Assembly (NCBI GenBank): GCA_937951625.1
Contig: CALFBP010000004.1
Coordinates: 62,001 to 126,000, forward strand
Source of the DNA: an uncultured Thermoguttaceae bacterium
GTDB taxonomy: Bacteria; Planctomycetota; Planctomycetia; Pirellulales; Thermoguttaceae
Reading direction: 5' to 3'
DNA length: 64,000 nucleotides
Shown piece after piece: positions 1-64,000 of the stretch; position 1 is the first letter of the stretch; the number at the start of each line of letters is the position of its first letter. The notes under the pieces were generated by a model that saw only the letters and a list, made by a program, of their open reading frames with translations, was not told where the DNA came from and made no database searches. A program made the position numbers and the translations under genes.

Positions 1-559
1 GGTCTTCGCCCTTTTTGTCCTCGAGGATGTCGATTTCGCGGACGGCTTGGTAGCTGTCGGTTTCGTACCACTTATTATTCAGGCTGATGAGGTTGACCGC
101 GTTGGCGTCGGCCATCATCTTCTCCAGCTCCTGGACGGAAATCTGGAGTTCCTCGGCCAATTCCTGTTCGGAAGGCTGCCGCCCCAGTTTGGCCTCGAGG
201 TTCTTGATGGCCTCGTTGAGTTTGCTGGCCTTGGACCGCACCAGACGCGGGACCCAATCCATGGTCCGCAGCTCGTCGAGCATGGCGCCGCGGATGCGAG
301 GCACGCAATAAGTCTCGAACTTGACACCTCGCGATAAATCGAAGGCGTCGATCGCGTCCATCAGGCCGAACACGCCCGCCGAGATCAAGTCGTCCAGCTC
401 GACGCCTTCGGGTAGTCGGGCCCAAATGCGTTCGCCGTTGTATTTGACCAGCGGCAGATAGATTTCCACTAGCCGGTTGCGGAGTTCTTGATTGCTGGGG
501 TCCTTCTTGAATTCGATCCAGAGCTGTTCGACGTCCTCAGGAGCGACCGTTGTTGCCAT
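1..559 (-). CDS. fliA: Flagellar sigma factor FliA/WhiG (C-terminus outside window)
   Basis: Alternative sigma factor of the sigma-28 family, which directs RNA polymerase to late flagellar promoters. 186 residues are visible. Region 2 covers about residues 30-100, with the motifs DLISAGVFGLMDAID (57-71) and FETYCVPRIRGAMLDELR (81-98). Region 3 runs to about residue 160, with LGRQPSEQELAEEL at 125-138. Region 4, which binds the -35 element, lies past position 1. The ATG at 559 follows a GGAGG on the minus strand. It is the last visible gene of a run with flhA, flhF and flhG on the same strand, which fits a flagellar role. The family is clear; the exact subgroup (FliA versus WhiG) is inferred from context. 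Confidence 0.93.
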   Translation of the reverse strand, partial: MATTVAPEDVEQLWIEFKKDPSNQELRNRLVEIYLPLVKYNGERIWARLPEGVELDDLISAGVFGLMDAIDAFDLSRGVKFETYCVPRIRGAMLDELRTMDWVPRLVRSKASKLNEAIKNLEAKLGRQPSEQELAEELQISVQELEKMMADANAVNLISLNNKWYETDSYQAVREIDILEDKKGED

Positions 560-636
560 GCCATCCTCCATGAACGCGCCTCAGCAGCGCGGCGTTACGT
601 GAGATCCTTCTCTCGTTGGGGGCGCGCCGCGGCCAT

Positions 637-987
637 TCACGAACCTGCTAGTCCGGAAGCGGACGGCTTTTCGGGTCCCATTCGGGTGGCCAGCCGGGTC
701 CGCATGTCGTCTTCGAGAATCCACTCGCCAATCCAGCCGACAACCGAGCCCAGCAGTGCAAAGGCCAACAGGCTGGTCCACGCGACGAGGAAGGTCTTGT
801 CGGCCGACCAAGCGTGGACAAAGCCTCGGGCCAAACAGGTGACAAAGGCCAAAGGCCCCAAGATGCCGGCGTACGTTCGTGCCACGAAATACCTCAAGGC
901 ATCCGCTAAACTGACCGCAACCGTCCCATTTTGACATGGAACGGACGGCTCGCGGTGCCCCATTCCATCGGCAATTCCATTTCGCAT
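637..987 (-). CDS. Small two-helix membrane protein between flhG and fliA
   Basis: Hypothetical protein of about 116 residues. Two hydrophobic segments are visible: about residues 33-55 (around YAGILGPLAFVTCLARGF) and about 63-92 (around LVAWTSLLAFALLGSVVGWIGEWIL). The tail is short and polar. It lies 36 bp downstream of flhG and 78 bp upstream of fliA, all on one strand, so it is probably cotranscribed with the flagellar genes. The start is uncertain: ATG at 987 has no good ribosome site, and ATG at 963 is an alternative. I do not recognise a family. A role in flagellar placement or regulation would be inference from position only. Confidence 0.6.
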   Translation of the reverse strand: MRNGIADGMGHREPSVPCQNGTVAVSLADALRYFVARTYAGILGPLAFVTCLARGFVHAWSADKTFLVAWTSLLAFALLGSVVGWIGEWILEDDMRTRLATRMGPEKPSASGLAGS

Positions 988-1022
988 CTTGAATCATTCT
1001 TGTCTGATCGGCACCGACGCTC

Positions 1023-1925
1023 CTAAACTCCCTTGGCGGCAATTTCGCGAGAAAGTGCCAAAATTTGGCGGCAGGCGAAAGAGTTGGGCGAGGCCAAGAC
1101 AAATGGCTCGCCGCGGCGGCTGGCCTCTTCGATCTCCAGGGCTGGAGGGATGTATCCCGCAAATCGAAGCTGGAGGCCAAGAAACCGGCGGCATGCCTGT
1201 GCTAATCGAGCATGGATGTCTGCGGCCACATCGGCCGTGGGGGCCCGGCTGACCACGCTGAATATCTCCGGCGGATTTTCTCGCGGGACCAACATTTTGA
1301 CCGCGGCATAGGCGTTCATCACGGAAGCCAGCTCCGGCGTGGCCACCAACAGGATTGCGTCGGCGGAGCGCCAGAGGCGGCTCACCCCGCGGCCAAGGCT
1401 GTTACCCGCGTCCACCACGAGAAAATCAGCCATTGGGCCCAAGGATGCCAAACCGCCCAAGAGTCGATCCCCGGCCTCGGCAGCCGCCCATGGCGCCTCG
1501 CGCGACCAGCCTGCGGCAAGCATGCGCACGCCGCTCGGTCCGAGGACAAGGAGGTCCGCGAGGTTCGAGTCGCCCAGTCCCTCGTCGAGATCCACGCGCC
1601 GATGGTCGAGCCCACACAGGGCCGCGGCGTCTCGGCCCGTTGGGCTGAGATCAATCAGCACCGTGCTACGGCCCCGTTGCGCCAGGGCCACCGCCACGTT
1701 GACGGCGATGGTGGTCGTGCCCACGCCCCCCTTGCCTCCCGCCACGGCCACAAGACATGGCCCGACGCTACCGCGGCCCGAGACCGACGACGCGGTTTCG
1801 CGCACCAGTCGACGAAGTTCGGTGGCCTGATCGAGCACAGAGGTAGGGCGAGATGAATGGCTCAGGGAGTTCTGAGAGCGGTCAAGGACGCAAAGGCGGC
1901 GCTCCTGGTGAGCTGGCCCAAGCAA
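1023..1925 (-). CDS. flhG: FlhG/YlxH-type MinD-like ATPase
   Basis: MinD/ParA-family ATPase that, with FlhF, sets flagellar number and position at the membrane. The deviant Walker A motif GGKGGVGTTT is at about residues 63-72. It is followed by VLIDLSPTGRDAA (the A'-motif Asp region) and LVVDAGNS (the Walker B-like region). The length of 300 residues is normal. The TTG at 1925 is preceded by AGAGAGGAG with a good spacing, which favours this start over an internal GTG at 1838. It lies 76 bp downstream of flhF, as in many polar-flagellate operons. The residues before the P-loop may form the short helix that activates the FlhF GTPase, but this could not be confirmed by eye. Confidence 0.88.
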   Translation of the reverse strand: MLGPAHQERRLCVLDRSQNSLSHSSRPTSVLDQATELRRLVRETASSVSGRGSVGPCLVAVAGGKGGVGTTTIAVNVAVALAQRGRSTVLIDLSPTGRDAAALCGLDHRRVDLDEGLGDSNLADLLVLGPSGVRMLAAGWSREAPWAAAEAGDRLLGGLASLGPMADFLVVDAGNSLGRGVSRLWRSADAILLVATPELASVMNAYAAVKMLVPRENPPEIFSVVSRAPTADVAADIHARLAQACRRFLGLQLRFAGYIPPALEIEEASRRGEPFVLASPNSFACRQILALSREIAAKGV

Positions 1926-2001
1926 CCAAAGGTCTCCTCTCTAGTCGCACAAGATTCTCTTCGAGCGTACCCGGTGATTCGCATCTCATCAGCCGCAAGC
2001 T

Positions 2002-3273
2002 TCAAAGGTCCTCTCTCATACGTTCGTTGCGACAGGCGGTTTCCATGCCGAGGATGAGTCGGGCGAAGCGGTCGACTCGGGCGATTTCGATGTCATCGGG
2101 CACGTTTTGCCCGTTCGTCAAATAGCTCAAGGGCAAGCGACTCGCCCGGACCACGGAAAACAAGTTCCCAAAGCTCGCGGCTTCGTCCAGCTTCGTGAAA
2201 ATGATGGCCGTGGCCCCCACGGCCGCGAACCGCTCGGCCGTCTGTTCGAGCACTCGAGCGCTGGCCACGCTGCTGAGCACGAGATGGACTTCGTCGGCCG
2301 CGGCTTCAGTGAGGAAAGCCTTGAGTTCTTGAATCTTGATGTCGTCCTTGGGGCTGCGGCCCGCGGTATCGAGCAGGATCAGGTCCAGCCCACTCATCCG
2401 TTTGACCGCCTCGCGCATTTCCCGAGGCGTCGAGACCACCTGCATCGGCAGGTCGATGATGTCCGCATAGGTCCGCAACTGCTCGACTGCGGCGATGCGG
2501 TAGGTATCGACGGTAATCAAGCCGACATTGCGGCGCTGCTTGAGGCGAAAATACGCGGCCAGCTTGGCGATCGTCGTGGTCTTCCCAACGCCCGTTGGCC
2601 CGACCAGGGCAGCCAGACGACGGCGTCCGGGCGTGACCACGATCGGGCCTGTCACCCGAATTTCCGATTCGATCAGTTGCAGGACGCGGGCTTTGAGGAG
2701 CACGGGATCGGCCAGCTCGGCGTCGGGGGCCTCGGCACGCACTTTTTCGACAAGGCTGCGGGCCAATTCCTCGCTCACATCCGCCTCGATGAGATCGGTG
2801 TAGAGGCGGAAGAGGGCGTCGGGCAAATCGCGTTGATCACGGCCGCGGGCCTGTCGACACAATTGCTCGACCAATGTTTGCAGGCTGTTCAGTTGGCCTT
2901 GGACCTCTTTGCTCAAGACGACTGGGACGGGCTGCGGGGATGGCGGAGGGGGGGCCTGCGAAGCCAAAGCCGTGGGCTTCCTTGCCCCCGCCAGCGATCC
3001 GCTCGCCGCATCAGCCTGCGAGACCTTAGCGAACCGGCTAGGAACGTTGACGCCCAGCGAGGCCGTCACCTCGATCTGCCGCGATCCGAGAAGGCGGCCC
3101 CAAAATCGGCTGGCCGGAACCTCGCGCGCTTGAAGAACGGCTGCGTCCGGCCCGAGGTCGCGGCGGACCATCGCCAACGCTTCATGCATCGTCGCCGCAC
3201 GATACGTTTTGATTTCCATGGGCTGCGCACACATTGGCTGGAAGGTTGCGATTGCGAGCTTTTCGTCTTCCAC
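2002..3273 (-). CDS. flhF: Flagellar SRP-like GTPase FlhF
   Basis: SRP-family GTPase that recruits early flagellar parts to the assembly site. The N-terminus IKTYRAATMHEALAMVRRDLG is a typical FlhF B-domain start. It is followed by a Pro/Ala-rich linker (about residues 100-120) and the NG domain. G1 is GPTGVGKTTT (225-234), the DTYR motif is at 256-259, DTAGR at 302-306, and TKLDEA near the end. The listed start is a GTG at 3273 with GAAGG upstream. An ATG at 3219, beginning MEIKTYRAATM, matches the usual family start and is an equally good choice. It follows flhA by about 50 bp. Confidence 0.93.
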   Translation of the reverse strand: MEDEKLAIATFQPMCAQPMEIKTYRAATMHEALAMVRRDLGPDAAVLQAREVPASRFWGRLLGSRQIEVTASLGVNVPSRFAKVSQADAASGSLAGARKPTALASQAPPPPSPQPVPVVLSKEVQGQLNSLQTLVEQLCRQARGRDQRDLPDALFRLYTDLIEADVSEELARSLVEKVRAEAPDAELADPVLLKARVLQLIESEIRVTGPIVVTPGRRRLAALVGPTGVGKTTTIAKLAAYFRLKQRRNVGLITVDTYRIAAVEQLRTYADIIDLPMQVVSTPREMREAVKRMSGLDLILLDTAGRSPKDDIKIQELKAFLTEAAADEVHLVLSSVASARVLEQTAERFAAVGATAIIFTKLDEAASFGNLFSVVRASRLPLSYLTNGQNVPDDIEIARVDRFARLILGMETACRNERMREDL

Positions 3274-3322
3274 GATCCGCCTTCAACCGTCGGTGGATCC
3301 CTGGAAGCGAAAAGGAGGAAGC

Positions 3323-5416
3323 TCACGTGATGTCTGTGACCATCGCCACTGACTCGATCTTCGTGTCCCGCGTGATCTCGTTGTAGGAAAGCACCACCAG
3401 GTTAGGCAGGTGGGGGGCCGACATTTGCTTCAGTGCCGCACGGATCGGTGGACTGACCAGAACGATCGGCGGGTGATTGGCGCGGGTAAGCCGTTCTACC
3501 TCGGCAGCAATCAAACGGCACGTCGTCTCCACGGCCTGCGGCGACATCCGGATGAACAGGCCGCGCTCGTTGTGCTCGAAGCCTGCCCGGATGCGGTCCT
3601 CCAGGGCGGGATCGAGCGTGACTACGTGCAGCGTGCCCTCCGCGTCGCGATATTTCGTGGAGATCGTTCTCGCTAGCCGCGCGCGAACGAGTTCGGTCAA
3701 CAGGATGGGGTCTTTCGTCCGCGGGGCATAGTCGCCCAGCGTCTCCAGAATCGGTCCAAGCTGACGGATCGGTATCTGCTCCCGCAACAGCATCTGCAAA
3801 ATCTGTTGCACCTCGGCCAGCTTCATCACGTTGGGGATGAGTTCTTCGACGACGGCTGGGGAGGTCTTCTTGAGTTCCTCGATGAGATGTTTGGTAGCGT
3901 CGCGGGTAAGGATTTCATCCGCGTGTTTGCGAATGACTTCGGTCAGGTGCGTGGCGAGCACGGCCACCGGCTCGACCACGGTGTAACCGAACAATTCAGC
4001 CTGCTCGCGCAGCCCGGGCTGGATCCACAGGGCCGGAGTGCCGAACGCCGGGTCCTTGGTAGGCAGCCCGGGAACCCGCCCCGTCGTCATCCCCGAATCC
4101 ATCGCCAGAAGCATCCCCGCCTCTAAGGAACCTGAAGCGACCGGTTGGTCCGCGATCTTGATCCGATAGTCTTGCGGGCCGAGTCGGAAATTGTCGCGAA
4201 CGCGGACCTTGGGCAGCACGATGCCGATCTCCGCGGCCACATTCTGCCGAATGCGGTGAATCCGCTCCAAGAGGTCGCCTCCGCGGTTGGGATCGGCCAG
4301 GCGAATGAGTCCGACACCGATTTCGACTTCCATCGGGTCGACCAACAGATAGTCTTCCACCCTTTCGGCAGGCGGCTTGGCGGCCTCGGCCTTTTTCTTC
4401 GCTTCTTCCGAGACCTTCGCCTGGACGGTACGACGATTCAAAGTCAGTGCCAGTCCAATGCAACCCATCCCGAGAAGCATCAAGGGAATGCGGGGAAGAT
4501 TGGTGAACACCAGAATACTCAGAAATCCGCCCGCCACCGCCAAGGCCTGAGGTCGGGAGAACAACTGCTTGACGAACTCGACCGGAAGGTCGGACTCCGA
4601 ACTGCTGCGTGTGACCAGCAGGCCTGCCGCCAGCGAGATCAAGAACGCCGGCACCTGGCTCACCAGCCCGTCGCCGATGGTCAACTTCGTAAATACCGCG
4701 GCAGCTTCCCGGACGGCCATGCCATCCTCGATCACGCCGATGAATAATCCGCCGACCACATTGATCAACGTGATCACGATACCTGCCACGGCGTCGCCGC
4801 GCACGAACTTGCTAGCCCCGTCCATGGCCCCGAAGAAATCGGCCTGCCGGGTGATTTCCAGACGCCTTCGTTGCGCCTCGCGCTCGTCGATGATCCCCGC
4901 GTTCAGGTCCGCATCGATGGCCATCTGGCGGCCGGGCATGCCGTCCAAGGCGAAGCGGGCGGCCACTTCGCTGATCCGCGTGGCCCCCTTTGTGATCACC
5001 ACGAATTGGATCACCACGATGATCACGAAAATGATCAAGCCGACCACGATGTTGTTGCCGGCTACGAATTCGCCGAAAGTACGGACCACCTCTCCCGCAG
5101 CCGATAACCCGGCCGAACCTCCCCGGGTCAAAACCAACCGGGTGGTGGCCACGTTGAGCACCAGCCGAAACAGCGTGGTCGCCAACAGAAGCGAAGGGAA
5201 AATGTTGAACTCCAGCGGCGTCCGCACGTAGATGGTGGTCAGCAGCATGATCACCGCTACAGTGATGTTCGCCGACAACAACAGATCCATAAGCGGCGGA
5301 GGCAAGGGAACCAAGATCACCAGCACACTGGCGATCAGGCCCAAGGGCAGAACCAAGTCTTGCGCCCGCGCTGTCGGCAAGGTTCGCTCGCTCGCGGACA
5401 AAACACCCGAAGCCAT
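3323..5416 (-). CDS. flhA: Flagellar export apparatus protein FlhA
   Basis: Inner-membrane gate of the flagellar type III export machine. The N-terminal half carries the multiple hydrophobic segments of the family, for example LVLPLGLIASVLVILVPLP and ANITVAVIMLLTTIYV. The conserved cytoplasmic loop region with RFALDGMPGRQMAIDADL is present. The C-terminal cytoplasmic half includes LPKVRVRDNFRLGPQDYRI. The length of 697 residues matches the family norm. The ATG at 5416 is chosen because GGAG lies 8 nt upstream; an in-frame upstream start at 5506 has no such support. It is the first gene of the minus-strand flagellar run. Confidence 0.96.
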   Translation of the reverse strand: MASGVLSASERTLPTARAQDLVLPLGLIASVLVILVPLPPPLMDLLLSANITVAVIMLLTTIYVRTPLEFNIFPSLLLATTLFRLVLNVATTRLVLTRGGSAGLSAAGEVVRTFGEFVAGNNIVVGLIIFVIIVVIQFVVITKGATRISEVAARFALDGMPGRQMAIDADLNAGIIDEREAQRRRLEITRQADFFGAMDGASKFVRGDAVAGIVITLINVVGGLFIGVIEDGMAVREAAAVFTKLTIGDGLVSQVPAFLISLAAGLLVTRSSSESDLPVEFVKQLFSRPQALAVAGGFLSILVFTNLPRIPLMLLGMGCIGLALTLNRRTVQAKVSEEAKKKAEAAKPPAERVEDYLLVDPMEVEIGVGLIRLADPNRGGDLLERIHRIRQNVAAEIGIVLPKVRVRDNFRLGPQDYRIKIADQPVASGSLEAGMLLAMDSGMTTGRVPGLPTKDPAFGTPALWIQPGLREQAELFGYTVVEPVAVLATHLTEVIRKHADEILTRDATKHLIEELKKTSPAVVEELIPNVMKLAEVQQILQMLLREQIPIRQLGPILETLGDYAPRTKDPILLTELVRARLARTISTKYRDAEGTLHVVTLDPALEDRIRAGFEHNERGLFIRMSPQAVETTCRLIAAEVERLTRANHPPIVLVSPPIRAALKQMSAPHLPNLVVLSYNEITRDTKIESVAMVTDIT

Positions 5417-5873
5417 CCGTGTCTCCGGAATCTTTTTCGGTCCAACCCCAACCGGGCTGCTGCGGAGTCCAAGATGATCGAATGAAGAGGGGTGAAAAGT
5501 ACCCAAAGCACCGCAGTTTGTCCAGCCCGGTTTGACCGGGTGCTTATCAGCTTATCAGCATATCAGCGGTTATCAGCTACCTTTTCACAGGCTCCCCAAT
5601 TCCATCCTGATGGATACCGATTTGTCTTCAGCAGCGACATTTATCACTCGGCTTATGACCATCCTTCGGCGGGGTCAGGATGAAGACACACGTCGGGTAT
5701 AAAAAGTAGCATGGATATCCACCCAATGGAGTGTCTGTTAGTGAAGGCGATTGGGCATTCTATCGAAGGGCCACTCTCGGGTGGGGGCGGCTTTAAGCTA
5801 TAGTTGTTTTGACGTGTTTGGAAAAGCAGAGTTGGACCGAACGGACGCGCAGCCGCTGGGGAGTGTCTGGTTG
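5417..5873. other. Divergent spacer between flhA and the first FHA-EAL gene
   Basis: This region holds a GC hairpin at 5523-5541 (AGCCCGGT/ACCGGGT), four copies of the 8-mer (T/A)TATCAGC, and a TATAAA-type -10 candidate near 5698 for the rightward gene. An in-frame TTG at 5751 could extend the downstream gene. No other gene is seen. Confidence 0.5.
5544..5577. repeat. Four near-tandem TTATCAGC octamers
   Basis: TTATCAGC occurs at 5544-5551, 5552-5559 and 5570-5577, with ATATCAGC at 5560-5567. The first three copies are directly adjacent and the last follows a 2-nt gap. They lie in the spacer between the divergent flhA operon and an EAL-domain gene, so they could be operator sites. They could also be simple slipped-strand duplication. 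A related CTATCAGC lies near 12189. Confidence 0.6.
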
Positions 5874-7058
5874 ATGACCGCGCTGAATGGGTTAGTAGGG
5901 GAGGCCCCGGTTAGAGCGGAGGCCTTTTTCCCACAGGGCTCTGCGTCTGGGAGGGACCTCGCGGCAGCAAGTCACCAACTGTGGCAGCTTTGTGGCCGAG
6001 CTTTGCCCCATGGGCCGTTGCAAACGGTGCCGGTTTCCGTTCCATCGTTCACCGTCGGACGGCAAACGGATTGTACCTTGTGCCTTAGCAATCCTACGGT
6101 GTCGAAACGACACGCCGAGCTGGCGGTGGTCGACGGGGGGTTGTTGGTGCGCGACTTGGGGAGCAGGAACGGGACGTTTTTGAATGGTTGTCGCGTGGTC
6201 GACTGGTCGGCGGTTCGCGACGGCGACCGCTTACAATTCGGCACCGCTTTGTTCACCGCGCAACGAGCCCCGCCGCCTCAATCAATGGCAACTTTGGCCG
6301 AGGACGTGGCCGGCATGGCCGAGGCCTGCATGCAGTTCGACAAGCTGGTGAGCCTGCCGGCCGTGGTGCCCCATTATCAACCCATTGTTCGCTTGAACGG
6401 GTGGGATTGCATCGGCTATGAGGTGCTTGCCCGTAGCCACTTGGCCGGGCTAGAGACCCCCGCCCAGATGTTTCACGTTGCGTCGGAACTCGGGGCAGAA
6501 AGGGAATTGAGCGCGCTAATGCGGCGCGAAGGAGTGCGCGCGGGATTGGAACTCGCCGTGGGCGCCAAGCTTTTTCTCAACACCCACCCCAACGAACTTG
6601 GCGATCCGAGATTGGTGGATTCGCTGGCCGTGCTCCGGGCCGAGTTTCCCGGGATCGAGATTGTACTCGAAGTCCACGAGGCGGCAGCCACCTCGCTAAG
6701 CCTATTGGCCTCGCTTCGGGCGCGATGCCGGGAGTTGAAGATCGAGCTGGCCTACGACGATTTTGGGGCAGGGCAATCGCGACTGTTGGAACTCGCCGAA
6801 GCGCCCCCCGACGTCATCAAGTTCGACATGCACATGATTCGCGGCATCGACCGTTACGACTCAAAGCGGCGGCAAATGATCCGGTCCCTAGTTCAGATGG
6901 TGCAAAGCCTGGGCGCGGTCCCGCTGGCCGAAGGAATAGAAACGGTTCATGAGGCCGCGGCATGTTTGGAGACCGGCTTCGAACTGGGACAAGGCTTCTT
7001 CTTCGGATTCCCCGCGCCCGCCACCGCTTGGAAACAAGGTTGGCAGGCTACGGCTTGA
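5874..7058 (+). CDS. FHA-EAL protein (probable c-di-GMP phosphodiesterase)
   Basis: Two-domain cytoplasmic signalling protein. The N-terminal FHA domain shows VGRQTDCTLCLSNP, VSKRHAEL and LGSRNGTFLNG, the phosphothreonine-binding pattern. The C-terminal EAL domain carries YEVLAR (for EAL), LFLNTHP, LEVHE, YDDFGAGQS, IKFD, LAEGIET and GQGFFFG. Every metal and catalytic position I can align is filled, so c-di-GMP hydrolysis is likely. No GGDEF, receiver or PAS domain is present. ATG 5874 has GGGGAG upstream; an in-frame TTG at 5751 with GAAGG upstream would add 41 residues. A paralogue lies at 8226-9368, with an FAH hydrolase between them. The partner phosphoprotein is unknown. Confidence 0.85.
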   Translation: MTALNGLVGEAPVRAEAFFPQGSASGRDLAAASHQLWQLCGRALPHGPLQTVPVSVPSFTVGRQTDCTLCLSNPTVSKRHAELAVVDGGLLVRDLGSRNGTFLNGCRVVDWSAVRDGDRLQFGTALFTAQRAPPPQSMATLAEDVAGMAEACMQFDKLVSLPAVVPHYQPIVRLNGWDCIGYEVLARSHLAGLETPAQMFHVASELGAERELSALMRREGVRAGLELAVGAKLFLNTHPNELGDPRLVDSLAVLRAEFPGIEIVLEVHEAAATSLSLLASLRARCRELKIELAYDDFGAGQSRLLELAEAPPDVIKFDMHMIRGIDRYDSKRRQMIRSLVQMVQSLGAVPLAEGIETVHEAAACLETGFELGQGFFFGFPAPATAWKQGWQATA

Positions 7059-7129
7059 CTTCTCGAAGCCCGGCGAGAATGATGGGTGATCGGTGGCCTC
7101 GGTGCCCGTCTTAAGAAGAAGGTTTCTTC

Positions 7130-7933
7130 ATGCGAATTATCCGATATATGGGACCGGACCAACAAGTCCGCTGGGCCGCCCAGCGCGCCGACGGTTCGGC
7201 CTGGGAAATCGAGGGCGACGTGTTCGGCTCGTTTTCGGTCACGGAGCGGCGTGCGGACGTCGCCAAGCTGTTGGCGCCGGTCGCGCCGAGCAACATCCTT
7301 TGCATCGGCTTGAATTACCGCCGCCACGCCGAGGAGAGCAAGGCCCCCATCCCACCCTATCCCGTCCTCTTCATGAAGGCCACCAGCGCCGTGCAGCATC
7401 CGGGGGAACCGATTCGGCTCCCGCGATTCCTTCGCAGCGACGAGGTGGATTACGAGTGCGAACTGGCCGTGGTCATCGGCCGGGCGTGCAAGAACGTGTC
7501 GCGCGACCGGGCGTTGGAATTCGTGTTGGGATACACCTGTGCCAACGATGTAAGCGCCCGCGATTGGCAGATTCAACGGGGCGGCAGCCAGTGGTGCCGG
7601 GGAAAGACATTCGACACCTTCGCCCCGCTGGGGCCTTGCCTGGTCACGCCGGAAGACATTCCCGACCCCAACGCCCTGGCCATTCGCCTCTCGATCAACG
7701 GCGAGACGCTTCAGACCGGTCACACCAGCGACATGATCTTCAGCGTTCCGATGTTGATCGAGTTCTTGAGTGGCAGCACGACGCTTCTGCCCGGCACGGT
7801 CATCCTCACGGGCACCCCGCATGGCGTGGGCTTTGCACGAAAGCCCCCGCGCTGGCTCCAACCTGGCGACCGCGTGACCGTGGAAATCGAGCGCATCGGC
7901 GCGCTCACCAATCCCGTCGAGGAAGAAAGATGA
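7130..7933 (+). CDS. Fumarylacetoacetate hydrolase (FAH) family protein
   Basis: The FAH superfamily covers C-C bond hydrolases and decarboxylases acting on 2-oxo acid chains with a divalent metal. The N-terminal lead (residues 1-55) is followed by NILCIGLNYRRHAEE, the usual entry to the FAH fold. The metal-site segment is DYECELAVVIGR (about 103-114). TCANDVSARDWQ and GKTFDTFAPLGP follow, and the C-terminal TGTPHGVG motif is present. The length of 267 residues is standard. The start has AGAAGG 7 nt upstream. The exact substrate (for example 2-keto-3-deoxy sugar acids or homoprotocatechuate products) cannot be read from sequence. It lies 71 bp after the FHA-EAL gene and may be cotranscribed. 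Confidence 0.9.
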   Translation: MRIIRYMGPDQQVRWAAQRADGSAWEIEGDVFGSFSVTERRADVAKLLAPVAPSNILCIGLNYRRHAEESKAPIPPYPVLFMKATSAVQHPGEPIRLPRFLRSDEVDYECELAVVIGRACKNVSRDRALEFVLGYTCANDVSARDWQIQRGGSQWCRGKTFDTFAPLGPCLVTPEDIPDPNALAIRLSINGETLQTGHTSDMIFSVPMLIEFLSGSTTLLPGTVILTGTPHGVGFARKPPRWLQPGDRVTVEIERIGALTNPVEEER

Positions 7934-8225
7934 TCCTTTGATTCTGCCGCCGAACGTTGCTTTCCGGCCAAGCGGCCGCGATCAGGGCGGCCCCGATTCC
8001 TGACGGTATTTTCAATTGAATCTCTGCGCCACACGCACTCTTCCCATCCTCTTGTTCGGGACAAACTCCTCTGTCGCCGTACTGGCCGACGCCGCCCTTC
8101 CCCGGCCCCACAGTTGTCGCTGGAAATACCTCGTCACAATCGGTTCGACCCGCAAAACCGGACCGCTTTGAAAACCATTGAAAACGCTCCACGCAACGAA
8201 TGAGCTACAGTTCGATAGCGTGAAA

Positions 8226-9368
8226 ATGTTCCCCGGGAGCCAATCGGCTTTCACAATCTCCTTGGAACCGCGTTCCGCTTGTTCGATTAAGCCTATGGCG
8301 AACCATCGAAATATTCCACTGCGTTCCGGCGTGGCGTCACCCAGTCACGTGGGCGAGACCCGTAGATCGAACAAGAGAGCGGTCTGCCAAAGGTCAAACT
8401 CGGCCCTGAGGCTCTCCTGCCAGAACGTCTCTTGTAGGCACGCTGAACTCGTGGCGGAGGGCAACGACTTGATCGTCCGCGAATTGGGCAGCGCGAACGG
8501 AACCGACGTCAATAGCAACCGCATCCGAGGCCCCCGGGGACCGGTTCCAGATGATATTGTTCAGTTTGGCGCGGTGCCGTTTCGAGTCCTGAAACAGATA
8601 GATTCTTCGACGTGCAGCGCCGTCAGCGAGAATGTGATCGACCAGGCCTTGGCGGTGGTGCAGTTCGACCGGCTGATGAGCGACCAAGCGGTAATTCCCC
8701 ATTATCAAGCCATTGTCGATCTATACGCCCAGCGGATCTATGCCTACGAGGTGCTGGCCCGCTCCAAGGTGGTTGGACTGGAGTCACCAGCAGCGATGTT
8801 TGCGGTGGCCGAAAGTTTGAATCTCGAGTCACAGCTCAGCCAAATGATCCGTTCGAAGGCGGTGCAACAGACCTGCGCGTTGAAGCGGCCACCGCATCTG
8901 TTTCTCAACGTCCATCCCACCGAACTCCGGAGGCCCGGCCTGCTGGACTCGATCGCCGCAATTCGTGCGGCTAGCCCTCGCTCGCGATTGACCTTGGAAA
9001 TTCATGAGGAGGCGGTGGAGGACGTGGTGATGCTGAGCCAGCTTCGCGCCGCGCTCCGCGAAATGGACATCGGACTAGCCTTCGATGACTTTGGGGCGGA
9101 ACAAGGCCGCCTTCTCGAGCTGGCCGAGGTGCAGCCTGACTACCTGAAGTTCGATATCTCGCTGATCCACCTCATCCATGAAGCCCCAGCGAAGCAACGA
9201 CGCCTCGTTGCCTCGCTGGTAAGTATGGTCCGCGACATGGGCGTCGTCCCCCTGGCCGAAGGCATCGAATGCCACGAAGAGCATGAGGTGTGCCGGCAAC
9301 TAGGGTTTGCACTGGCCCAAGGCTTCTATTACGGCAGACCTGCCCCGTTTCTCCGCTTGCCCGCATAG
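8226..9368 (+). CDS. Second FHA-EAL protein with a degraded FHA domain
   Basis: Paralogue of the 5874-7058 product with the same order of domains. The EAL half keeps YEVLAR, LFLNVHP, LEIHEE, FDDFGAEQ, LKFD, LAEGIE and AQGFYYG, so the catalytic set looks complete. The FHA half keeps VSCRHAEL and LGSANGTDVN. The Gly-Arg that begins the phosphopeptide-binding loop appears lost, with CQRSNSALRL in its place. The start is uncertain: ATG 8226 gives a length like the paralogue, TTG 8178 is further upstream, and ATG 8295 is internal. A tandem duplication with later divergence of the sensor half is the simplest explanation. Confidence 0.8.
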   Translation: MFPGSQSAFTISLEPRSACSIKPMANHRNIPLRSGVASPSHVGETRRSNKRAVCQRSNSALRLSCQNVSCRHAELVAEGNDLIVRELGSANGTDVNSNRIRGPRGPVPDDIVQFGAVPFRVLKQIDSSTCSAVSENVIDQALAVVQFDRLMSDQAVIPHYQAIVDLYAQRIYAYEVLARSKVVGLESPAAMFAVAESLNLESQLSQMIRSKAVQQTCALKRPPHLFLNVHPTELRRPGLLDSIAAIRAASPRSRLTLEIHEEAVEDVVMLSQLRAALREMDIGLAFDDFGAEQGRLLELAEVQPDYLKFDISLIHLIHEAPAKQRRLVASLVSMVRDMGVVPLAEGIECHEEHEVCRQLGFALAQGFYYGRPAPFLRLPA

Positions 9369-9370
9369 TC

Positions 9371-9398
9371 TTGCATCTGTCCCCAGCGGTCGTATAAT
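9371..9398 (+). promoter_or_regulatory. Sigma-70-like promoter for the 9512 gene
   Basis: TTGCAT at 9371-9376 and a perfect TATAAT at 9393-9398 are separated by 16 nt, about 110 bp upstream of the next start codon. Confidence 0.55.
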
Positions 9399-9511
9399 GC
9401 CGCGATTGTCGGCGTGGACTGGCTTTCCGCCGCGGCCCGCTTTAAGCGGTGGAGGGTTGCCACCGACTTGCCAGGGGGCGACTGGGGAACGCAAGATGGG
9501 GAGAAGGCGCC

Positions 9512-10855
9512 ATGCCTGAACACGAACAGCTCGCGCTGCGGAAGATCGTCTGGTCCGAAATTTTCCCCTGGCTGCACCTCGTTCGCTGCTTTCGGATTGC
9601 CGTCCAATTCCGCCTGCTGGCGTGTGGGGCCTTGGGCCTGCTCCTGATGCTGACCGGCTGGTCCGTGCTGGGATTCCTTTTTTCTGGAAATGCGGCGATT
9701 TTGCCGGACGTTGAGCCGGTGCTCGCCTCTTGCCCTTGGCTTGTTGGCGCCGAGTTGATCGGGGATCGGCCGGGCGTGTTCGGTTTGAAATGGGGCGTAC
9801 CGCCCGGGGATGTAGCTCCTTTGGCGCCTTCCCCTGGCCGTTCCGAGGTGGGATCAACAGGTCGTCCAAACCCCGGCCGGGCTGCGGCCCTTGGCGAATA
9901 CCAACCTTCCCATCCTTTTTGGGGCGTTTGGGAATTGCTTAGCGCTCCTTGGCGAAATCTTTTCGACCCCCATTGGACCCCTGCCACGAGCACCGACCGC
10001 CTGGTTCGATTCGCCTATTTGTTGTTCAGCGGGCTATGGGCAGCGGCGGTGTGGGCTTTGTTCGGAGGCATCATCACCCGGGCAGCGGCCATCGAGCTAG
10101 CGACTTACAATCGGGCGAAGACCGTCGGTTCTATCCGCTTTGTCGTCTCCCGCTGGCAAGCTTACCTTGCCGCCCCCTTCTTCCCGATCTTGGGTGTGCT
10201 CTTGATCGGTTTGCCGGTCGCCCTCGTGGGCATTTTGCTCCGCACGGAGATCACCGGTTGGATGGCCGCGATCGTTTGGCCGCTGTTGATGATCCTCGGT
10301 TGGCTCATGGCCCTTTTGCTTTTAGGGCTGCTTTTCGGTTGGCCCCTGATGTGGGCCAACATCAGCGTTGAGGGGATCGATAGCTTCGACGCCGTAGGCC
10401 GGGCCTACAACTATGTGTTTCAACGCCCCCTCCACTACCTCTTCTATGTCGTTGTGGCTTCGGTTCTGGGCGCGTTGGGCTGGCTGTTGGTGTGGAACGT
10501 CGTTGCTGCCATCGTTGCCCTGACGTACGGGGCCGCGGGTTGGGGCGCCGGTCCCGTGCGCATGGACGCGATCGTGGGCCGCGCGTCCGAACTCGGAACC
10601 TTGGGATCCTTTGCTGCCGGATTGATCGCGTTCTGGGTTCAGGCATTGAAGCTCTTGGGCGCAGGCTTCCTATTCAGCTATTTCTGGACGGCAAGCACCG
10701 CAATTTACTATCTCCTCCGGCACGACGCCGACGCCACCGAAATGGATGAAGTTTGTCCCGAGGAAGAGTCCGCTCCTCGGCCTCGGTCCCCTGAAACCAA
10801 AGGTTCGGCCACCGCGGCTGGCCAGTCCCGTCTGCCGGAAAGCCAAGCAGAGTGA
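9512..10855 (+). CDS. Multi-pass membrane protein, unknown function
   Basis: About 447 residues with several strongly hydrophobic segments: near residues 30-60 (LLACGALGLLLMLTGWSVLGF), 170-200 (FAYLLFSGLWAAAVWALFGG), 220-300 (FFPILGVLLIGLPVALVGILL and VWPLLMILGWLMALLLLGLLF) and 320-400. The C-terminal tail is polar and acidic. No catalytic motif is visible. The ATG at 9512 is chosen because GGGGAG lies just upstream; an upstream in-frame start at 9449 is weaker. It has its own promoter and no close neighbour on its strand. I do not recognise a named family; this looks like a lineage-specific conserved membrane protein. Confidence 0.75.
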   Translation: MPEHEQLALRKIVWSEIFPWLHLVRCFRIAVQFRLLACGALGLLLMLTGWSVLGFLFSGNAAILPDVEPVLASCPWLVGAELIGDRPGVFGLKWGVPPGDVAPLAPSPGRSEVGSTGRPNPGRAAALGEYQPSHPFWGVWELLSAPWRNLFDPHWTPATSTDRLVRFAYLLFSGLWAAAVWALFGGIITRAAAIELATYNRAKTVGSIRFVVSRWQAYLAAPFFPILGVLLIGLPVALVGILLRTEITGWMAAIVWPLLMILGWLMALLLLGLLFGWPLMWANISVEGIDSFDAVGRAYNYVFQRPLHYLFYVVVASVLGALGWLLVWNVVAAIVALTYGAAGWGAGPVRMDAIVGRASELGTLGSFAAGLIAFWVQALKLLGAGFLFSYFWTASTAIYYLLRHDADATEMDEVCPEEESAPRPRSPETKGSATAAGQSRLPESQAE

Positions 10856-11010
10856 GCCCCATTTTCCGGTTTCCGCCGTGGCCCGCCCAGCGGTTGGATG
10901 AACCAGGATTCGCTCCCAGGAGAAATTACGTCGGGCGGCTATCCCAACTTTAAAAACTACGGCTTCTGCACGAGCGACACGTCTTCAAAGACGCTGACTT
11001 GGATAGGCAT

Positions 11011-12042
11011 CTACCGCCTGCTCCATTCCAAGATAATTTGCTTGGGCTGTTCGATGGGCTGGGGACGGGTAGCCTGAGTACGCAACGGTTGAGATTCCGC
11101 AGCCCAGGCGGCCAACGCGGCCGCGCCTGGCTCAGGCGACACCTGCCCGGGTCGCTGGATCGGATAAAGTTGTCCGGCTGTCTTTGTTTGCCGATTTGTG
11201 TCGACCACGCGCCAGATGAGATTAGGCTCGGGCCGCGGCAAACGCTGGCTGGCCGCCAACACCGAGGGCGTGTGGCCAGCCTCCGGTGTTGCATTGGATG
11301 GGGAAATGGCGGGGCAACCTCGGGCCACCCATGCCACCCATGTCGTTTGCAACGTGCCCAAATCCTGAATGCCGTAATGCCGCTCGATGGCCGCGGCCCA
11401 GTGGCCGGTCTTCATCCCGTCTTCCAGCATCGCCACGTAGCGGCGGCGACCGCCTTGTTGGATCAAGAAGTCGGCCAGCGAATGGGCCTGGGCGTACAGC
11501 GGCATGACGTCAGGCGGATACTCCGTCATGGCGAACATCTGGTTGAAGGCGATACCCCGTCCGGTCTGAAGGAATTGGACGAGCATCTTCCGATGCTTTG
11601 CCCGTTCCGATTCGTGCTCGACGTTGGTTGCCCCCCCCTCGTCCGCCCAGCGGGGCAAGGGCGCGCGAAAGTGGCTCGCGAAGATCATGTGGGTAATTTC
11701 GTGGGGCAACACGGAATCGATCACCCGCTCTACCGATCCTTGGATGTTCATCCGCCACCCATAGACCTCGCCGCGGTCGAACATAAACGTCGTGGCCCCG
11801 CCGGCCCCCAATTGCGGCCCAACGTGCACGGTCACCACGCACGGTTGGGACCAGTTCGGCATGGCCTCGCCCGTCCACTCGATGGCCAAGTCGTGGCGAA
11901 GCTTTTCGGCCGTCTTGGCAAATACCTCGGCCAAACGCGGATCGGCCGTCTGGACGACGAAGTTCGGGGTCCGATAACTGGCCCCCAGCAATACGACGAG
12001 CAAGGCCGCCCCAACGGCGGCGCGAATGATGCGAGCGTCCAT
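11011..12042 (-). CDS. Membrane-anchored HExxH metallopeptidase-like protein
   Basis: 343 residues. An N-terminal hydrophobic anchor or signal is at about 7-22 (AAVGAALLVVLLGA). The body has the zinc motif HEITH inside VLPHEITHMIFASHF, followed by PLPRWADEGGATNVEHE. The second Glu-containing helix is typical of gluzincin-type 'peptidase MA-like' proteins. The C-terminal third is Pro/Gln-rich and has no recognisable domain. The ATG at 12042 has AGAGGAAG 9 nt upstream. It faces away from the zinc-ribbon gene at 12499 and converges on the 9512 gene with a 155-bp gap. Substrate unknown; it probably acts outside the cytoplasmic membrane. Confidence 0.75.
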   Translation of the reverse strand: MDARIIRAAVGAALLVVLLGASYRTPNFVVQTADPRLAEVFAKTAEKLRHDLAIEWTGEAMPNWSQPCVVTVHVGPQLGAGGATTFMFDRGEVYGWRMNIQGSVERVIDSVLPHEITHMIFASHFRAPLPRWADEGGATNVEHESERAKHRKMLVQFLQTGRGIAFNQMFAMTEYPPDVMPLYAQAHSLADFLIQQGGRRRYVAMLEDGMKTGHWAAAIERHYGIQDLGTLQTTWVAWVARGCPAISPSNATPEAGHTPSVLAASQRLPRPEPNLIWRVVDTNRQTKTAGQLYPIQRPGQVSPEPGAAALAAWAAESQPLRTQATRPQPIEQPKQIILEWSRR

Positions 12043-12498
12043 GCTCGTGAACTTCCTCTTGAGCGTTTCGGATGGGCCGCTTCCCTGCGGTCAGCGAGAT
12101 TGCAACGCCTGCGAAGTCTAACCGACCGGGCGAAAACTACAAAGGCCGATTCTTGAAGTTTTCAAATTTTCAGGCCGCCCTCGGTTGCCTATCAGCTTTT
12201 GAGTGCCTATCAACTTTCTAAAGGATGCCGTAACAATTTTTCCGACGCTCCTGATGGGGGATTTGCTGAGGGATGCATGGGGGCCGAAAGGCTTCTCCCA
12301 GCGGTCCACCCCCCAGTTTTCACTATCTTTCAAAGTTCAAGCCGAACAGGCCTTCAGGCGAATACGCGCGATGGACGAGCGACTCGGGAGTGGCGTGGTG
12401 TGTCAAACGGCGAGACTTGTTGTCCTCCCGGGATCACGGCAATTATAATGCCCCCCGCTGCTGTAATCCCTGCGGCGCAAGGCGATAGGAGCGATATC
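12043..12498. other. Divergent spacer, 456 bp
   Basis: Contains a TTGTCC-18-TATAAT promoter candidate for the rightward gene (12420-12449) and two related words, CTATCAGC and CTATCAAC, near 12189-12211. No gene seen. Confidence 0.5.
12420..12449 (+). promoter_or_regulatory. Sigma-70-like promoter for the 12499 gene
   Basis: TTGTCC at 12420-12425 and TATAAT at 12444-12449 with an 18-nt spacer, about 50 bp before the start codon. Confidence 0.5.
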
Positions 12499-13230
12499 AT
12501 GCGATGTCCTCAGTGCGACGCCGAAATCAGCGATCAGTTCCTGTACTGTCCGAAATGTGGAGAGCGGCTTCGCGGCTTGGGGGCCGAATCGTTCGCTGAA
12601 CTGCGGGAAAATGCCTCGCAAGTGCCAGAGGCGAAAACTTCCGCGGGCCTCTCGCGGGCTGCTGCATCGCGCGAAGACGCTGCAAGGCGATCGACTAGCG
12701 GTGGTCTAACGCAGGCGCCGGCGTCCGCTGCCGCCGTGAAGAGTAGCGACGCGGTCACGCTTTGGGAAGGCCGCTTTTCTCTCCGCGGCATGATCGATGC
12801 CATCGCTGTGAGCGGGCTGGCAAGCGTTGCGGTCGTGGCGGTCGCCATTTGGCGCGGCTGGGGGCTCATGGGGTGGGTGCTCCTGGGCTGTTGTCTGATC
12901 GGACTTTGGCTCTGGCTTTTTCTCCTCTACTTGTGTAGGCGGCTCCGCCACTACTACCGTCTCACACCCGAGACCTTTTTCCACCAGCGGGGACTCCTGA
13001 TCAAGTCCACGAGTCCCATCGAAATCATCCGCATTGACGACATCGCCTTGCACCAAACGATTCTCCAACGATTGTTGAATGTTGGCACGATCCGCATCCT
13101 ATCCAACGACACCACGGATCCGGTCTTGGTGCTCAAGGGGATTCCTGACGTCCAGAAGGCGTTTGCCGTGATTGATCAGGCCCGACGGGCCGAACGCCGT
13201 CGCCGCGCATTGCGGGTGGATTCGGTGTGA
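12499..13230 (+). CDS. Zinc-ribbon and bacterial PH-like (DUF304-type) membrane protein
   Basis: 243 residues. An N-terminal zinc ribbon with two CxxC pairs (CPQCDAEISDQFLYCPKCGERL) is followed by a low-complexity linker of about 60 residues. Two adjacent transmembrane segments come next (about 100-150: AIAVSGLASVAVVAVAIW and MGWVLLGCCLIGLWLWLFLLY). The C-terminal module is of the YdbT/DUF304 PH-like kind, with YYRLTPETFFHQRGLL and PIEIIRIDDIALHQTILQRLLNVGTI. The ATG at 12499 has AGGAG at a good spacing. The role is unknown; related PH-like proteins are membrane-associated. Confidence 0.82.
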   Translation: MRCPQCDAEISDQFLYCPKCGERLRGLGAESFAELRENASQVPEAKTSAGLSRAAASREDAARRSTSGGLTQAPASAAAVKSSDAVTLWEGRFSLRGMIDAIAVSGLASVAVVAVAIWRGWGLMGWVLLGCCLIGLWLWLFLLYLCRRLRHYYRLTPETFFHQRGLLIKSTSPIEIIRIDDIALHQTILQRLLNVGTIRILSNDTTDPVLVLKGIPDVQKAFAVIDQARRAERRRRALRVDSV

Positions 13231-13351
13231 GCACGGCAGGGTTCAATCCTTTTCGTTGGTCGGGGCAAGCGAAGACGCGGCCGGGATCCGGCTGCAAAAG
13301 GAACCGCTGGATGTCGGCCCTACTTGCGAGAGCCGCTTGAGCAAGGATAGC

Positions 13352-15106
13352 ATGAATTGCATGTTTGGCGGTGCACAAGCCTTATCCCACCCGCTCTCGG
13401 AACGCGTTCAGCGATTCGGTCCCGTGGTGGTGGCCGTGGCGGCCACCTTGGCGGTCATTGGCACGCTAGCGCCGGAAATCGGCGGGCCGGGCATGACTTG
13501 CGACGAGCCGTACCACGTAGCGTATGGCAAGCGGTTGGTCCGCGCGTTGCGTCTTCAGGGTGTTTCGTTTTTCCACCCGGCGAACATCCGTAAAAACTTC
13601 GATTGGCGGCCCGACGGACCTCCCGTTCACCCTCCGTTGGGCAACTGGCTTTTGGGGTGGACCCATCACATTTTCGATCCCGCACCCAACGACTTGAACA
13701 CGCTGTCGATCGTGGCCGCGCGGTTCGCCCCGGCTATGGCGTTTGGGCTGTTGGTGTTTTTGGTGGGCGGGTTTGCGGGTCGCATGGAGGGCCCGATTGC
13801 CGGGCTTGTTGCTTCGGCGGCAGTATTTCTGACTCCCCGTTTGTTTGGCCATGCACACTTGGCAGCGTTGGACACCTTGACCACCTTGTTCTTCGTGGCC
13901 TCGGTCATTGCCGTGGTGGAGGCTGTGAGGCGCGGGGGCGGACTGGGGTGGTTCGCGTTGGCGGGTGTGGTTTGGGGGTTGGCCATGCTGACCCGACTTC
14001 ATGGCCTCTTGCTCCTCCCGCCCGTTGCCCTATGGCTCGTGTGGTACCAGCGGTGGCGCGGCCTCCTCGCGTTCGCCGTGTGGCTTGTGGCCGGGGGCGT
14101 CACCTTGTTTGCAGGCTGGCCTTGGTTATGGTTGGATCCGATTGGTCACGGGCTGCAATTCTTGGGGACAGCAACCAATCGGATGCCGCTTCGGGTCTTT
14201 TACATGGGCCAAGCCTGGTCAGATTACCAAGTGCCGCGGCATTACGCCCTGGTCATGTTCGCCGCCACGATGCCCCTGGGCTTTTTGGTGTTGGGATGTC
14301 TGGGCCTTTGGCCACGTCGGCGTCCATCGCTCGCACCCCCTGGGACGTTTCTAATCGCGGGAAGTGTCGCATTCCTGTTGGCAGTTTTTTCTTGGCCACA
14401 AACGCCGGTGTACGACGGGGTGCGATTATTTCTAATGGCATTTCCCCTTTGGGCGGTATTCGTCGGCATGGGGGCGAAATGGCTCATCGAACACCCCCTC
14501 TGGTCGGATTGGAACTTGAAGCTCCGTTTGGCGGTAACGGGCACCTTTGTTGCCGCACAAGGTATCGGCCTCATCCTGTACCACCCTTGTTACCTAAGTT
14601 ATTACGGTCTGATAGTGGGTGGTCTACCGGGGGCCTTCCGGCTCGGTTTCGAAGTGAACTACTGGGGCGATGCCGTCAGGGAGGCCCTCCTCCGACAGCT
14701 TAGCGAAAAGGCCGCTGGTTCAGCGGTCATTTTTGGACCTAATATGGCACCATTCCAGGCCCCAATGGTGGGCCTTTGTTCGCCCACGTTGACCCGACGA
14801 CGTGTGGAAGTCGTCGGTTGGGAAGGGGGGCGCAATGCGGCAGAAAGGCGGAGCAAGTTCGGGATTTTTTACCATCGTCGGGCGGATCTGGAGAGCATCC
14901 CCAAGGAGTTTTTGGAGGGCAAAGTGCTCGCCGAGGATCGAGTGCTCGGCGTGTGGACGGCTCGTATTGTGGAGCTTCCTTCCCCGATAGAAGGGGAATC
15001 CTTGCAGTCATCGGTCCGACCACCCCAAGGGAACTTAGGCCCTCTGGAGCCGCCGCCTCATACACCTGCCTCCCCTTCGACGGATCGCTTGCCGGGATTA
15101 GAATAG
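13352..15106 (+). CDS. ArnT/PMT-like polytopic glycosyltransferase-family protein
   Basis: About 584 residues with roughly ten transmembrane segments. The first extracytoplasmic loop is acidic, with MTCDEPYHVAYGKRLV, matching the Asp-Glu region that GT-C fold glycosyltransferases place after helix 1. HPPLGNWLLGW and AARFAPAMAFGLLVFLV follow. The C-terminal soluble part is short and Pro-rich. The ATG at 13352 has AAGGATAG upstream and avoids overlap with the previous gene, which ends at 13230. The family is thought to transfer sugars or aminosugars from polyprenyl-phosphate donors on the outer face. The acceptor cannot be inferred. GT-C membership is based on topology and the DE motif only. 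Confidence 0.75.
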   Translation: MNCMFGGAQALSHPLSERVQRFGPVVVAVAATLAVIGTLAPEIGGPGMTCDEPYHVAYGKRLVRALRLQGVSFFHPANIRKNFDWRPDGPPVHPPLGNWLLGWTHHIFDPAPNDLNTLSIVAARFAPAMAFGLLVFLVGGFAGRMEGPIAGLVASAAVFLTPRLFGHAHLAALDTLTTLFFVASVIAVVEAVRRGGGLGWFALAGVVWGLAMLTRLHGLLLLPPVALWLVWYQRWRGLLAFAVWLVAGGVTLFAGWPWLWLDPIGHGLQFLGTATNRMPLRVFYMGQAWSDYQVPRHYALVMFAATMPLGFLVLGCLGLWPRRRPSLAPPGTFLIAGSVAFLLAVFSWPQTPVYDGVRLFLMAFPLWAVFVGMGAKWLIEHPLWSDWNLKLRLAVTGTFVAAQGIGLILYHPCYLSYYGLIVGGLPGAFRLGFEVNYWGDAVREALLRQLSEKAAGSAVIFGPNMAPFQAPMVGLCSPTLTRRRVEVVGWEGGRNAAERRSKFGIFYHRRADLESIPKEFLEGKVLAEDRVLGVWTARIVELPSPIEGESLQSSVRPPQGNLGPLEPPPHTPASPSTDRLPGLE

Positions 15107-15225
15107 GTTGATTGTACCCCGGTCGAGAGAATGATTCCTTTCCGGCCAACCTTTGGCCTGCGACCGAAAACTTGTCGCAGGCATCTTTTTCGCTCCCGAA
15201 GGTTCCCACGAGAAGAAGCGATCGA

Positions 15226-15765
15226 ATGAGCGACCTCACCCATTTCGATGAACAGGGGGCGAGCCGGATGGTGGACGTGGGGGATAAAGAGGTCACCGTC
15301 CGTCGAGCGAGGGCCTCGGGACGGATTCGCATGCAGGCGGAAACGTTGCGCATGGTGCTCGAGCGTCGGGCGGCCAAAGGCGACGTGTTCGAGGTCGCGC
15401 GCCTCGCCGGGATTCTGGCCGCCAAAAAAACCGCTGAACTGATTCCCCTCTGTCATAGCTTGCCTCTGGACAGTGTTTCCGTATCTTTCCGTAACGAGGG
15501 TTGCGATGCGATTCGCATCGAGGCTGAGGCCCATGCCTCGGCCCGCACCGGCGTGGAAATGGAGGCCTTGCTCGCAGTGGCCACGGCGGCCTTGACCATT
15601 TACGACATGTGCAAGGCCGTGGACCGCGGCATGGTCATCGAAAACATTTGTTTGGAGGAGAAATCGGGGGGAAAAAGTGGGTATTATTTGAGGCCGGTGG
15701 ATTCGCGCCACCACCTTGAGTCGAGCCCACAGACAACACGGAACAACCAACCAGAATTGGCTTGA
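15226..15765 (+). CDS. moaC: Cyclic pyranopterin monophosphate synthase MoaC
   Basis: Molybdenum cofactor biosynthesis enzyme that converts the MoaA product into cyclic pyranopterin monophosphate. Family motifs are in order: [20 protein letters not shown] near the N-terminus, [15 protein letters not shown] in the middle, and [25 protein letters not shown] with the catalytic Lys/Asp near the end. The length of 179 residues is slightly long because of a non-conserved C-terminal extension after the usual end. The ATG at 15226 follows AGAAGAAG. No other moa genes are in the window, so this is an isolated copy. Confidence 0.95.
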
Positions 15766-15942
15766 GTGTAAAATTGACGGCTTTCTAGAATCGTTTAGAA
15801 CGAGGGCGGATCATTCTTACTTCAAACTTGACATTTTGGTGAATCCACCGCTGCTTGAAAACAGATTCCCAGCTTTCGAGCGTTGGGAACGGTTTATGTC
15901 AACATGCCAAAGCGCCATCGAGGCCGCAGCAGGAAGGAAAAT

Positions 15943-16947
15943 ATGAGCGAGGCGACGAGCATTTGTCCCACAACGCCCCAACGGCTCCGCGAGCTGTACT
16001 TGCCGATCCGCGATGAGATCGAAGAGGTCGAGGCCATTCTCCGGGAAGAACTTCGAAGCGATCATCCCTTCGTTGACCGGCTCGTGCAGCATGGATTCCG
16101 GCTGGGTGGGAAACGCTTACGGCCGGCCTTGCTTCTGCTTTCCGGGAAGGCCTGCGGCAAGGTTACGCGCGAGCACATCGTGTTGGCGGCGGTAATGGAG
16201 ATGATCCATACCGCCTCGCTGATCCACGACGACGTCCTCGACGACGCGATCCTTCGGCGGCATCTGCGCACGGTCAATGCTCAATGGGACAATGAAGCCA
16301 GCGTGCTGTTGGGCGACTACTTGTTCGCCCGATCCATGTGCCTCGCCAGCGCGTTGGAGAGCAAATATGCTTCGCGGGCGATCAGCGAGGCGACCGGCCG
16401 GATGTGCGAAGGGGAGCTCCGTCAAGTCGGAAGCCGAGGAAACTTCCAACTCTCCGAGAGCGAGTACCTCGAGATCATCGCGGGCAAGACCGCGGCCATA
16501 TATGCCTGTTGCTGCCGCTTAGGCGCGTACCACGCGGGGGCCGAACCCGAGGTCCGCGAATCCTTCGGACGCTTTGGCGACGCTTTCGGGATCGCTTTTC
16601 AAATCATCGACGACGTGCTCGACCTGCAAGGCAGCGAGGCCGTGGCCGGCAAATCGTTAGGCACCGATCTGAACAAACAAAAACCCACCTTGCCCATTAT
16701 CCGGTTGTTGAGCCAGCTCGACCGTCAACAACGGGCCGAGGTGGAGAGCATCCTTCGCTGCGGCGACGACCACCGCGCTGAAGCCTTGCGACCGTGGCTC
16801 CAACGCTACGACGCTATCTCCTACGCGCGACAGATCGCGATGCGTTACGTCCGCCGCGCTCAACAGGAACTAGATGCCGTCCCCTGTACTCCCGAACGCG
16901 AGAACCTTAGACACTTGGCCGACTTTGTCATCCTTCGGGATCAATAA
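15943..16947 (+). CDS. Long-chain trans-polyprenyl diphosphate synthase
   Basis: Head-to-tail prenyltransferase that extends allylic diphosphates with isopentenyl diphosphate to build the quinone or carrier lipid chain. The first Asp-rich motif is HDDVLDD (about residues 95-101), preceded by GGKRLRPALLLLSGKA. The second is IIDDVLDLQG (about 225-234), followed by KPTLPIIRLL. The length of 334 residues suits the IspB/HepT type. ATG 15943 has AGGAAGG upstream; an upstream start at 15883 lacks this. Product chain length cannot be assigned by eye. Confidence 0.92.
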   Translation: MSEATSICPTTPQRLRELYLPIRDEIEEVEAILREELRSDHPFVDRLVQHGFRLGGKRLRPALLLLSGKACGKVTREHIVLAAVMEMIHTASLIHDDVLDDAILRRHLRTVNAQWDNEASVLLGDYLFARSMCLASALESKYASRAISEATGRMCEGELRQVGSRGNFQLSESEYLEIIAGKTAAIYACCCRLGAYHAGAEPEVRESFGRFGDAFGIAFQIIDDVLDLQGSEAVAGKSLGTDLNKQKPTLPIIRLLSQLDRQQRAEVESILRCGDDHRAEALRPWLQRYDAISYARQIAMRYVRRAQQELDAVPCTPERENLRHLADFVILRDQ

Positions 16948-17050
16948 AAAGCAGTATCACTGGCAGGTGACTGGAGGACGGAACAACAGCACACGGGGCA
17001 GGTACCCCAAGGTTTCCTTGAGAAGTCCAAGAAGCACGAGGAGTTGTGTC

Positions 17051-18481
17051 ATGCGACATTTGTTTCTGTTGGCCTGGGTCATGCTGCTGTTCATTGCCGC
17101 GCCCGCCTGGGCAGCCAAAAACGTCATCCTGCTGATTTCCGACGGCGCGGGGTTCAATTGCTGGCGGGCGGCCAGCATGTACGAGGGGAAATGGGACGCC
17201 GTCAAGCAACGGAGCACCCAAATCTACGAAGGGCCGGATTGGGTTCAATATGCTTGCACCACCCACCCGCTGAACCTTTCCACACGCCCCACTGGCAAGG
17301 CTGAGCAGGATCCGGCGATTTTGTACGATCCAGCAAAGGCATGGGACGCCTCGCCCCTGAACAGAGCGGGGAAAGGTGCCTTCGCCGGTTACCGTTTTGT
17401 TAAACAGGGAGCCACGGATTCGGCGGCCGCCGGCACGGCGATCGCCACGGGCGTCAAAACCTATAATAACGCCATCAATTGGAGCGACACGAACCAGCCG
17501 CTCACTGGCCGGACCATCGCGGAAATCGCCAAGGCGCGAGGCCGCGCCGTGGGCGTGGTTAGTAGCGTGCCGTGGAGTCATGCCACCCCGGCCTGCCTAG
17601 GCGGGGCCCACAACCCCGAACGGAACCAATATCGCGAAATCGCTAATGAAATGCTCAATGCCCCGTATCTCGACGTGATCATGGGGGCAGGCAACCCGGA
17701 TTTCGACGATGACGGCCAGCCCGCCCAAAAAAAAGCCGATTATGTTGGCGGCCCTGAAACGTGGGAACAACTCAAACAGGGCAAGCACCCCAAGGGATGG
17801 CGGTTGATCCAAACCAAAGACGAGTTCGAGGCCCTCGCTGCCACTCCCCCGCAAGCTCTGATCAAAGTCCTCGGCGTGCCACAAGTCAATTCCACGCTGC
17901 AACAGAACCGAGGGAAATATCGGCAGACCGATACCCCCTTTTCCCAGCCTCTCAACGCCAACGTGCCCTCGCTGGTCACTATGACGAAGGCTGCCTTGAA
18001 CGTGCTGACACGAAACCCTGACGGCTTTTTCCTGATGGTCGAAGGCGGGGCCGTCGACTGGGCCAATCACGCCAACCAAACGGCCCGGGCAATCGAGGAG
18101 CAAGTCGACTTCAACCAGGCGATCCAAGCCGTGGTGGAGTGGGTCGAAAAGCATAGCAGTTGGAACGAGACCCTCGTCATTTGTACCTCTGATCACGAAA
18201 CCGGTTTGATCTGGGGCCCCCAGTCCGACACCGTGGCCTTCGATCCGATCGTTGATCGCGGGCCGGGAAAAATGCCAGAACTCCGTTACCATTCGTCCAG
18301 CCACACCAATAGCGTGGTGCCGCTTGTGGCGCGGGGGAGCGGCGCCGACCAATTTGCCAAACTCGTTCGTGGCGTCGACGCCATGGCTGCAAAGCATTGG
18401 GGGTTTTCCGGCCAGTTGATCGACAACACCGATATCTTTAAGGTGTTGGCCTCCGCTTTTGGCGATCCCTCGGCAAATTAG
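17051..18481 (+). CDS. Secreted alkaline phosphatase (PhoA family)
   Basis: 476 residues with a signal peptide at 1-22 (hydrophobic core LAWVMLLFIAAPAWA). The metal site Asp is in LLISDGAGF (residue 31). The catalytic Ser is in GATDSAAAGTA (Ser124). SSVPWSHATPA, the metal-binding SDHETG, and SSSHTNSVVPL near the C-terminus follow. These are the alkaline phosphatase zinc/magnesium ligands in order. The ATG at 17051 has GAGGAG upstream. It lies about 100 bp after the polyprenyl synthase gene. It probably acts outside the cytoplasmic membrane to release phosphate from esters. Confidence 0.93.
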   Translation: MRHLFLLAWVMLLFIAAPAWAAKNVILLISDGAGFNCWRAASMYEGKWDAVKQRSTQIYEGPDWVQYACTTHPLNLSTRPTGKAEQDPAILYDPAKAWDASPLNRAGKGAFAGYRFVKQGATDSAAAGTAIATGVKTYNNAINWSDTNQPLTGRTIAEIAKARGRAVGVVSSVPWSHATPACLGGAHNPERNQYREIANEMLNAPYLDVIMGAGNPDFDDDGQPAQKKADYVGGPETWEQLKQGKHPKGWRLIQTKDEFEALAATPPQALIKVLGVPQVNSTLQQNRGKYRQTDTPFSQPLNANVPSLVTMTKAALNVLTRNPDGFFLMVEGGAVDWANHANQTARAIEEQVDFNQAIQAVVEWVEKHSSWNETLVICTSDHETGLIWGPQSDTVAFDPIVDRGPGKMPELRYHSSSHTNSVVPLVARGSGADQFAKLVRGVDAMAAKHWGFSGQLIDNTDIFKVLASAFGDPSAN

Positions 18482-18598
18482 CTTCACGACCGCAACCCCA
18501 GCCACATCTCGGCGTTGGGCGATTCCCCAGGGCCTGCGGCGACAAACCTCACCTGGGCAGGCCGTGCGGCAAACGGCCGTCGCCAACGGCGACCAGGC

Positions 18599-19462
18599 TC
18601 AGTTCCGCGCCGCTAAAACGGCAACCAGGCCTTCACGGTAGGTGGGATACTGAAGCGTTACGCCCAAGGTTTTCAACATGTGGGCGTTGCAGATGCGTTT
18701 GTTGCCGAAGCCGCGGCGGGAGGATCGTTCGGCCGGATCGGGCTCGAGGAAAGTCGGTGGCGGCAGGCCGAGCCGCTCGCTCAAGAATCGGTAGAATTCG
18801 CGGCGGAGCACAGGGTGACCGTCGGACACGAGAAGCGTGTCGCCCGCCGGTGCCCTCTCCACGGCGGCCAACACGACCGTGGCGGCATCGTCCACGTGAA
18901 TCAGATTTACCATGGCATCGGCTGCCAAGGTCAGCGGCTGTCCTGCGACAAGATCGCCAAGGCGAGGAATGCGATCGGGACCATACAGTCCCGCAAGACG
19001 CAGCACCACTGCGTCAGCACCCAAGGGATGCGCGCGCAGCGCCTGCTCGGCGGCCCAAGCGACGCGCCCTTCCTCGCGATCCGGTTTGCATGGCGTTTGC
19101 TCATCGACCCAGTCGCCATGAAGATCGCCGTACACGGAGGTGGAACTGATGTAAATGAACCGCCGCGGTGGCTGCTTCAAGGCATCCAACGCTGCGCGGA
19201 GTCCATCGACTTGCACTCGTGTCCGCGACGCGCTGTTGGTGCGGCCATAGGCCACGGCATAGACGACGGTTTCCGCCGTGGGAAGATTCTTGAGCGTTTC
19301 AGGCCGCGTGACGTCAGCCACCAGCGGCTGAAATCCCAAGTGTACCAAGGCCTGGGCCTGCTCTTCGGATCGCGTGACTGCTACCGGCCGCTCGCCGCGT
19401 GCGATCCATCGCTGGCCCACACGCTGGCCGAGGTAGCCGCAACCAAAGATGAGTCGGGTCAT
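18599..19462 (-). CDS. NAD(P)-dependent epimerase/reductase (atypical SDR)
   Basis: Rossmann-fold protein of 287 residues. It starts MTRLIFGCGYLGQRV, a GxGxxG variant near the N-terminus that binds the dinucleotide. The sequence SSTSVYGDLHGDWVDE provides the Ser/Thr and Tyr of an extended SDR, though the usual YxxxK is not obvious. This places it among atypical SDRs of the YeeZ kind. The family start matches ATG 19462, and the in-frame start at 19519 would add a non-homologous tail. Substrate unknown. It ends close to the convergent alkaline phosphatase gene and is about 115 bp from the vWA gene. Confidence 0.85.
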   Translation of the reverse strand: MTRLIFGCGYLGQRVGQRWIARGERPVAVTRSEEQAQALVHLGFQPLVADVTRPETLKNLPTAETVVYAVAYGRTNSASRTRVQVDGLRAALDALKQPPRRFIYISSTSVYGDLHGDWVDEQTPCKPDREEGRVAWAAEQALRAHPLGADAVVLRLAGLYGPDRIPRLGDLVAGQPLTLAADAMVNLIHVDDAATVVLAAVERAPAGDTLLVSDGHPVLRREFYRFLSERLGLPPPTFLEPDPAERSSRRGFGNKRICNAHMLKTLGVTLQYPTYREGLVAVLAARN

Positions 19463-19577
19463 CGATGAATAAGAGGATTCGGGGAAAATGTGGCTGGGTG
19501 GCGCGTCTGCGAGACTCAAGACGCCATTCTACCGAAACTGCCCCCGCAGCGCACACTGCCTTCGGTCCCCGAAGCCT

Positions 19578-21341
19578 CTATTGAACGAGCCGCAGCTTGG
19601 GGCTGGTGATGATCCGCCGGAAGATCTCGGTAAGCCGATCCTCGTAGTCGGCCGGGTTACCGCTGCCGCGAGGGCCTTGGCCGTCTCTGTCGGTCGTGCT
19701 CATCCGTGCCATGCGGTCCATGAAGTCGTAATCGCAGTCTAGCCCGATGCCGACCGGGTAGAGTGACCAGCGGCTAAGCTGCATGATCGAGGCCTGCATC
19801 AGCGGTGCATCCTTGGCGTTCGAGTCGCCATAGAAATTGTCACTTGGATTGTTCATCCGATAATTGCTGATGGTGGTTGCCGAGCTGAAATAAAGGTTTG
19901 GCACCCCGTCGGTAAGCAGGACGACCACCTTGTTGGTCTGAATTCGCCCCTGCCCTCCCTCGCTCTGGGGTTTGAGGTGGTTTCGCGCCGCGATCAATCC
20001 CACTTCGGTTGCCGTGGAAGCCCCGTTGTGTCCTACGGCCTGAAGCCGGGTGCAAGCCCTCATCGCCGCGTCGTAGTCGCCGGTCAACGCAATCTTGATC
20101 GAGGGACTGTCGCCCGTCAAACGGTCAAAGGTGATGATCGAGACCCAGTCGCGGAGGTTCGGATCGGAGATGTTTTGATTGCATTCCTTAACGACTTGCA
20201 AGGCGGCGATCAAGGCCCGGCGCGCGGCATGGGTGGGCTGCTCGCGCGGCGGGAAACTGAATGTGCCTCCTGCTGTGCTCTCGGCGTGCCAAGGGCAGAA
20301 GGGGCTGGCCGTGGACAATGGGGTGTAGTTCACATTATCTGGCTTCAGATCGCGCCCCTGACTCATCATAAACTGGACGTACGACCGATAGCCGAGCATC
20401 CGATAATTCTTCGTGCTGCCGCTGTAAGTCGCATCGAAATATTTCGCCCAATAATTGTAAAACGTCGCGCTGTTCAGCGCAGGCGGGGTAGCCATCGGCT
20501 GCGCCGCTGGCATCAGGAGCGGAAGTTGAATGTCCATCGCCCAGGAATACGCCTTGCGTTTCCGTACTTCCGTGGAATCACTTGACTTGATACGGTACGC
20601 AGTCGGAATCGAGGACTTAGACAAGGGGCCGCTGGTAGACATCAACTGCGTCAACGGATCTCCGCTCGATGCGCTGATACCCAAAGGCGCACCGATGCAT
20701 TGCGTCACGCCTGGAAAAACTCCGAATCCGAAGTCATCGTACACTTGCTGCATCAATTCCGTGCCGATCGTCGGATACCCCAGCGGGGCGAATTTGCTGT
20801 TGATCTGGTCGGTCTTGTTCGGGTTTGTGTCAAAATTCATCGAACCAGACAGGTCGACGACAAAGGCGATGTCGCGCGGATTGGTCATCGCCACCGCGGA
20901 GGCGGACTGATTCAACGTCTCGTGGTGGAAGATGCGGGAGAAGAAAAAGGGGGGGCCGCCGCTGGATGGGTTAGAACGGGCTGTGACGCGAACCGCGTTG
21001 CCCATTGTTGCCGAGGGGGTAAAGACCCGGGCCTCGACGTCCCAATTGCCGTACTCGATGTCCGCGGGATTTAACGTCACCGGCGTGCCCGCCGCTTGAT
21101 GGTAAGCGGCGTACCGTTGGGCCACGGCCTCCATTTCGGCACGCGGAAGGTACGTCGAGGCCGCGGCGGCCAGGGCCGCCGAATCGGCCGCGGCTTGGAG
21201 CTGCGTCCGCACGAGAAATAGGTAACCTAAGTCCACAGCAAACGCCATGAACCCAAGCATGAACACCGCCAAAACGGCGGAGAGTACAACGATGGCGCCG
21301 CGTCGCAACGGCCTCGGTCGATTCCTGCGAAAGCTTCTCAT
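19578..21341 (-). CDS. TadG-like pilus assembly protein with von Willebrand A domain
   Basis: 587 residues. Arg-rich N-terminus, then one transmembrane segment (GAIVVLSAVLAVFMLGFMAFAVDLGYLF) followed by QLQAAADSAALAAAAS. This is the hallmark of the TadE/TadG 'flp pilus' N-terminus. A vWA domain follows, with MIDAS motif VVDLSGSMNFD and later VVLLTDGVPNLYF. The ATG at 21341 follows AAGGGA. No other tad genes are in the window, so it may be a stand-alone envelope protein, as is common in planctomycetes. Confidence 0.9.
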   Translation of the reverse strand: MRSFRRNRPRPLRRGAIVVLSAVLAVFMLGFMAFAVDLGYLFLVRTQLQAAADSAALAAAASTYLPRAEMEAVAQRYAAYHQAAGTPVTLNPADIEYGNWDVEARVFTPSATMGNAVRVTARSNPSSGGPPFFFSRIFHHETLNQSASAVAMTNPRDIAFVVDLSGSMNFDTNPNKTDQINSKFAPLGYPTIGTELMQQVYDDFGFGVFPGVTQCIGAPLGISASSGDPLTQLMSTSGPLSKSSIPTAYRIKSSDSTEVRKRKAYSWAMDIQLPLLMPAAQPMATPPALNSATFYNYWAKYFDATYSGSTKNYRMLGYRSYVQFMMSQGRDLKPDNVNYTPLSTASPFCPWHAESTAGGTFSFPPREQPTHAARRALIAALQVVKECNQNISDPNLRDWVSIITFDRLTGDSPSIKIALTGDYDAAMRACTRLQAVGHNGASTATEVGLIAARNHLKPQSEGGQGRIQTNKVVVLLTDGVPNLYFSSATTISNYRMNNPSDNFYGDSNAKDAPLMQASIMQLSRWSLYPVGIGLDCDYDFMDRMARMSTTDRDGQGPRGSGNPADYEDRLTEIFRRIITSPKLRLVQ

Positions 21342-21866
21342 GGCAGCGTCCCTTAAAAAGGGTCCCCAGCGAAAAGAAATCGTGCTAGCAACGAGCTTCG
21401 AAAGAACATTGCGTGGCTGTAAAAACTGCGAGCGGCACGATGCCTTGCCCCTCGCCATTGTTCCGAATAGAAGACGCGCCGCCAGACGCCCCAGGGACGA
21501 TCATTGGGAAGGCGTTAGCGACGGTGACAAGCTGCAAGGTCGGGAACGCGCTGACGCATTCCCCCTATAAGTTCCCTACGTTATAATCTGACCGCCGTCA
21601 AATCGGTATGCGACCGTATTGTGCTGAGGAAGGCGGTTCCATCGCTCTTACGTCAGACTTACTTCGGACGCAGGCCACCCGCCCTGCTGACCTTCGACCG
21701 CGAGCCTGCGGTCAAGCGATTGTCCGTCGCCAACGCGGCAGCCTCTTTGGAATACCCTTCCCCTTCCTGCCGCGACGCGGTTGACGAAACTACCCCCCCC
21801 AAGAGGCGACCTAGCCCTGCTTCGCAGCATCGGAAAAACCTGCAAATTCGATCCAGCCTGAAGGGT
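21342..21866. other. Spacer before tRNA-Cys, no gene supported
   Basis: An isolated TATAAT is at 21592-21597 without a matching -35. A short open frame at 21621-21896 has no ribosome site or recognisable motif. Confidence 0.4.
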
Positions 21867-21894
21867 TTGCTTACCGATGATTTTTTGGTAAACT
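21867..21894 (+). promoter_or_regulatory. Promoter of tRNA-Cys
   Basis: TTGCTT at 21867-21872, a 16-nt spacer, and TAAACT at 21889-21894. Initiation would fall about 12 nt before the mature tRNA 5' end. Confidence 0.55.
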
Positions 21895-21914
21895 AGCCAT
21901 CACCACAATCTTGC

Positions 21915-21987
21915 GGCGCCGTAGCCAAGCGGCTAAGGCAGCGGATTGCAAATCCGCCATTCCCCGGTTCGAATCCGGGCGGCGCCT
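21915..21987 (+). tRNA. tRNA-Cys (GCA)
   Basis: A full cloverleaf can be drawn. The acceptor stem is GGCGCCG/CGGCGCC. The D arm is GCCAAGCGGCTAAGGC, and the anticodon stem GCGGA/TCCGC has loop TTGCAAA, so the anticodon is GCA. The T arm CCCGGTTCGAATCCGGG carries the conserved TTCGA. The discriminator base is T, as expected for cysteine tRNA. CCA is not encoded. Confidence 0.97.
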
Positions 21988-22130
21988 CTTTCTTTAAAAG
22001 CTTGACGGCTGTAACCGAGTCGTTGTTCTACGACAGAAACCGGGGAGTTATCCTCTTCAGCACCGGGAACAGATTTGCTCTCCCGGACACGTTTCAGCTC
22101 ACCAACGTGCGACACGTCTCGCCGAGCTCG

Positions 22131-23669
22131 TCAAAACTTAGGAAGCACGTTCTGAATCCCCTCGTCGAGGGGCATATTGTCGGGCACGGCGCGGTGCTTT
22201 TCCATGAGTCGCGCTAGTTCGCGTCTCAACTCCGCGACCCTCTCCCCATACTCAGGCATAGTCGCCAGGTTCCTCGTTTCCAGGGGATCCTTTTCCAAGT
22301 CGTAAAGTTCGGCCACGTAACGGTCCGGCGTGGCATCGCCGTGGGGATAGTGGATGTATTTCCACCGCTCGGTCCGCACCGCACGAATGTTGGGAGTAAA
22401 GGGGAATTGAGTTTCGTAATTGTATTGGTACATGAACGACGTGCGCCAACCGCGTGAGTCGCCGGCGAGCAACCGCTTCCATGATAGCCCGTCGGCGTCG
22501 GGCAGCGGTGCGACGCCGCAAATCTCCAACAGGCTCGGCGCAAGATCGAGCGTCAAGACCATCTCGTGGATGACCGTCCCCGGGCGCGCCAGAGGCGGAT
22601 AACGCACTAAAAGGGGAACTCGGAGGCTCTCCTCATAGGCGGTCCGCTTGTCCGTGCGCCCGTGTTCCCCCAAGGCGAACCCGTTGTCGCTGGTGAAAAC
22701 CAGCACGGTGTTGTCCAATTGGCCGGTCTCGCGGAGCGTCGCGTAAATGCGGCCCATGCTCTCGTCGACCGAGGCGATGCAGCCCAAGTACGCACGCACG
22801 AACTTGCCATACTCCTTTTGACCATAAAGGGGCCCGCCCAGTCCGTGCCAAGTGGGATAGGATAGCTCCAACCAGGCGGGCTTGCCGTCGGCGACTCGGT
22901 AATTGTCGGCGTTGGCCGGCCGAACGACTTTTTCTTGGTCGAAGGCGTGTTCGTACTTTGGCTCGGGCACGATGGGGCCGCCGTGCGGGGCTTTATGGCC
23001 GAGGACAAGGAGCCAGGGTTTGGTGTGTTTGCGGCGGATCCAATCCACGGCCGCGTCGGTCACCACGGTGGTGTAGTAACCCTTCAACACGCGGCGCTCG
23101 CCGTTGATGTTGAACTGGTTGTCCCAGTAGTTGCCTTGCCCCTTGTGGCTCATCCAAAAGTCGAAACCCGGCCGTTGCTGGTCGTCGTCCTCGCCCATGT
23201 GCCACTTGCCGATGTAGGCCGTTTCATAGCCGGCCTCGTGCAACTGCCGTGGATAGCCGGGCAGTTGGTAGGGGTAATCGGTGAAATTGTTGAGCACCCC
23301 GTGCCGGTGTGCGTACTGACCGCTCAAGAGCGAGGCTCGGCTGGGAGAACAAAGCGACGTGGTGACGAAGGCATTGGCGAAACGCACGCCTTCGGCGGCG
23401 ATCCGGTCGAGGTTCGGGGTCTTGAACCAGGGAAACAAGGCCCGCTCGCCTTGCTCCCGTTGGACCACCCCCAGCGCGTCCCACCGCATGTCGTCGGTGA
23501 GGATCACCAGCACGTTGGGGCGGTGGCCTTCCTTATCAGCCGCAGCGCAGATAGCGGCCCATGGCCACACGAACGCCCAGGCCGCTGCTAGCGGTACGGC
23601 GATTGCCCGAAGCCTCGTCGAGCCGAATCCCAGACCCTTGCGTTCAGTCATGGAGAAGTTCTGTTTCAT
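22131..23669 (-). CDS. Exported Cys-type sulfatase
   Basis: 512 residues. The signal peptide has hydrophobic core AIAVPLAAAWAFVWPWAAICAAA. VLVILTDDMRWD gives the metal-binding Asp pair (59-60). The formylglycine signature SLCSPSRAS has Cys107 as the residue a formylglycine-generating enzyme would convert. YIGKWHMGE and FTSDNGFALGEHG carry further metal and substrate positions. It probably hydrolyses sulfate esters on polysaccharides outside the cytoplasmic membrane; the exact substrate is unknown. ATG 23669 has AGGTG upstream; ATG 23651 is possible. No matching anaerobic maturase or FGE gene is in the window. Planctomycetes usually carry many such genes. Confidence 0.93.
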   Translation of the reverse strand: MKQNFSMTERKGLGFGSTRLRAIAVPLAAAWAFVWPWAAICAAADKEGHRPNVLVILTDDMRWDALGVVQREQGERALFPWFKTPNLDRIAAEGVRFANAFVTTSLCSPSRASLLSGQYAHRHGVLNNFTDYPYQLPGYPRQLHEAGYETAYIGKWHMGEDDDQQRPGFDFWMSHKGQGNYWDNQFNINGERRVLKGYYTTVVTDAAVDWIRRKHTKPWLLVLGHKAPHGGPIVPEPKYEHAFDQEKVVRPANADNYRVADGKPAWLELSYPTWHGLGGPLYGQKEYGKFVRAYLGCIASVDESMGRIYATLRETGQLDNTVLVFTSDNGFALGEHGRTDKRTAYEESLRVPLLVRYPPLARPGTVIHEMVLTLDLAPSLLEICGVAPLPDADGLSWKRLLAGDSRGWRTSFMYQYNYETQFPFTPNIRAVRTERWKYIHYPHGDATPDRYVAELYDLEKDPLETRNLATMPEYGERVAELRRELARLMEKHRAVPDNMPLDEGIQNVLPKF

Positions 23670-23825
23670 CGTTACACCTGCGTATCGGGAGAGCGGCAGT
23701 TGAGGGGTTTGATTCGGCAGCCCTGCCCTGACCAGCGGGGGGCTGCCCACGGGCAACTTAGCCGCCCTGGCCCCATGATGTCAAGCGTGACGGCCGCAAG
23801 CCACGGACTTCAGAAGAAGAAAAAG

Positions 23826-23878
23826 AAACAAGAAAAACAAGAAGGCCCCCCAGCCTGTTTTGGCTGAGAGGCCTTCTA
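23826..23878 (-). terminator. Rho-independent terminator of the 23S-5S operon
   Basis: On the minus strand AGAAGGCC pairs with GGCCTTCT and CAGCC with GGCTG around a short A-rich loop, followed by TGTTTTTCTTGTTTCTTTTT. It lies about 10 nt past the 5S 3' end. Confidence 0.85.
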
Positions 23879-23886
23879 GTAGATTA

Positions 23887-23997
23887 ATTCCGGCAACACC
23901 TACTCTCGCACTTTGGGTACTACCATCGGCTCGGAAAGCTTAACTACCGTGTTCGGGATGGGAACGGGTGTGGCCTTTCCGAAATGGTCACCGGAAA
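23887..23997 (-). rRNA. rrf: 5S ribosomal RNA
   Basis: Minus-strand sequence with the conserved 5S core (CCACACCCGTTCCCATCCCGAACACGG has the usual loop B/C pattern) and GATGGTAGT. The ends pair as TTCCGG/CCGGAA. It lies about 150 nt downstream of 23S and just ahead of a strong terminator. The ends are estimated from helix 1. Confidence 0.93.
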
Positions 23998-24444
23998 GAA
24001 GCGGCTGCCGCCACGTGAGACGACGGCCGCTTAGGTTGTGTCGTTGAGTGGGAGCGCTCTTGAGAGCAAGCCGATGGTCCAGCAAGCCGCCGGCATTTCG
24101 CATTGCCAGCTTCTGGCTGTACACGGCCTGTTGTTTTCAGGAGCGTTGAATACATGTGGCCAAGCATTCGCCCGTTAGTATCGGTTAGCTAAGCGCATTG
24201 CTGCGCGTACACATCCGACCTATCGACCTGGTAGTCTTCCAGGGGGCTTTCGAGCTTAAGCTCTTACGAGACCTCATCTTGGAGAGGGCTTCACGCTTAT
24301 ATGCTTTCAGCGTTTATCCTTTCCGCACATAGCTACCCAGCCGTGCCGCTAGCGCGACAACTGGAACACCAGAGGTGCGTCCTTCTAAATCCTCTCGTAC
24401 TAAAGAAGAACCTCCTCAAGTCTCGTGCGCCCACAGCAGATAGG

Positions 24445-24479
<35 letters not shown>

Positions 24480-24528
24480 ACGTACCACTTTCATCGGCGA
24501 ACAGCCGAACCCTTGGGAGCTTCTCCAC

Positions 24529-24566
<38 letters not shown>

Positions 24567-24683
24567 GCGCCGCCGCTATGGACGCTCGGGCGCGATAAGC
24601 CTGTTATCCCCGGAGTACCTTTTGTCTGATGAGCGATGACCCTTCCATACGGGATCACCGGATCACTAAGCCCTGCTTTCGCA

Positions 24684-24734
<51 letters not shown>

Positions 24735-24790
24735 GACGCCTGATTGCCAACCAGGCTGAGGGTACCTTTGGACTCCTCCGTTACTCTTTT

Positions 24791-24826
<36 letters not shown>

Positions 24827-25076
24827 TTGTCCTCCGCCCGGATTCACGGGAATCGGAGTTAGAACTAAAGTATATCCAGGGTGGTATTTCAAGGTTGGCT
24901 CCGCCGGAACTGGCGTCCCGGCCTCAACGCCTCCCACCTATCCTACACAAGATACACCACAGCCCAATATCAGCCTACAGTAAAGGTTCACGGGGTCTTT
25001 CCGTCTAGCTGCGGGAACGTGGCATCTTCACCACGGCTACAATTTCACCGGGTCACTGGTTGAGACAGTGCTTCTA

Positions 25077-25119
<43 letters not shown>

Positions 25120-25126
25120 CTTCGCT

Positions 25127-25885
<759 letters not shown>

Positions 25886-25937
25886 GTCGCCAGCTTCGCC
25901 TTGCGGCTAACTGTCTTCCTTAACCTACCGGCACCGG

Positions 25938-25972
<35 letters not shown>

Positions 25973-26128
25973 GGCAGAGTCCTGTGTTTTTGCTAAACAG
26001 TCGTAGAAGCCGATTTACTGTGGCCCCCAGGAGCTTGCACCCCCAAGGGCACCCCTTATCGCGAACTTACGGGGTCATTTTGCAGAGTTCCTTAACCAGT
26101 GTTCTCCCGAGCGCCTTAGACTACTCGT

Positions 26129-26161
<33 letters not shown>

Positions 26162-26408
26162 CGGAGCTTCAACCCATAGAAGCTTTTCTTGGACGTTTGT
26201 TGGATGACGTCTGGAACATAAACGCCATTGACCCGATTTTGGAATCTTGGTGCTGCGGATTTGCCTACAGCGATTCCGCCATCAGGCCAGGGACATTTCT
26301 AATCGTCCCCTCACCCTCGAAACGCCGTCCCTCCACTAGGTCCACTCCGGCGGCGCAGGAATGTTGACCTGCTGTCCATCGTCTACGCCTTTCGGCCTCG
26401 ACTAAGGT

Positions 26409-26456
<48 letters not shown>

Positions 26457-27810
26457 TCGGCGGACAGGATTCCCACCTGTCTTATCGTTACTCATTCCGG
26501 CATAATCACCTGTGGACCCCTCCATCGCTCCTTACGGTACGACTCGTGTCTGATCCACAGCGCTCTCCTACCGATGCGGTTGCCCGCATCCCGCTGCTTC
26601 GGCGCCATGCTTACTCCCGTTCATTATCGGCGCAGAGTTGCTCGGCCAGTAAGCTGTTACGCACTTTTTAAATGGTGGCTGCTTCTAAGCCAACATCCTG
26701 GCTGTCTCAGCAACTCAACTTCCTTAGTGACTAAGCATGGCTTCGGGGCCTTAGCAGACGATCAGGGTTGTTTCCCTTTTGACCGCGAAGCTTATCCCTC
26801 GCGGACTGACTCCCGAGATAGTCGCAACGGTATTCGGAGTTTGGTTCAGCAGGGTAGCCGGGAAAGGCCCCCAAGCCGATTCAGTATCTCTACCCCCGTC
26901 GCGTAGTGGCTCGAGGCTAGCCCTAAAGCTATTTCGGAGAGAACCAGCTATCTCTGCGTTTGATGAGACTTTCACTCCTCCCCACAAGTCATCCCCTCGG
27001 TTTTCAACCCAAGTGGGTTCGGTCCTCCACGCGGTATAACCCGCGCTTCAACCTGCTCATGGGTAGTTCACGCAGTTTCGGGTCTACCACCGACGACTTT
27101 GTCGCCCTATTCAGACTCGGTTTCCCTATGGCTCCGGCCCGGAAGGCCTTAACCAGCCGCCGACGATAACTCGCCGGATCATTATGCAAAAGGCACGCCG
27201 TCACACATTGCTCGCCGGGTTGCCCCGGCAAGCCATAGTGCTCCGACCGCTTGTAGGCACATGGTTTCAGGTTCTGTTCCCTCCCCTAGCAGGGGTTCTT
27301 TTCATCTTTCAGTCGCCCTACTGGTTCACTATCGGTCGTCAGGGAGTATTTAGCCTTACGGGATGGTCCCCGTGGATTCAGTCGGGATTCCACGTGGCCC
27401 GACCTACTCAGGTACCTTCCGGTTGGCCATGCCGCTTTCGCGTACGGGACTGTCACCCTCTGTGGTCCGCCTTTCCAGTACGGTTCTGCTAGCAGATGGC
27501 TTTCCCATGTGGAAGGCCCTACAACCCCGCAGGGAAAATCCCCGCGGTTTGGGCTGTTTCCGTTTCGCTCGCCGCTACTCGGGAAATCGAGGTTTCTTTC
27601 TTTTCCTGCGGGTACTGAGATGTTTCAGTTCTCCGCGTTCGCGACACACGCCTATGGATTCAGCGTGTGACAGTTCGGGAATCCCGGGATCAAAGCTCGT
27701 TTGACAGCTACCCCAGGCTTATCGCAGTCTTCCACGCCCTTCGAAGCCTCCTGACGCCAAGACATCCCCCATGCGCCCTTAGTAGCTTGGCCACATGAAT
27801 CCAGCGCTCC

Positions 27811-28159
27811 TCCAACCGCCTTTCCCCTGGAAAGCACAGACGGAAAGCCGGATTCACTTCAAGCTACCGGATCGCAGAACCGGCCAACGGCCGACCCCCG
27901 ATCCTCGCAACGATTTCTCCAACCTCCAGACAACTCGGCCTTGGTCGCAGATTGCAGCACATTCAGGTCCCGCTCTCTGCTGCCTCGACCGCGCCATCCT
28001 TCGGTCTAGCCTATGCGCTCGTGCCGCTCCCAATGGCCTGCTAGTAGACCATCCGGATCGGCACCATCTTTTCGTGAGATGCCACTCAAGACACAACCAA
28101 ATTGCCAAAGATCAATCCAACGCGCAAGCGACCTGTCGCCAAGCCCTTACGCGCCGCTG
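27811..28159 (-). other. Remainder of the 23S leader
   Basis: About 350 nt between the structured leader element and the 23S 5' end. It includes a hairpin near 27870-27910 (GGATCG/CGATCC) and the 5' half of the 23S processing stem at its downstream end. No tRNA, 16S or protein gene is seen on either strand. Confidence 0.5.
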
Positions 28160-28336
28160 CCAAATAGACAGGGGTCGGATTCTTTCGTACCTTCTCGGCG
28201 TAGGCAACCCTTTCGGATTGCTTTGACGACCCCGAAAGGTCGCCCTACATCGAAACGGACCAGAGAACCCGTCCCCTGTCTATCCGCTGGAACCTTTCAC
28301 TCCGCTCTGTTCGGAGCCACATCATCCCAGCGGGAA
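28160..28336 (-). ncRNA. Structured leader RNA or independent small RNA upstream of 23S, unidentified
   Basis: Read on the minus strand, the predicted start of the TTGACA/TATATT promoter (about 28335) is followed at once by hairpin 28333-28284 (CCGCTGG/CCAGCGG, with an inner CTCCG/CGGAG). Next is a closing stem UAGACAGGGG (28282-28273) with CCCCUGUCUA (28174-28165), extended by 3 bp past one mismatch. Inside sits a compact three-way junction: GUAG/CUAC (28248-28245 with 28203-28200), hairpin A at 28244-28225, AAA, and hairpin B at 28221-28204 (GCAAUCC-GAAA-GGGUUGC). It does not resemble RNase P, tmRNA, SRP, 6S or any riboswitch I know. It may be a processed 23S leader or a separate RNA; no terminator is seen after it. 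Confidence 0.45.
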
Positions 28337-28341
28337 AACCG

Positions 28342-28370
28342 AATATATCAGTCGGCCTTTTCCTTGTCAA
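28342..28370 (-). promoter_or_regulatory. Promoter P2 of the 23S-5S operon
   Basis: On the minus strand TTGACA (28370-28365), a 17-nt spacer and TATATT (28347-28342): a near-consensus sigma-70 promoter. An A/T-rich inverted repeat (TTCGGAAAA/TTTTCCGAA, about 28384-28412) lies just upstream. It could be an UP-like element or could end transcripts coming from P1. Confidence 0.7.
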
Positions 28371-28476
28371 AGGTCAAACGACTCTTCGGAAAAAATTTTT
28401 TCGCTTTTCCGAACCCTTGACCCGACATGTACTTGCGGACCAACTGGCGGGATCAGTGATTCTGAACCCACTGTGG

Positions 28477-28504
28477 ATTATAGCGGAGTTCCATCGACCG
28501 TCAA
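28477..28504 (-). promoter_or_regulatory. Promoter P1 of the 23S-5S operon
   Basis: On the minus strand TTGACG (28504-28499), a 16-nt spacer and a perfect TATAAT (28482-28477), with a T/A-rich run upstream. It lies about 130 bp upstream of P2, so the operon appears to have tandem promoters, as rRNA operons often do. Confidence 0.72.
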
Positions 28505-28841
28505 CCCGGTCAAAAAAATTTTGTTGCGATTTCGTGAGCCGCATTAACCATGACGAAACTTCCTGAGAGGGGATTCATGTAACCATATAGATCTATCTTT
28601 GCGGTCGCGTCTCGGTGATTGCTGAAAGCCGTTATCAACAAGGCTCTTCGCATGGCGAGATCGACCGTACCCCGCGTTTCGCCGATTACGTTTTCGCGGC
28701 AAACAGCCCGGCCACAATCGCCCATCACCCGACGCTCGGCGTTGTTCCATTCCCTGAACTCAAAGCCAATTCAAGCGGCGGATGGATAAGGTCTCTCCCA
28801 GCCTGGCCGATTGCGTCGAGCCGCGCGGCGTTGAACGAGGG
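28505..28841. other. Spacer between rRNA promoters and the permease gene
   Basis: No gene, repeat or RNA motif seen, apart from A/T-rich sequence directly upstream of P1. Confidence 0.4.
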
Positions 28842-30695
28842 CTACTCGCCTGCCGTGGTGCGACCCGTGGCCACGTCGAACTCGTAGATCGCCGGTACGA
28901 GCATGGCGGCCGTCGTGAAGCCATACGAGGCGGCGATTACCAAGAAAACGCCGAGCGTCTGGTTGAGAAATAGGCTGGTAATGGCGTAGAAAGTGGCGAA
29001 TGGGCAGAGGAAAGATGCCAAGCCGATCGCCGTGGAGGGGTTCCGCGCGCCGAGGGCAACATAAAGCCCGACTCCGCCCCCCACCATGAAGGCCAGAAAT
29101 GGCTGCAACTGGGCCTCGAACGATCCGCTGAACACGATCATCATCCACATACAAGTGGCCACGCCTAAAAACAGGAAGAACACGGTGCCGAGGCTGGTGG
29201 CGATAGCGGTCCGGGAATTGGCATAATTCATTCCCGCGTGAACTCCCAGCATGGCCACGAAGGCATCGAGAACCGCCAGTCCTCCCAGCATGTAAATCAG
29301 ATTTTCCAGACTGAGGGCCTTGATCCACCAGAGGTAGCCGCACAAAAACATCGGCAGCAAAACCATTTCCTTGGTGTTGTACAACACGCCGCCGAGCTTG
29401 CCGTAGACGATTTCTTTCGGCGTAAGATCGCTGACCAGCAGCAAATCCAACGCCCTCGCGTCGCGTTCGCTGGTGAGCGAAGTTACGGCCTGGGCGTTGA
29501 TCAGGGCCAGACTCATGAGAAACACGGGGGCAAGGATGCTGGCAGCCGAGGCGCGGGTAATGGGTTGCCCACGGGAAGCCTGCCACCAAAGGCTTCCTGC
29601 GGCCAAACCAAAAAGCAACAGATAGGCCAAGCGGATGGCGAGCATCTTGCGACCATAGGCCCAAGTCCGCATTTCCCGCCAGATCACGGGATTGTCCCAG
29701 ACGGGTCGGCTCTTCGTGATCTGCTGGGCGCGCGAGGCATTGCTCCCCCCGGCCGCCCCACCGCCCGCAGCAGCAACTAAAGGCCCCTGGGCGGCCTGCT
29801 GCTTTTCCTGAGCCAGGTCGTATTCCGCTCCCCAAATGCTGGCCCGACGCCAAGTCTCGTCCTCGCGTCGGAAGGTCTGGGCATGTCGCGAGGGGTTCCA
29901 ATATCGAACCAGCGCGATGGCCGATCCGTTGAGCACAACCGTGAGGACGACCGACACGACGATAAACCCATGGACCGGCGTGCCGAGCAACCCCAACGCC
30001 GGATTTGCGTCGATATAAGGTCGAGTGGCCTCGATGACCGCTTCCCAGGGACTAAGCATGGCTGCCCAAATGTCGCAGGACAATCCCGCCCAAGACTCGC
30101 CAAAAAATCCTGCGGCAAGCATCCTGCCGGCCGCCAGCCAAAGCACCAACACAAGCAACGTTGCGGCCAGGGTCTGGTACGTCTTCTCGCGCCACAGCGC
30201 AATCGTGGAGCCAAGGCTACCGCAAACGAGGACCGCGGCCACCGTCACGGCATACACCCGGCCAATTTGGCTCAACGAAACCCCACCGAATAGCAACGAG
30301 AGCATGAACACTGGCAGCCCAGTGGCCAACAGCATGAAGACGTGGAGCAAGCTTGCCAGCAGCTTGCCCAAGACCAATTCGCTGTTGGTGAGCTTTGTCA
30401 ACAACAACAGCACGAGTGTTTGCCGGTCTTTCTCTTGTGCAACGGCGCTGGCCGCCAAGAGGGCCGAGAAGAACGAGGCCACGGCCAATTGGAGGGGTGC
30501 GAGGAGCTGAAACAGACTCATCCCAAATCGGGCCAAGTCGCCAATGTCCCCGACCAACTGCGTCCCCGTCAGGACCAGCCAGGCCGTGCTCATCAAGACC
30601 AGGAGGGCCAAACCATAGGCGACTCGGGCGACGTAAGTCTTTGTCCGTCGGGGGGAAAGAACTAACTCCCGAGTAAAAACCGGTCCGATGAGCAT
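28842..30695 (-). CDS. ABC-2-type transporter permease (double unit)
   Basis: 617 residues made of two similar halves, each beginning with a GPVFTRELVLSPRRTKTY- or NPVIWREMRTWAYGRKML-like amphipathic entry and then about six transmembrane segments. Both halves contain the ABC-2 signature pattern: EKDRQTLVLLLLTKLTNSELVLGK in the first and ERDARALDLLLVSDLTPKEIVYGK in the second. A Gln/Ala/Gly-rich cytoplasmic linker (about 310-340) joins them. No ATP-binding subunit is adjacent in the window, so its partner must lie elsewhere. No clear ribosome site precedes ATG 30695. Cargo unknown. Confidence 0.85.
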   Translation of the reverse strand: MLIGPVFTRELVLSPRRTKTYVARVAYGLALLVLMSTAWLVLTGTQLVGDIGDLARFGMSLFQLLAPLQLAVASFFSALLAASAVAQEKDRQTLVLLLLTKLTNSELVLGKLLASLLHVFMLLATGLPVFMLSLLFGGVSLSQIGRVYAVTVAAVLVCGSLGSTIALWREKTYQTLAATLLVLVLWLAAGRMLAAGFFGESWAGLSCDIWAAMLSPWEAVIEATRPYIDANPALGLLGTPVHGFIVVSVVLTVVLNGSAIALVRYWNPSRHAQTFRREDETWRRASIWGAEYDLAQEKQQAAQGPLVAAAGGGAAGGSNASRAQQITKSRPVWDNPVIWREMRTWAYGRKMLAIRLAYLLLFGLAAGSLWWQASRGQPITRASAASILAPVFLMSLALINAQAVTSLTSERDARALDLLLVSDLTPKEIVYGKLGGVLYNTKEMVLLPMFLCGYLWWIKALSLENLIYMLGGLAVLDAFVAMLGVHAGMNYANSRTAIATSLGTVFFLFLGVATCMWMMIVFSGSFEAQLQPFLAFMVGGGVGLYVALGARNPSTAIGLASFLCPFATFYAITSLFLNQTLGVFLVIAASYGFTTAAMLVPAIYEFDVATGRTTAGE

Positions 30696-31157
30696 GATCG
30701 AAACGAGCAGTGCCTTATTTGACGCAGATTCCCCTGTAGCTTCGATTCACCGTTGGACGGAATTTCACGATTCCTAGGGACATGGTCCAAGACGTTCGAA
30801 AAAGGTGGTCCGTAAGCGGTGTTTCATTCAACCCGTGTGCGGTGTTCCAATACCACCCACAATAATGGCAATCAAAACCACAGTCCGATAGTCGGCGGAT
30901 TTCTAGACAACGATACGCATTGAGGTCCGCTTTTGTTCCCGTGACCATCGGTCGATACTTGCGATGCCAAGTTGGTGGGGTGCATTGGATCGGTCCGAGC
31001 CTTCGCTACGTTGACGTTTTCCAAGCCACTCGGTCAGAATCCCTATCTTGTGCAAGTTCTTCCTCCTTACCTTCGGTTCGTGGACCGTCCTGAGTTGGCC
31101 TAGGCGGCCACATCTGTTGGCGCCGAGGATCACGGTGCCGGGAAGGGGAACGGACAG
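30696..31157. other. Divergent spacer, 462 bp
   Basis: A TTGACG at 31011-31016 with CAGAAT about 17 nt downstream is a weak rightward promoter candidate. A minus-strand frame at 30715-30948 with several Cys residues (around CGFDCHYCGWYW) is open but has no ribosome site and no family I recognise. No supported gene. Confidence 0.4.
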
Positions 31158-31919
31158 ATGACGATGACCTCACCCTTGTTCACCCGATCGCTTTCGCAGA
31201 CAATGGCCCCGAACATGGATCAGTCTCGCATGGTTTCCTCGCCGGTTGCCCCTGCTCCCGACACCCTCGAATTGCGCTGGGAGGTGATCCGCGCCTGCTC
31301 TTTTCTGCGAGATCGCTTGGGGTACTTCATCGGAACTTGGGGAAGTGTCGCAGTCCGCGTGCAGGACGGCCTTTTGACCACGCCTGCCCGCGTGAAATTC
31401 GAAGAGCTCAAACCCGAAGACCTCGTCGTGCTGGACTGGGAAGGGAAGCCTCTGCGAGGCCAACGCACGGCGACCAACGACGCGGAGCTGCACCGGCAAT
31501 TGTTTTTGCAAAGGGCGGATCTGGGGGCGCTGGTCCATGGTTTTTCGCCACATGCGTCGGTCTGCGCCTGCGCGCATCGCTCGATTCCGGTGCTGACCAA
31601 CCACATGGCGGCGGTGATCGGCGGCGAGGTCCGCTGCGCGCGTTATGTCCCAGCGAACCGGCTCCACGATTTGGCCCACGCCGCCCGGGAGGCCATTGGT
31701 CGGGACGCCTGCGCCGTCCTGTTGGCGAATCAAGGAGTGGTGGCGGGCGGGCGCGAACTGGCCGAGGCCCTCGTGGCGGCGCAAGTCCTCGAGCGCGCGG
31801 CCGCCATCCTCATTCAATCCGAGGCCCTCGGCGGCGCCACGCCCATCACCGAACTGAATTGGCGAGCTGAACGCGCGGCTTATCTGCAACAACCCCTCAG
31901 GCCCGAAGAACCGAAATAA
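31158..31919 (+). CDS. Class II aldolase/adducin-family protein lacking zinc ligands
   Basis: 253 residues with the class II aldolase fold: LGYFIGTWGSVAVRV, LTTPARVKFEELKPEDLVVLD, then the active-site region. The catalytic Glu position is kept (NDAELHRQLF, Glu110). The usual HxH zinc pair is reduced to HGF (His127, Phe129), and the third His, normally in NHG, is Gln192 (LLANQGVVAGG). Two of three metal ligands are therefore gone, and a classical zinc-dependent aldolase reaction is unlikely. The ATG at 31158 has GGAAGGGGA upstream. The stop codon overlaps the next start (TAATG), so the two proteins are probably made together. It may be a binding or structural homologue. Confidence 0.82.
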   Translation: MTMTSPLFTRSLSQTMAPNMDQSRMVSSPVAPAPDTLELRWEVIRACSFLRDRLGYFIGTWGSVAVRVQDGLLTTPARVKFEELKPEDLVVLDWEGKPLRGQRTATNDAELHRQLFLQRADLGALVHGFSPHASVCACAHRSIPVLTNHMAAVIGGEVRCARYVPANRLHDLAHAAREAIGRDACAVLLANQGVVAGGRELAEALVAAQVLERAAAILIQSEALGGATPITELNWRAERAAYLQQPLRPEEPK

Positions 31920-33394
31920 TGCTCCGCGACGTCGGCCGATTGATCAGCGTTCGGGACGTGATCTATTACATCGGCGATCAGCTTTACAAGCGGAGCCTGC
32001 GCACCACGGGTGTTACGGCTGCGGTGAGCCTGCTGGGCTATCTGGGCGGCCTGTTGCCGGGGTTCGAGACCTACAACGCCCGAGTCGCCATCGCCTTGCC
32101 CCTGATGATCGGTTCCTCCATGCTTTTGGGCGGCTTCGTCTTGAAGACCATCCCCACCCTTATCGCTTCCCGAGCCTTGAGCGCGGCCGAGGCCCAAGAC
32201 CTCGATCTGATGGAGGACTATCGCAAGTCGCAGCAGGAGGCCCACCTCGAGGTGCTTTGGCAACGGGTCTTTCGCTTTGAATGGGCGATAGGATCGGCCG
32301 TGAGCAAGATCCTCGAACATCCGGTGGAAGCCCCGCCCGACTTGTGCCTCTACCGGCTGCCCGACGAGCCCCTCGAGGAGCGTAACCGTCGCGAGTTCCT
32401 CGCCCGAGCCCAATTCGCCTTGGACCGCTGCCAATCTCAACCCTGCCAGCGATACCACCTTGGTATCGACCTGCGATTTCTTGAAGACTGGTATAACGGC
32501 GGGTATTTCGACCGGCAGGACACGAAATTGATTGAACAACTCGACGGCAGCGTCACCTTGGATGCGATTCGCCGTGAAATTGGGGGCGCCCAGTGGGAGG
32601 TGATCAAGGACCTCGCCTTGAAGCTGTACCAGAAATTCTGGTTTCGGATGATCACGCGGGCCGTGGCCATCCACGTGGGCGATGCGGTCGTGGCCTTGAA
32701 CCGTCGCTACGGAACCGACTATTTCAACGCCCAAGCGATCCTTTGGCCCGGGGAGGAGAACGAGCCTTGGGTCCGCCAGTTTCCGTTGGCGGTGGAGGAG
32801 ATTCGGGAGGTTCGCCGGGCAATCCTCCGTGAAGTTTTCAGCGAAGACCCCAACCGAGCCCGCCGGATGCTCCGCCGGATGCTCTGGCCCGGCTGGTTCT
32901 TGGCCGCCAAACTCCGTGCCCAATATGACCCGGACTATGTGCTGGGGAATCTCGGCTTCAGCCTGCTCGGCGATTGCGAGGCGATGGACATCTCGGCCAA
33001 GCGGATGCGCTATTTTCGGGAACTGGCCGAGCAAGTGCGCGTCGATCAAGCGGCGCTCGACGCCTGGCTCGCCCGCTTCCGCCCGGAATTGCTCCGGCCT
33101 GAGTACGCCGAAGCGCTCCGCGCCGCGCGGATCGCCGTTCACCTCCGCCGGAAGCAGCTTCGATCATGGCTCCGCACCGATGCAAGCGATCCTCGAGCCG
33201 CCGAGGCCTTCATCGAACATGTGGTGGACACGGTGGACCAAGCGGTGCGGTTCCGGGCTCGCTACACGGCCCGGCTGGTCGCGCTCCGCGTCCACCACGA
33301 GCTGACTCGCCTGCACCACGACGAATACCTCCGGCTGTTCGACGCGCTTGGTGATCATGGAGGCGACGCTTCGTCGCCCTCCCGCCAACCCTGA
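31919..33394 (+). CDS. Large protein of unknown function coupled to the aldolase homologue
   Basis: 491 residues, not recognised. The N-terminal part has two hydrophobic stretches (about 30-50, TGVTAAVSLLGYLGGLLPG; about 56-82, RVAIALPLMIGSSMLLGGFVL) that could anchor it. The rest is highly charged and helical-looking, rich in Arg, Glu, Leu and Trp. Two segments repeat a basic pattern around RRMLRRMLWPGWFLAAKL. The start codon shares one base with the upstream stop (TAATG), indicating translational coupling. It converges on a DUF4838 gene 25 bp away. No catalytic motif is seen. Confidence 0.75.
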   Translation: MLRDVGRLISVRDVIYYIGDQLYKRSLRTTGVTAAVSLLGYLGGLLPGFETYNARVAIALPLMIGSSMLLGGFVLKTIPTLIASRALSAAEAQDLDLMEDYRKSQQEAHLEVLWQRVFRFEWAIGSAVSKILEHPVEAPPDLCLYRLPDEPLEERNRREFLARAQFALDRCQSQPCQRYHLGIDLRFLEDWYNGGYFDRQDTKLIEQLDGSVTLDAIRREIGGAQWEVIKDLALKLYQKFWFRMITRAVAIHVGDAVVALNRRYGTDYFNAQAILWPGEENEPWVRQFPLAVEEIREVRRAILREVFSEDPNRARRMLRRMLWPGWFLAAKLRAQYDPDYVLGNLGFSLLGDCEAMDISAKRMRYFRELAEQVRVDQAALDAWLARFRPELLRPEYAEALRAARIAVHLRRKQLRSWLRTDASDPRAAEAFIEHVVDTVDQAVRFRARYTARLVALRVHHELTRLHHDEYLRLFDALGDHGGDASSPSRQP

Positions 33395-33419
33395 CGCCGC
33401 CGAGCGATCCGCCGTGAAA

Positions 33420-35252
33420 TCAGAACGCCTCGTCGGCTTTCAAACCGAGGTTGGTGCGCAATTGTTGTTTGGCCTGAGCCAGGGTCGTGACCTCGGAAAA
33501 CATCGGCACTTGGTACTTGTCGCACAACTCGACGAAGCGTTTGACCAAGGGCCGCATCTTCTGGAGCACGGCGGGATCGAGCGGTTTGCCGCCCGACTCC
33601 CAAACCGGGTCGATCGCCGCGCGGTAGGCGCAGATCGAGGCCTTTTCGACGCGGGCCTTGACGGCTTCGTCCTCAGCCAAGGCTAGGGCCTCGGAAAAGG
33701 CGTCCAAGGCCGCTTGGGCGATGGTCTCGTCGATGGCGTAGTCCGCCGCACGTCCGAAGCAATTGCGGTGGATGCCCTTCGCTTCGCAGTGGTCGTGGTA
33801 CATGTTGATGAACCGCCGGATCGGCGGGGCGGCCTTGCCGTAGTGCAAGTCGAGAAACTCATCGATCAGCTTGGCGCCGCTGCGCGTCGGGTCCCAAAGC
33901 AGGTTGGCCATGACGTAATTGCGGAGGTCGGAAAGCTCCGCCCCCGTCGAGTTGCCCGCCGCCTGCATGAAAATCCCCTTCGCTCCCTTGGCCACGAAAT
34001 AGCGGATGTTCGGCTCGATGACGCGGAGATTGGGGCACGGGAGCAAGTAGTTGCTGAAGTTCGTGTTGTAATTCCAGATGAAGATGTTCTTGGTCAGCTT
34101 GCCCCACTCGTCCATGTCCTTGCAAAAGGCCACGTTCTGACGACAGTTGGGGTCGTTGATGGGGTGGATCATGCAGCACTCGATGCTGCAAAGCTGGATT
34201 TGCACGTTCGGCCGCGGTTTGAGCGTCTTTGGCGGTTTCCGCGTATACCAATAGCTGAGCGTGCCCACCATGACGTTGGGATGCTCTTGCGCCACCGCGT
34301 CGGCGATCTTGTTGACGAATTCCAGCAGCGAGCCCATGGGCGTCCCCTCGCGGTCGTCGATCGCCTTGCAGTTGGGACACAGGCAGTATTGGGCGTTGTC
34401 GTTCTGGCTGACGGAGATGTTTTCCCGGTGGGGGTTCGCCTTCAGCTCGGCGAGCACGGCGTCCCTGACGATGCGGAACACATCGGGATGGGTGAGGCAC
34501 GGCTCGCTTTCGGACCAATCGTCGCGCACGTCGGCCAAACGCTTCCCGTCGCGCAAGGCGAAGTACTCCGGGTGCTCCTTTCCATATTTCGCGGTTGGAA
34601 TCTGACTCCCGAAGGTATGGCTGATCAGCGATTGGCCGGTCTTGCCGCCAAATTTGGGATCGCCGTCGATGGTGTTCACGCGGAGCCGGGCGGCCAGCAT
34701 CGGTGAACGATTCGTCTCCCCGTAGTAGCTCCAGCGGAAGGAAAGGACTGGCTGATAGGTCCTGTCGAGCGGTCCAATCACACGCTTGCCATTAAGCTTT
34801 GGCACGTGGGTGTGATCGGCGGTCAGGAATCGCACGCCCAAATAGTCTTCCAAAAACGTGTAGACGCCATAGAGCGTTCCCCGCGGGCGGCCCCCGGCGA
34901 TGGCGATCAAGTTGTCGCGGACCACGATCCGTAAGGTTTCTGGTCCCATGGCCGCGGTGTCGAAGCCCACGGGACTAGCCGCCAGGGCCTTGCTCGGACC
35001 GATGAACACGTGGCGATCGGCACGGTCGGGCGCAGTGGTGGTCGGTAAATCCACGCCGGTCGCTTGGGCAAAGTGTGCGCGAAACTCCTCGGCGGCATAG
35101 GCCTCGCTGGGCGATGCGTCGGGTGCGACGACAATGTCCCAACCAGCCAGATTGGCCAGATCGACCCCAACGCTTTCCGAGGCATTGCCTACCACCGCGC
35201 TGAAGAGGGCCACGGCCGCCACCATGCAAATCATCCGCGATGATCCAACCAT
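33420..35252 (-). CDS. Secreted DUF4838 protein
   Basis: 610 residues with a signal peptide at about 1-24 (MICMVAAVALFSAVVGNA). The next part resembles the small alpha/beta domain that precedes the barrel in GH20/GH67-like glycosidases (WDIVVAPDASPSEAYAAEEF, VFIGPS, GRPRGTLYGVYTFLEDYLGVRF). The DUF4838 region follows with NDNAQYCLCPNCKAID, a CxCPxC cluster, and LSYWYTRKPPK. ATG 35252 has AAAGGAG upstream. A sugar-cleaving role is inferred from the fold only. A second DUF4838 gene at 36308, in the opposite direction, shares the CxCPxC cluster. Confidence 0.88.
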   Translation of the reverse strand: MVGSSRMICMVAAVALFSAVVGNASESVGVDLANLAGWDIVVAPDASPSEAYAAEEFRAHFAQATGVDLPTTTAPDRADRHVFIGPSKALAASPVGFDTAAMGPETLRIVVRDNLIAIAGGRPRGTLYGVYTFLEDYLGVRFLTADHTHVPKLNGKRVIGPLDRTYQPVLSFRWSYYGETNRSPMLAARLRVNTIDGDPKFGGKTGQSLISHTFGSQIPTAKYGKEHPEYFALRDGKRLADVRDDWSESEPCLTHPDVFRIVRDAVLAELKANPHRENISVSQNDNAQYCLCPNCKAIDDREGTPMGSLLEFVNKIADAVAQEHPNVMVGTLSYWYTRKPPKTLKPRPNVQIQLCSIECCMIHPINDPNCRQNVAFCKDMDEWGKLTKNIFIWNYNTNFSNYLLPCPNLRVIEPNIRYFVAKGAKGIFMQAAGNSTGAELSDLRNYVMANLLWDPTRSGAKLIDEFLDLHYGKAAPPIRRFINMYHDHCEAKGIHRNCFGRAADYAIDETIAQAALDAFSEALALAEDEAVKARVEKASICAYRAAIDPVWESGGKPLDPAVLQKMRPLVKRFVELCDKYQVPMFSEVTTLAQAKQQLRTNLGLKADEAF

Positions 35253-35388
35253 TGTGTGCTCCTTTCGAATGCCAAATCCACCTCGATTACGAGGTCCCTG
35301 TTTCGAGATTGCGCGGAGACCTCCGCTTCAAGCGTTTTCTCGACCCGGTGAGCAGAACCCCCCCGGAAGGAATTCCGTGCATCGCATT

Positions 35389-35988
35389 CTAAGACCGCGG
35401 CTTTGGCGACGCAACGCCCACTTCTCCCTCGCGGTCGACTTGAGGTTTGCGCCAGGCCACGTCGCCGCGTCCTGCCCGGGCGTTTTCGGCTCGGGCAAGA
35501 ACGAACAGCAGGTCGCTCAACCGATTCAGGTAAGCGATCAGCACCAGGGAAATTTTTTCCTCGCAATGGCGAATCAGCGACACCAAACGACGTTCCGCCC
35601 GGCGGCAGACGGCGCGGGCGAGGTGCAAGAGGGCCGCTGTCCGAGTTCCGCCGGGCAGAATGAATTCCCGCAACGGCGGCAGCTCGGCATCACGGCGATC
35701 GATGTCCGCCTCCAGCGCCAGCACATGTTCGCGTTTGATCCATTGGACGCCGTGGCGGGCGGGGTCGGGAGTGGCCAACTCGGCCCCAATGGCGAAAAGC
35801 TCATGTTGCACGCGTTCCAGAATCCGGTCCGTGTCCGGATCGAGCGCATCGGCACGCGCCATGCCCAACGTGGCGTTCAGCTCGTCGACGGCGCCACAAA
35901 CCTCGATCCGCGGCATGTCCTTGCCGACCCGAGGGCCGGCAAACAACCCCGTTTCGCCCAAATCGCCCGTTCGCGTGTAGATCTTCAT
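35389..35988 (-). CDS. ATP:cob(I)alamin adenosyltransferase, PduO type
   Basis: 199 residues. Transfers the adenosyl group from ATP to cob(I)alamin to make coenzyme B12. Family motifs are in order: YTRTGDLGETGLFAGPRV near the N-terminus with KDMPRIEVCGAVDELNATLG, and FILPGGTRTAALLHLARAVCRRAER later, containing the ATP- and corrinoid-contacting residues. ATG 35988 fits the family start and has AGAGGG upstream. It lies between two DUF4838 genes and about 8 kb from a PduS-type reductase, the known electron donor for this enzyme in Salmonella. Confidence 0.94.
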   Translation of the reverse strand: MKIYTRTGDLGETGLFAGPRVGKDMPRIEVCGAVDELNATLGMARADALDPDTDRILERVQHELFAIGAELATPDPARHGVQWIKREHVLALEADIDRRDAELPPLREFILPGGTRTAALLHLARAVCRRAERRLVSLIRHCEEKISLVLIAYLNRLSDLLFVLARAENARAGRGDVAWRKPQVDREGEVGVASPKPRS

Positions 35989-36307
35989 CCGCAACAACCC
36001 TCTTATTTGTTTCGCGATCCTTTTGCCCAGGCTATGTCGTGGCTTAAACAATCTCCATCGGGCAACAAGAGCCTAGTCCATGATCGAGCCTGCAAAAAGG
36101 GGATGGATTCCCCCGGCAAAACGAGACTGGTTCTCGTTCCGAGCGTCGCTCGAATTTACCTTCATCGGACTTGACTGCCCGCGCTGCTTGTCCGCCCACG
36201 CCGCCCAGCCATCGCGATTGCAATAGGCCTCGTCATATCTTAGTTTAACGCTCGGCCTTTGTCGGGAATCGGCAAGCCGGACGAGGCAAAATGGAAAGGG
36301 CTTGGGC
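35989..36307. other. Divergent spacer, 319 bp
   Basis: One small inverted repeat AACGAGA/TCTCGTT at about 36119-36137. No convincing promoter or gene seen. Confidence 0.4.
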
Positions 36308-38314
36308 ATGAAAACGTTGTTGATTCCCACCGTGATTCTTGGCGTCATCCCGGCTCTGGCCGGGGAGTTGACATTGCTCCGGGACGGAAAATCCGATTAT
36401 CAGATCGTCGTACCTGACCGGCACGACTCGCCGGCGCTGGCGGATTGTCTTCAGCAGGCGGCGCGGCTACTCCAGACGGCATTCCAAGCCAACGGCGCGA
36501 TCGTTCCGATCGTCCCGGAACGTCAAAGGGATGGGGCCAGGCCCTCGCTGTATTTAGGAAATACCGATTTCGCACGGAAACACGGAATCGATGTTCGGGC
36601 ATTTCGGGATTGGAGCTATGTGCTTCGGGCGGTGGGGCGAGACATCGTGATCGCCGGCCACGACCATGCGGCGAAGGCCGGGCCGGGCCGGCCGGGACAG
36701 CAGAATTGGGATCGGGTGGCCACGGCCAAGGCGGCCGCAGACTTCGCCCAACAATTCATGGGCGTGCGGTTCTTGTATCCGGACCTCCCGCCGTACTCCA
36801 CGGTCGCCGCCGCGGCCAAGATCGATCTGTTGGCTTCCCCGGCCATCGAGTTCTTGCCGAGGACGGCCATCACGGTCCCGCACGACTTGAACTTGGCCAA
36901 AACGCCGCTATTGCGGGTGAACACCTCGCATCCGCCCAGCGCAGGCTTCTACGACCTGGCCCACAACCGATTCCCCCGGGTCGATGAGGTATTTGGGGGC
37001 CATACGTGGGAGCGGGCCGTTCCCGCGGAGCTGTTCGCCGAGCACCCCGAGTACTTCGCCTTGATCCAGGGATCGCGATTGAAACCGCAAGTCGGAATGG
37101 CTCAGTATTGCCTTTCCAACGGGGACGTTCAGGAACGCATCTATCGCGATCTGGCCTCCTGGTTGGACCGCGGCTATACCTCGGTCGATCTCGGCCAGCC
37201 CGACGGCTTCCAGGAGTGCCAATGCCCGAAATGCGAGGCCCTTTACGGAACTGGGAAGGATTGGGCCGAAAAGATTTGGATTTTCAATCGCCTCACGGCG
37301 GAACGCTTGGAGCGATCGCACCCTGGCCGACAGGTGACGATCATGTCCTACGGTCCCACGGCCTCGCCGCCGAAATCCTTTACGAAGTTCCCGGCGAACA
37401 CGTGCATCATGCTTACGGGAACGAACGAAGAAGACATCGCCCCGTGGCGTGCGATTGAGACGCCGCGGGGTTTCACGGGCTACGTCTACAATTGGTGCCC
37501 GAATCTCGGCACGCGCTACACCCCGATGCGCACGCCCGGCTACATCGAAAGACAGGTCAAGCGACTCGCCGCCGCCAAGATCCAGGCGATCTATCGGGAC
37601 GGGCCGGGCCAGCTTTTCGGCTTGGAAGGACCAGTCTATTACGTGATGGGCCGGATGTTCGACGATCCGGAAAACAACACGGCCAAAGCCCTGCTGGCGG
37701 AGTTTTATGAAGCCGCCTTTCCCGACCGGGGCGTCGCGGCCATCATGCAGCAGTTTTACGAGGAGCTTTACCGAGCCATCGTCCTCTATTCCGATCACCT
37801 CGGCACGCGGTGCGACCTGTGGACCATCCAAGTGCTGCCCGGCGAGGGTCGGCCGCGCAAGACCGTGCAAGACCCCTTCCAGCTTATTGCCTTCCTCTAT
37901 CCGCCCCGGGTGTTAACGGCCTTGGAATCGCGATTGAGCGAGGCGGAACGGATGGCCACCACGGCGAAGGTCAAGACCCGCCTGAAGCTCGTGCGCACCG
38001 AGTTCGAGTATCTGAAACACCTCGCCCGCGTGGTCCACTTGCACCAAGCTTACGAAATGGTCCCGGACGCGGCCTCGCTCGGTCGTCTGTTGGACGCCAT
38101 CGACGCGCGGAATGCCTTTATCGCTTCGCTGTATGATGGGCGTGGTCACGCGGTCCTCGCCGGCAACTGGTCCTATCCGCTCTTCCCGTTCCCGGGGCAC
38201 GACGCCAACCACCTCCGCCTGGCCTATGACGGTTACCAGGAGCCCTACGCCAACACCTGCTTCAATTGGGACACAAAAGCCAAACGCCACGAACTGGAGT
38301 CCGAAAAGAAGTGA
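36308..38314 (+). CDS. Second secreted DUF4838 protein
   Basis: 668 residues. Short signal peptide (TLLIPTVILGVIPALAGELT). An N-terminal domain of the GH20b/GH67-N kind follows, with SDYQIVVPDRHDSPALADCLQQAARLLQ-like helix, LYLGNTDFARKHG and AADFAQQFMGVRFLYPD. The DUF4838 part has QPDGFQECQCPKCEALYG, carrying a CxCPxC cluster like the neighbour at 33420. The C-terminal part is helical. ATG 36308 has AAAGGGC upstream; a TTG two codons earlier is unlikely. The function is unknown but probably extracytoplasmic polysaccharide or glycan handling. Confidence 0.87.
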   Translation: MKTLLIPTVILGVIPALAGELTLLRDGKSDYQIVVPDRHDSPALADCLQQAARLLQTAFQANGAIVPIVPERQRDGARPSLYLGNTDFARKHGIDVRAFRDWSYVLRAVGRDIVIAGHDHAAKAGPGRPGQQNWDRVATAKAAADFAQQFMGVRFLYPDLPPYSTVAAAAKIDLLASPAIEFLPRTAITVPHDLNLAKTPLLRVNTSHPPSAGFYDLAHNRFPRVDEVFGGHTWERAVPAELFAEHPEYFALIQGSRLKPQVGMAQYCLSNGDVQERIYRDLASWLDRGYTSVDLGQPDGFQECQCPKCEALYGTGKDWAEKIWIFNRLTAERLERSHPGRQVTIMSYGPTASPPKSFTKFPANTCIMLTGTNEEDIAPWRAIETPRGFTGYVYNWCPNLGTRYTPMRTPGYIERQVKRLAAAKIQAIYRDGPGQLFGLEGPVYYVMGRMFDDPENNTAKALLAEFYEAAFPDRGVAAIMQQFYEELYRAIVLYSDHLGTRCDLWTIQVLPGEGRPRKTVQDPFQLIAFLYPPRVLTALESRLSEAERMATTAKVKTRLKLVRTEFEYLKHLARVVHLHQAYEMVPDAASLGRLLDAIDARNAFIASLYDGRGHAVLAGNWSYPLFPFPGHDANHLRLAYDGYQEPYANTCFNWDTKAKRHELESEKK

Positions 38315-38691
38315 GATCGCGACGCAGCGGATCGCGGGCAGTCGATTTTGTCGAAGGCGAGCGGCTGACAAAAATAAGCCTATTCGAACTAATATTCTGG
38401 ACGACGCTTTAGCTCGACTTGTGCCAGCCTCTTGTTGAAATTCGACGTGGTCCTGAGGCCAGGGTGCGAGTAAAAAGCTCCTTTCCAATCCGTATCCGTT
38501 CACCGCTACGTCTGAACCAGAAGGGAGTCGGGTGACGGTCCATTGGTCCGGTATGGCGAAACCACCGTTGGTGACCTTCTCCCCCATGCACGAAGGCTTC
38601 ACGTTCGAAGAAAAGGTCGCACACCAGATGGACCATCTCGTGTTCGGCCCGGACGGAAAGGCTGCGTCAACGATCGTTCCAAGGCTGACAG
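38315..38691. other. Spacer, 377 bp
   Basis: Several short frames exist on both strands but none has a ribosome site plus a recognisable motif. Nothing supported. Confidence 0.4.
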
Positions 38692-39156
38692 TTATTTGGG
38701 GGTCGACGCACGCGGCATCGCGCTGCGATCGGGCAAGACCTCGATGTTCAAATCGATCTGCTCGGGATGGTCCAAATCCAGCTCGCTAAGCGTCTCAAGC
38801 AAGCAGGCCACGGCGATCTGAACAATGTGGTACGAGGAGGCAACACCACTCAACCTGGTTCGTCCGCCCAGCAAGCGCACTTCGAGCGAATGCAATCGGC
38901 CCCTCGTCCGTTCCGCGATGGCGGCGGTCAAACGCGACTCCAAATTTGAGGCATTCCAAGAACCTTTCGCTTGGTTAGGCCGACGGGCGAGTTCCACAGA
39001 CGGTAAAGAGGGCAATTTAGGTCGGACCGAGATTGCGGGCGCGGAATCGCCGAGCTGGTCGCTGGCTGCAAGGGGCTTGGGCACCAATTGCCTGCTTTGC
39101 GCAGACTGATCTATCGACGCTTGTCGTCCAAGTTTTCTAGTCAGCGAAACTTCCAT
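38692..39156 (-). CDS. BON-domain-like protein
   Basis: 154 residues. The first half is polar and low in motifs. The second half has the BON pattern: LESRLTAAIAERTRG, then LHSLEVRLLGGRTRLSGVASSYHIVQIAVACLL, then IDLNIEVL. BON domains bind phospholipids or act as adaptors. The ATG at 39156 has a strong AAAGGAG 6-7 nt upstream. No signal peptide is seen. Planctomycetes carry many small BON proteins near stress genes, and the next gene on this strand is HPF. Confidence 0.7.
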   Translation of the reverse strand: MEVSLTRKLGRQASIDQSAQSRQLVPKPLAASDQLGDSAPAISVRPKLPSLPSVELARRPNQAKGSWNASNLESRLTAAIAERTRGRLHSLEVRLLGGRTRLSGVASSYHIVQIAVACLLETLSELDLDHPEQIDLNIEVLPDRSAMPRASTPK

Positions 39157-39670
39157 GACTCTGCTCCTTTATTTCAGCTCGGCGATTCCAAAACGACGCC
39201 GCGCTAGGCCGTCGCTTCGTGAGGGATCCACGTGCTCTCGATAAACTTCCTCAAGGTAAGCCCCCTGGCTCTCCGGTTTCTTTTACCCGCTTGGTCCATC
39301 AAGCATTAGCTGAACCAGAACTTTTTGAGGCGGTGCGACGCCGCGCCAAAGCCTGCTTCGCGTCAGCATTCACAGGGCAAAGCTGATTTGATCAGGGGTC
39401 AGCCCAGGACGTCCCCGATTCTACGGTTCGGGGCAAGCCCTGGTTCACCTCGGTTTGCAAACGATTCCGTTCAATCCAAATCGTAGGACGGCCGTTCTAT
39501 CGACCACTCCAGGGTGTCCAGATGGCCGCGAGGGGCCGTTCCAACTCGGCCGACCGGCGGCGACGTGCCGAGTGCGGATTTCTCGCGGCCTCTCTGCTCC
39601 GGACACCCTCATCCTGCTGAAATCACAAAGCCCGGCGCGTTGCCGGGGGCGGCGACGAAAAATGTCGATG
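39157..39670. other. Spacer, 514 bp
   Basis: No promoter of good quality, RNA gene, repeat or coding frame can be supported. Confidence 0.4.
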
Positions 39671-40009
39671 CTACACGGCTTTCACGATGGCCGCGCGACG
39701 GCGATTTCTCCGCCTGCGATCCAATGCCCGCGCGACGCCTCGGCCGGCGCGTTCAATGGCGAAAACCGCTGCCGACTCGAAGTCGTTCCCGCGGCCCTCG
39801 CTCAGCACGCTGTCCAGACCTCGGAGTTGGATCTGCACCCGGCACTGCTTGTCCACGCCGCCTCGGGGACCGTTGATATCTCCTGCCCGAACCGTTATCC
39901 GCTTTATCTCCGACGCGAAGCGTCCCAAAGCGAAATGCAGTTTGCGAACGAGAAAATCATGCAGGGCTTCGCTGATTCTCGTGTTCTTGCCAATTACTTG
40001 GAGATTCAT
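39671..40009 (-). CDS. hpf: HPF/RaiA-family ribosome hibernation factor (short form)
   Basis: 112 residues. It starts MNLQVIGKNTRISEALHDFLVRKL and continues FALGRFASEIKRITVRAGDINGPRGG and CRVQIQLRGL, matching the ribosome-binding fold of HPF/YfiA. The protein sits in the decoding centre of idle 70S ribosomes. The C-terminus ends in a basic Arg-rich stretch (DRRRRNRRRAA) and lacks the dimerisation domain of long HPF. ATG 40009 has AAAGGGCG upstream, and a promoter lies at 40061-40090. Confidence 0.88.
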   Translation of the reverse strand: MNLQVIGKNTRISEALHDFLVRKLHFALGRFASEIKRITVRAGDINGPRGGVDKQCRVQIQLRGLDSVLSEGRGNDFESAAVFAIERAGRGVARALDRRRRNRRRAAIVKAV

Positions 40010-40060
40010 TACTTCGCCCTTTCTTAACATGAAAGGCTTCCTTCTCGAACCCACTGTGCG

Positions 40061-40090
40061 ATTATAGACGCAAACCGATTCCATTGACAA
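40061..40090 (-). promoter_or_regulatory. Promoter of the hpf gene
   Basis: On the minus strand TTGTCA (40090-40085), an 18-nt spacer and TATAAT (40066-40061), about 50 bp before the start codon. Confidence 0.6.
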
Positions 40091-40551
40091 ATAGAATTGA
40101 ATGCCAACAAGCATAGATAATAGTTATGTTCGGATTTCGCGATGGGGGTGCCCCGGCGGCCCTTCTGCTGTCGGTCCGTCTGAACAGCGGCGAACCGCCG
40201 CCTCACAAACACTCGCGTCATCGGCTCCAGAAAAAGTGGTTACGAACAGGGTTTTGGCCGGGGAGGCGTCGAGTTTACAGCCCGCGCGGGTCGCGCGCGA
40301 GAGCAACTGCCGACGGGTGCAGCGGGCGCGACGGGCCGACGAATCGGCCTCGGTAATGCCGTTTCCGCCGTAGCAAAAGGGGGTATACTCGAGTTGGATT
40401 CGCCCGCAGTTGAAGGGTGCTCTCCGGCGATGCCGCGACGCCAAGCCGTTTCCCCCAAGAGAGCGTGCGAGATGAGTGCCTTGACCAACATCACGGTTTC
40501 GCCTGACTGTTCGAGGCCTTGTGCCGAAGGTGGCGGGTCCGCGAGCTGGCA
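40091..40551. other. Spacer, about 460 bp
   Basis: GC-rich, with short overlapping frames on both strands; none supported as a gene. Confidence 0.35.
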
Positions 40552-40745
40552 ATGAGGTCCGAACGCGAGTTTTTGTTGGAAGTGCTTGGCCGTTTGAACG
40601 CGGCGGGCGTAGAGTCCATGGTGACCGGCTCGATGGCCAGCAATTATTGGGGGATTCCGAGAACCACGCACGGTCTGGACTTCGTGCTATTGTTGAAGCC
40701 GGGCGACACGGACCGATTGGTCACGGCTTTCCAGCCCGGTTTTTT
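40552..40745 (+). pseudogene. 5' fragment of a nucleotidyltransferase-like (AbiEii/DUF6036-type) gene
   Basis: The first 60 or so codons read MRSEREFLLEVLGRLNAAG, then VTGSMASNYWGIPRTTHGLDFVL. This is the GSxAxxxxG...DxD-type start of small nucleotidyltransferase-fold proteins often found in toxin or resistance modules. The usual second Asp of the motif is missing (LDFVLLL). Similarity stops at about 40745 (AFQPGFF), and the frame then runs antisense through another gene fragment. The remaining two thirds of the family are absent. It meets a truncated minus-strand gene at the same point, so a deletion or inversion junction is likely. The protein is presumably non-functional. Confidence 0.6.
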
Positions 40746-40749
40746 TCAT

Positions 40750-41001
40750 TCAGCCGGAATCGGTGCCCAGATCGCTGAGGATACGGCGCAGCAGCCATTT
40801 CGCTTGCCGTATCTCGGTCCAATCCATCTTCTCCATGTTCCAGCTAGAAGTCTTCGAGTCGCTAGGCGCGACTTTCCCCAGGCGATCCAACGGAATCGCA
40901 GGCTCATGATCTTCCGCCCGGGAAATGTCCCCACCGAAATACGGCCACGCCGCTGCGCCCGCCACGTTGTGGAGAAGTTGTCGTCTGGTAAAGCTTGGCA
41001 T
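40750..41001 (-). pseudogene. 5' fragment of a gene with an export (Tat-like) signal
   Basis: ATG 41001 has an excellent AAGGAGGAGG. The first 25 residues look like a twin-arginine leader (FTRRQLLHNVAGAAAWPYF). Then EHEPAIPLDRLGKV-like sequence follows, and the frame ends after only 83 residues at a TGA at 40750-40752. This is too short for an exported enzyme. The end coincides with the end of the nucleotidyltransferase fragment on the other strand. The start of an aldo/keto reductase-like protein (PLDRLGKV) is one possibility, but not enough remains to say. It lies 98 bp after the enolase-superfamily gene. Confidence 0.55.
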
Positions 41002-41066
41002 CGTTCGCCTCCTCCTTACCTGCTGGCTTCGTCGAGTCGCAAACCCATCGCACCCGAGGGGCGAGA

Positions 41067-41084
41067 GCGGCGACGAGTCGCCGC
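41067..41084. repeat. Perfect 8-bp-arm palindrome at the end of the enolase-superfamily gene
   Basis: GCGGCGAC-GA-GTCGCCGC, 15 bp past the stop codon of the minus-strand gene. There is no T-run, so it is not a standard terminator; it may be an RNA-stabilising hairpin or a dispersed repeat. Confidence 0.5.
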
Positions 41085-41099
41085 ACTCCCAAGGTCGGT

Positions 41100-42224
41100 T
41101 CAAAGGCCGGATTGGGCGATGAGCGTTGACTTCACAAAGTCCTCGTTGATCGTCACCCCCAGCCCAGGCCGGTCCGGCACGGCGATGTAGCCGTTCTCGG
41201 CTTGGATGCGTTCGTTAGTCAACTCGTGCCGCAGGGGGCTGGCATCCACGCAATCTTCGAAGACGAAGGCCTCGCGGCAGGTTGCTAACCAGTGGAGACT
41301 GGCAGCCACGGTGATCGCGCTGGTGTAACAATGGTTGCACAGTCGGGCGCCGATTTCCTCCACGCGGCGCCGGATATACGCGGCGTCGGTGAAACCGTTT
41401 CGGGCCAAGTCCACCTGATAAATATCGAGGGCGTGACGGTCGATGAGCGGACGGAAGGCCTCGCGACCGCACTCGCCTTCGCCCGCGGCGATCGGGATGG
41501 GCGAGCGGTCGCGGAGCCAGACGTAACCGTCCACGTCGGCCTGCTGGAGCGGCTCCTCGAGCCAACCGATGCGGTAATCGGCGAAACGTTGGGCGCGGGC
41601 CAGCGCGGTGCGGGCGTCCCAGACGCAGCCCGCGTCGATCAGCAACAAGGCGTCCTCGCCCACGCCCTCTCGGGCCCCGCGGACCAGCTCCACGTCCAAG
41701 GCCTCCGACTGGCCCATTGGCTCCCAGCCGAACTTCACGGCCCGATAGCCTGCTTCGATCCAGCGTCGCCCGATCTCTCGCGTCTCGGAACCATCGCGCC
41801 CGAACAGGTTCGAGGCATAAGCCAAGACCCGGTCGTGATGCTTGCCGCCCAGGAGACGATGGATCGGCTCGCCGAAGTGTTTGCCTTTAAGGTCCCAAAG
41901 GGCCATGTCGATCGCGGCCATGGCAGAAATCGTCACCGAGGTGCGGCCAAAATACTGGGTGCCGCGATACATCTTTTGCCAGAGGCGCTCATGTTCCAAC
42001 GGATTTTCGCCGATCAGTAGTTCCCGCAGCCCGCAAGCCACGTTGTGGCTATAGGGGGCATCGATGATCGCTTTGACCACCTCGGGCGAAGAATCGGCCT
42101 CGCCCACGCCCTCCAAGCCCGTATCGGTGCGGACCCGCACCACCACAGCGTCCTGACAACTCGAGGTTTTTCGCTCCACATGGGCAATGCGGAGCACCTG
42201 ACAAAGGATTTGCGTGATCTTCAT
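41100..42224 (-). CDS. Enolase-superfamily (mandelate racemase/muconate lactonizing) enzyme
   Basis: 374 residues. The N-terminal capping domain (MKITQILCQVLRIAHV, GVGEADSSPEVV) is followed by the barrel. AVKFGWEPMG gives the Lys of a KxK-like site. Metal ligands are on successive strands: LLIDAGCVW (Asp), WLEEPLQQAD (Glu) and AAGEGECGREAF (Glu). DIYQVDLARNGFT and LCNHCYTSAIT follow. The superfamily abstracts a proton alpha to a carboxylate, and sugar acid dehydration is the commonest role in such genomes. ATG 42224 is chosen because the in-frame ATG at 42251 would put the first codons inside a terminator hairpin. Substrate unknown. Confidence 0.9.
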   Translation of the reverse strand: MKITQILCQVLRIAHVERKTSSCQDAVVVRVRTDTGLEGVGEADSSPEVVKAIIDAPYSHNVACGLRELLIGENPLEHERLWQKMYRGTQYFGRTSVTISAMAAIDMALWDLKGKHFGEPIHRLLGGKHHDRVLAYASNLFGRDGSETREIGRRWIEAGYRAVKFGWEPMGQSEALDVELVRGAREGVGEDALLLIDAGCVWDARTALARAQRFADYRIGWLEEPLQQADVDGYVWLRDRSPIPIAAGEGECGREAFRPLIDRHALDIYQVDLARNGFTDAAYIRRRVEEIGARLCNHCYTSAITVAASLHWLATCREAFVFEDCVDASPLRHELTNERIQAENGYIAVPDRPGLGVTINEDFVKSTLIAQSGL

Positions 42225-42240
42225 GAGCCCGAAAATAACG

Positions 42241-42274
42241 AAAAAACCCACGGTTTGCTAGCCGTGGGTTTTTT
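42241..42274. terminator. Perfect bidirectional rho-independent terminator
   Basis: AAAAAACCCACGG (42241-42253), 8-nt loop, CCGTGGGTTTTTT (42262-42274): a 13-bp perfect stem with T-runs on both strands. It ends transcription of the YTV gene (minus strand). It lies only 16 nt upstream of the start codon of the next minus-strand gene. Confidence 0.92.
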
Positions 42275-42301
42275 AACGAAACGGGCGATCGCGAGGCATC
42301 G

Positions 42302-42333
42302 CCGCTACAAGCAACAGCCGCTACAAGCAACAG
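42302..42333. repeat. 16-bp tandem duplication at the YTV stop codon
   Basis: CCGCTACAAGCAACAG occurs twice in a row, so the last codons and the stop of the YTV gene are duplicated downstream. It looks like a recent slippage event. Confidence 0.6.
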
Positions 42334-43250
42334 CGCCGCGTCGTGCAGCAGGTCGTTCCGCAACACGTCGGGTAAACCGGCACGCGGATGGTTTTTGGAA
42401 CCATCTTGCATACGCGAACGGGAACCTCTTTCTCCACCTGATAGGGCACGGTCACCATGTATCGCCGCGTCTCCTGGACCTGCTGGCAACGCCAGGTGGT
42501 CACGTATTCGGTTCGTGTAACCTCCTTGGGCACATACACCGTATAACGCACTTCGCGCGTGGTCGGCACCTGTTGGTACTCGCAAACCCGAACCTTGTAA
42601 GTCTTCTTGACCGGTCTGCACACCGTGACCTGATAGCTATAAGGCTCCTCGACCATCACCGGCTTCAAGCAGGTGACCTCGACCTCTTTCTGGACGATCT
42701 TGGGCACCCAGGTCCAACGGACACACTGCGGCGCGCAGGGATCGCCGCAACTCCCGCAACCGCAAGTCTGCTCAACCCATTGGCCGTGGTCCTCGCAGAC
42801 GGTCTGCTTTTGCTTTTCCGCCACCCACTTGCACACGGTGCGCGTGGCTTGGCGTGTCTCCACGGTGGGCACCATTTCCGTGTACTCGCGGGTCTCTTCA
42901 CGATAGACGGGCTTATAGGTCATGCACTGCTCGGTCCGTGTCCGCACCTCGGGAACCATGACGCAGCAGGTGCGTTGAACCGCCTTGGTCTCCGGAACCC
43001 GCTTGCAAACGGTCACGGTGCATTCCCGGGGTTCCCGACGGTACTCGGTCACCAGGCAGCGGCGCATCTCGGTGACCCATTGCGGGCACAAGACGGTCTT
43101 TTCAACGTATTGGACCGCCGGCTTGCACGTCGCCACCACGGCCGGGGCCGGTGCGCACGTGGCACAATTGGCGGCGAACAAATTCCCGGCACTCAACGCC
43201 ACAAGCCCAGCGACGATGAGGAATACGGGTCGGAACGCCTGGGATAACAT
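42321..43250 (-). CDS. Secreted Cys-rich YTV-type planctomycete protein
   Basis: 309 residues. The signal peptide core is VFLIVAGLVALSAGNLFA. The mature part is almost entirely repeats of the planctomycete YTV kind: alternating Val/Thr/Arg-Lys beta-like units with regularly placed Cys and Tyr, for example CTVTVCKRVPETK, YKVRVCEYQQVPTTREVRYTVYVPKE and RRYMVTVPYQVEKEVPVRVC. A CGCGSCGDPC cluster lies in the middle and the C-terminus is CCGTTCCTTRRCC. The family has been linked to the proteinaceous, cystine-rich cell surface of planctomycetes; a structural role here is inferred. ATG 43250 has GGAGAA upstream. The terminator at 42241-42274 ends the transcript. Confidence 0.85.
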   Translation of the reverse strand: MLSQAFRPVFLIVAGLVALSAGNLFAANCATCAPAPAVVATCKPAVQYVEKTVLCPQWVTEMRRCLVTEYRREPRECTVTVCKRVPETKAVQRTCCVMVPEVRTRTEQCMTYKPVYREETREYTEMVPTVETRQATRTVCKWVAEKQKQTVCEDHGQWVEQTCGCGSCGDPCAPQCVRWTWVPKIVQKEVEVTCLKPVMVEEPYSYQVTVCRPVKKTYKVRVCEYQQVPTTREVRYTVYVPKEVTRTEYVTTWRCQQVQETRRYMVTVPYQVEKEVPVRVCKMVPKTIRVPVYPTCCGTTCCTTRRCCL

Positions 43251-43682
43251 AAGGTTCTCCTTGTCTACCGACGCAATCGGGGAAGGGGATCGAACGGTGT
43301 CGTTTGCCAAAAGCAAAAAACCTCTGAGGTAAGCATACGATGCGTAACTCACCCAGAGTTCCCAGTTAATAAAATCTTTGGAAGTTCCAAAAACACCATA
43401 AATAACTTTTTTTCTGGTTGCAAGCACTTGGGCAACCATTTAAGTATTTTGCGATGAAACTTGTTGCCACAAAAATCTTTAGGACATCTAGCCCAATCGT
43501 AAGCTAAGCGTCGGAGGGGGGAGATAGATGAGGCAAGCGCCTAGTCAACCGTGAGAAGGGAAATTCAAATTCGCTAAAAATAAAATCAGTGGCGGCGGGT
43601 TCCACTGCATGCGGGCATTGGTCATGCCGATTTGAGCGCGGTATATTATCAACAAGCTACAGCAGTTTTCCCAGAGGCCCTA
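43251..43682. other. Divergent A/T-rich spacer, 432 bp
   Basis: More A/T-rich than its surroundings. Holds the PduS-gene promoter candidate at 43618-43647. An inverted GGTTGC...GCAACC pair is near 43415-43437. No gene. Confidence 0.45.
43618..43647 (+). promoter_or_regulatory. Promoter candidate for the PduS-type gene
   Basis: TTGGTC (43618-43623), an 18-nt spacer and TATATT (43642-43647), about 35 bp before the start codon. Confidence 0.45.
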
Positions 43683-45011
43683 ATGAGCAAAGTTTCTCAA
43701 GATCACATCTTCCAGGCCGGTGTGGTTGGTTCTGGGGGTGCGGGGTTCCCCACGCACGTCAAGTTGTCCGGGAAGGCCGACACCGTGCTTATCAACGCCG
43801 CCGAGTGCGAACCCTTGCTCCACAAGGACAAGGAGGTTCTTCGGGCCTACGCTGATGGGGTGGTCGAGGGGCTGGCGATCGCCATGCATCTGGTCGGGGC
43901 CCAACGTGGGGTGATCGGCATCAAGGGCAAGTACGAAGACGTCATCGCGCTGTTGCGGTCAAAGGTGGCAAAGAACATGGAGATCGTGCCGCTGCGCGAT
44001 GCCTACCCGGCGGGGGATGAGTTCATCCTGGTCTACGACTGTTTGCGCCGCGTGGTCCCCCCTGGGGGCATCCCCTTGGCAGTCGGCGCCGTGGTGATCA
44101 ATGTGGAGACTGCGCTGAACGTAGCCCAATCCGATCACCAGCCGGTGACCGACAAATTCCTGACCGTGGCCGGGGCAGTGGCCAATCCGGTGACGCTTCG
44201 GGTGCCGGTAGGCGTGACGCTCGAGCAGTGCGTGGCGGCGGCGGGCGGTCCCACCGTGCCCGACGCCAACTACATGGTGGGCGGGGTGATGATGGGCTGG
44301 CTCGAAAACAATCACCAGGCCTTGGTCGACAAGACCACCGGGGGCATCGTTGTCCTGCCCGACAACCACATCGTCATCCGACGCCGACGCCAAGACTGGA
44401 ACCAGATCGCCCGTATCGGTCGCTCGGCTTGCGATCAGTGCAGCTACTGCACGGAACTTTGCCCGCGGTGGCTGCTAGGCCATCCGATCGAACCCCATCG
44501 CGCCATGCGAAGTCTGGGTTTCAACCTGGTGGGCGAAGCGAATGTGATCGGCACCTCGTTTTGTTGCGAGTGCAATTTGTGCAGCCTCTATTCGTGTCCG
44601 GAGGATTTGGATCCGAAGAACGTCTGCACCCAAAATAAGCGCCGCCTGGCTGCCGAAAAGCGTCGCTGGCAGGATCCGCCCTTCGAGCCCCGCCGGGCCG
44701 AGTTGCACCTGGAAAATCGCAAGGCCCCCATGCACCGTTTGTTCCACAAGCTGGGGCTGACGCAGTTCGAGAACAAAGGCCCCCTCGAGGAAAAGCCCAT
44801 CCAGACCCATCGAGTGGGCATTAAACTCAAGCAGCACCTCGGCGTCGCCTGCGAGGCGGTCGTGGCGGTGGGCGAACGGGTCCGCAAAGGGCAATTGGTC
44901 GGCCGCGTGCCCGTCGCCAACGGTAAGCCTGCGCTAGGTGCGCCGGTCCACGCCTCCATCGAGGGCACGGTGACCAAAATCGACGATGGCGTCGTGTGGA
45001 TTGAAGCATAG
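43683..45011 (+). CDS. pduS: PduS/RnfC-type flavo-iron-sulfur reductase
   Basis: 442 residues. The N-terminal RnfC-like part has the flavin/NADH segment GVVGSGGAGFPTHVKL and NAAECEPLLHKDKE. An SLBB-like region follows (KFLTVAGAVANPVTLRVPVG). Two [4Fe-4S] clusters are CDQCSYCTELCP and CECNLCSLYSCP. The C-terminal part is biotin/lipoyl-like (VGERVRKGQLVGRV). In Salmonella PduS is the cobalamin reductase of the propanediol microcompartment and passes electrons to PduO. ATG 43683 is the family start. The next gene encodes its usual shell partner, PduT. Confidence 0.92.
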   Translation: MSKVSQDHIFQAGVVGSGGAGFPTHVKLSGKADTVLINAAECEPLLHKDKEVLRAYADGVVEGLAIAMHLVGAQRGVIGIKGKYEDVIALLRSKVAKNMEIVPLRDAYPAGDEFILVYDCLRRVVPPGGIPLAVGAVVINVETALNVAQSDHQPVTDKFLTVAGAVANPVTLRVPVGVTLEQCVAAAGGPTVPDANYMVGGVMMGWLENNHQALVDKTTGGIVVLPDNHIVIRRRRQDWNQIARIGRSACDQCSYCTELCPRWLLGHPIEPHRAMRSLGFNLVGEANVIGTSFCCECNLCSLYSCPEDLDPKNVCTQNKRRLAAEKRRWQDPPFEPRRAELHLENRKAPMHRLFHKLGLTQFENKGPLEEKPIQTHRVGIKLKQHLGVACEAVVAVGERVRKGQLVGRVPVANGKPALGAPVHASIEGTVTKIDDGVVWIEA

Positions 45012-45235
45012 GCCTTGACGCAAGGCAACGGCCTTGGACCGAGAACGATTCCGTGGAATCGTTCCCAGGCCGGGGACTGGCTCATTTTTCGGGCCGTCTT
45101 CGGAACGAGAAATGTGCCTGTCCCCATGCGTTCCAAGAGGGACAGTCCCATTTTCGCGGCCCTCGCCGCGAAAATCGGGACAGTCCCTGCGAACGGTTAC
45201 GATTCCCTTGAGCCGCATTTCCGGAAGGACCATCC
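45012..45235. repeat. Inverted-repeat element between pduS and pduT
   Basis: The core at 45139-45187 is GGGACAGTCCC, then ATTTTCGCGG-CCCTCG-CCGCGAAAAT, then GGGACAGTCCC again. The flanking palindromic 11-mers are identical, and the stem has 10 bp plus 11 bp in pairing register. Further upstream a partly matching AACGAGAAATGTGCCTGTCCCC lies at about 45103-45125. It looks like a REP- or MITE-like intergenic repeat. It could act as a transcript-processing hairpin setting unequal PduS and PduT levels. Confidence 0.6.
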
Positions 45236-45802
45236 ATGCCCAACCATTCCCCGCGAGCGATCGGCGCCATCGAGCTTTCGAGCATCGGGATCGGGTACAA
45301 GATCGAAGACGAGATGCTCAAGGCCGGTTCGGTCGACTTGTTGATCGCCCGGACGATCTGCTCCGGCAAGTATTTGATCGTGATCGGCGGGTCGGTGAGC
45401 GATGTTCAGGCCTCGGTCCAGGCGGGTTTATCGCAGGCCGGCGAGGCGATCATCGACCACCTGTTGATCCCCAACGTGCATGAATCGGTGTTCCCGGCGC
45501 TGGGCCAATCGGTGGTGCTCGACGGCCAAGAGACGGGCGCTTTGGGGGTCATCGAGACCTTCAGCGGCACGAGCGTGCTAGCCGCGGCCGACGCTGCCGC
45601 CAAGGCCGCGCGGATCACCCTGTTGCGAATCCACGTGGCCATGGCCCTGGGCGGCAAGGGCCTGTGCCTGATGACCGGCAGCGTGGCCAACGTCCGGGCG
45701 GGGGTCCAGGCAGCCGCCGAAGTCGCCCGCGAGCGGGGACTGCTCGTCTCCGAGGTCGTCATCTCGGGACCGTCGAAAGAGCTTTTCGCTGAATATTTGT
45801 GA
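45236..45802 (+). CDS. pduT: Tandem-domain microcompartment shell protein, PduT type
   Basis: 188 residues with two BMC domains. The first begins AIGAIELSSIGIGYKIEDEML and carries Cys42 in TICSGKYL. In PduT this cysteine holds a [4Fe-4S] cluster in the central pore of the trimer. The second domain begins ALGVIETFSGTSVLAAADAAAKAA. The PduT-type Cys and the pairing with PduS suggest electron transfer across a protein shell. ATG 45236 has GGAAGGA upstream. No BMC-H, BMC-P or core enzyme genes are in the window, so this is a satellite location. Confidence 0.93.
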   Translation: MPNHSPRAIGAIELSSIGIGYKIEDEMLKAGSVDLLIARTICSGKYLIVIGGSVSDVQASVQAGLSQAGEAIIDHLLIPNVHESVFPALGQSVVLDGQETGALGVIETFSGTSVLAAADAAAKAARITLLRIHVAMALGGKGLCLMTGSVANVRAGVQAAAEVARERGLLVSEVVISGPSKELFAEYL

Positions 45803-45912
45803 GCTTCCTTCCCAGGCTGGGACGCTTCCTACAGTGCCGCGGGGGTCGGGGGGATTTCGCACCACGCAACCGCCTCTTCCGCCCGACTCGCACCAGAGTT
45901 GTTCGTGGGCGG

Positions 45913-46548
45913 TCACAATTCCCGAATCCCCAGTTCTTCGAGCACAGTCACCAGTTCGCCGAGGATCATGCACGTCGCGCCCCAGATGCGATGTGGGGGC
46001 CACGAAAAGTGCGGCGCTTCGTAGGCGACGTTTTGGAACTCCCGGCGATGGGAACCCAGGTTCGCCGGGTCCAAAAAATGTTGCAGGGGGATTTCCAGCA
46101 ATTCCGCGACTTCGGTGGGATTGGGCTTCATCTCGGGGCGGCGCTGGGCGGCCGCAACCCAAGGCTCAATACGGTAGTTGCTAGCGTGGACATAAATCGG
46201 CGACAGAGGGCCCAGCACGCGGATCGGTTCCTCGACGGGCCCGAGTTCCTCGTGAAATTCCCTTAAGGCGGCCTCGCGGCTGGTCTCGCCGGGGTCCACG
46301 GCCCCGCCCGGCAGGCTCACTTGGCCGCCATGCGCTGGCAGGTATTCCGGCCGCAAGGTCAGCGGGACGTGCCATTGGCCGTGGTGGGGATAGAGCAACA
46401 AGAGCACGGCGGCGGGCTTGGCGTCGGGCGGCGACCAATGGTAATGACGCCAAAGCCGCGGCCGGGGCTCGAATCGGGAATCGATCATCGGACCAGGAAG
46501 CGGCTTCGCCAGTCGATCCACCAGCCGATCCGGGAGCTCGGCGTTCAT
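45913..46548 (-). CDS. NUDIX hydrolase, CoA pyrophosphatase type
   Basis: 211 residues. The NUDIX box is at about 82-103 (GAVDPGETSREAALREFHEELG), matching GX5EX7REUXEEXGU, and is preceded by LPAHGGQVSLPGG. The HGGQVSLPGG extension is characteristic of CoA-specific (NudL/YeaB-like) members, which cleave CoA to phosphopantetheine and 3',5'-ADP. The start ATG overlaps the stop of the upstream membrane protein gene by 4 bp (ATGA), so translation is coupled. Confidence 0.9.
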   Translation of the reverse strand: MNAELPDRLVDRLAKPLPGPMIDSRFEPRPRLWRHYHWSPPDAKPAAVLLLLYPHHGQWHVPLTLRPEYLPAHGGQVSLPGGAVDPGETSREAALREFHEELGPVEEPIRVLGPLSPIYVHASNYRIEPWVAAAQRRPEMKPNPTEVAELLEIPLQHFLDPANLGSHRREFQNVAYEAPHFSWPPHRIWGATCMILGELVTVLEELGIREL

Positions 46549-48419
46549 GGCTGCTTAGGGTCGGAGATTCTGTACACCGCGTACACGCGATTGGCGTAAA
46601 GCAGTTCCAACGCTAGCCGTGGGTTGGCCTCGGTCAAAAGGTACTCGGCGCCGTACTTGGCCCCCAATCGTCGCAATGCATTTTCGCCCCGTGCGGTCAA
46701 CGATCGGTACCATTGGTACTCCGGGTCGCAGCTTTTGGTGGCATGGATCTCTTGTAGGCGGCTCCACCACTCGACAATCGAGCGCGCGTCCTGAGGGATG
46801 TCTTTGCGCGTAACCACTTCCGCCCGGCGGGCCCGCCATTTGAAGGTCTGAGATTCCAGGGGCGTGAGGAAGACGGCGTCGCGCGGGATGAGGGGCGATT
46901 GGGCGACCCACTCGCAGACCTGGCGCCACTCGGGATGCCGCACCCGTTTATCCCCCCGCGGCAGCGTGCCGGGCGGTCGCTCGATCATAAAACCCCCAAA
47001 GTGCAAAACACAAAGCACCCCCAGCACCGCGGCGATCCATTTTCCCTGCCTTTCCCGCGCCTCGATCAGCCGACCGACCCAAACCGCGGCCAGCAATGCC
47101 ACGCCGAGCGGCACCACCACGTCGGCCAGCCGAAACCAGTAAAAACGAAGCCAGCCGGCGGCGAGAACCCGGTCGAACTCCGCCAACATGCCCAGTTCCA
47201 CTCCCACCGCGGCAATCACCAGGCTGCCGAGGACGAACGCCACCAAGCGTTTGGTTCCACAACTCTCGGCGAAGTATGCCGTCGGTTCAGGGGCCTGGCG
47301 GCTCTGCACAGCGACACGCCGGGCCAATAGCAGGAACGCCGCGACCAGGGCCAGGAAACGGTAGATCATCTCCAAGGGAAACCTCGCGAACACAAGGTGA
47401 TGCGCGAGGCGCCTGAAGACATAGATTTCGTGGGCCGCGCGGACCGTGGCGGGGTCGGTTCCCCAGTTCATCAGCAGCGACGGTACAAGTCCCGGCAACG
47501 CGAGCACCAGGCCGCCCAGCAGGCCGGGCCAAAAGGAAGTCAGACTCGGTCGTTGGCGACCTAGGCCGATCCAGGCCAGGCCTGCGGCCACCGCCGCCCA
47601 ACCGCCCACGAGCACGTGAAAACACGCAGCCCCGCCAAAGCACAGATAGGCCCGATTCCAGCGGTCGCGCACCAAGGCCTCCAGCCCGAGGAAAACCAAC
47701 ACGTAGGCGAATCCTTTGGCTTCCACGCCTCCGATCACCCACTCGCCCGACATGTGGCCTCGCTCGACAAGGTAGGCGAACAGTGCGCCCGAAAACACAG
47801 AAAACCACCGGTGCGGAACCACAGCCACGCTCAATCGTTGCCACGACCAGGCCAGCAAACCCCAGGTAAGCACCCGGCCCACCCAAGCCATCGCCGGAAG
47901 CTCCAGCCAAAGGGCCAACCAGCCGAAGGTGAAGTAGAACACATGGTGCGTATCGGGCGAGTCGAGGAAGAAATCGTTCTCGACCCAACGGGGGTTCCAA
48001 TAATGGGCCGCCTTGCCGAGATAGTGGGTTTCGTTGACATCGGGCACCGGCCACGCGCCTTGAAAGGCGAACATCGCGAAGATCAGAAGGATTTCCACAC
48101 CATGTCGCGGTGCCGCGGCAACCGCTGCCGGAGTGCCCCGCGAGGGAACGGTCTTCGATGTTCCTAACAAAGATTTTCCGCTTGCCTGACCAAGGTTCCT
48201 CGGTTCCCCTTCGGGTGCAGAGGCGTGATCGCTGGGAGCCGCTACCAGGGAATCGGCCTGTTGGCCCCCGTTGTCTGGAGCTTCAGGCGTTTTGGGTTCC
48301 AGCATCGGACTTGCTGCCTCGTTGCCGAGTCCTTTGTGCCGTGAAGGGCTGGTTTCGTGTGGGGATGTCGCTTGCCCGCCGACGTCATTTTTCCAAGGCG
48401 GCAATCCGCTTGAAGTCAT
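46545..48419 (-). CDS. Polytopic membrane protein (DUF6798-like)
   Basis: 624 residues. A long polar N-terminus rich in Pro, Ala and Gly (1-105) is followed by about ten transmembrane segments from residue 110, beginning with [31 protein letters not shown], a pattern with an acidic first loop. The C-terminal soluble domain of about 140 residues contains [25 protein letters not shown]. The start is uncertain: ATG 48419 overlaps the xylulokinase gene by 35 bp, and ATG 48305 would avoid the overlap and shorten the low-complexity N-terminus. It lies between xylB and the NUDIX gene, overlapping both. Function unknown; a GT-C-like topology is possible. Confidence 0.72.
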
Positions 48420-49917
48420 CTTTCAAGGACCGATAGAGCTGTTGGTACTCGGGAAAGGCGCGGTCGTAATAGGCCTTATTGGCGCGATTGACGTTGGTTT
48501 CCTTGACCACGCGGATGGTGGCCGCGCAGGCCTCCGCGATGTCTTTGAATGCCCCAGCGCCCACCGCGGCGAGCAAGGCCACACCAAAGGCCGGTCCTTC
48601 CTCACTATTGATTGTGACCACCTTGCGGCCGAAGACGTCGGCCTGAATCTGACGCCAAAGCGGACTCCGGGAACCGCCGCCGGACGCGCGAATCTGCCGC
48701 ACCGGCACCCCCAAGCCCTCGATGATCTCCAAGCTATCGCGCATCGCATAGGTCACCCCCTCCAGGATCGCGCGGATCAGGTGCCCTCGGGTATGGGCCA
48801 GGGTGATGCCGACGAAGCAGCCGCGGGCGTCGGGATCGGCATGAGGCGTGCGTTCGCCGGAGAGATAGGGGAGGAAAAACAATCCGTCGCTGCCTGGCCG
48901 CACCGACTCGGCTTCCTTGATAAGAACCTCGTAAACTTCTTTTTTGGCCTTTTTCGCCTGGGCCACGTCGGCCTTGCAGAGTTCGTTGCGGAACCATTGG
49001 AGCGAACCGCCGGCCGAGAGGTTCACGCCCATCATGTGCCACTTGCCGTGAACAGCATGGCAGAAGGTGTGGACGCGCCCCTCGGGATCGATCTTTACCT
49101 CATCGCTGTGGACGAACATCACGCCGGACGTTCCGATCGAGGTGGAAAGCACGCCCCGCTGGACGATGCCGTTGCCGACCGCCCCAGCCGCGCAATCGCC
49201 CGCCCCGCCCACGACCACACAATCGGTCGAAAGGCCGAGCAGTTCCGCGGCCTGGCGGGTCAGCTTGCCCGTGACTTGCTCGGATTCGTAGCACGTGGCC
49301 AAAAGACTCTCGTCCAATTCCAACGCGGAGAGCAGTTCTTTCGACCAGCAACGATTGGCGACGTCCAAAAGCAACATGCCGCTGGCGTCGCTCACCTCTG
49401 TGGCGAATTCGCCGGTCAAGCGACGACGGATTTCGTCCTTCGGCAAAAGCACCTTGGCCAGTTTCTCGAAATGTTTCGGCTCGTGGTTCCGTAGCCAAAG
49501 GATTTTGGGGGCGGTGAAGCCCGTCATGGCTGGATTGGCCACCATGCGGATGAGATTGGCCCGGCCTCCCACACGCTGTTCCATCTCCTGGCACTCAGCC
49601 GAGGTCCGCTGGTCGTTCCAGAGAATGGCGCGGCGAATGACGCGGTTCTTCTTATCAAGGAACACCGAGCCGTGCATTTGGCCCGACAAACCGATTGCTT
49701 TCACTTCTACCGGCTTCAACTTGGCCTGCTTGACCACACGGCGGACCGAGCGGATGGTGGCCTGCCACCAGTCCTCCGGGTCTTGCTCGCTCCACAGCGG
49801 CTTGGGAACGTAACAAGGATAGGTTTCCGTGGCAGAGGCGAGAATCTTGCCGTTCTCACCAATCGCTAACGTCTTGGTCCCCGAAGTGCCAATGTCGATA
49901 CCCAAGTACGCGCTCAT
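48385..49917 (-). CDS. xylB: Xylulokinase
   Basis: FGGY-family sugar kinase of 510 residues, phosphorylating D-xylulose to D-xylulose 5-phosphate. [15 protein letters not shown] is the N-terminal phosphate-binding motif. [13 protein letters not shown] and [14 protein letters not shown] carry the xylulose-site MHG and DQR signatures. [19 protein letters not shown] and later [17 protein letters not shown] follow. ATG 49917 has AAGGAAG upstream. It is the first gene of a minus-strand run with the DUF6798-like and NUDIX genes. No xylose isomerase is next to it, although a sugar isomerase-like protein is at 52108. Confidence 0.95.
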
Positions 49918-50254
49918 CTAGGTGCTTCCTTCGGAACAGGGTAGAATGAGTAGAACGATCCGTTGGGATGCATCGCCAAACCACTGCTGCCCAAAAAACG
50001 GCGCCGGACGGATTGTAACCGCGCCAAGGCCCGTCGGGAAGCGGCGAGCGTCCCGCAACTCATTGCGGGGAGACGTTCCGCTCGTCGTTTCGTTTCGGAA
50101 AAAAATCCGGGGTGCCTCGGGCAAAATAAGAAGCGATCGGGCCTGAAGCTCCCTGTGTGAAACAATTTTACCCTCCTTGTTGCCTATTGGATCAACCTCT
50201 GAAGATATGCGTCACTGCTCTCCAAACACCTGCTCGTTTCCCGTGCGGAAGGAA
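49918..50254. other. Divergent spacer, 337 bp
   Basis: No clear promoter elements, repeats or coding frames. Confidence 0.35.
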
Positions 50255-51829
50255 ATGCCCTCGCTCAGCGCGCTGGACGACAAACGACGGCGGTCGCCGA
50301 TCCGTTGGGCAGGGATGCTCGTCTGGCTCGGCCTTTGCTTTTCTAGCGGATGTCTGCGTCCAACGGGCGATGCCCAGCCAGCGCCCGACAGCCCGCCGGG
50401 GCCGCCAGTCCATCTCCGCCTGCTGGTGGTCGATGATCCGGCCTTGGCCGCGGCCATCGAGCAGTTGAAAGGGGAGTGGAACGCACAGACCGGTTCGACG
50501 CTGGAAGTGCTCGAAGCGGCTAAGCTCGACCTGTCGGCCGCGGATCCGCCCGACGCCGACGCCATGATCATCCCCTCTTGGCAATTGGCCGAAATGGCGA
50601 CGCGATCCTGGATTGTGCCCGCGCCGCCGGCCATTGTCGACGATCGGCCGCAAGATGGGCTGGGAACGGGCGCCGGCAGTCGCGAAGGAGGCTGGGCTGA
50701 AATCTTTTCGCTGCTGCGTGCCCGGGAAGCGACGTGGGGGAACACCACCTTCGCCGTGCCCTTCGGCTCGCCCGTGCTGACGCTTTACTGCCGGGCCGAC
50801 CTGCTGGAAAAGTTCGGGGCCAAGCCCCCGCGAAATTGGGCGGAGTATCAGAAGTTGGCGAAGCTTTTTGGGGATCGCGGCAAGCTCGGCGAACTCGCCC
50901 CGTCGGAAGGCGCGCCGTGGGTGGGGGCGATGGAGCCGCTGGCCCCTGGTTGGGCCGGGGTGATGCTCCTCGCGCGCGCCGCTCCCTACGCCACCCATCG
51001 CGCCAACTATTCCGCCGTCTTCCAGTTGGAAACGATGGAGCCGCTGATCGATGGCCCGCCGTTCGTTCGGGCGTTGGAGGAACAGGTCGAGACCTTGGGC
51101 GAAAACGTCGCGGAGCAGCTTCGCGCTGATCCTGCGGACGTCCGCCGCGCGTTTTGGGCAGGCCGTTGCGGCATGGCGATCACCTGGCCTTCCCACGCCC
51201 GAACGGACAAACGCTCCGCTTCGGCCGAAGCCAGTTCGCAGGCAAAAGCCGCGGACAAGGAAGCGCCCGTCGAGGGTCGAGAGATTCGTTTGAGCGTCGC
51301 GGAGCTTCCCGGCTCAACGGAGGTCTACAACATCGCCTCTCAAAACTGGGAAACCCGACGGCCAGAGGAAGAGACCCGCGTGCCGCTTTTGGGCATCGCC
51401 GGGCGGCTTGGTGTGGTCACCACGCGATGTGCCTCGATCGATACGGCATTTCGTTTGTTGACCTGGATTTCGGGTCAGCCGGCGGGCCAAGCCGCGGCTG
51501 CCGTCAGTCCGGCGACGACGCTCTTTCGGCAATCGCAGCTCCGCCTCCCTCAAGCTTGGACCGAGACGGAGTTTCCCGCCGCGGTCGCCGCGCACTATGC
51601 TTTGCTGACCCAGCAGACGCTCAGCCGAGAGCAGGCGATGTTCGCGCTGCGTATTCCCGGCCGGGGCGAGTATCTGGCCGCCTTGGACGAGGCCGTGCAC
51701 CAGGTGCTTCGCGGGCAGCAGAAACCGCTCGACGCCTTGCGACAGGTCAAAATCCGCTGGCAAGAGATCACCAATCGCCTCGGTGTGGACCGCCAACGGG
51801 AGGCATACCGCCGCAGCCTCGGGCTGTAG
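50255..51829 (+). CDS. Lipoprotein resembling an extracellular solute-binding protein
   Basis: 524 residues. The basic N-terminus and hydrophobic core end in a lipobox-like LCFSSGC, so the protein is probably lipid-anchored. The body has the type 2 periplasmic-binding pattern: PVHLRLLVVDDPALAAAIEQLKGEW, FAVPFGSPVLTLYCRADLLEKFGAKPPRNWAEY, and an FWAGRCGMAITWPSH region that resembles the F..G..AM segment of sugar-binding lipoproteins. No ABC transporter genes are adjacent. ATG 50255 has GGAAGG upstream. Ligand unknown; a carbohydrate is likely by family. Confidence 0.82.
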   Translation: MPSLSALDDKRRRSPIRWAGMLVWLGLCFSSGCLRPTGDAQPAPDSPPGPPVHLRLLVVDDPALAAAIEQLKGEWNAQTGSTLEVLEAAKLDLSAADPPDADAMIIPSWQLAEMATRSWIVPAPPAIVDDRPQDGLGTGAGSREGGWAEIFSLLRAREATWGNTTFAVPFGSPVLTLYCRADLLEKFGAKPPRNWAEYQKLAKLFGDRGKLGELAPSEGAPWVGAMEPLAPGWAGVMLLARAAPYATHRANYSAVFQLETMEPLIDGPPFVRALEEQVETLGENVAEQLRADPADVRRAFWAGRCGMAITWPSHARTDKRSASAEASSQAKAADKEAPVEGREIRLSVAELPGSTEVYNIASQNWETRRPEEETRVPLLGIAGRLGVVTTRCASIDTAFRLLTWISGQPAGQAAAAVSPATTLFRQSQLRLPQAWTETEFPAAVAAHYALLTQQTLSREQAMFALRIPGRGEYLAALDEAVHQVLRGQQKPLDALRQVKIRWQEITNRLGVDRQREAYRRSLGL

Positions 51830-52107
51830 TCGCGGCACCTTGGGCCGTTGCACGCGATGGCCTCGACTCCAGCGGCCAACCGTGATACTCCTCGGCAGCG
51901 TGCGGGAGGGAGCCAAAAAACGCTTGCCGCGCCTCTCGCATCCAGCAATTTCGCCATGCAAATTGACTCCCGCTCTCCGCTCGTGCCATACTAAGGACCT
52001 CTCCCCTGCCTTGCCGGGGCAAGGCCCGGTTAAGTTTGCGAAAAAGGACGCGGGGCCGGGCAAGGGGTTCGGGATCGACACTCTCTAACCACTCGGAGTT
52101 CAAGCCG

Positions 52108-53073
52108 ATGAATCAAGTAGTCAGTCGTCGCAGTTTTTTAGGCGCCGCCACCGTAGCAGCGGTCGCGGGAGCGAGTCTTGCCAAAGTCCACCACGCCCGA
52201 GCCAGCGAGTTCAACACCAAACTGTATCGGGCCATGATTCGCTCGCCGAAAGAAAAAGAACTCGCCGAGTTGGAGGCCGCCGGTTTCGACGGCCTGGAAA
52301 CCAGCGATTGGAAAACCACGGCGCAGGAGGCCGAAAAGGCCCGCAAGCTCGCCGAGAAACACCATCTGAAGATTCATTCCGTGCTGTTCGGTTGGGCCAA
52401 TTTCAACAAGGCCGACTCCGTGGAACAGGATATCGCCAACGTGGAAAAAGCCCTGCACGCGGCCCAGGCCTATGGGGCCTCGGCGTTACTGCTGGTCCCT
52501 TGCCGCACCAGCGTGACCCCCATTCCCGAGGCCTGGGAGTTCGACATCGCCTTCGACGAGAAGACGGGCCACGTGACTCGGGTCGTCGCCGGCGACAATT
52601 CCAGATACGCTGCCTACATCGAGGCCCAGAACCAGGCGACCGAGGCCTCGCGCCGGGCGGTCCAGCGGCTCGTACCTGCGGCCGAAAAGACGGGCGTCGT
52701 CATCGCGTTGGAAAATGTTTGGAACAACCTTTGGGTCCAACCGAAGTTGTTCGCTCATTTCGTGGCGTCGTTTCAGTGTCCTTGGGTCCAGGCCTATTTC
52801 GACATCGGCAACCACGTCAAATACGCCCCGCCCGAGCAGTGGATCCAAGCCCTCGGCAAGCTGATCGTCAAGCTCCACGTCAAGGACTTCAAACTCAACC
52901 CCGACGGCCGCGGCGGGAAGTTCGTGCATCCCCGCGACGGCAGCATCAATTGGCCCTCGGTGCGTCGAGAGATCGACAAGATCGGGTACAATGGCTTCAT
53001 GACCATTGAAGACGGCGGTCTTCCGCTAGAAGAGTTCCGCCGCCGCTTGGACCTGATCATTGCCGGAAAATAG
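52108..53073 (+). CDS. Tat-exported TIM-barrel sugar isomerase/epimerase
   Basis: 321 residues. The twin-arginine leader SRRSFLGAATVAAVAGASLA is followed by a xylose-isomerase-like TIM barrel. Metal ligands fall on the expected strands: VIALENVWNN (Glu), AYFDIGNHVKYA (Asp), KLHVKDFK (His) and MTIEDGG (Glu). The family includes hydroxypyruvate isomerases and L-xylulose-5-phosphate epimerases; the exported planctomycete members are uncharacterised as far as I know. ATG 52108 has GGAG upstream. It ends 52 bp before the Gfo/Idh gene, which is probably cotranscribed. Confidence 0.9.
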   Translation: MNQVVSRRSFLGAATVAAVAGASLAKVHHARASEFNTKLYRAMIRSPKEKELAELEAAGFDGLETSDWKTTAQEAEKARKLAEKHHLKIHSVLFGWANFNKADSVEQDIANVEKALHAAQAYGASALLLVPCRTSVTPIPEAWEFDIAFDEKTGHVTRVVAGDNSRYAAYIEAQNQATEASRRAVQRLVPAAEKTGVVIALENVWNNLWVQPKLFAHFVASFQCPWVQAYFDIGNHVKYAPPEQWIQALGKLIVKLHVKDFKLNPDGRGGKFVHPRDGSINWPSVRREIDKIGYNGFMTIEDGGLPLEEFRRRLDLIIAGK

Positions 53074-53125
53074 AGACATAGCTGAGGAAATGAAGAACAA
53101 GCGAAAACGAAAGAGGAGCAATTCC

Positions 53126-54124
53126 ATGAGGCGTCGAACGGTCTTGAGCTTCCTGACGGTCGCCGGGTTTTTTTGGGCTTCGTCGGTCACGAGCGGCCAG
53201 GCCGCGGAGCCTGGCAAATTGCTTCGGGCTGGTATGATTGGGCTGGACACGTCGCACGCGATCGAGTTTACCAAAATCCTCAACGACCCCAAAAACGTTG
53301 AGGAATTGGGCGTGAAGGTCGTGGCCGCGTTCCCCGGCGGCAGCCCTGATTTGCCGGCCAGTTGGGATCGCGTCAAGGGTTACACCGAGCAGCTCGCCAA
53401 AATGGGCGTGGAAATCGTGCCCTCGATCGAGGCGCTGCTTCCCAAGGTCGACGTGGTGCTCCTAGAAAGCGTGGACGGGCGCCCGCATTTGGAACAAGCG
53501 AGGCCCGTGATCGCCGCGGGCAAACCGTTGTTCATCGACAAACCGATGGCGGCCTCGCTGGCCGATGTGATCAAGATTTTCGAGCTGGCCAAAAAGGCGG
53601 GCGTGCCGTGCTTCTCCAGCTCGTCGCTTCGCTATTGTCCGGAGGCCCTGGAAATCCGCGGCGGTACCTCGCCCATCGGCAAGCCCCTGCGCGTCGTGGC
53701 CACCAGCCCCTTCCATATCGAGGAACATCACCCCGACCTTTTCTGGTATGGCGTTCACGGCGTGGAGTTGCTTTACACGATCATGGGCACCGGGTGCCAG
53801 ACCGTTCGTCGCGAGGCGCCCGACCGGGCGGTCGGACAATGGTCTGGGGATCGCGTAGGGATTTACCAGGGCAGCAAGAGCTACGGGGCGGAAGTCGAAG
53901 GCACCGGCGGCAAGGCCGAGGTGAGCAAGTACCCCGGCTACGAGCCGCTCGTCCGCGAAATCTGCACATTCTTCAAGACCGGCAAACCGCCCGTGGCCGC
54001 CGAAGAAACCATTGAAATCTTCGCCTTCATGGAGGCTGCCGACGAGAGTAAACGCCAAGGCGGCGCACCAGTGACCATCGAAAGCGTACTGAAAAAAGCC
54101 CGCGAGGAAGCGGCCAAGCGATGA
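53126..54124 (+). CDS. Exported Gfo/Idh/MocA-family oxidoreductase
   Basis: 332 residues. A signal-like N-terminus (VLSFLTVAGFFWASSVTSGQAA) is followed by the Rossmann start RAGMIGLDTSHAIEF, in which the usual GxGxxG is replaced by GLDTSH. The conserved E/DKP motif is FIDKPMAASLADV. The C-terminal domain follows with HGVELLYTIMG. ATG 53126 has GAGGAG upstream. It pairs with the exported isomerase at 52108; together they may modify sugars or inositols outside the cytoplasm. The degenerate nucleotide-binding loop raises some doubt about NAD use. Confidence 0.87.
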   Translation: MRRRTVLSFLTVAGFFWASSVTSGQAAEPGKLLRAGMIGLDTSHAIEFTKILNDPKNVEELGVKVVAAFPGGSPDLPASWDRVKGYTEQLAKMGVEIVPSIEALLPKVDVVLLESVDGRPHLEQARPVIAAGKPLFIDKPMAASLADVIKIFELAKKAGVPCFSSSSLRYCPEALEIRGGTSPIGKPLRVVATSPFHIEEHHPDLFWYGVHGVELLYTIMGTGCQTVRREAPDRAVGQWSGDRVGIYQGSKSYGAEVEGTGGKAEVSKYPGYEPLVREICTFFKTGKPPVAAEETIEIFAFMEAADESKRQGGAPVTIESVLKKAREEAAKR

Positions 54125-54434
54125 CGGCGTTGGGAAAGCCCGGAAAGGGAACCCCGATCACTCCGCTCTGGCAGGCCATGAAGCCAAGGACGGTTCGATC
54201 GCTTATTCACGGCGGGATCGATCGAGTTTTGCGGGGACGACGACCGGCCGCGCCCGGGCAAGAGAAATCTCTTCGACCAGTCGCACCAAGTGCCGCGGGG
54301 GGGCGATCGATCCCCTCGCGTTTTCCCCAAACGTTGGAGGGCGAGTGCGCAGGGCTGGCGGGAACCCTTTTCGCCGCGGGTGGGAGAACGATGCGCTGCC
54401 CCCATTTTGAACGCAGGGTGGTGTTCCCAACCGT
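54125..54434. other. Spacer, 310 bp
   Basis: GC-rich, no supported gene or promoter. Confidence 0.35.
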
Positions 54435-55715
54435 ATGAAAAAGTCTTCCGACGCTTACGCCGTCTGGCGGAACGCCAACTATCGACGCTACGCGGCAAGC
54501 TGGTTCTTGATGATTTTCGCCAAGTGGATCGAGACGGTAGCCGTCGGCATCCACATTTACCGCCAAACGGGCGACGCCCTCAGCCTTGGTTTTTTAGGCT
54601 TGGTCCAAGCAGCGCCGGTGATCTTACTGGCCCTCCCCGGCGGACAGATCGCCGATCGACACGACCGCCGCCGCGTGATGGTGGCCATGCTGGCGGTCAG
54701 TTCCGCGGTAGCGGGCGGGCTGACCGTGGCCGCGAGTCAGGCCTGGGGCATCGGCTGGTTTTATTTGCTGCTCGGTCTCGGCGCCGTGAGCCAAGCCCTG
54801 GGCACGCCCGCGAGGGCCGCCTTGCTGCCGCAGATCGTCGACCGCTCGATCTTCGCCAACGCCGTGGCCTGGAACAGCAGCGTGTTCCACATCGCCTCGA
54901 TGACCGGGCCGGTTGTGGGTGGTTTCGTCGTGGGCGCGGAAACGAACGTTTCCGCCGCGCTGGCGTTGGTCGGCGTGTGCCGCTTGTTGTCGCTGGCCGC
55001 GATTGCCCGGGTGACTGCGTCGCCGCCGGAGTTGTCGCAAACGTCCGTCTCCTGGCAAAGCCTCTTAGCCGGAATCCGCTTCGTCTGGCAAACGAAACTG
55101 ATCCTGGCCTCGATCACGCTGGATCTGTTCGCGGTCCTATTGGGCGGGGCGACGTACCTGCTGCCGATCTTCGCGGAAGACATTCTGAACGTGGGTGCAA
55201 CCGGGCTGGGGCTGCTGCGTTCGGCTGAAGCCGTGGGCGCCATGGCCATGGGCGTGCTTTTGGCCCACCTGCCGCCCTTGCGCCGCGCGGGCCGGACGCT
55301 GCTTTGGTCCGTCGCGGGATTCGGTTTGGCTACGATCGGGCTGGGGGTCTCCCGATGGTTTCCGCTATCTCTGCTCATGATGTTCTTGATCGGCGCATTG
55401 GACAACGTGAGCGTGGTCGTCCGCCACACCTTGGTGCAGATGCTTACCCCGGACGAAATGCGCGGCCGGGTCTCGGCGGTCAACAGCGTGTTCATCGTGG
55501 CGTCGAACGACTTGGGCGGGCTGGAATCGGGAATTACGGCCCGGTTGTTCGGCCCAGTCGTCTCCGTGGTCTTGGGAGGGGTCGGGGCGATCCTCGTCGT
55601 TCTAGCCGCCTCCCGAAAATGGCCCGAACTCTTGACCGTCGGCTCCCTCGCCGACCTTCGCGCACTTTCCCCACCCCTGCAACCCGCCGGTGAGAACCTC
55701 GCTTTACGCAGTTAA
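54435..55715 (+). CDS. MFS transporter (MFS_3/enterobactin exporter-like)
   Basis: 426 residues with 12 predicted transmembrane segments. The signature between TM2 and TM3 is GGQIADRHDRRRVMV, the MFS motif A. The N-terminal MKKSSDAYAVWRNANYRRYAASWF is typical of EntS-like MFS_3 proteins (…N..FR.yw.s.). The partner-like loop after TM10 is LTPDEMRGRVSAVNSVF. Substrate unknown. It converges on secDF with a 4-bp gap. Confidence 0.9.
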   Translation: MKKSSDAYAVWRNANYRRYAASWFLMIFAKWIETVAVGIHIYRQTGDALSLGFLGLVQAAPVILLALPGGQIADRHDRRRVMVAMLAVSSAVAGGLTVAASQAWGIGWFYLLLGLGAVSQALGTPARAALLPQIVDRSIFANAVAWNSSVFHIASMTGPVVGGFVVGAETNVSAALALVGVCRLLSLAAIARVTASPPELSQTSVSWQSLLAGIRFVWQTKLILASITLDLFAVLLGGATYLLPIFAEDILNVGATGLGLLRSAEAVGAMAMGVLLAHLPPLRRAGRTLLWSVAGFGLATIGLGVSRWFPLSLLMMFLIGALDNVSVVVRHTLVQMLTPDEMRGRVSAVNSVFIVASNDLGGLESGITARLFGPVVSVVLGGVGAILVVLAASRKWPELLTVGSLADLRALSPPLQPAGENLALRS

Positions 55716-55719
55716 CATT

Positions 55720-58700
55720 TCAGGCAACGCGCACCGCCGAAGGAGTTTCGCTCGTCGCGGGCGCGGGGGACGAGGACTTTTGTCCCACCAAAAGCAAGGG
55801 GGCTGCCACGAAGATCGAGCTATAGGTCCCGGTGATGATCCCCACGATGATCGAAAACGCGAAACCGTGGATCGTGGGGCCACCGAAGAAGTAGAGCACC
55901 ACGCAGGAGCCCCAGGCCGTCAACGAGGTGAGCAGGGTCCGGCTCAGGGTCTGGTTGATGCTGAGATTGATCATCGCGGGGGTGAGGTCCGGCGCCTTGC
56001 CTCGCACCTCGCGGATGCGGTCAAAGACCACTACCGTGTCGCTCACCGAGTAGCCGACGATCGTGAGAAAGGCCGCCACTTCGGTCATGCCGATCTTGAA
56101 CGGTTCCAAGAGCAGGAATCGTAAGCCAATAGCGTTGAACAAGGGGGCCAGGTAGGCGCTTAGCGCGAGGCACCCCAAAGCGACCAGCACGTCGTGGACC
56201 AAGGCCACAATGGCTGCGATCCCGAAGCTCAACCGTTGGAAACGAATCCACAGGTACAGCATGATCAGCAGGTTGCTAACCAGGATCGCATACACCGCCG
56301 CGACCCGCGTGCCCTGGGCCACGCTGCCGCCGATCGTATTCGACGAGGGGAAATGCGGAGAGTCGCGCAGGCGCTGCTCCATGGCGGCGAGCAGTTTTTG
56401 CGCTTCCTCGGCGGGCAGGTTGAGCCGTAGCTTCCATGTGCGAACAGGGGTTGGGTCGCCTTCGGGAAACTCGTCGTTGAAGACCTCGAAATCGACTTTG
56501 GTCACGGACTCCCCCCGTGCTTCCAGCTCGGCCCGAACTATTTGCTCGACGGCCTCGCGGCGCATGGCTTGAGCAAATTCCAGCGTGGCCTCGGTCCCGC
56601 CCGCAAAGCGACCCGTTAACGCGGAAGGCTGCGTGGCGGTCGCCGGTTTTTCGGTTGGTTTGCTAGCGGGTTGTTCCGCCGCTTTTTCCTTCTCCCGTTC
56701 GGCAGGCTTCTCAGTCGCCGGGGAAGCTTGCTTGTCCCCAGGTTTCTCAGCCGACTTTTCGGCAGGCTTTTCGGCGGGATTCTCGACCGATGTTTCGGCC
56801 GCTTGGTCGCCAGGCATTTGGGCGGGCTTCTCCACGAGCTTCTCGACCGTTTTCCCGACCTGCTTTTCCGAGGGTTTTTCGCTCGGTTTTTCCAAAGGTT
56901 TCTCGCCTTTTTCGCCTGGCTGGGAAGCCGGTTGTTGGCCCGTTTTTGCTTCTGACGCCTTCTCGGCAGGTTCCGCCATGGCCAAAAGCACCGCGGCAGG
57001 ATCGGTGGATACCAACCAAGTGGCGGGCGGTGCGTCGTTGCGGCTTTGGGTCTTGGGAGGCGGTTGATCCTTGCCCATGGGCAGCTCGGGCGGCTTGGCG
57101 GAACCAGCGGCGGATTTGTCCGCTCCGGCAATCGCCTTGATTCCGCTTACCTTGACTGTGTTCGTCGTCAACTGGCCCGCGAACGTCTCCCGAATCAAGT
57201 CCTGGACTTTCTTCAGGTATTCCGCGGCGTCCACGTCGGGGGGGCTGGAGGTGTTGATCACGAAGCGGCGTCCCACTTCCTCGTCGCTGAGTTTCACGTC
57301 GCTGACTACCAGGTCGTGGTCGTGGAACTCGGGCAAGGCGTCGAGCTTGGCGCGGACGTAGGCGATGTCTTGGGGCTTGTCGAAAACGACCTGCACCGAG
57401 ACCCCGCCCGTGAAATCGATGTTCAACAGGCCCGGCCCCCGGGCGATCACGGCCAACAGGCCGATCACGACTACGGCGACGGAAAGGGCGTAGGCCTTGT
57501 AACGCATCGACCAGAAATCGAAGTTCACCCTGGTGAAGAATCGCATCATCTTGAGCTTGCTGATCCACTTCTGCCGCTCGGCCACGTCGAACACCACGTG
57601 GACGCAGAAGACGGACGTGTAGAGGTTGATGGCCACGCCCAGGAACAGCGTGATGGCGAAGCCCTTGATCTGCTCCTGACCGATGGCGTAGAGCACGGCC
57701 GCGGAGATCAACGTGGTGACGTGGGAATCGAGGATCGCCGAAAACGCCCGGTCGAAGCCGTTGCGAATCGCCATGCGGATCGTGGCCCCACGATCCAGCT
57801 CTTCGCGCATGCGTTCATAGATGAGCACGTTCGAGTCCACCGCCATGCCGATGGTCAGGGCGAAGCCCGCCAGCCCGGGCAACGAGAAGGCGGCCTTGAT
57901 GAGGATCATGCAGGCCAGGAGGAGCACCATGTTGATGGCCAAGGCCACGCAGGCCACGATCCCCGAGAAGCGGTAATAAATCAGCATGAAGCCCGCGGCG
58001 AAGATCGTCGACAGGATCATCGAGTTCGTGCCCATGCGGATCGTATCGCTGCCCAGAGTGGGGCCGGTGAAGATTTCGCTGATCGGTTGCGGGCTGAGGG
58101 CCGTGGGCAGGCTTCCCGCGTTCAGCACGTCGACCAACTCCTGCACCTCCTCCTGGGTGAAATCTCCGGTGATTTCCCCGCTGTCGGAGATGGCGCTTTT
58201 GATGAAAGGGGCCGAGTGCAGGTAGCCGTCGAGGATGATGCCCAAGTAGTACTTGACGTTCTGTTCGGCGTCGGGCAAGTGGGAGCCTGTCAGGCGGCTG
58301 AAACGCAAGGCGCCCGCGTTGTTGAACCGGAAGTGGACGCTCGGCCGTCCCATGGATTCCGAAACCGTGGCCTGGGTCAGATAGCCGCCGTTGACGTCGA
58401 ACTGGTCCTTGACGACGAGCACTTCCAAGGTGTCTTCGAGTTTTCCGGTTTGGGGGTTGCGGCGGCTGACCTTGCGGATCGCGGCGTCCGGATGGTCGAA
58501 GCTTTTTTCCTTGCCCCGGGCCACCGGCACCCACCATGCCAGCAGATTGCCCTGGTCGTCGCGCAATTCGAGCTGATTCTCCGGCATGGTTCTGGCCCGC
58601 TCGATGTAGGACCGATACTGCGGGCGAAACGTGGTGGCGAGAATGCGAAACTCGAGCGTGCCGATGCGGCTAATGAGCGACTTCATGCGTCGGGCCTCGG

Positions 58701-59118
58701 CTTCGTCGGCCTCAGGCACGATGATTTCGATCTGCCGCGATCCATAGGGACGAATAATGATCTCGCGCACGCCGCCGGGGTTGATGCGGCGTCCCACGGC
58801 ACCGATCAATTTGTCCATTTGCAGGGCCTGCTGTTCGGCCAAATCACCGCCCAGCACTCCCTGAGAACCCGCGGCGTGTTGGAGTTTCTCTGCTTCCGCC
58901 ACCTCGTAGACGAGGATCACGCCGCCGCGGAGATCGATGCCCAGCTTGGGCGGCCAGCCGAACACGCAGATCACGATCCCCGCCAACGTGGTGAACAACA
59001 CCAAGGAGATCTTGCCGAAGTATTCCGGCATGCGCCACAGCCGGGAAAGGTAGTAGCCCAACACGCAGGGCACCACGAAAACCGCCAGCACGACCAAAAG
59101 ATTCGCGTACCAAGCCAT
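55720..59118 (-). CDS. secDF: SecDF fusion protein with a long low-complexity insert
   Basis: 1132 residues: SecD (about 1-520) fused to SecF (about 525-1132), the proton-driven auxiliary of the Sec translocon. SecD has LGIDLRGGVILVYEV, the P1 domain and six membrane segments. SecF begins FDFWSMRYKAYALSV and has NIDFTGGVSVQVVF. The oddity is a block of about 170 residues (about 666-838) in the SecF periplasmic domain. It consists of Pro-Ala-Glu-Lys repeats such as EKPSEKPSEKQ, with a Pro-rich entry. The rest of SecF continues with SNTIGGSVAQGTRVAAVYAI. No frameshift is seen. It follows yajC by about 165 bp. Confidence 0.95.
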   Translation of the reverse strand: MAWYANLLVVLAVFVVPCVLGYYLSRLWRMPEYFGKISLVLFTTLAGIVICVFGWPPKLGIDLRGGVILVYEVAEAEKLQHAAGSQGVLGGDLAEQQALQMDKLIGAVGRRINPGGVREIIIRPYGSRQIEIIVPEADEAEARRMKSLISRIGTLEFRILATTFRPQYRSYIERARTMPENQLELRDDQGNLLAWWVPVARGKEKSFDHPDAAIRKVSRRNPQTGKLEDTLEVLVVKDQFDVNGGYLTQATVSESMGRPSVHFRFNNAGALRFSRLTGSHLPDAEQNVKYYLGIILDGYLHSAPFIKSAISDSGEITGDFTQEEVQELVDVLNAGSLPTALSPQPISEIFTGPTLGSDTIRMGTNSMILSTIFAAGFMLIYYRFSGIVACVALAINMVLLLACMILIKAAFSLPGLAGFALTIGMAVDSNVLIYERMREELDRGATIRMAIRNGFDRAFSAILDSHVTTLISAAVLYAIGQEQIKGFAITLFLGVAINLYTSVFCVHVVFDVAERQKWISKLKMMRFFTRVNFDFWSMRYKAYALSVAVVVIGLLAVIARGPGLLNIDFTGGVSVQVVFDKPQDIAYVRAKLDALPEFHDHDLVVSDVKLSDEEVGRRFVINTSSPPDVDAAEYLKKVQDLIRETFAGQLTTNTVKVSGIKAIAGADKSAAGSAKPPELPMGKDQPPPKTQSRNDAPPATWLVSTDPAAVLLAMAEPAEKASEAKTGQQPASQPGEKGEKPLEKPSEKPSEKQVGKTVEKLVEKPAQMPGDQAAETSVENPAEKPAEKSAEKPGDKQASPATEKPAEREKEKAAEQPASKPTEKPATATQPSALTGRFAGGTEATLEFAQAMRREAVEQIVRAELEARGESVTKVDFEVFNDEFPEGDPTPVRTWKLRLNLPAEEAQKLLAAMEQRLRDSPHFPSSNTIGGSVAQGTRVAAVYAILVSNLLIMLYLWIRFQRLSFGIAAIVALVHDVLVALGCLALSAYLAPLFNAIGLRFLLLEPFKIGMTEVAAFLTIVGYSVSDTVVVFDRIREVRGKAPDLTPAMINLSINQTLSRTLLTSLTAWGSCVVLYFFGGPTIHGFAFSIIVGIITGTYSSIFVAAPLLLVGQKSSSPAPATSETPSAVRVA

Positions 59119-59284
59119 AGATTCTCGATTGTCGAAAGGTTGGGTTTAAGTTTTTCGGTCTTGGAGTTCGACTCGGGATATGGGAACTTTGCCCTCGCCA
59201 ACGTGGCGTCCGCCTTTGACGTTAAGATACAGTGCCGCCTCGGCGATTTCCCGGCGAGGCGCTAGTTTCCAATGCCCAAGCTCC

Positions 59285-59635
59285 CTAATCTTTTTTTGCC
59301 GGCGTGGCTTGAGGTTCTTCCTCGCGCAGGACTCGGGCGATGGCACCCAACGAGACTTTCAGCCGCGTGTTGTTGTTCTCGTCCACACGGATCGTCACCG
59401 CGTTGGCCTCCCGGTGGACGTTGGTCACCACGCCGTAGATGCCCCCATGCGTCATCACGTGATCGTTGGGCTTCAGTGCCTGAATCATCGCTTCGCGCCT
59501 ACGGGCCTCCTGACGCTGCGGCCGGATGAACAATAGATAGAAAAGGATGAGGATTGCGAAGATCGGCCATAACTGCATCCATGCGGCGGGCCCAGCGTTC
59601 CGGCCATTGTCGGCCTGGGCGATTAACCACGTCAT
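59285..59635 (-). CDS. yajC: Sec translocase accessory subunit YajC
   Basis: 116 residues. One N-terminal transmembrane helix (LWPIFAILILFYLLFIRPQ) is followed by QRQEARRREAMIQALKPNDHVMTHGGIYGVV. This is the usual YajC pattern in which a conserved RPQ precedes the cytoplasmic domain. ATG 59635 fits the family length; a TTG at 59671 would add 12 residues. It is adjacent to secDF in the same direction, as in most bacteria. Confidence 0.94.
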   Translation of the reverse strand: MTWLIAQADNGRNAGPAAWMQLWPIFAILILFYLLFIRPQRQEARRREAMIQALKPNDHVMTHGGIYGVVTNVHREANAVTIRVDENNNTRLKVSLGAIARVLREEEPQATPAKKD

Positions 59636-60085
59636 GCTTTCGAAAATAGATCCCACGCGCACGCCCCCCAATCTGGAGATGCAAAGCCAATAGTCCAGTA
59701 TGATAAAAGCTTACGCACCAAGGGACAAGGGCAACCACCACACCCCCCGAGTGAAGGGCCTGCTGCATACGACCTTACCCTGCCCAAGCCCTAAACCAAC
59801 CCACCCCATCACACGTCACGTTTGCCCATTTGTGCCAGCCACCCTATTCGCTTGCATGGTAACCCGGCCGCCGCAGCTTGCCGCACCTGCGTTTTCCCGC
59901 CGGCTTATTTTATTCTGCGGGTACACGCTCGCGATTTGCAGGGAAGTTGGTTTTCTTTGGTTGAATGTGTTAAAATAATTGAACAACGGTCGGATTTCGG
60001 AATCCGGGATCTGGCTTTGGCGCAGCGCTAACCGAGTCGCGGTGTTGCAGTAGCTTGTCGCGAGGCTTATCGAAGGGTGATTTAC
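59636..60085. other. Divergent spacer, 450 bp
   Basis: A weak rightward candidate near 59951-59980 (TTGGTT, 17 nt, TTAAAAT). No gene seen. Confidence 0.4.
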
Positions 60086-62995
60086 GTGACGTCCCGGCGA
60101 CGCAGGTCATGGAACCGGCCGAGGCCATTGCGATTCGAGCCGTTGGAGGATCGTTCGCTTCTGAGTTTGACAGCCGCCGTAGCGGCTGAGGATGTCTTCC
60201 CGCGTCCGGCCGCGGAGCTTTCCCAGTCGGGCCGCGGGAGCAAAGCCGGGACGACTTCCACGGCTTTAGCGATTGGCGCCGCAGTGGAAGTATCGAGCGA
60301 ACGTCCCGGATCGACCGTTCCTGGCCCAGTTCCCTCAAGTCCAAAGCTGTTTTCCACGCCTCTGTTGCAGCAGATCGAAGGCTCGACAACGCCCGGCTCG
60401 CCGCTTGCGGCGACCCCTCCGCGGCCGAATCTCATCCCCTTCAAACCCGCGGATTGGAGCGACAAGATTGTCGTGTCCAATGTGCAGGGCACGAACGTCG
60501 GCGGCGCCCTCTCGCCCGATGACGAGCTTTACGTGGATTGGGCGGTGCAAAATATTGGCAGCCGTCCGGTAACCAGGCCGTTCCAGGTCAAACTCTTCGT
60601 CGACGGCAAGCTGCGCAACACGCGGTTGATCGAGACGCCCCTCGATGTAAATGAATACGTGTCCGTCGAGGACTTTTCCATCGGTCGGCTCGGTGTGGGC
60701 CAACACAAGATTCAGATCCAGATCGACACGGCGAACGCCGTTGCCGAAAGCAATGAAAAGGACAACGGGTACACGAAAACGATCACCGTCAGCCGACCGA
60801 ACCTCACCCCCTTCTTGCCCAAAGGCTGGTCGGACAAGATCGTAGTTTCCAGCCGAACCGGCACGCACGCCGCGGACAAGTTGTATTCGAATCAGACCCT
60901 GTATGTGGATTGGGCGGTGATCAACAACGGCAAGCCGCCGGTCAAGCAGCCGTTTGAAACCCGGTTGTACGTCGATGGGGAGCTGAAAAACACCTGGGTT
61001 ACGAACCCTCCGCTGAACGGTAACTCTCCCGTATTGGTCGAGGATTTCGCCCTCGGCCCGCTCAGCCCTGGTAAACATACGATTCAGCTTCGTGTCGATG
61101 CGACCAGGGCCGTGGTCGAGAGCAATGAGAAGGACAATGTTTTCACCAAGACGATCACCGTGTATCGTCCGATCCTCAAGCCAAACCTGACTCCCTACCA
61201 GCCCAGCGGATGGTCCAACAAGATCGTGGTTTCCACGACACGCGGTACGAACACGGATTCGGGCAGCTTTCTCGTAGGCCAAACACTCTACGTGGATTGG
61301 GCGGGAATCAACAACGGCGACGCTGCGACGGATAAACCGTTCAACAGTCAATTATTTGTGAACGGGAATCTCGTCCGCACGTTCACTTCCCCTGCTCCGC
61401 TGAACCCTGGGGAAATCGTTCGTTATGAAGACGTTTCCATCGGAGCTTTAAGCCCTGGCCGACACACGATCGAAATTCGCCTGGATAGTGGGGGCGTCAT
61501 TGGGGAACACAACGAGAGTGATAATAGCTTTTCGCGCACCATCACCGTCGCATCTCGGCCGACCATCGAGTTTGTCGTCAATTACACCGACTCGCCGGGC
61601 GAGGGGTTCTTCGATCCCCAACGGGGGTCTCAGCGCCGGGCTGCCTTCGAATACGGCCTCGGAATTTGGTCCAACGCCCTTGCCAAGGCCTATGAGGGCG
61701 AGAGGATCACGGTAAGCGCTTCGATGGATCCCATGGGAGGAAGCGCGAACTGGGCCGTGTTCGGGTGGGGCGGCCCGAATTACCTCCGTTGGAACTTCGG
61801 CGGCGCCGCTCTCGCGAACACCGTGTACTCCGACGCTTTGGCGAACCACCTTGCTGGCCGCGACCTGGCACCCGGCTCGCCGGAGATCGTCGCTCGCTTC
61901 AACTCCGATATCGACAGTCCTGCTGTACTCGGCTCGATCGATTGGTACTACGGCCTGGACGGCAACCCGGGCGACGATGTCGATTTCGTGTCAGTCGTCG
62001 TCCATGAACTCGGACACGGCCTGAATTTCCTTCACAACATCGACGCCAGCTCCGGCGCCTGGAACATCGGCGGCTATCCGGGTATTTTCGACCGCTTTTT
62101 GGAAACCGGCGGCGGCACGCGACTGACCTCTCTGGACAACGCGGGGCGAAAGGCAGCCATCACCAGCAACAACCTGTTCTGGGGCGGAAGCCAGGGCCGC
62201 GGCGGCAATGGCGGCGTGCGCCCCAAGATGTATGCCCCGAATCCCTACGACCCAAGCTCCAGCGTCTCTCATACCGACGAGGCCACGCACGAATATGATT
62301 TGATGAGCCCGCTTTACAGTGGCCCCAATCACTCGCCGAGTCCGATCGTGCTTGGCATGTTGGCCGACATGGGCTGGAACCCGCGATCCAGCGCCTCGAC
62401 TGCCATGGTTCAGGGGACGGCCATCGCCGCTTTGGGCGAGGAAGGCTTTGCCCCGTTTGCGGCCTGGATGGAACAAAGATACGAATGCACGCCGCAAGTG
62501 CCCGTTTCGCGCGAGGGTCCTTCCACGAAGCCTTTCGATCTGGCCAGCGTTGGGAACGACGCTTCGTTTGCAAGCGCCGCGCTAAGCCATCTTAGCTGGG
62601 GGGCGTTCGAACACGCCAATCCGCAGACGCGTGGAACTCTTAATCCGGCGTCTCATGGGTATCTGAATCGTCGTGGTGTGGGGATCACAGCGGCTGGGGT
62701 GTCCATTTCTGCCAGCGTGAACTCGGATTGGGAGAGCTACCCCATCGCGCGCGCCAGATTCCCCGAGCGATCGGCCGCGTGGGCCGACACCGACGCTAAT
62801 GCGAGACGAATCGCCCTCGTGAATCCGGCGAACATGAGGCGCGCAAAGGATGGCGGTCGTGATCTCGTGCCGGATGCTTTCAAAGGTGGAGCGCTCGAAG
62901 AACGCTGCCATGCCCCCAGCCAGAGCAAGGCGCGACTGCGAGACCTCGCCCTCGCGGCTCAAGCTCCTACGCCCAGGGCCGATCAGGCAACCTGA
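60086..62995 (+). CDS. Exported CARDB-metzincin protein with FEPLEDRSLLS N-terminus
   Basis: 969 residues. The N-terminus RRRRSWNRPRPLRFEPLED ends in RSLLS, a motif found at the start of many very large exported planctomycete proteins. Three CARDB-like beta domains follow, each beginning NLxPFxPxxWSDKIVVS-like (about residues 115, 238 and 366). The metalloprotease domain spans about 495-770. The zinc site is HELGHGLNFLH (about 639-649; HExxHxxxxxH). A Met-turn EYDLMSP follows, and SGPNHSPSPIVLGMLADMGWN lies after it. The C-terminal 200 residues have no match. The start is a GTG at 60086 with GAAGGG 8 nt upstream; a GTG at 60077 lacks this. Confidence 0.85.
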   Translation: MTSRRRRSWNRPRPLRFEPLEDRSLLSLTAAVAAEDVFPRPAAELSQSGRGSKAGTTSTALAIGAAVEVSSERPGSTVPGPVPSSPKLFSTPLLQQIEGSTTPGSPLAATPPRPNLIPFKPADWSDKIVVSNVQGTNVGGALSPDDELYVDWAVQNIGSRPVTRPFQVKLFVDGKLRNTRLIETPLDVNEYVSVEDFSIGRLGVGQHKIQIQIDTANAVAESNEKDNGYTKTITVSRPNLTPFLPKGWSDKIVVSSRTGTHAADKLYSNQTLYVDWAVINNGKPPVKQPFETRLYVDGELKNTWVTNPPLNGNSPVLVEDFALGPLSPGKHTIQLRVDATRAVVESNEKDNVFTKTITVYRPILKPNLTPYQPSGWSNKIVVSTTRGTNTDSGSFLVGQTLYVDWAGINNGDAATDKPFNSQLFVNGNLVRTFTSPAPLNPGEIVRYEDVSIGALSPGRHTIEIRLDSGGVIGEHNESDNSFSRTITVASRPTIEFVVNYTDSPGEGFFDPQRGSQRRAAFEYGLGIWSNALAKAYEGERITVSASMDPMGGSANWAVFGWGGPNYLRWNFGGAALANTVYSDALANHLAGRDLAPGSPEIVARFNSDIDSPAVLGSIDWYYGLDGNPGDDVDFVSVVVHELGHGLNFLHNIDASSGAWNIGGYPGIFDRFLETGGGTRLTSLDNAGRKAAITSNNLFWGGSQGRGGNGGVRPKMYAPNPYDPSSSVSHTDEATHEYDLMSPLYSGPNHSPSPIVLGMLADMGWNPRSSASTAMVQGTAIAALGEEGFAPFAAWMEQRYECTPQVPVSREGPSTKPFDLASVGNDASFASAALSHLSWGAFEHANPQTRGTLNPASHGYLNRRGVGITAAGVSISASVNSDWESYPIARARFPERSAAWADTDANARRIALVNPANMRRAKDGGRDLVPDAFKGGALEERCHAPSQSKARLRDLALAAQAPTPRADQAT

Positions 62996-63020
62996 GCGAT
63001 TGAAGAGAACCGCGGTGGTT

Positions 63021-64000
63021 TTACGGCGATGCGGTGGCCGGTCGGCAGTAGGCCAGCGTCAGCAGGGCGTAACCGGTTACCAGGCTTGGATCGGCCTCCA
63101 ACCAGCGGGGATTGTCGTTGATCCAGGAACCATCGGGCCGCTGGCGTCGGAGGATCTCGGCCGCCAGCTCTTGTCGCCAAGCGTGTTTCACGCCGCGGTC
63201 ATCCTCGACCACGTCGAGTTTCATCGCGTCCAATGCCTTGGCAAAGGTGTGGTAGTAGTAATACAGCCCCGCATTGCCCATTCCCGGATTGGACTCCAGC
63301 GTGTAATGCCTGCGGATCCACTCGAAAGCGGCCTTGACGCGGGGGTCGTCCGGCCCCACGCCTGCATGAATCATGCTCTTAAGTCCAGCGTAGGTCATCG
63401 ACCCATAGCTGCGTAGCCCACCCTCGGGAGTCTTGTCGGCCATGCTCACCCCGCCCGAGGCGGGAGTGTAGTAAAAGCCCCCATCAGGATTTTTGGCCGC
63501 GAAGCCGGTCGTATTGTGCTCGCTCTCGAAGTTCTGGCACCGCGAGACGAAAACAAGGGCCTTCTGGATGGCCTCGTCCTCTGGGCCGTTGCCGAGGGCA
63601 CGGAGGGCTTCGATAAAGAACTGGGTGTTGGAGAGGTCGGGCCGCTTGTGCCTACCGTAGCCTGCGCCTCCATAGTTGAAATCCGATGGGTCGACAGGCT
63701 GCCCGGTCCCCCACTGCTGTCCCTTGACGAAGGCTTCGGCATCTTTCAAAAGCTTGGTGTAACGGCCATCCTTGTTGGCGGCGGAAAAACACATAATGGC
63801 CAGGCAGGTTTCGTAATTGGCATAAAGTGCGCCAGGCTGGTAGATTCCTCCGTCCTCATGTCGGAGGCCCTCAAGATACTTCAACCCGTTTGCTACAAGC
63901 GGGTCCTCGACGCCCACGCCGTGCCGCAGCAAGGCCGTGACCACGATCGCCGTGGGTCCAGGTCCGACCGAACCGGAGAACGATCCGTCGGGGGCCTGGG
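63021..64000 (-). CDS. Squalene-cyclase/prenyltransferase-repeat protein (5' end outside window)
   Basis: The last 326 or so residues are visible; the frame is open to the window edge, reading ...QAPDGSFSGSVGPGPTAIV. The alpha-alpha toroid repeats contain QW-type motifs: HEDGGIYQPG, NPDGGFYYTP and RRQRPDGSWINDNPRW. The Asp-rich DxDD centre of squalene-hopene cyclase is not in the visible part. TYAGLKSMIHAGVG and TGYALLTLAY are typical repeat ends. Related planctomycete genes are annotated as terpene cyclase-like or prenyltransferase-like proteins of unknown function. Confidence 0.88.
   Translation of the reverse strand, partial: QAPDGSFSGSVGPGPTAIVVTALLRHGVGVEDPLVANGLKYLEGLRHEDGGIYQPGALYANYETCLAIMCFSAANKDGRYTKLLKDAEAFVKGQQWGTGQPVDPSDFNYGGAGYGRHKRPDLSNTQFFIEALRALGNGPEDEAIQKALVFVSRCQNFESEHNTTGFAAKNPDGGFYYTPASGGVSMADKTPEGGLRSYGSMTYAGLKSMIHAGVGPDDPRVKAAFEWIRRHYTLESNPGMGNAGLYYYYHTFAKALDAMKLDVVEDDRGVKHAWRQELAAEILRRQRPDGSWINDNPRWLEADPSLVTGYALLTLAYCRPATASP

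Follow-up and report, generated by a model that had tools for sequence, protein, structure and literature searches.

The leaders of rrn operons carry boxB, boxA and boxC between the promoter and the rRNA. The role of boxB in these operons is puzzling, and the covarying leader helices found in relatives of E. coli belong to the 16S leader (PMC10250234). The Rhodopirellula-1 motif is a candidate structured RNA of planctomycetes, listed with no Rfam accession and reported from Proteobacteria too (PMC2864571). How separate 16S and 23S operons stay balanced is not clear. Here we analysed a stretch of 64,000 nucleotides from an uncultured Thermoguttaceae bacterium of the order Pirellulales (the window, whose numbering is used throughout), in which a long structured element lies at the start of the 23S leader. 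Searches of the open literature gave no description of this element.

The 23S gene of the window (27792-24156, minus strand) is followed by a 5S gene (23995-23888). The 16S gene is on another contig (G000:C25:8115-9645, L073) and has a promoter, a short hairpin and a boxA of its own; the rRNA operons are thus unlinked. Separately, the 23S gene carries a group I intron (Rfam match, 25138-25847, minus strand), whose open reading frame (25721-25170, minus strand) looks like a LAGLIDADG-type homing endonuclease. Upstream of the 23S gene, the promoters and the parts of the element are arranged as follows.

28477-28504, minus strand: promoter-like site P1, TTGACG-16-TATAAT (consensus scan, 11/12).
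28342-28370, minus strand: promoter-like site P2, TTGACA-17-TATATT (consensus scan, 11/12), with the transcript expected to start near 28335.
28284-28333, minus strand: 5'-terminal hairpin, CCGCUGG...CCAGCGG (fold).
28273-28286, minus strand: 5' arm of the conserved long stem, CGGAUAGACAGGGG (covariation in alignments A1 and A2).
28184-28272, minus strand: variable upper hairpin with the three-way junction and the GAAA arm (alignment, 19 relatives).
28161-28174, minus strand: 3' arm of the long stem, CCCCUGUCUAUUUG, more strongly conserved than any other strand (alignments and covariation).
28157-28171, minus strand: tail hairpin, CUGUC-UAUUU-GGCAG, which excludes the base of the long stem (fully paired in 47/51 leaders).

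Two promoter-like sites were observed, with 0.3 expected from shuffles. P2 is the promoter proposed in the first-pass annotation, and the consensus scan recovered it at 28370-28342; relatives have a promoter at the equivalent relative position. P1 lies about 130 nt upstream of P2 and is probably an additional source of transcripts. The leader from 28336 to 28160 (minus strand) was predicted to fold at -97.8 kcal/mol, compared with -59.7 +/- 4.3 for its shuffles (z = -8.9, 0/200). Much of the architecture first described for this RNA reappeared in the predicted fold, namely the hairpin at the 5' end, the three-way junction, whose unpaired bases are AAA, and the GAAA tetraloop. The closing stem, AUAGACAGGGG/CCCCUGUCUAU, is perfect, as had been stated, and has 11 pairs here plus G-U extensions, but it does not close the three-way junction directly: a helix of 8 bp, together with an A.A mismatch and some small internal loops, is predicted between the two. 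The proposed 170-nt extent, 28336-28160, does fold; however, the end of the conserved unit is at 28157, with the tail. This tail hairpin and the adjacent boxB/boxA-type site downstream of the element were both absent from the first-pass annotation. The 5' hairpin was seen by eye in many relatives, where its z-score support is weak. In many 23S transcripts of the order, a 5'-terminal hairpin, UUUCCCAC...GUGGGA, apparently forms the start and immediately follows the -10 box.

The earlier statement that the RNA matches no known family held up against Rfam 15, which had no match in the leader at the gathering score or at E <= 1; at relaxed threshold, 23S alone matched. Taken together, the comparative data support a genuinely structured RNA in the 23S leader, outside the families of Rfam 15. 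The identity of the element is well supported, and its function we infer.

The conservation of the element was analysed across Pirellulales. A search with the whole element as DNA in 60 relatives recovered only the element itself, and a covariance model was needed because the sequence diverges too fast for DNA search. In relatives, the arm GACAGGGG is found again, about 300 nt ahead of 23S. Leaders from 50 members of the host family and 54 from the remainder of the order were compared, and the element was found at the same place, with the 23S promoter on one side and the rrn-type boxA on the other, in at least 13 Pirellulales families. In 19 host-family members this hairpin lies between promoter and boxA; it is usually about 66 nt long, whereas the three-way-junction insertion adds about 60 nt to that of the window. 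As judged from the alignment, the three-way junction and GAAA arm are a local insertion specific to the window genome, and the basal stem is conserved.

Covariation across relatives had been proposed as a check when the element was first noticed, and compensatory changes are indeed present. The host-family alignment, built without structure, showed double-sided changes in 18/23 stem pairs, and 88.3% of its cells were paired versus 31-50% when slid (0/500 shuffles). In the order alignment (39 sequences, 13 families), double-sided changes were found in 19/21 stem pairs and 85.2% of cells were paired versus 32-50% when slid (0/500 shuffles); in this alignment the CCYCUG strand, picked out by eye, was the anchor for the 3' arms, some of the 5' arms were placed manually, and sequence boundaries were partly drawn by eye. 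Covariance model R1 (host family) matched 18/119 host-family genomes and also two further families, there too in 23S leaders; at E < 0.001 all of its matches were 23S leaders or their own complement. Model R2 (order) matched 18/397 genomes of the class, all of them Pirellulales, and at E < 0.001 only 23S leaders. Two genomes on which R2 had not been trained (G182 and G188) matched about 450 nt before 23S. A phylum-wide model search with strict filters gave no match outside Pirellulales members, and a sequence pattern run on a collection of 84,980 species gave 11 matches, all in planctomycete records and most labelled Pirellulales or its families. Weak model matches outside 23S leaders (L099, L109-L114) were set aside as chance, with boxA and 23S absent nearby. 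Among the leaders compared, several genera have just a short hairpin before boxA and nothing of the element, which they evidently can do without. Some genera have a different or strongly diverged hairpin at its place. Such a long hairpin was seen in L163 and L181 of the large family f16, and may represent the element in diverged form.

The base of the long stem has a second potential partner. The 3' strand of the stem, with the consensus CCYCUGUCNAY, is common to two helices, in that its CUGUC can also pair with GRCAG 3-8 nt downstream. Anchors for this comparison were taken from the 3' arm because an unanchored automatic search for stem plus tail gave excess chance matches. All five tail pairs were complete in 47 of the 51 leaders taken for the test, from which leaders without a visible CCYCUG strand, possibly holding diverged forms, had been excluded. 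When the CUGUC segments were dealt among the sequences, 35.1 +/- 1.9 leaders were fully paired and 0/5000 reached 47; with the downstream segment shuffled, 6.1 were. A test with one random sequence for each of the 13 families was added because relatedness inflates shuffle tests, and it gave a mean of 12.2 versus 8.1 shuffled (median p 0.005). The tail variants CUGCC/GGCAG, CCGUC/GACGG and CUACC/GGUAG occur in different families. Where the fourth base of CUGUC is C, its partner is G in 16/16 cases and never A; this base is mismatched in the long stem in 25/39 sequences, and the covariation there therefore belongs to the tail hairpin. The tail signal is clear at order level, not from the host-family alignment alone. 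No good tail pairing was found in L035, L159 and L175, and in part in L027. At the level of covariation, the leader thus has two mutually exclusive helices, both conserved and compensated, as expected of a two-state RNA. In the window the long stem is favoured over the tail fold by a computed 12 kcal/mol, and in relatives by about 0-12; the few negative gaps come for the most part from leaders with a predicted fold other than the long stem. A DNA-level operator at the CTGTC...GACAG inverted repeat is disfavoured by the spacer, which varies from 3 to 8 bases, and by covariation of RNA type, including G-U.

The features downstream of the element are these.

28121-28154, minus strand: boxB-like hairpin, CGCGUAAG...CUUGCGCG, just before boxA (fold).
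28094-28113, minus strand: boxA-like antitermination sequence, GATCTTTGGCAATTTGGTTG (conserved in nearly all leaders).
28077-28085, minus strand: boxC-like GTGGCATCT (conserved position after boxA; assigned by resemblance only).
27785-27810, minus strand: 5' strand of the 23S leader-trailer stalk, which pairs with 24165-24140 over about 26 bp.
24140-24165, minus strand: 3' strand of the 23S leader-trailer stalk, pairing with 27810-27785.

As in an rrn antitermination leader, a boxA sequence, TCTTTGGCAA, is present at 28111-28102, and the 50 nt preceding boxA, with a mean z of -2.3 over 89 leaders, have the short hairpin. The boxA-like sequence lies 50 nt past the element, and boxA and boxC-like motifs follow the element in nearly all leaders. 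Also, boxA is present in the window genome's own unlinked 16S leader. In the 16S leaders of four sampled genomes the element was absent, and the short hairpin and boxA were present. Between boxC and 23S, most host-family leaders have a further conserved stretch, ATCGTTRC ... GTAGC around a variable hairpin (27914-27863, minus strand, in the window).

The element had been placed more than 350 nt before 23S, too far for ordinary processing. The distance is 368 nt to the start of the 23S match at 27792, and the stalk found directly beside 23S agrees with that view. The element as a leader-trailer processing stalk was rejected, since its duplex with the trailer (-108.9) did not differ from those with shuffled trailers (-107.7 +/- 7.1); this calculation overpairs long strands, so that we relied only on the comparison with shuffles and on the near-perfect stalk that is visible. 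No intrinsic terminator (G+C-rich stem plus T run) was found in 27700-28900, and a terminator or attenuator reading was rejected for want of a T run.

On balance, we consider it somewhat probable that the element is a cis-acting module in the leader of a stand-alone 23S-5S operon, ahead of the antitermination site, which would form first the long stem and then, after cleavage or protein binding, the tail hairpin. The module would sit between the first transcribed hairpin of the promoter and the boxB/boxA/boxC-type site. The long stem would zip up first as the RNA leaves RNA polymerase, and its base would be opened later, most likely by a double-strand cut of the RNase III type, or by a protein. 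The freed 3' strand could then refold into the tail hairpin, a short hairpin that would stack next to that of boxB and to boxA, where it would insulate or cap both the antitermination site and the 5' end newly made on pre-23S. Because the tail fold is 12 kcal/mol worse in the window, cleavage or a protein would be needed, and this large gap argues for assisted refolding rather than free thermal equilibrium. Control or maturation specific to 23S is plausible since the operons are separate and the sampled 16S leaders are without the element; the element may control the making or trimming of 23S rRNA. On the other hand, the genera without the element and the leaders without good tail pairing count against this explanation.

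The main rival is a regulatory switch, and a passive spacer is the next. In the former, a ligand, ribosomal protein or assembly factor would bind one fold and set 23S transcription or maturation, balancing the unlinked 16S. The rRNA leader itself would then be a conformational switch, toggling folds across the order to set 23S output or maturation independently of 16S, an idea that we regard as somewhat unlikely. Two covarying, mutually exclusive helices immediately ahead of an antitermination site, and missing from the sampled 16S leaders, would suit it well. However, no terminator-like stem with a T run is nearby, a conserved unpaired pocket resembling a binding site was not found, the tail fold is far weaker in several species, and many genera have lost the element. 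If this switch is true, the balancing of 16S and 23S subunits in such bacteria becomes directly testable.

Doubtful, and more so than the switch, is a purely structural spacer or an enlarged boxB-like hairpin, whose stem would insulate the leader or aid the antitermination complex and whose tail would be incidental or a folding intermediate. The boxB place is already taken by a separate short hairpin, the tail covariation exceeds chance, and the 3' strand is conserved in sequence, all of which speak against a spacer that is otherwise in keeping with the position before boxA, with an upper hairpin that varies freely, and with the genera where a short hairpin before boxA is all that is kept. Moreover, the 16S leaders of E. 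coli tolerate deletion of boxB with little effect (PMC10250234).

An independent gene for a small RNA of about 170 nt, upstream of 23S by happenstance, is very improbable: a promoter of its own and a compact stable fold speak for it, but there is no terminator before 23S, boxA follows within 60 nt, and the element is always ahead of 23S. A mobile palindrome of the REP/RAYT or MITE type landed in the leader, for which the apparent resemblance of the palindromic GACAGGGGACGG arms to REP arms is a lead and nothing further, is refuted by copy number and fixed position and has next to no chance, since the element is single copy (5 matches of the arm vs 11 for the reversed control in the window genome), has one fixed place shared by at least 13 families, and is matched by the model only in 23S leaders.

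What hairpins upstream of boxA do in rRNA operons is unsettled, and these results bear on that question; a conserved leader with two folds, so far seen only with 23S, offers a concrete lead on the balance of separate operons. The Rhodopirellula-1 motif, likewise a candidate structured RNA of planctomycetes, was set beside the element by description only (PMC2864571). The mutually exclusive helices with one common strand resemble terminator/antiterminator pairs and riboswitch expression platforms; unlike riboswitch or attenuator platforms, the element has no U-tract terminator, coding gene, known ligand pocket or Rfam match. It is also similar to hA/hB and the leader-trailer helix of E. coli pre-16S (PMC10250234) in that these are variable, covarying leader hairpins, dispensable in some clades. 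However, hA/hB belong to the 16S leader, whereas the element precedes boxA in a 23S leader and forms no part of the leader-trailer stalk. The closest likeness in position is to the rrn boxB-boxA-boxC leader, with the same place directly behind the promoter and ahead of the rRNA, a boxA-like UCUUUGRCAAU, a preceding hairpin and, following it, a GUGGCAUCU that is boxC-like by resemblance. In contrast to that set, the long stem and the competing tail are extra, lie upstream of the boxB-like hairpin, and were seen only in 23S leaders of Pirellulales. The element lies within the rrn antitermination leader and outside the classical boxB/A/C set.
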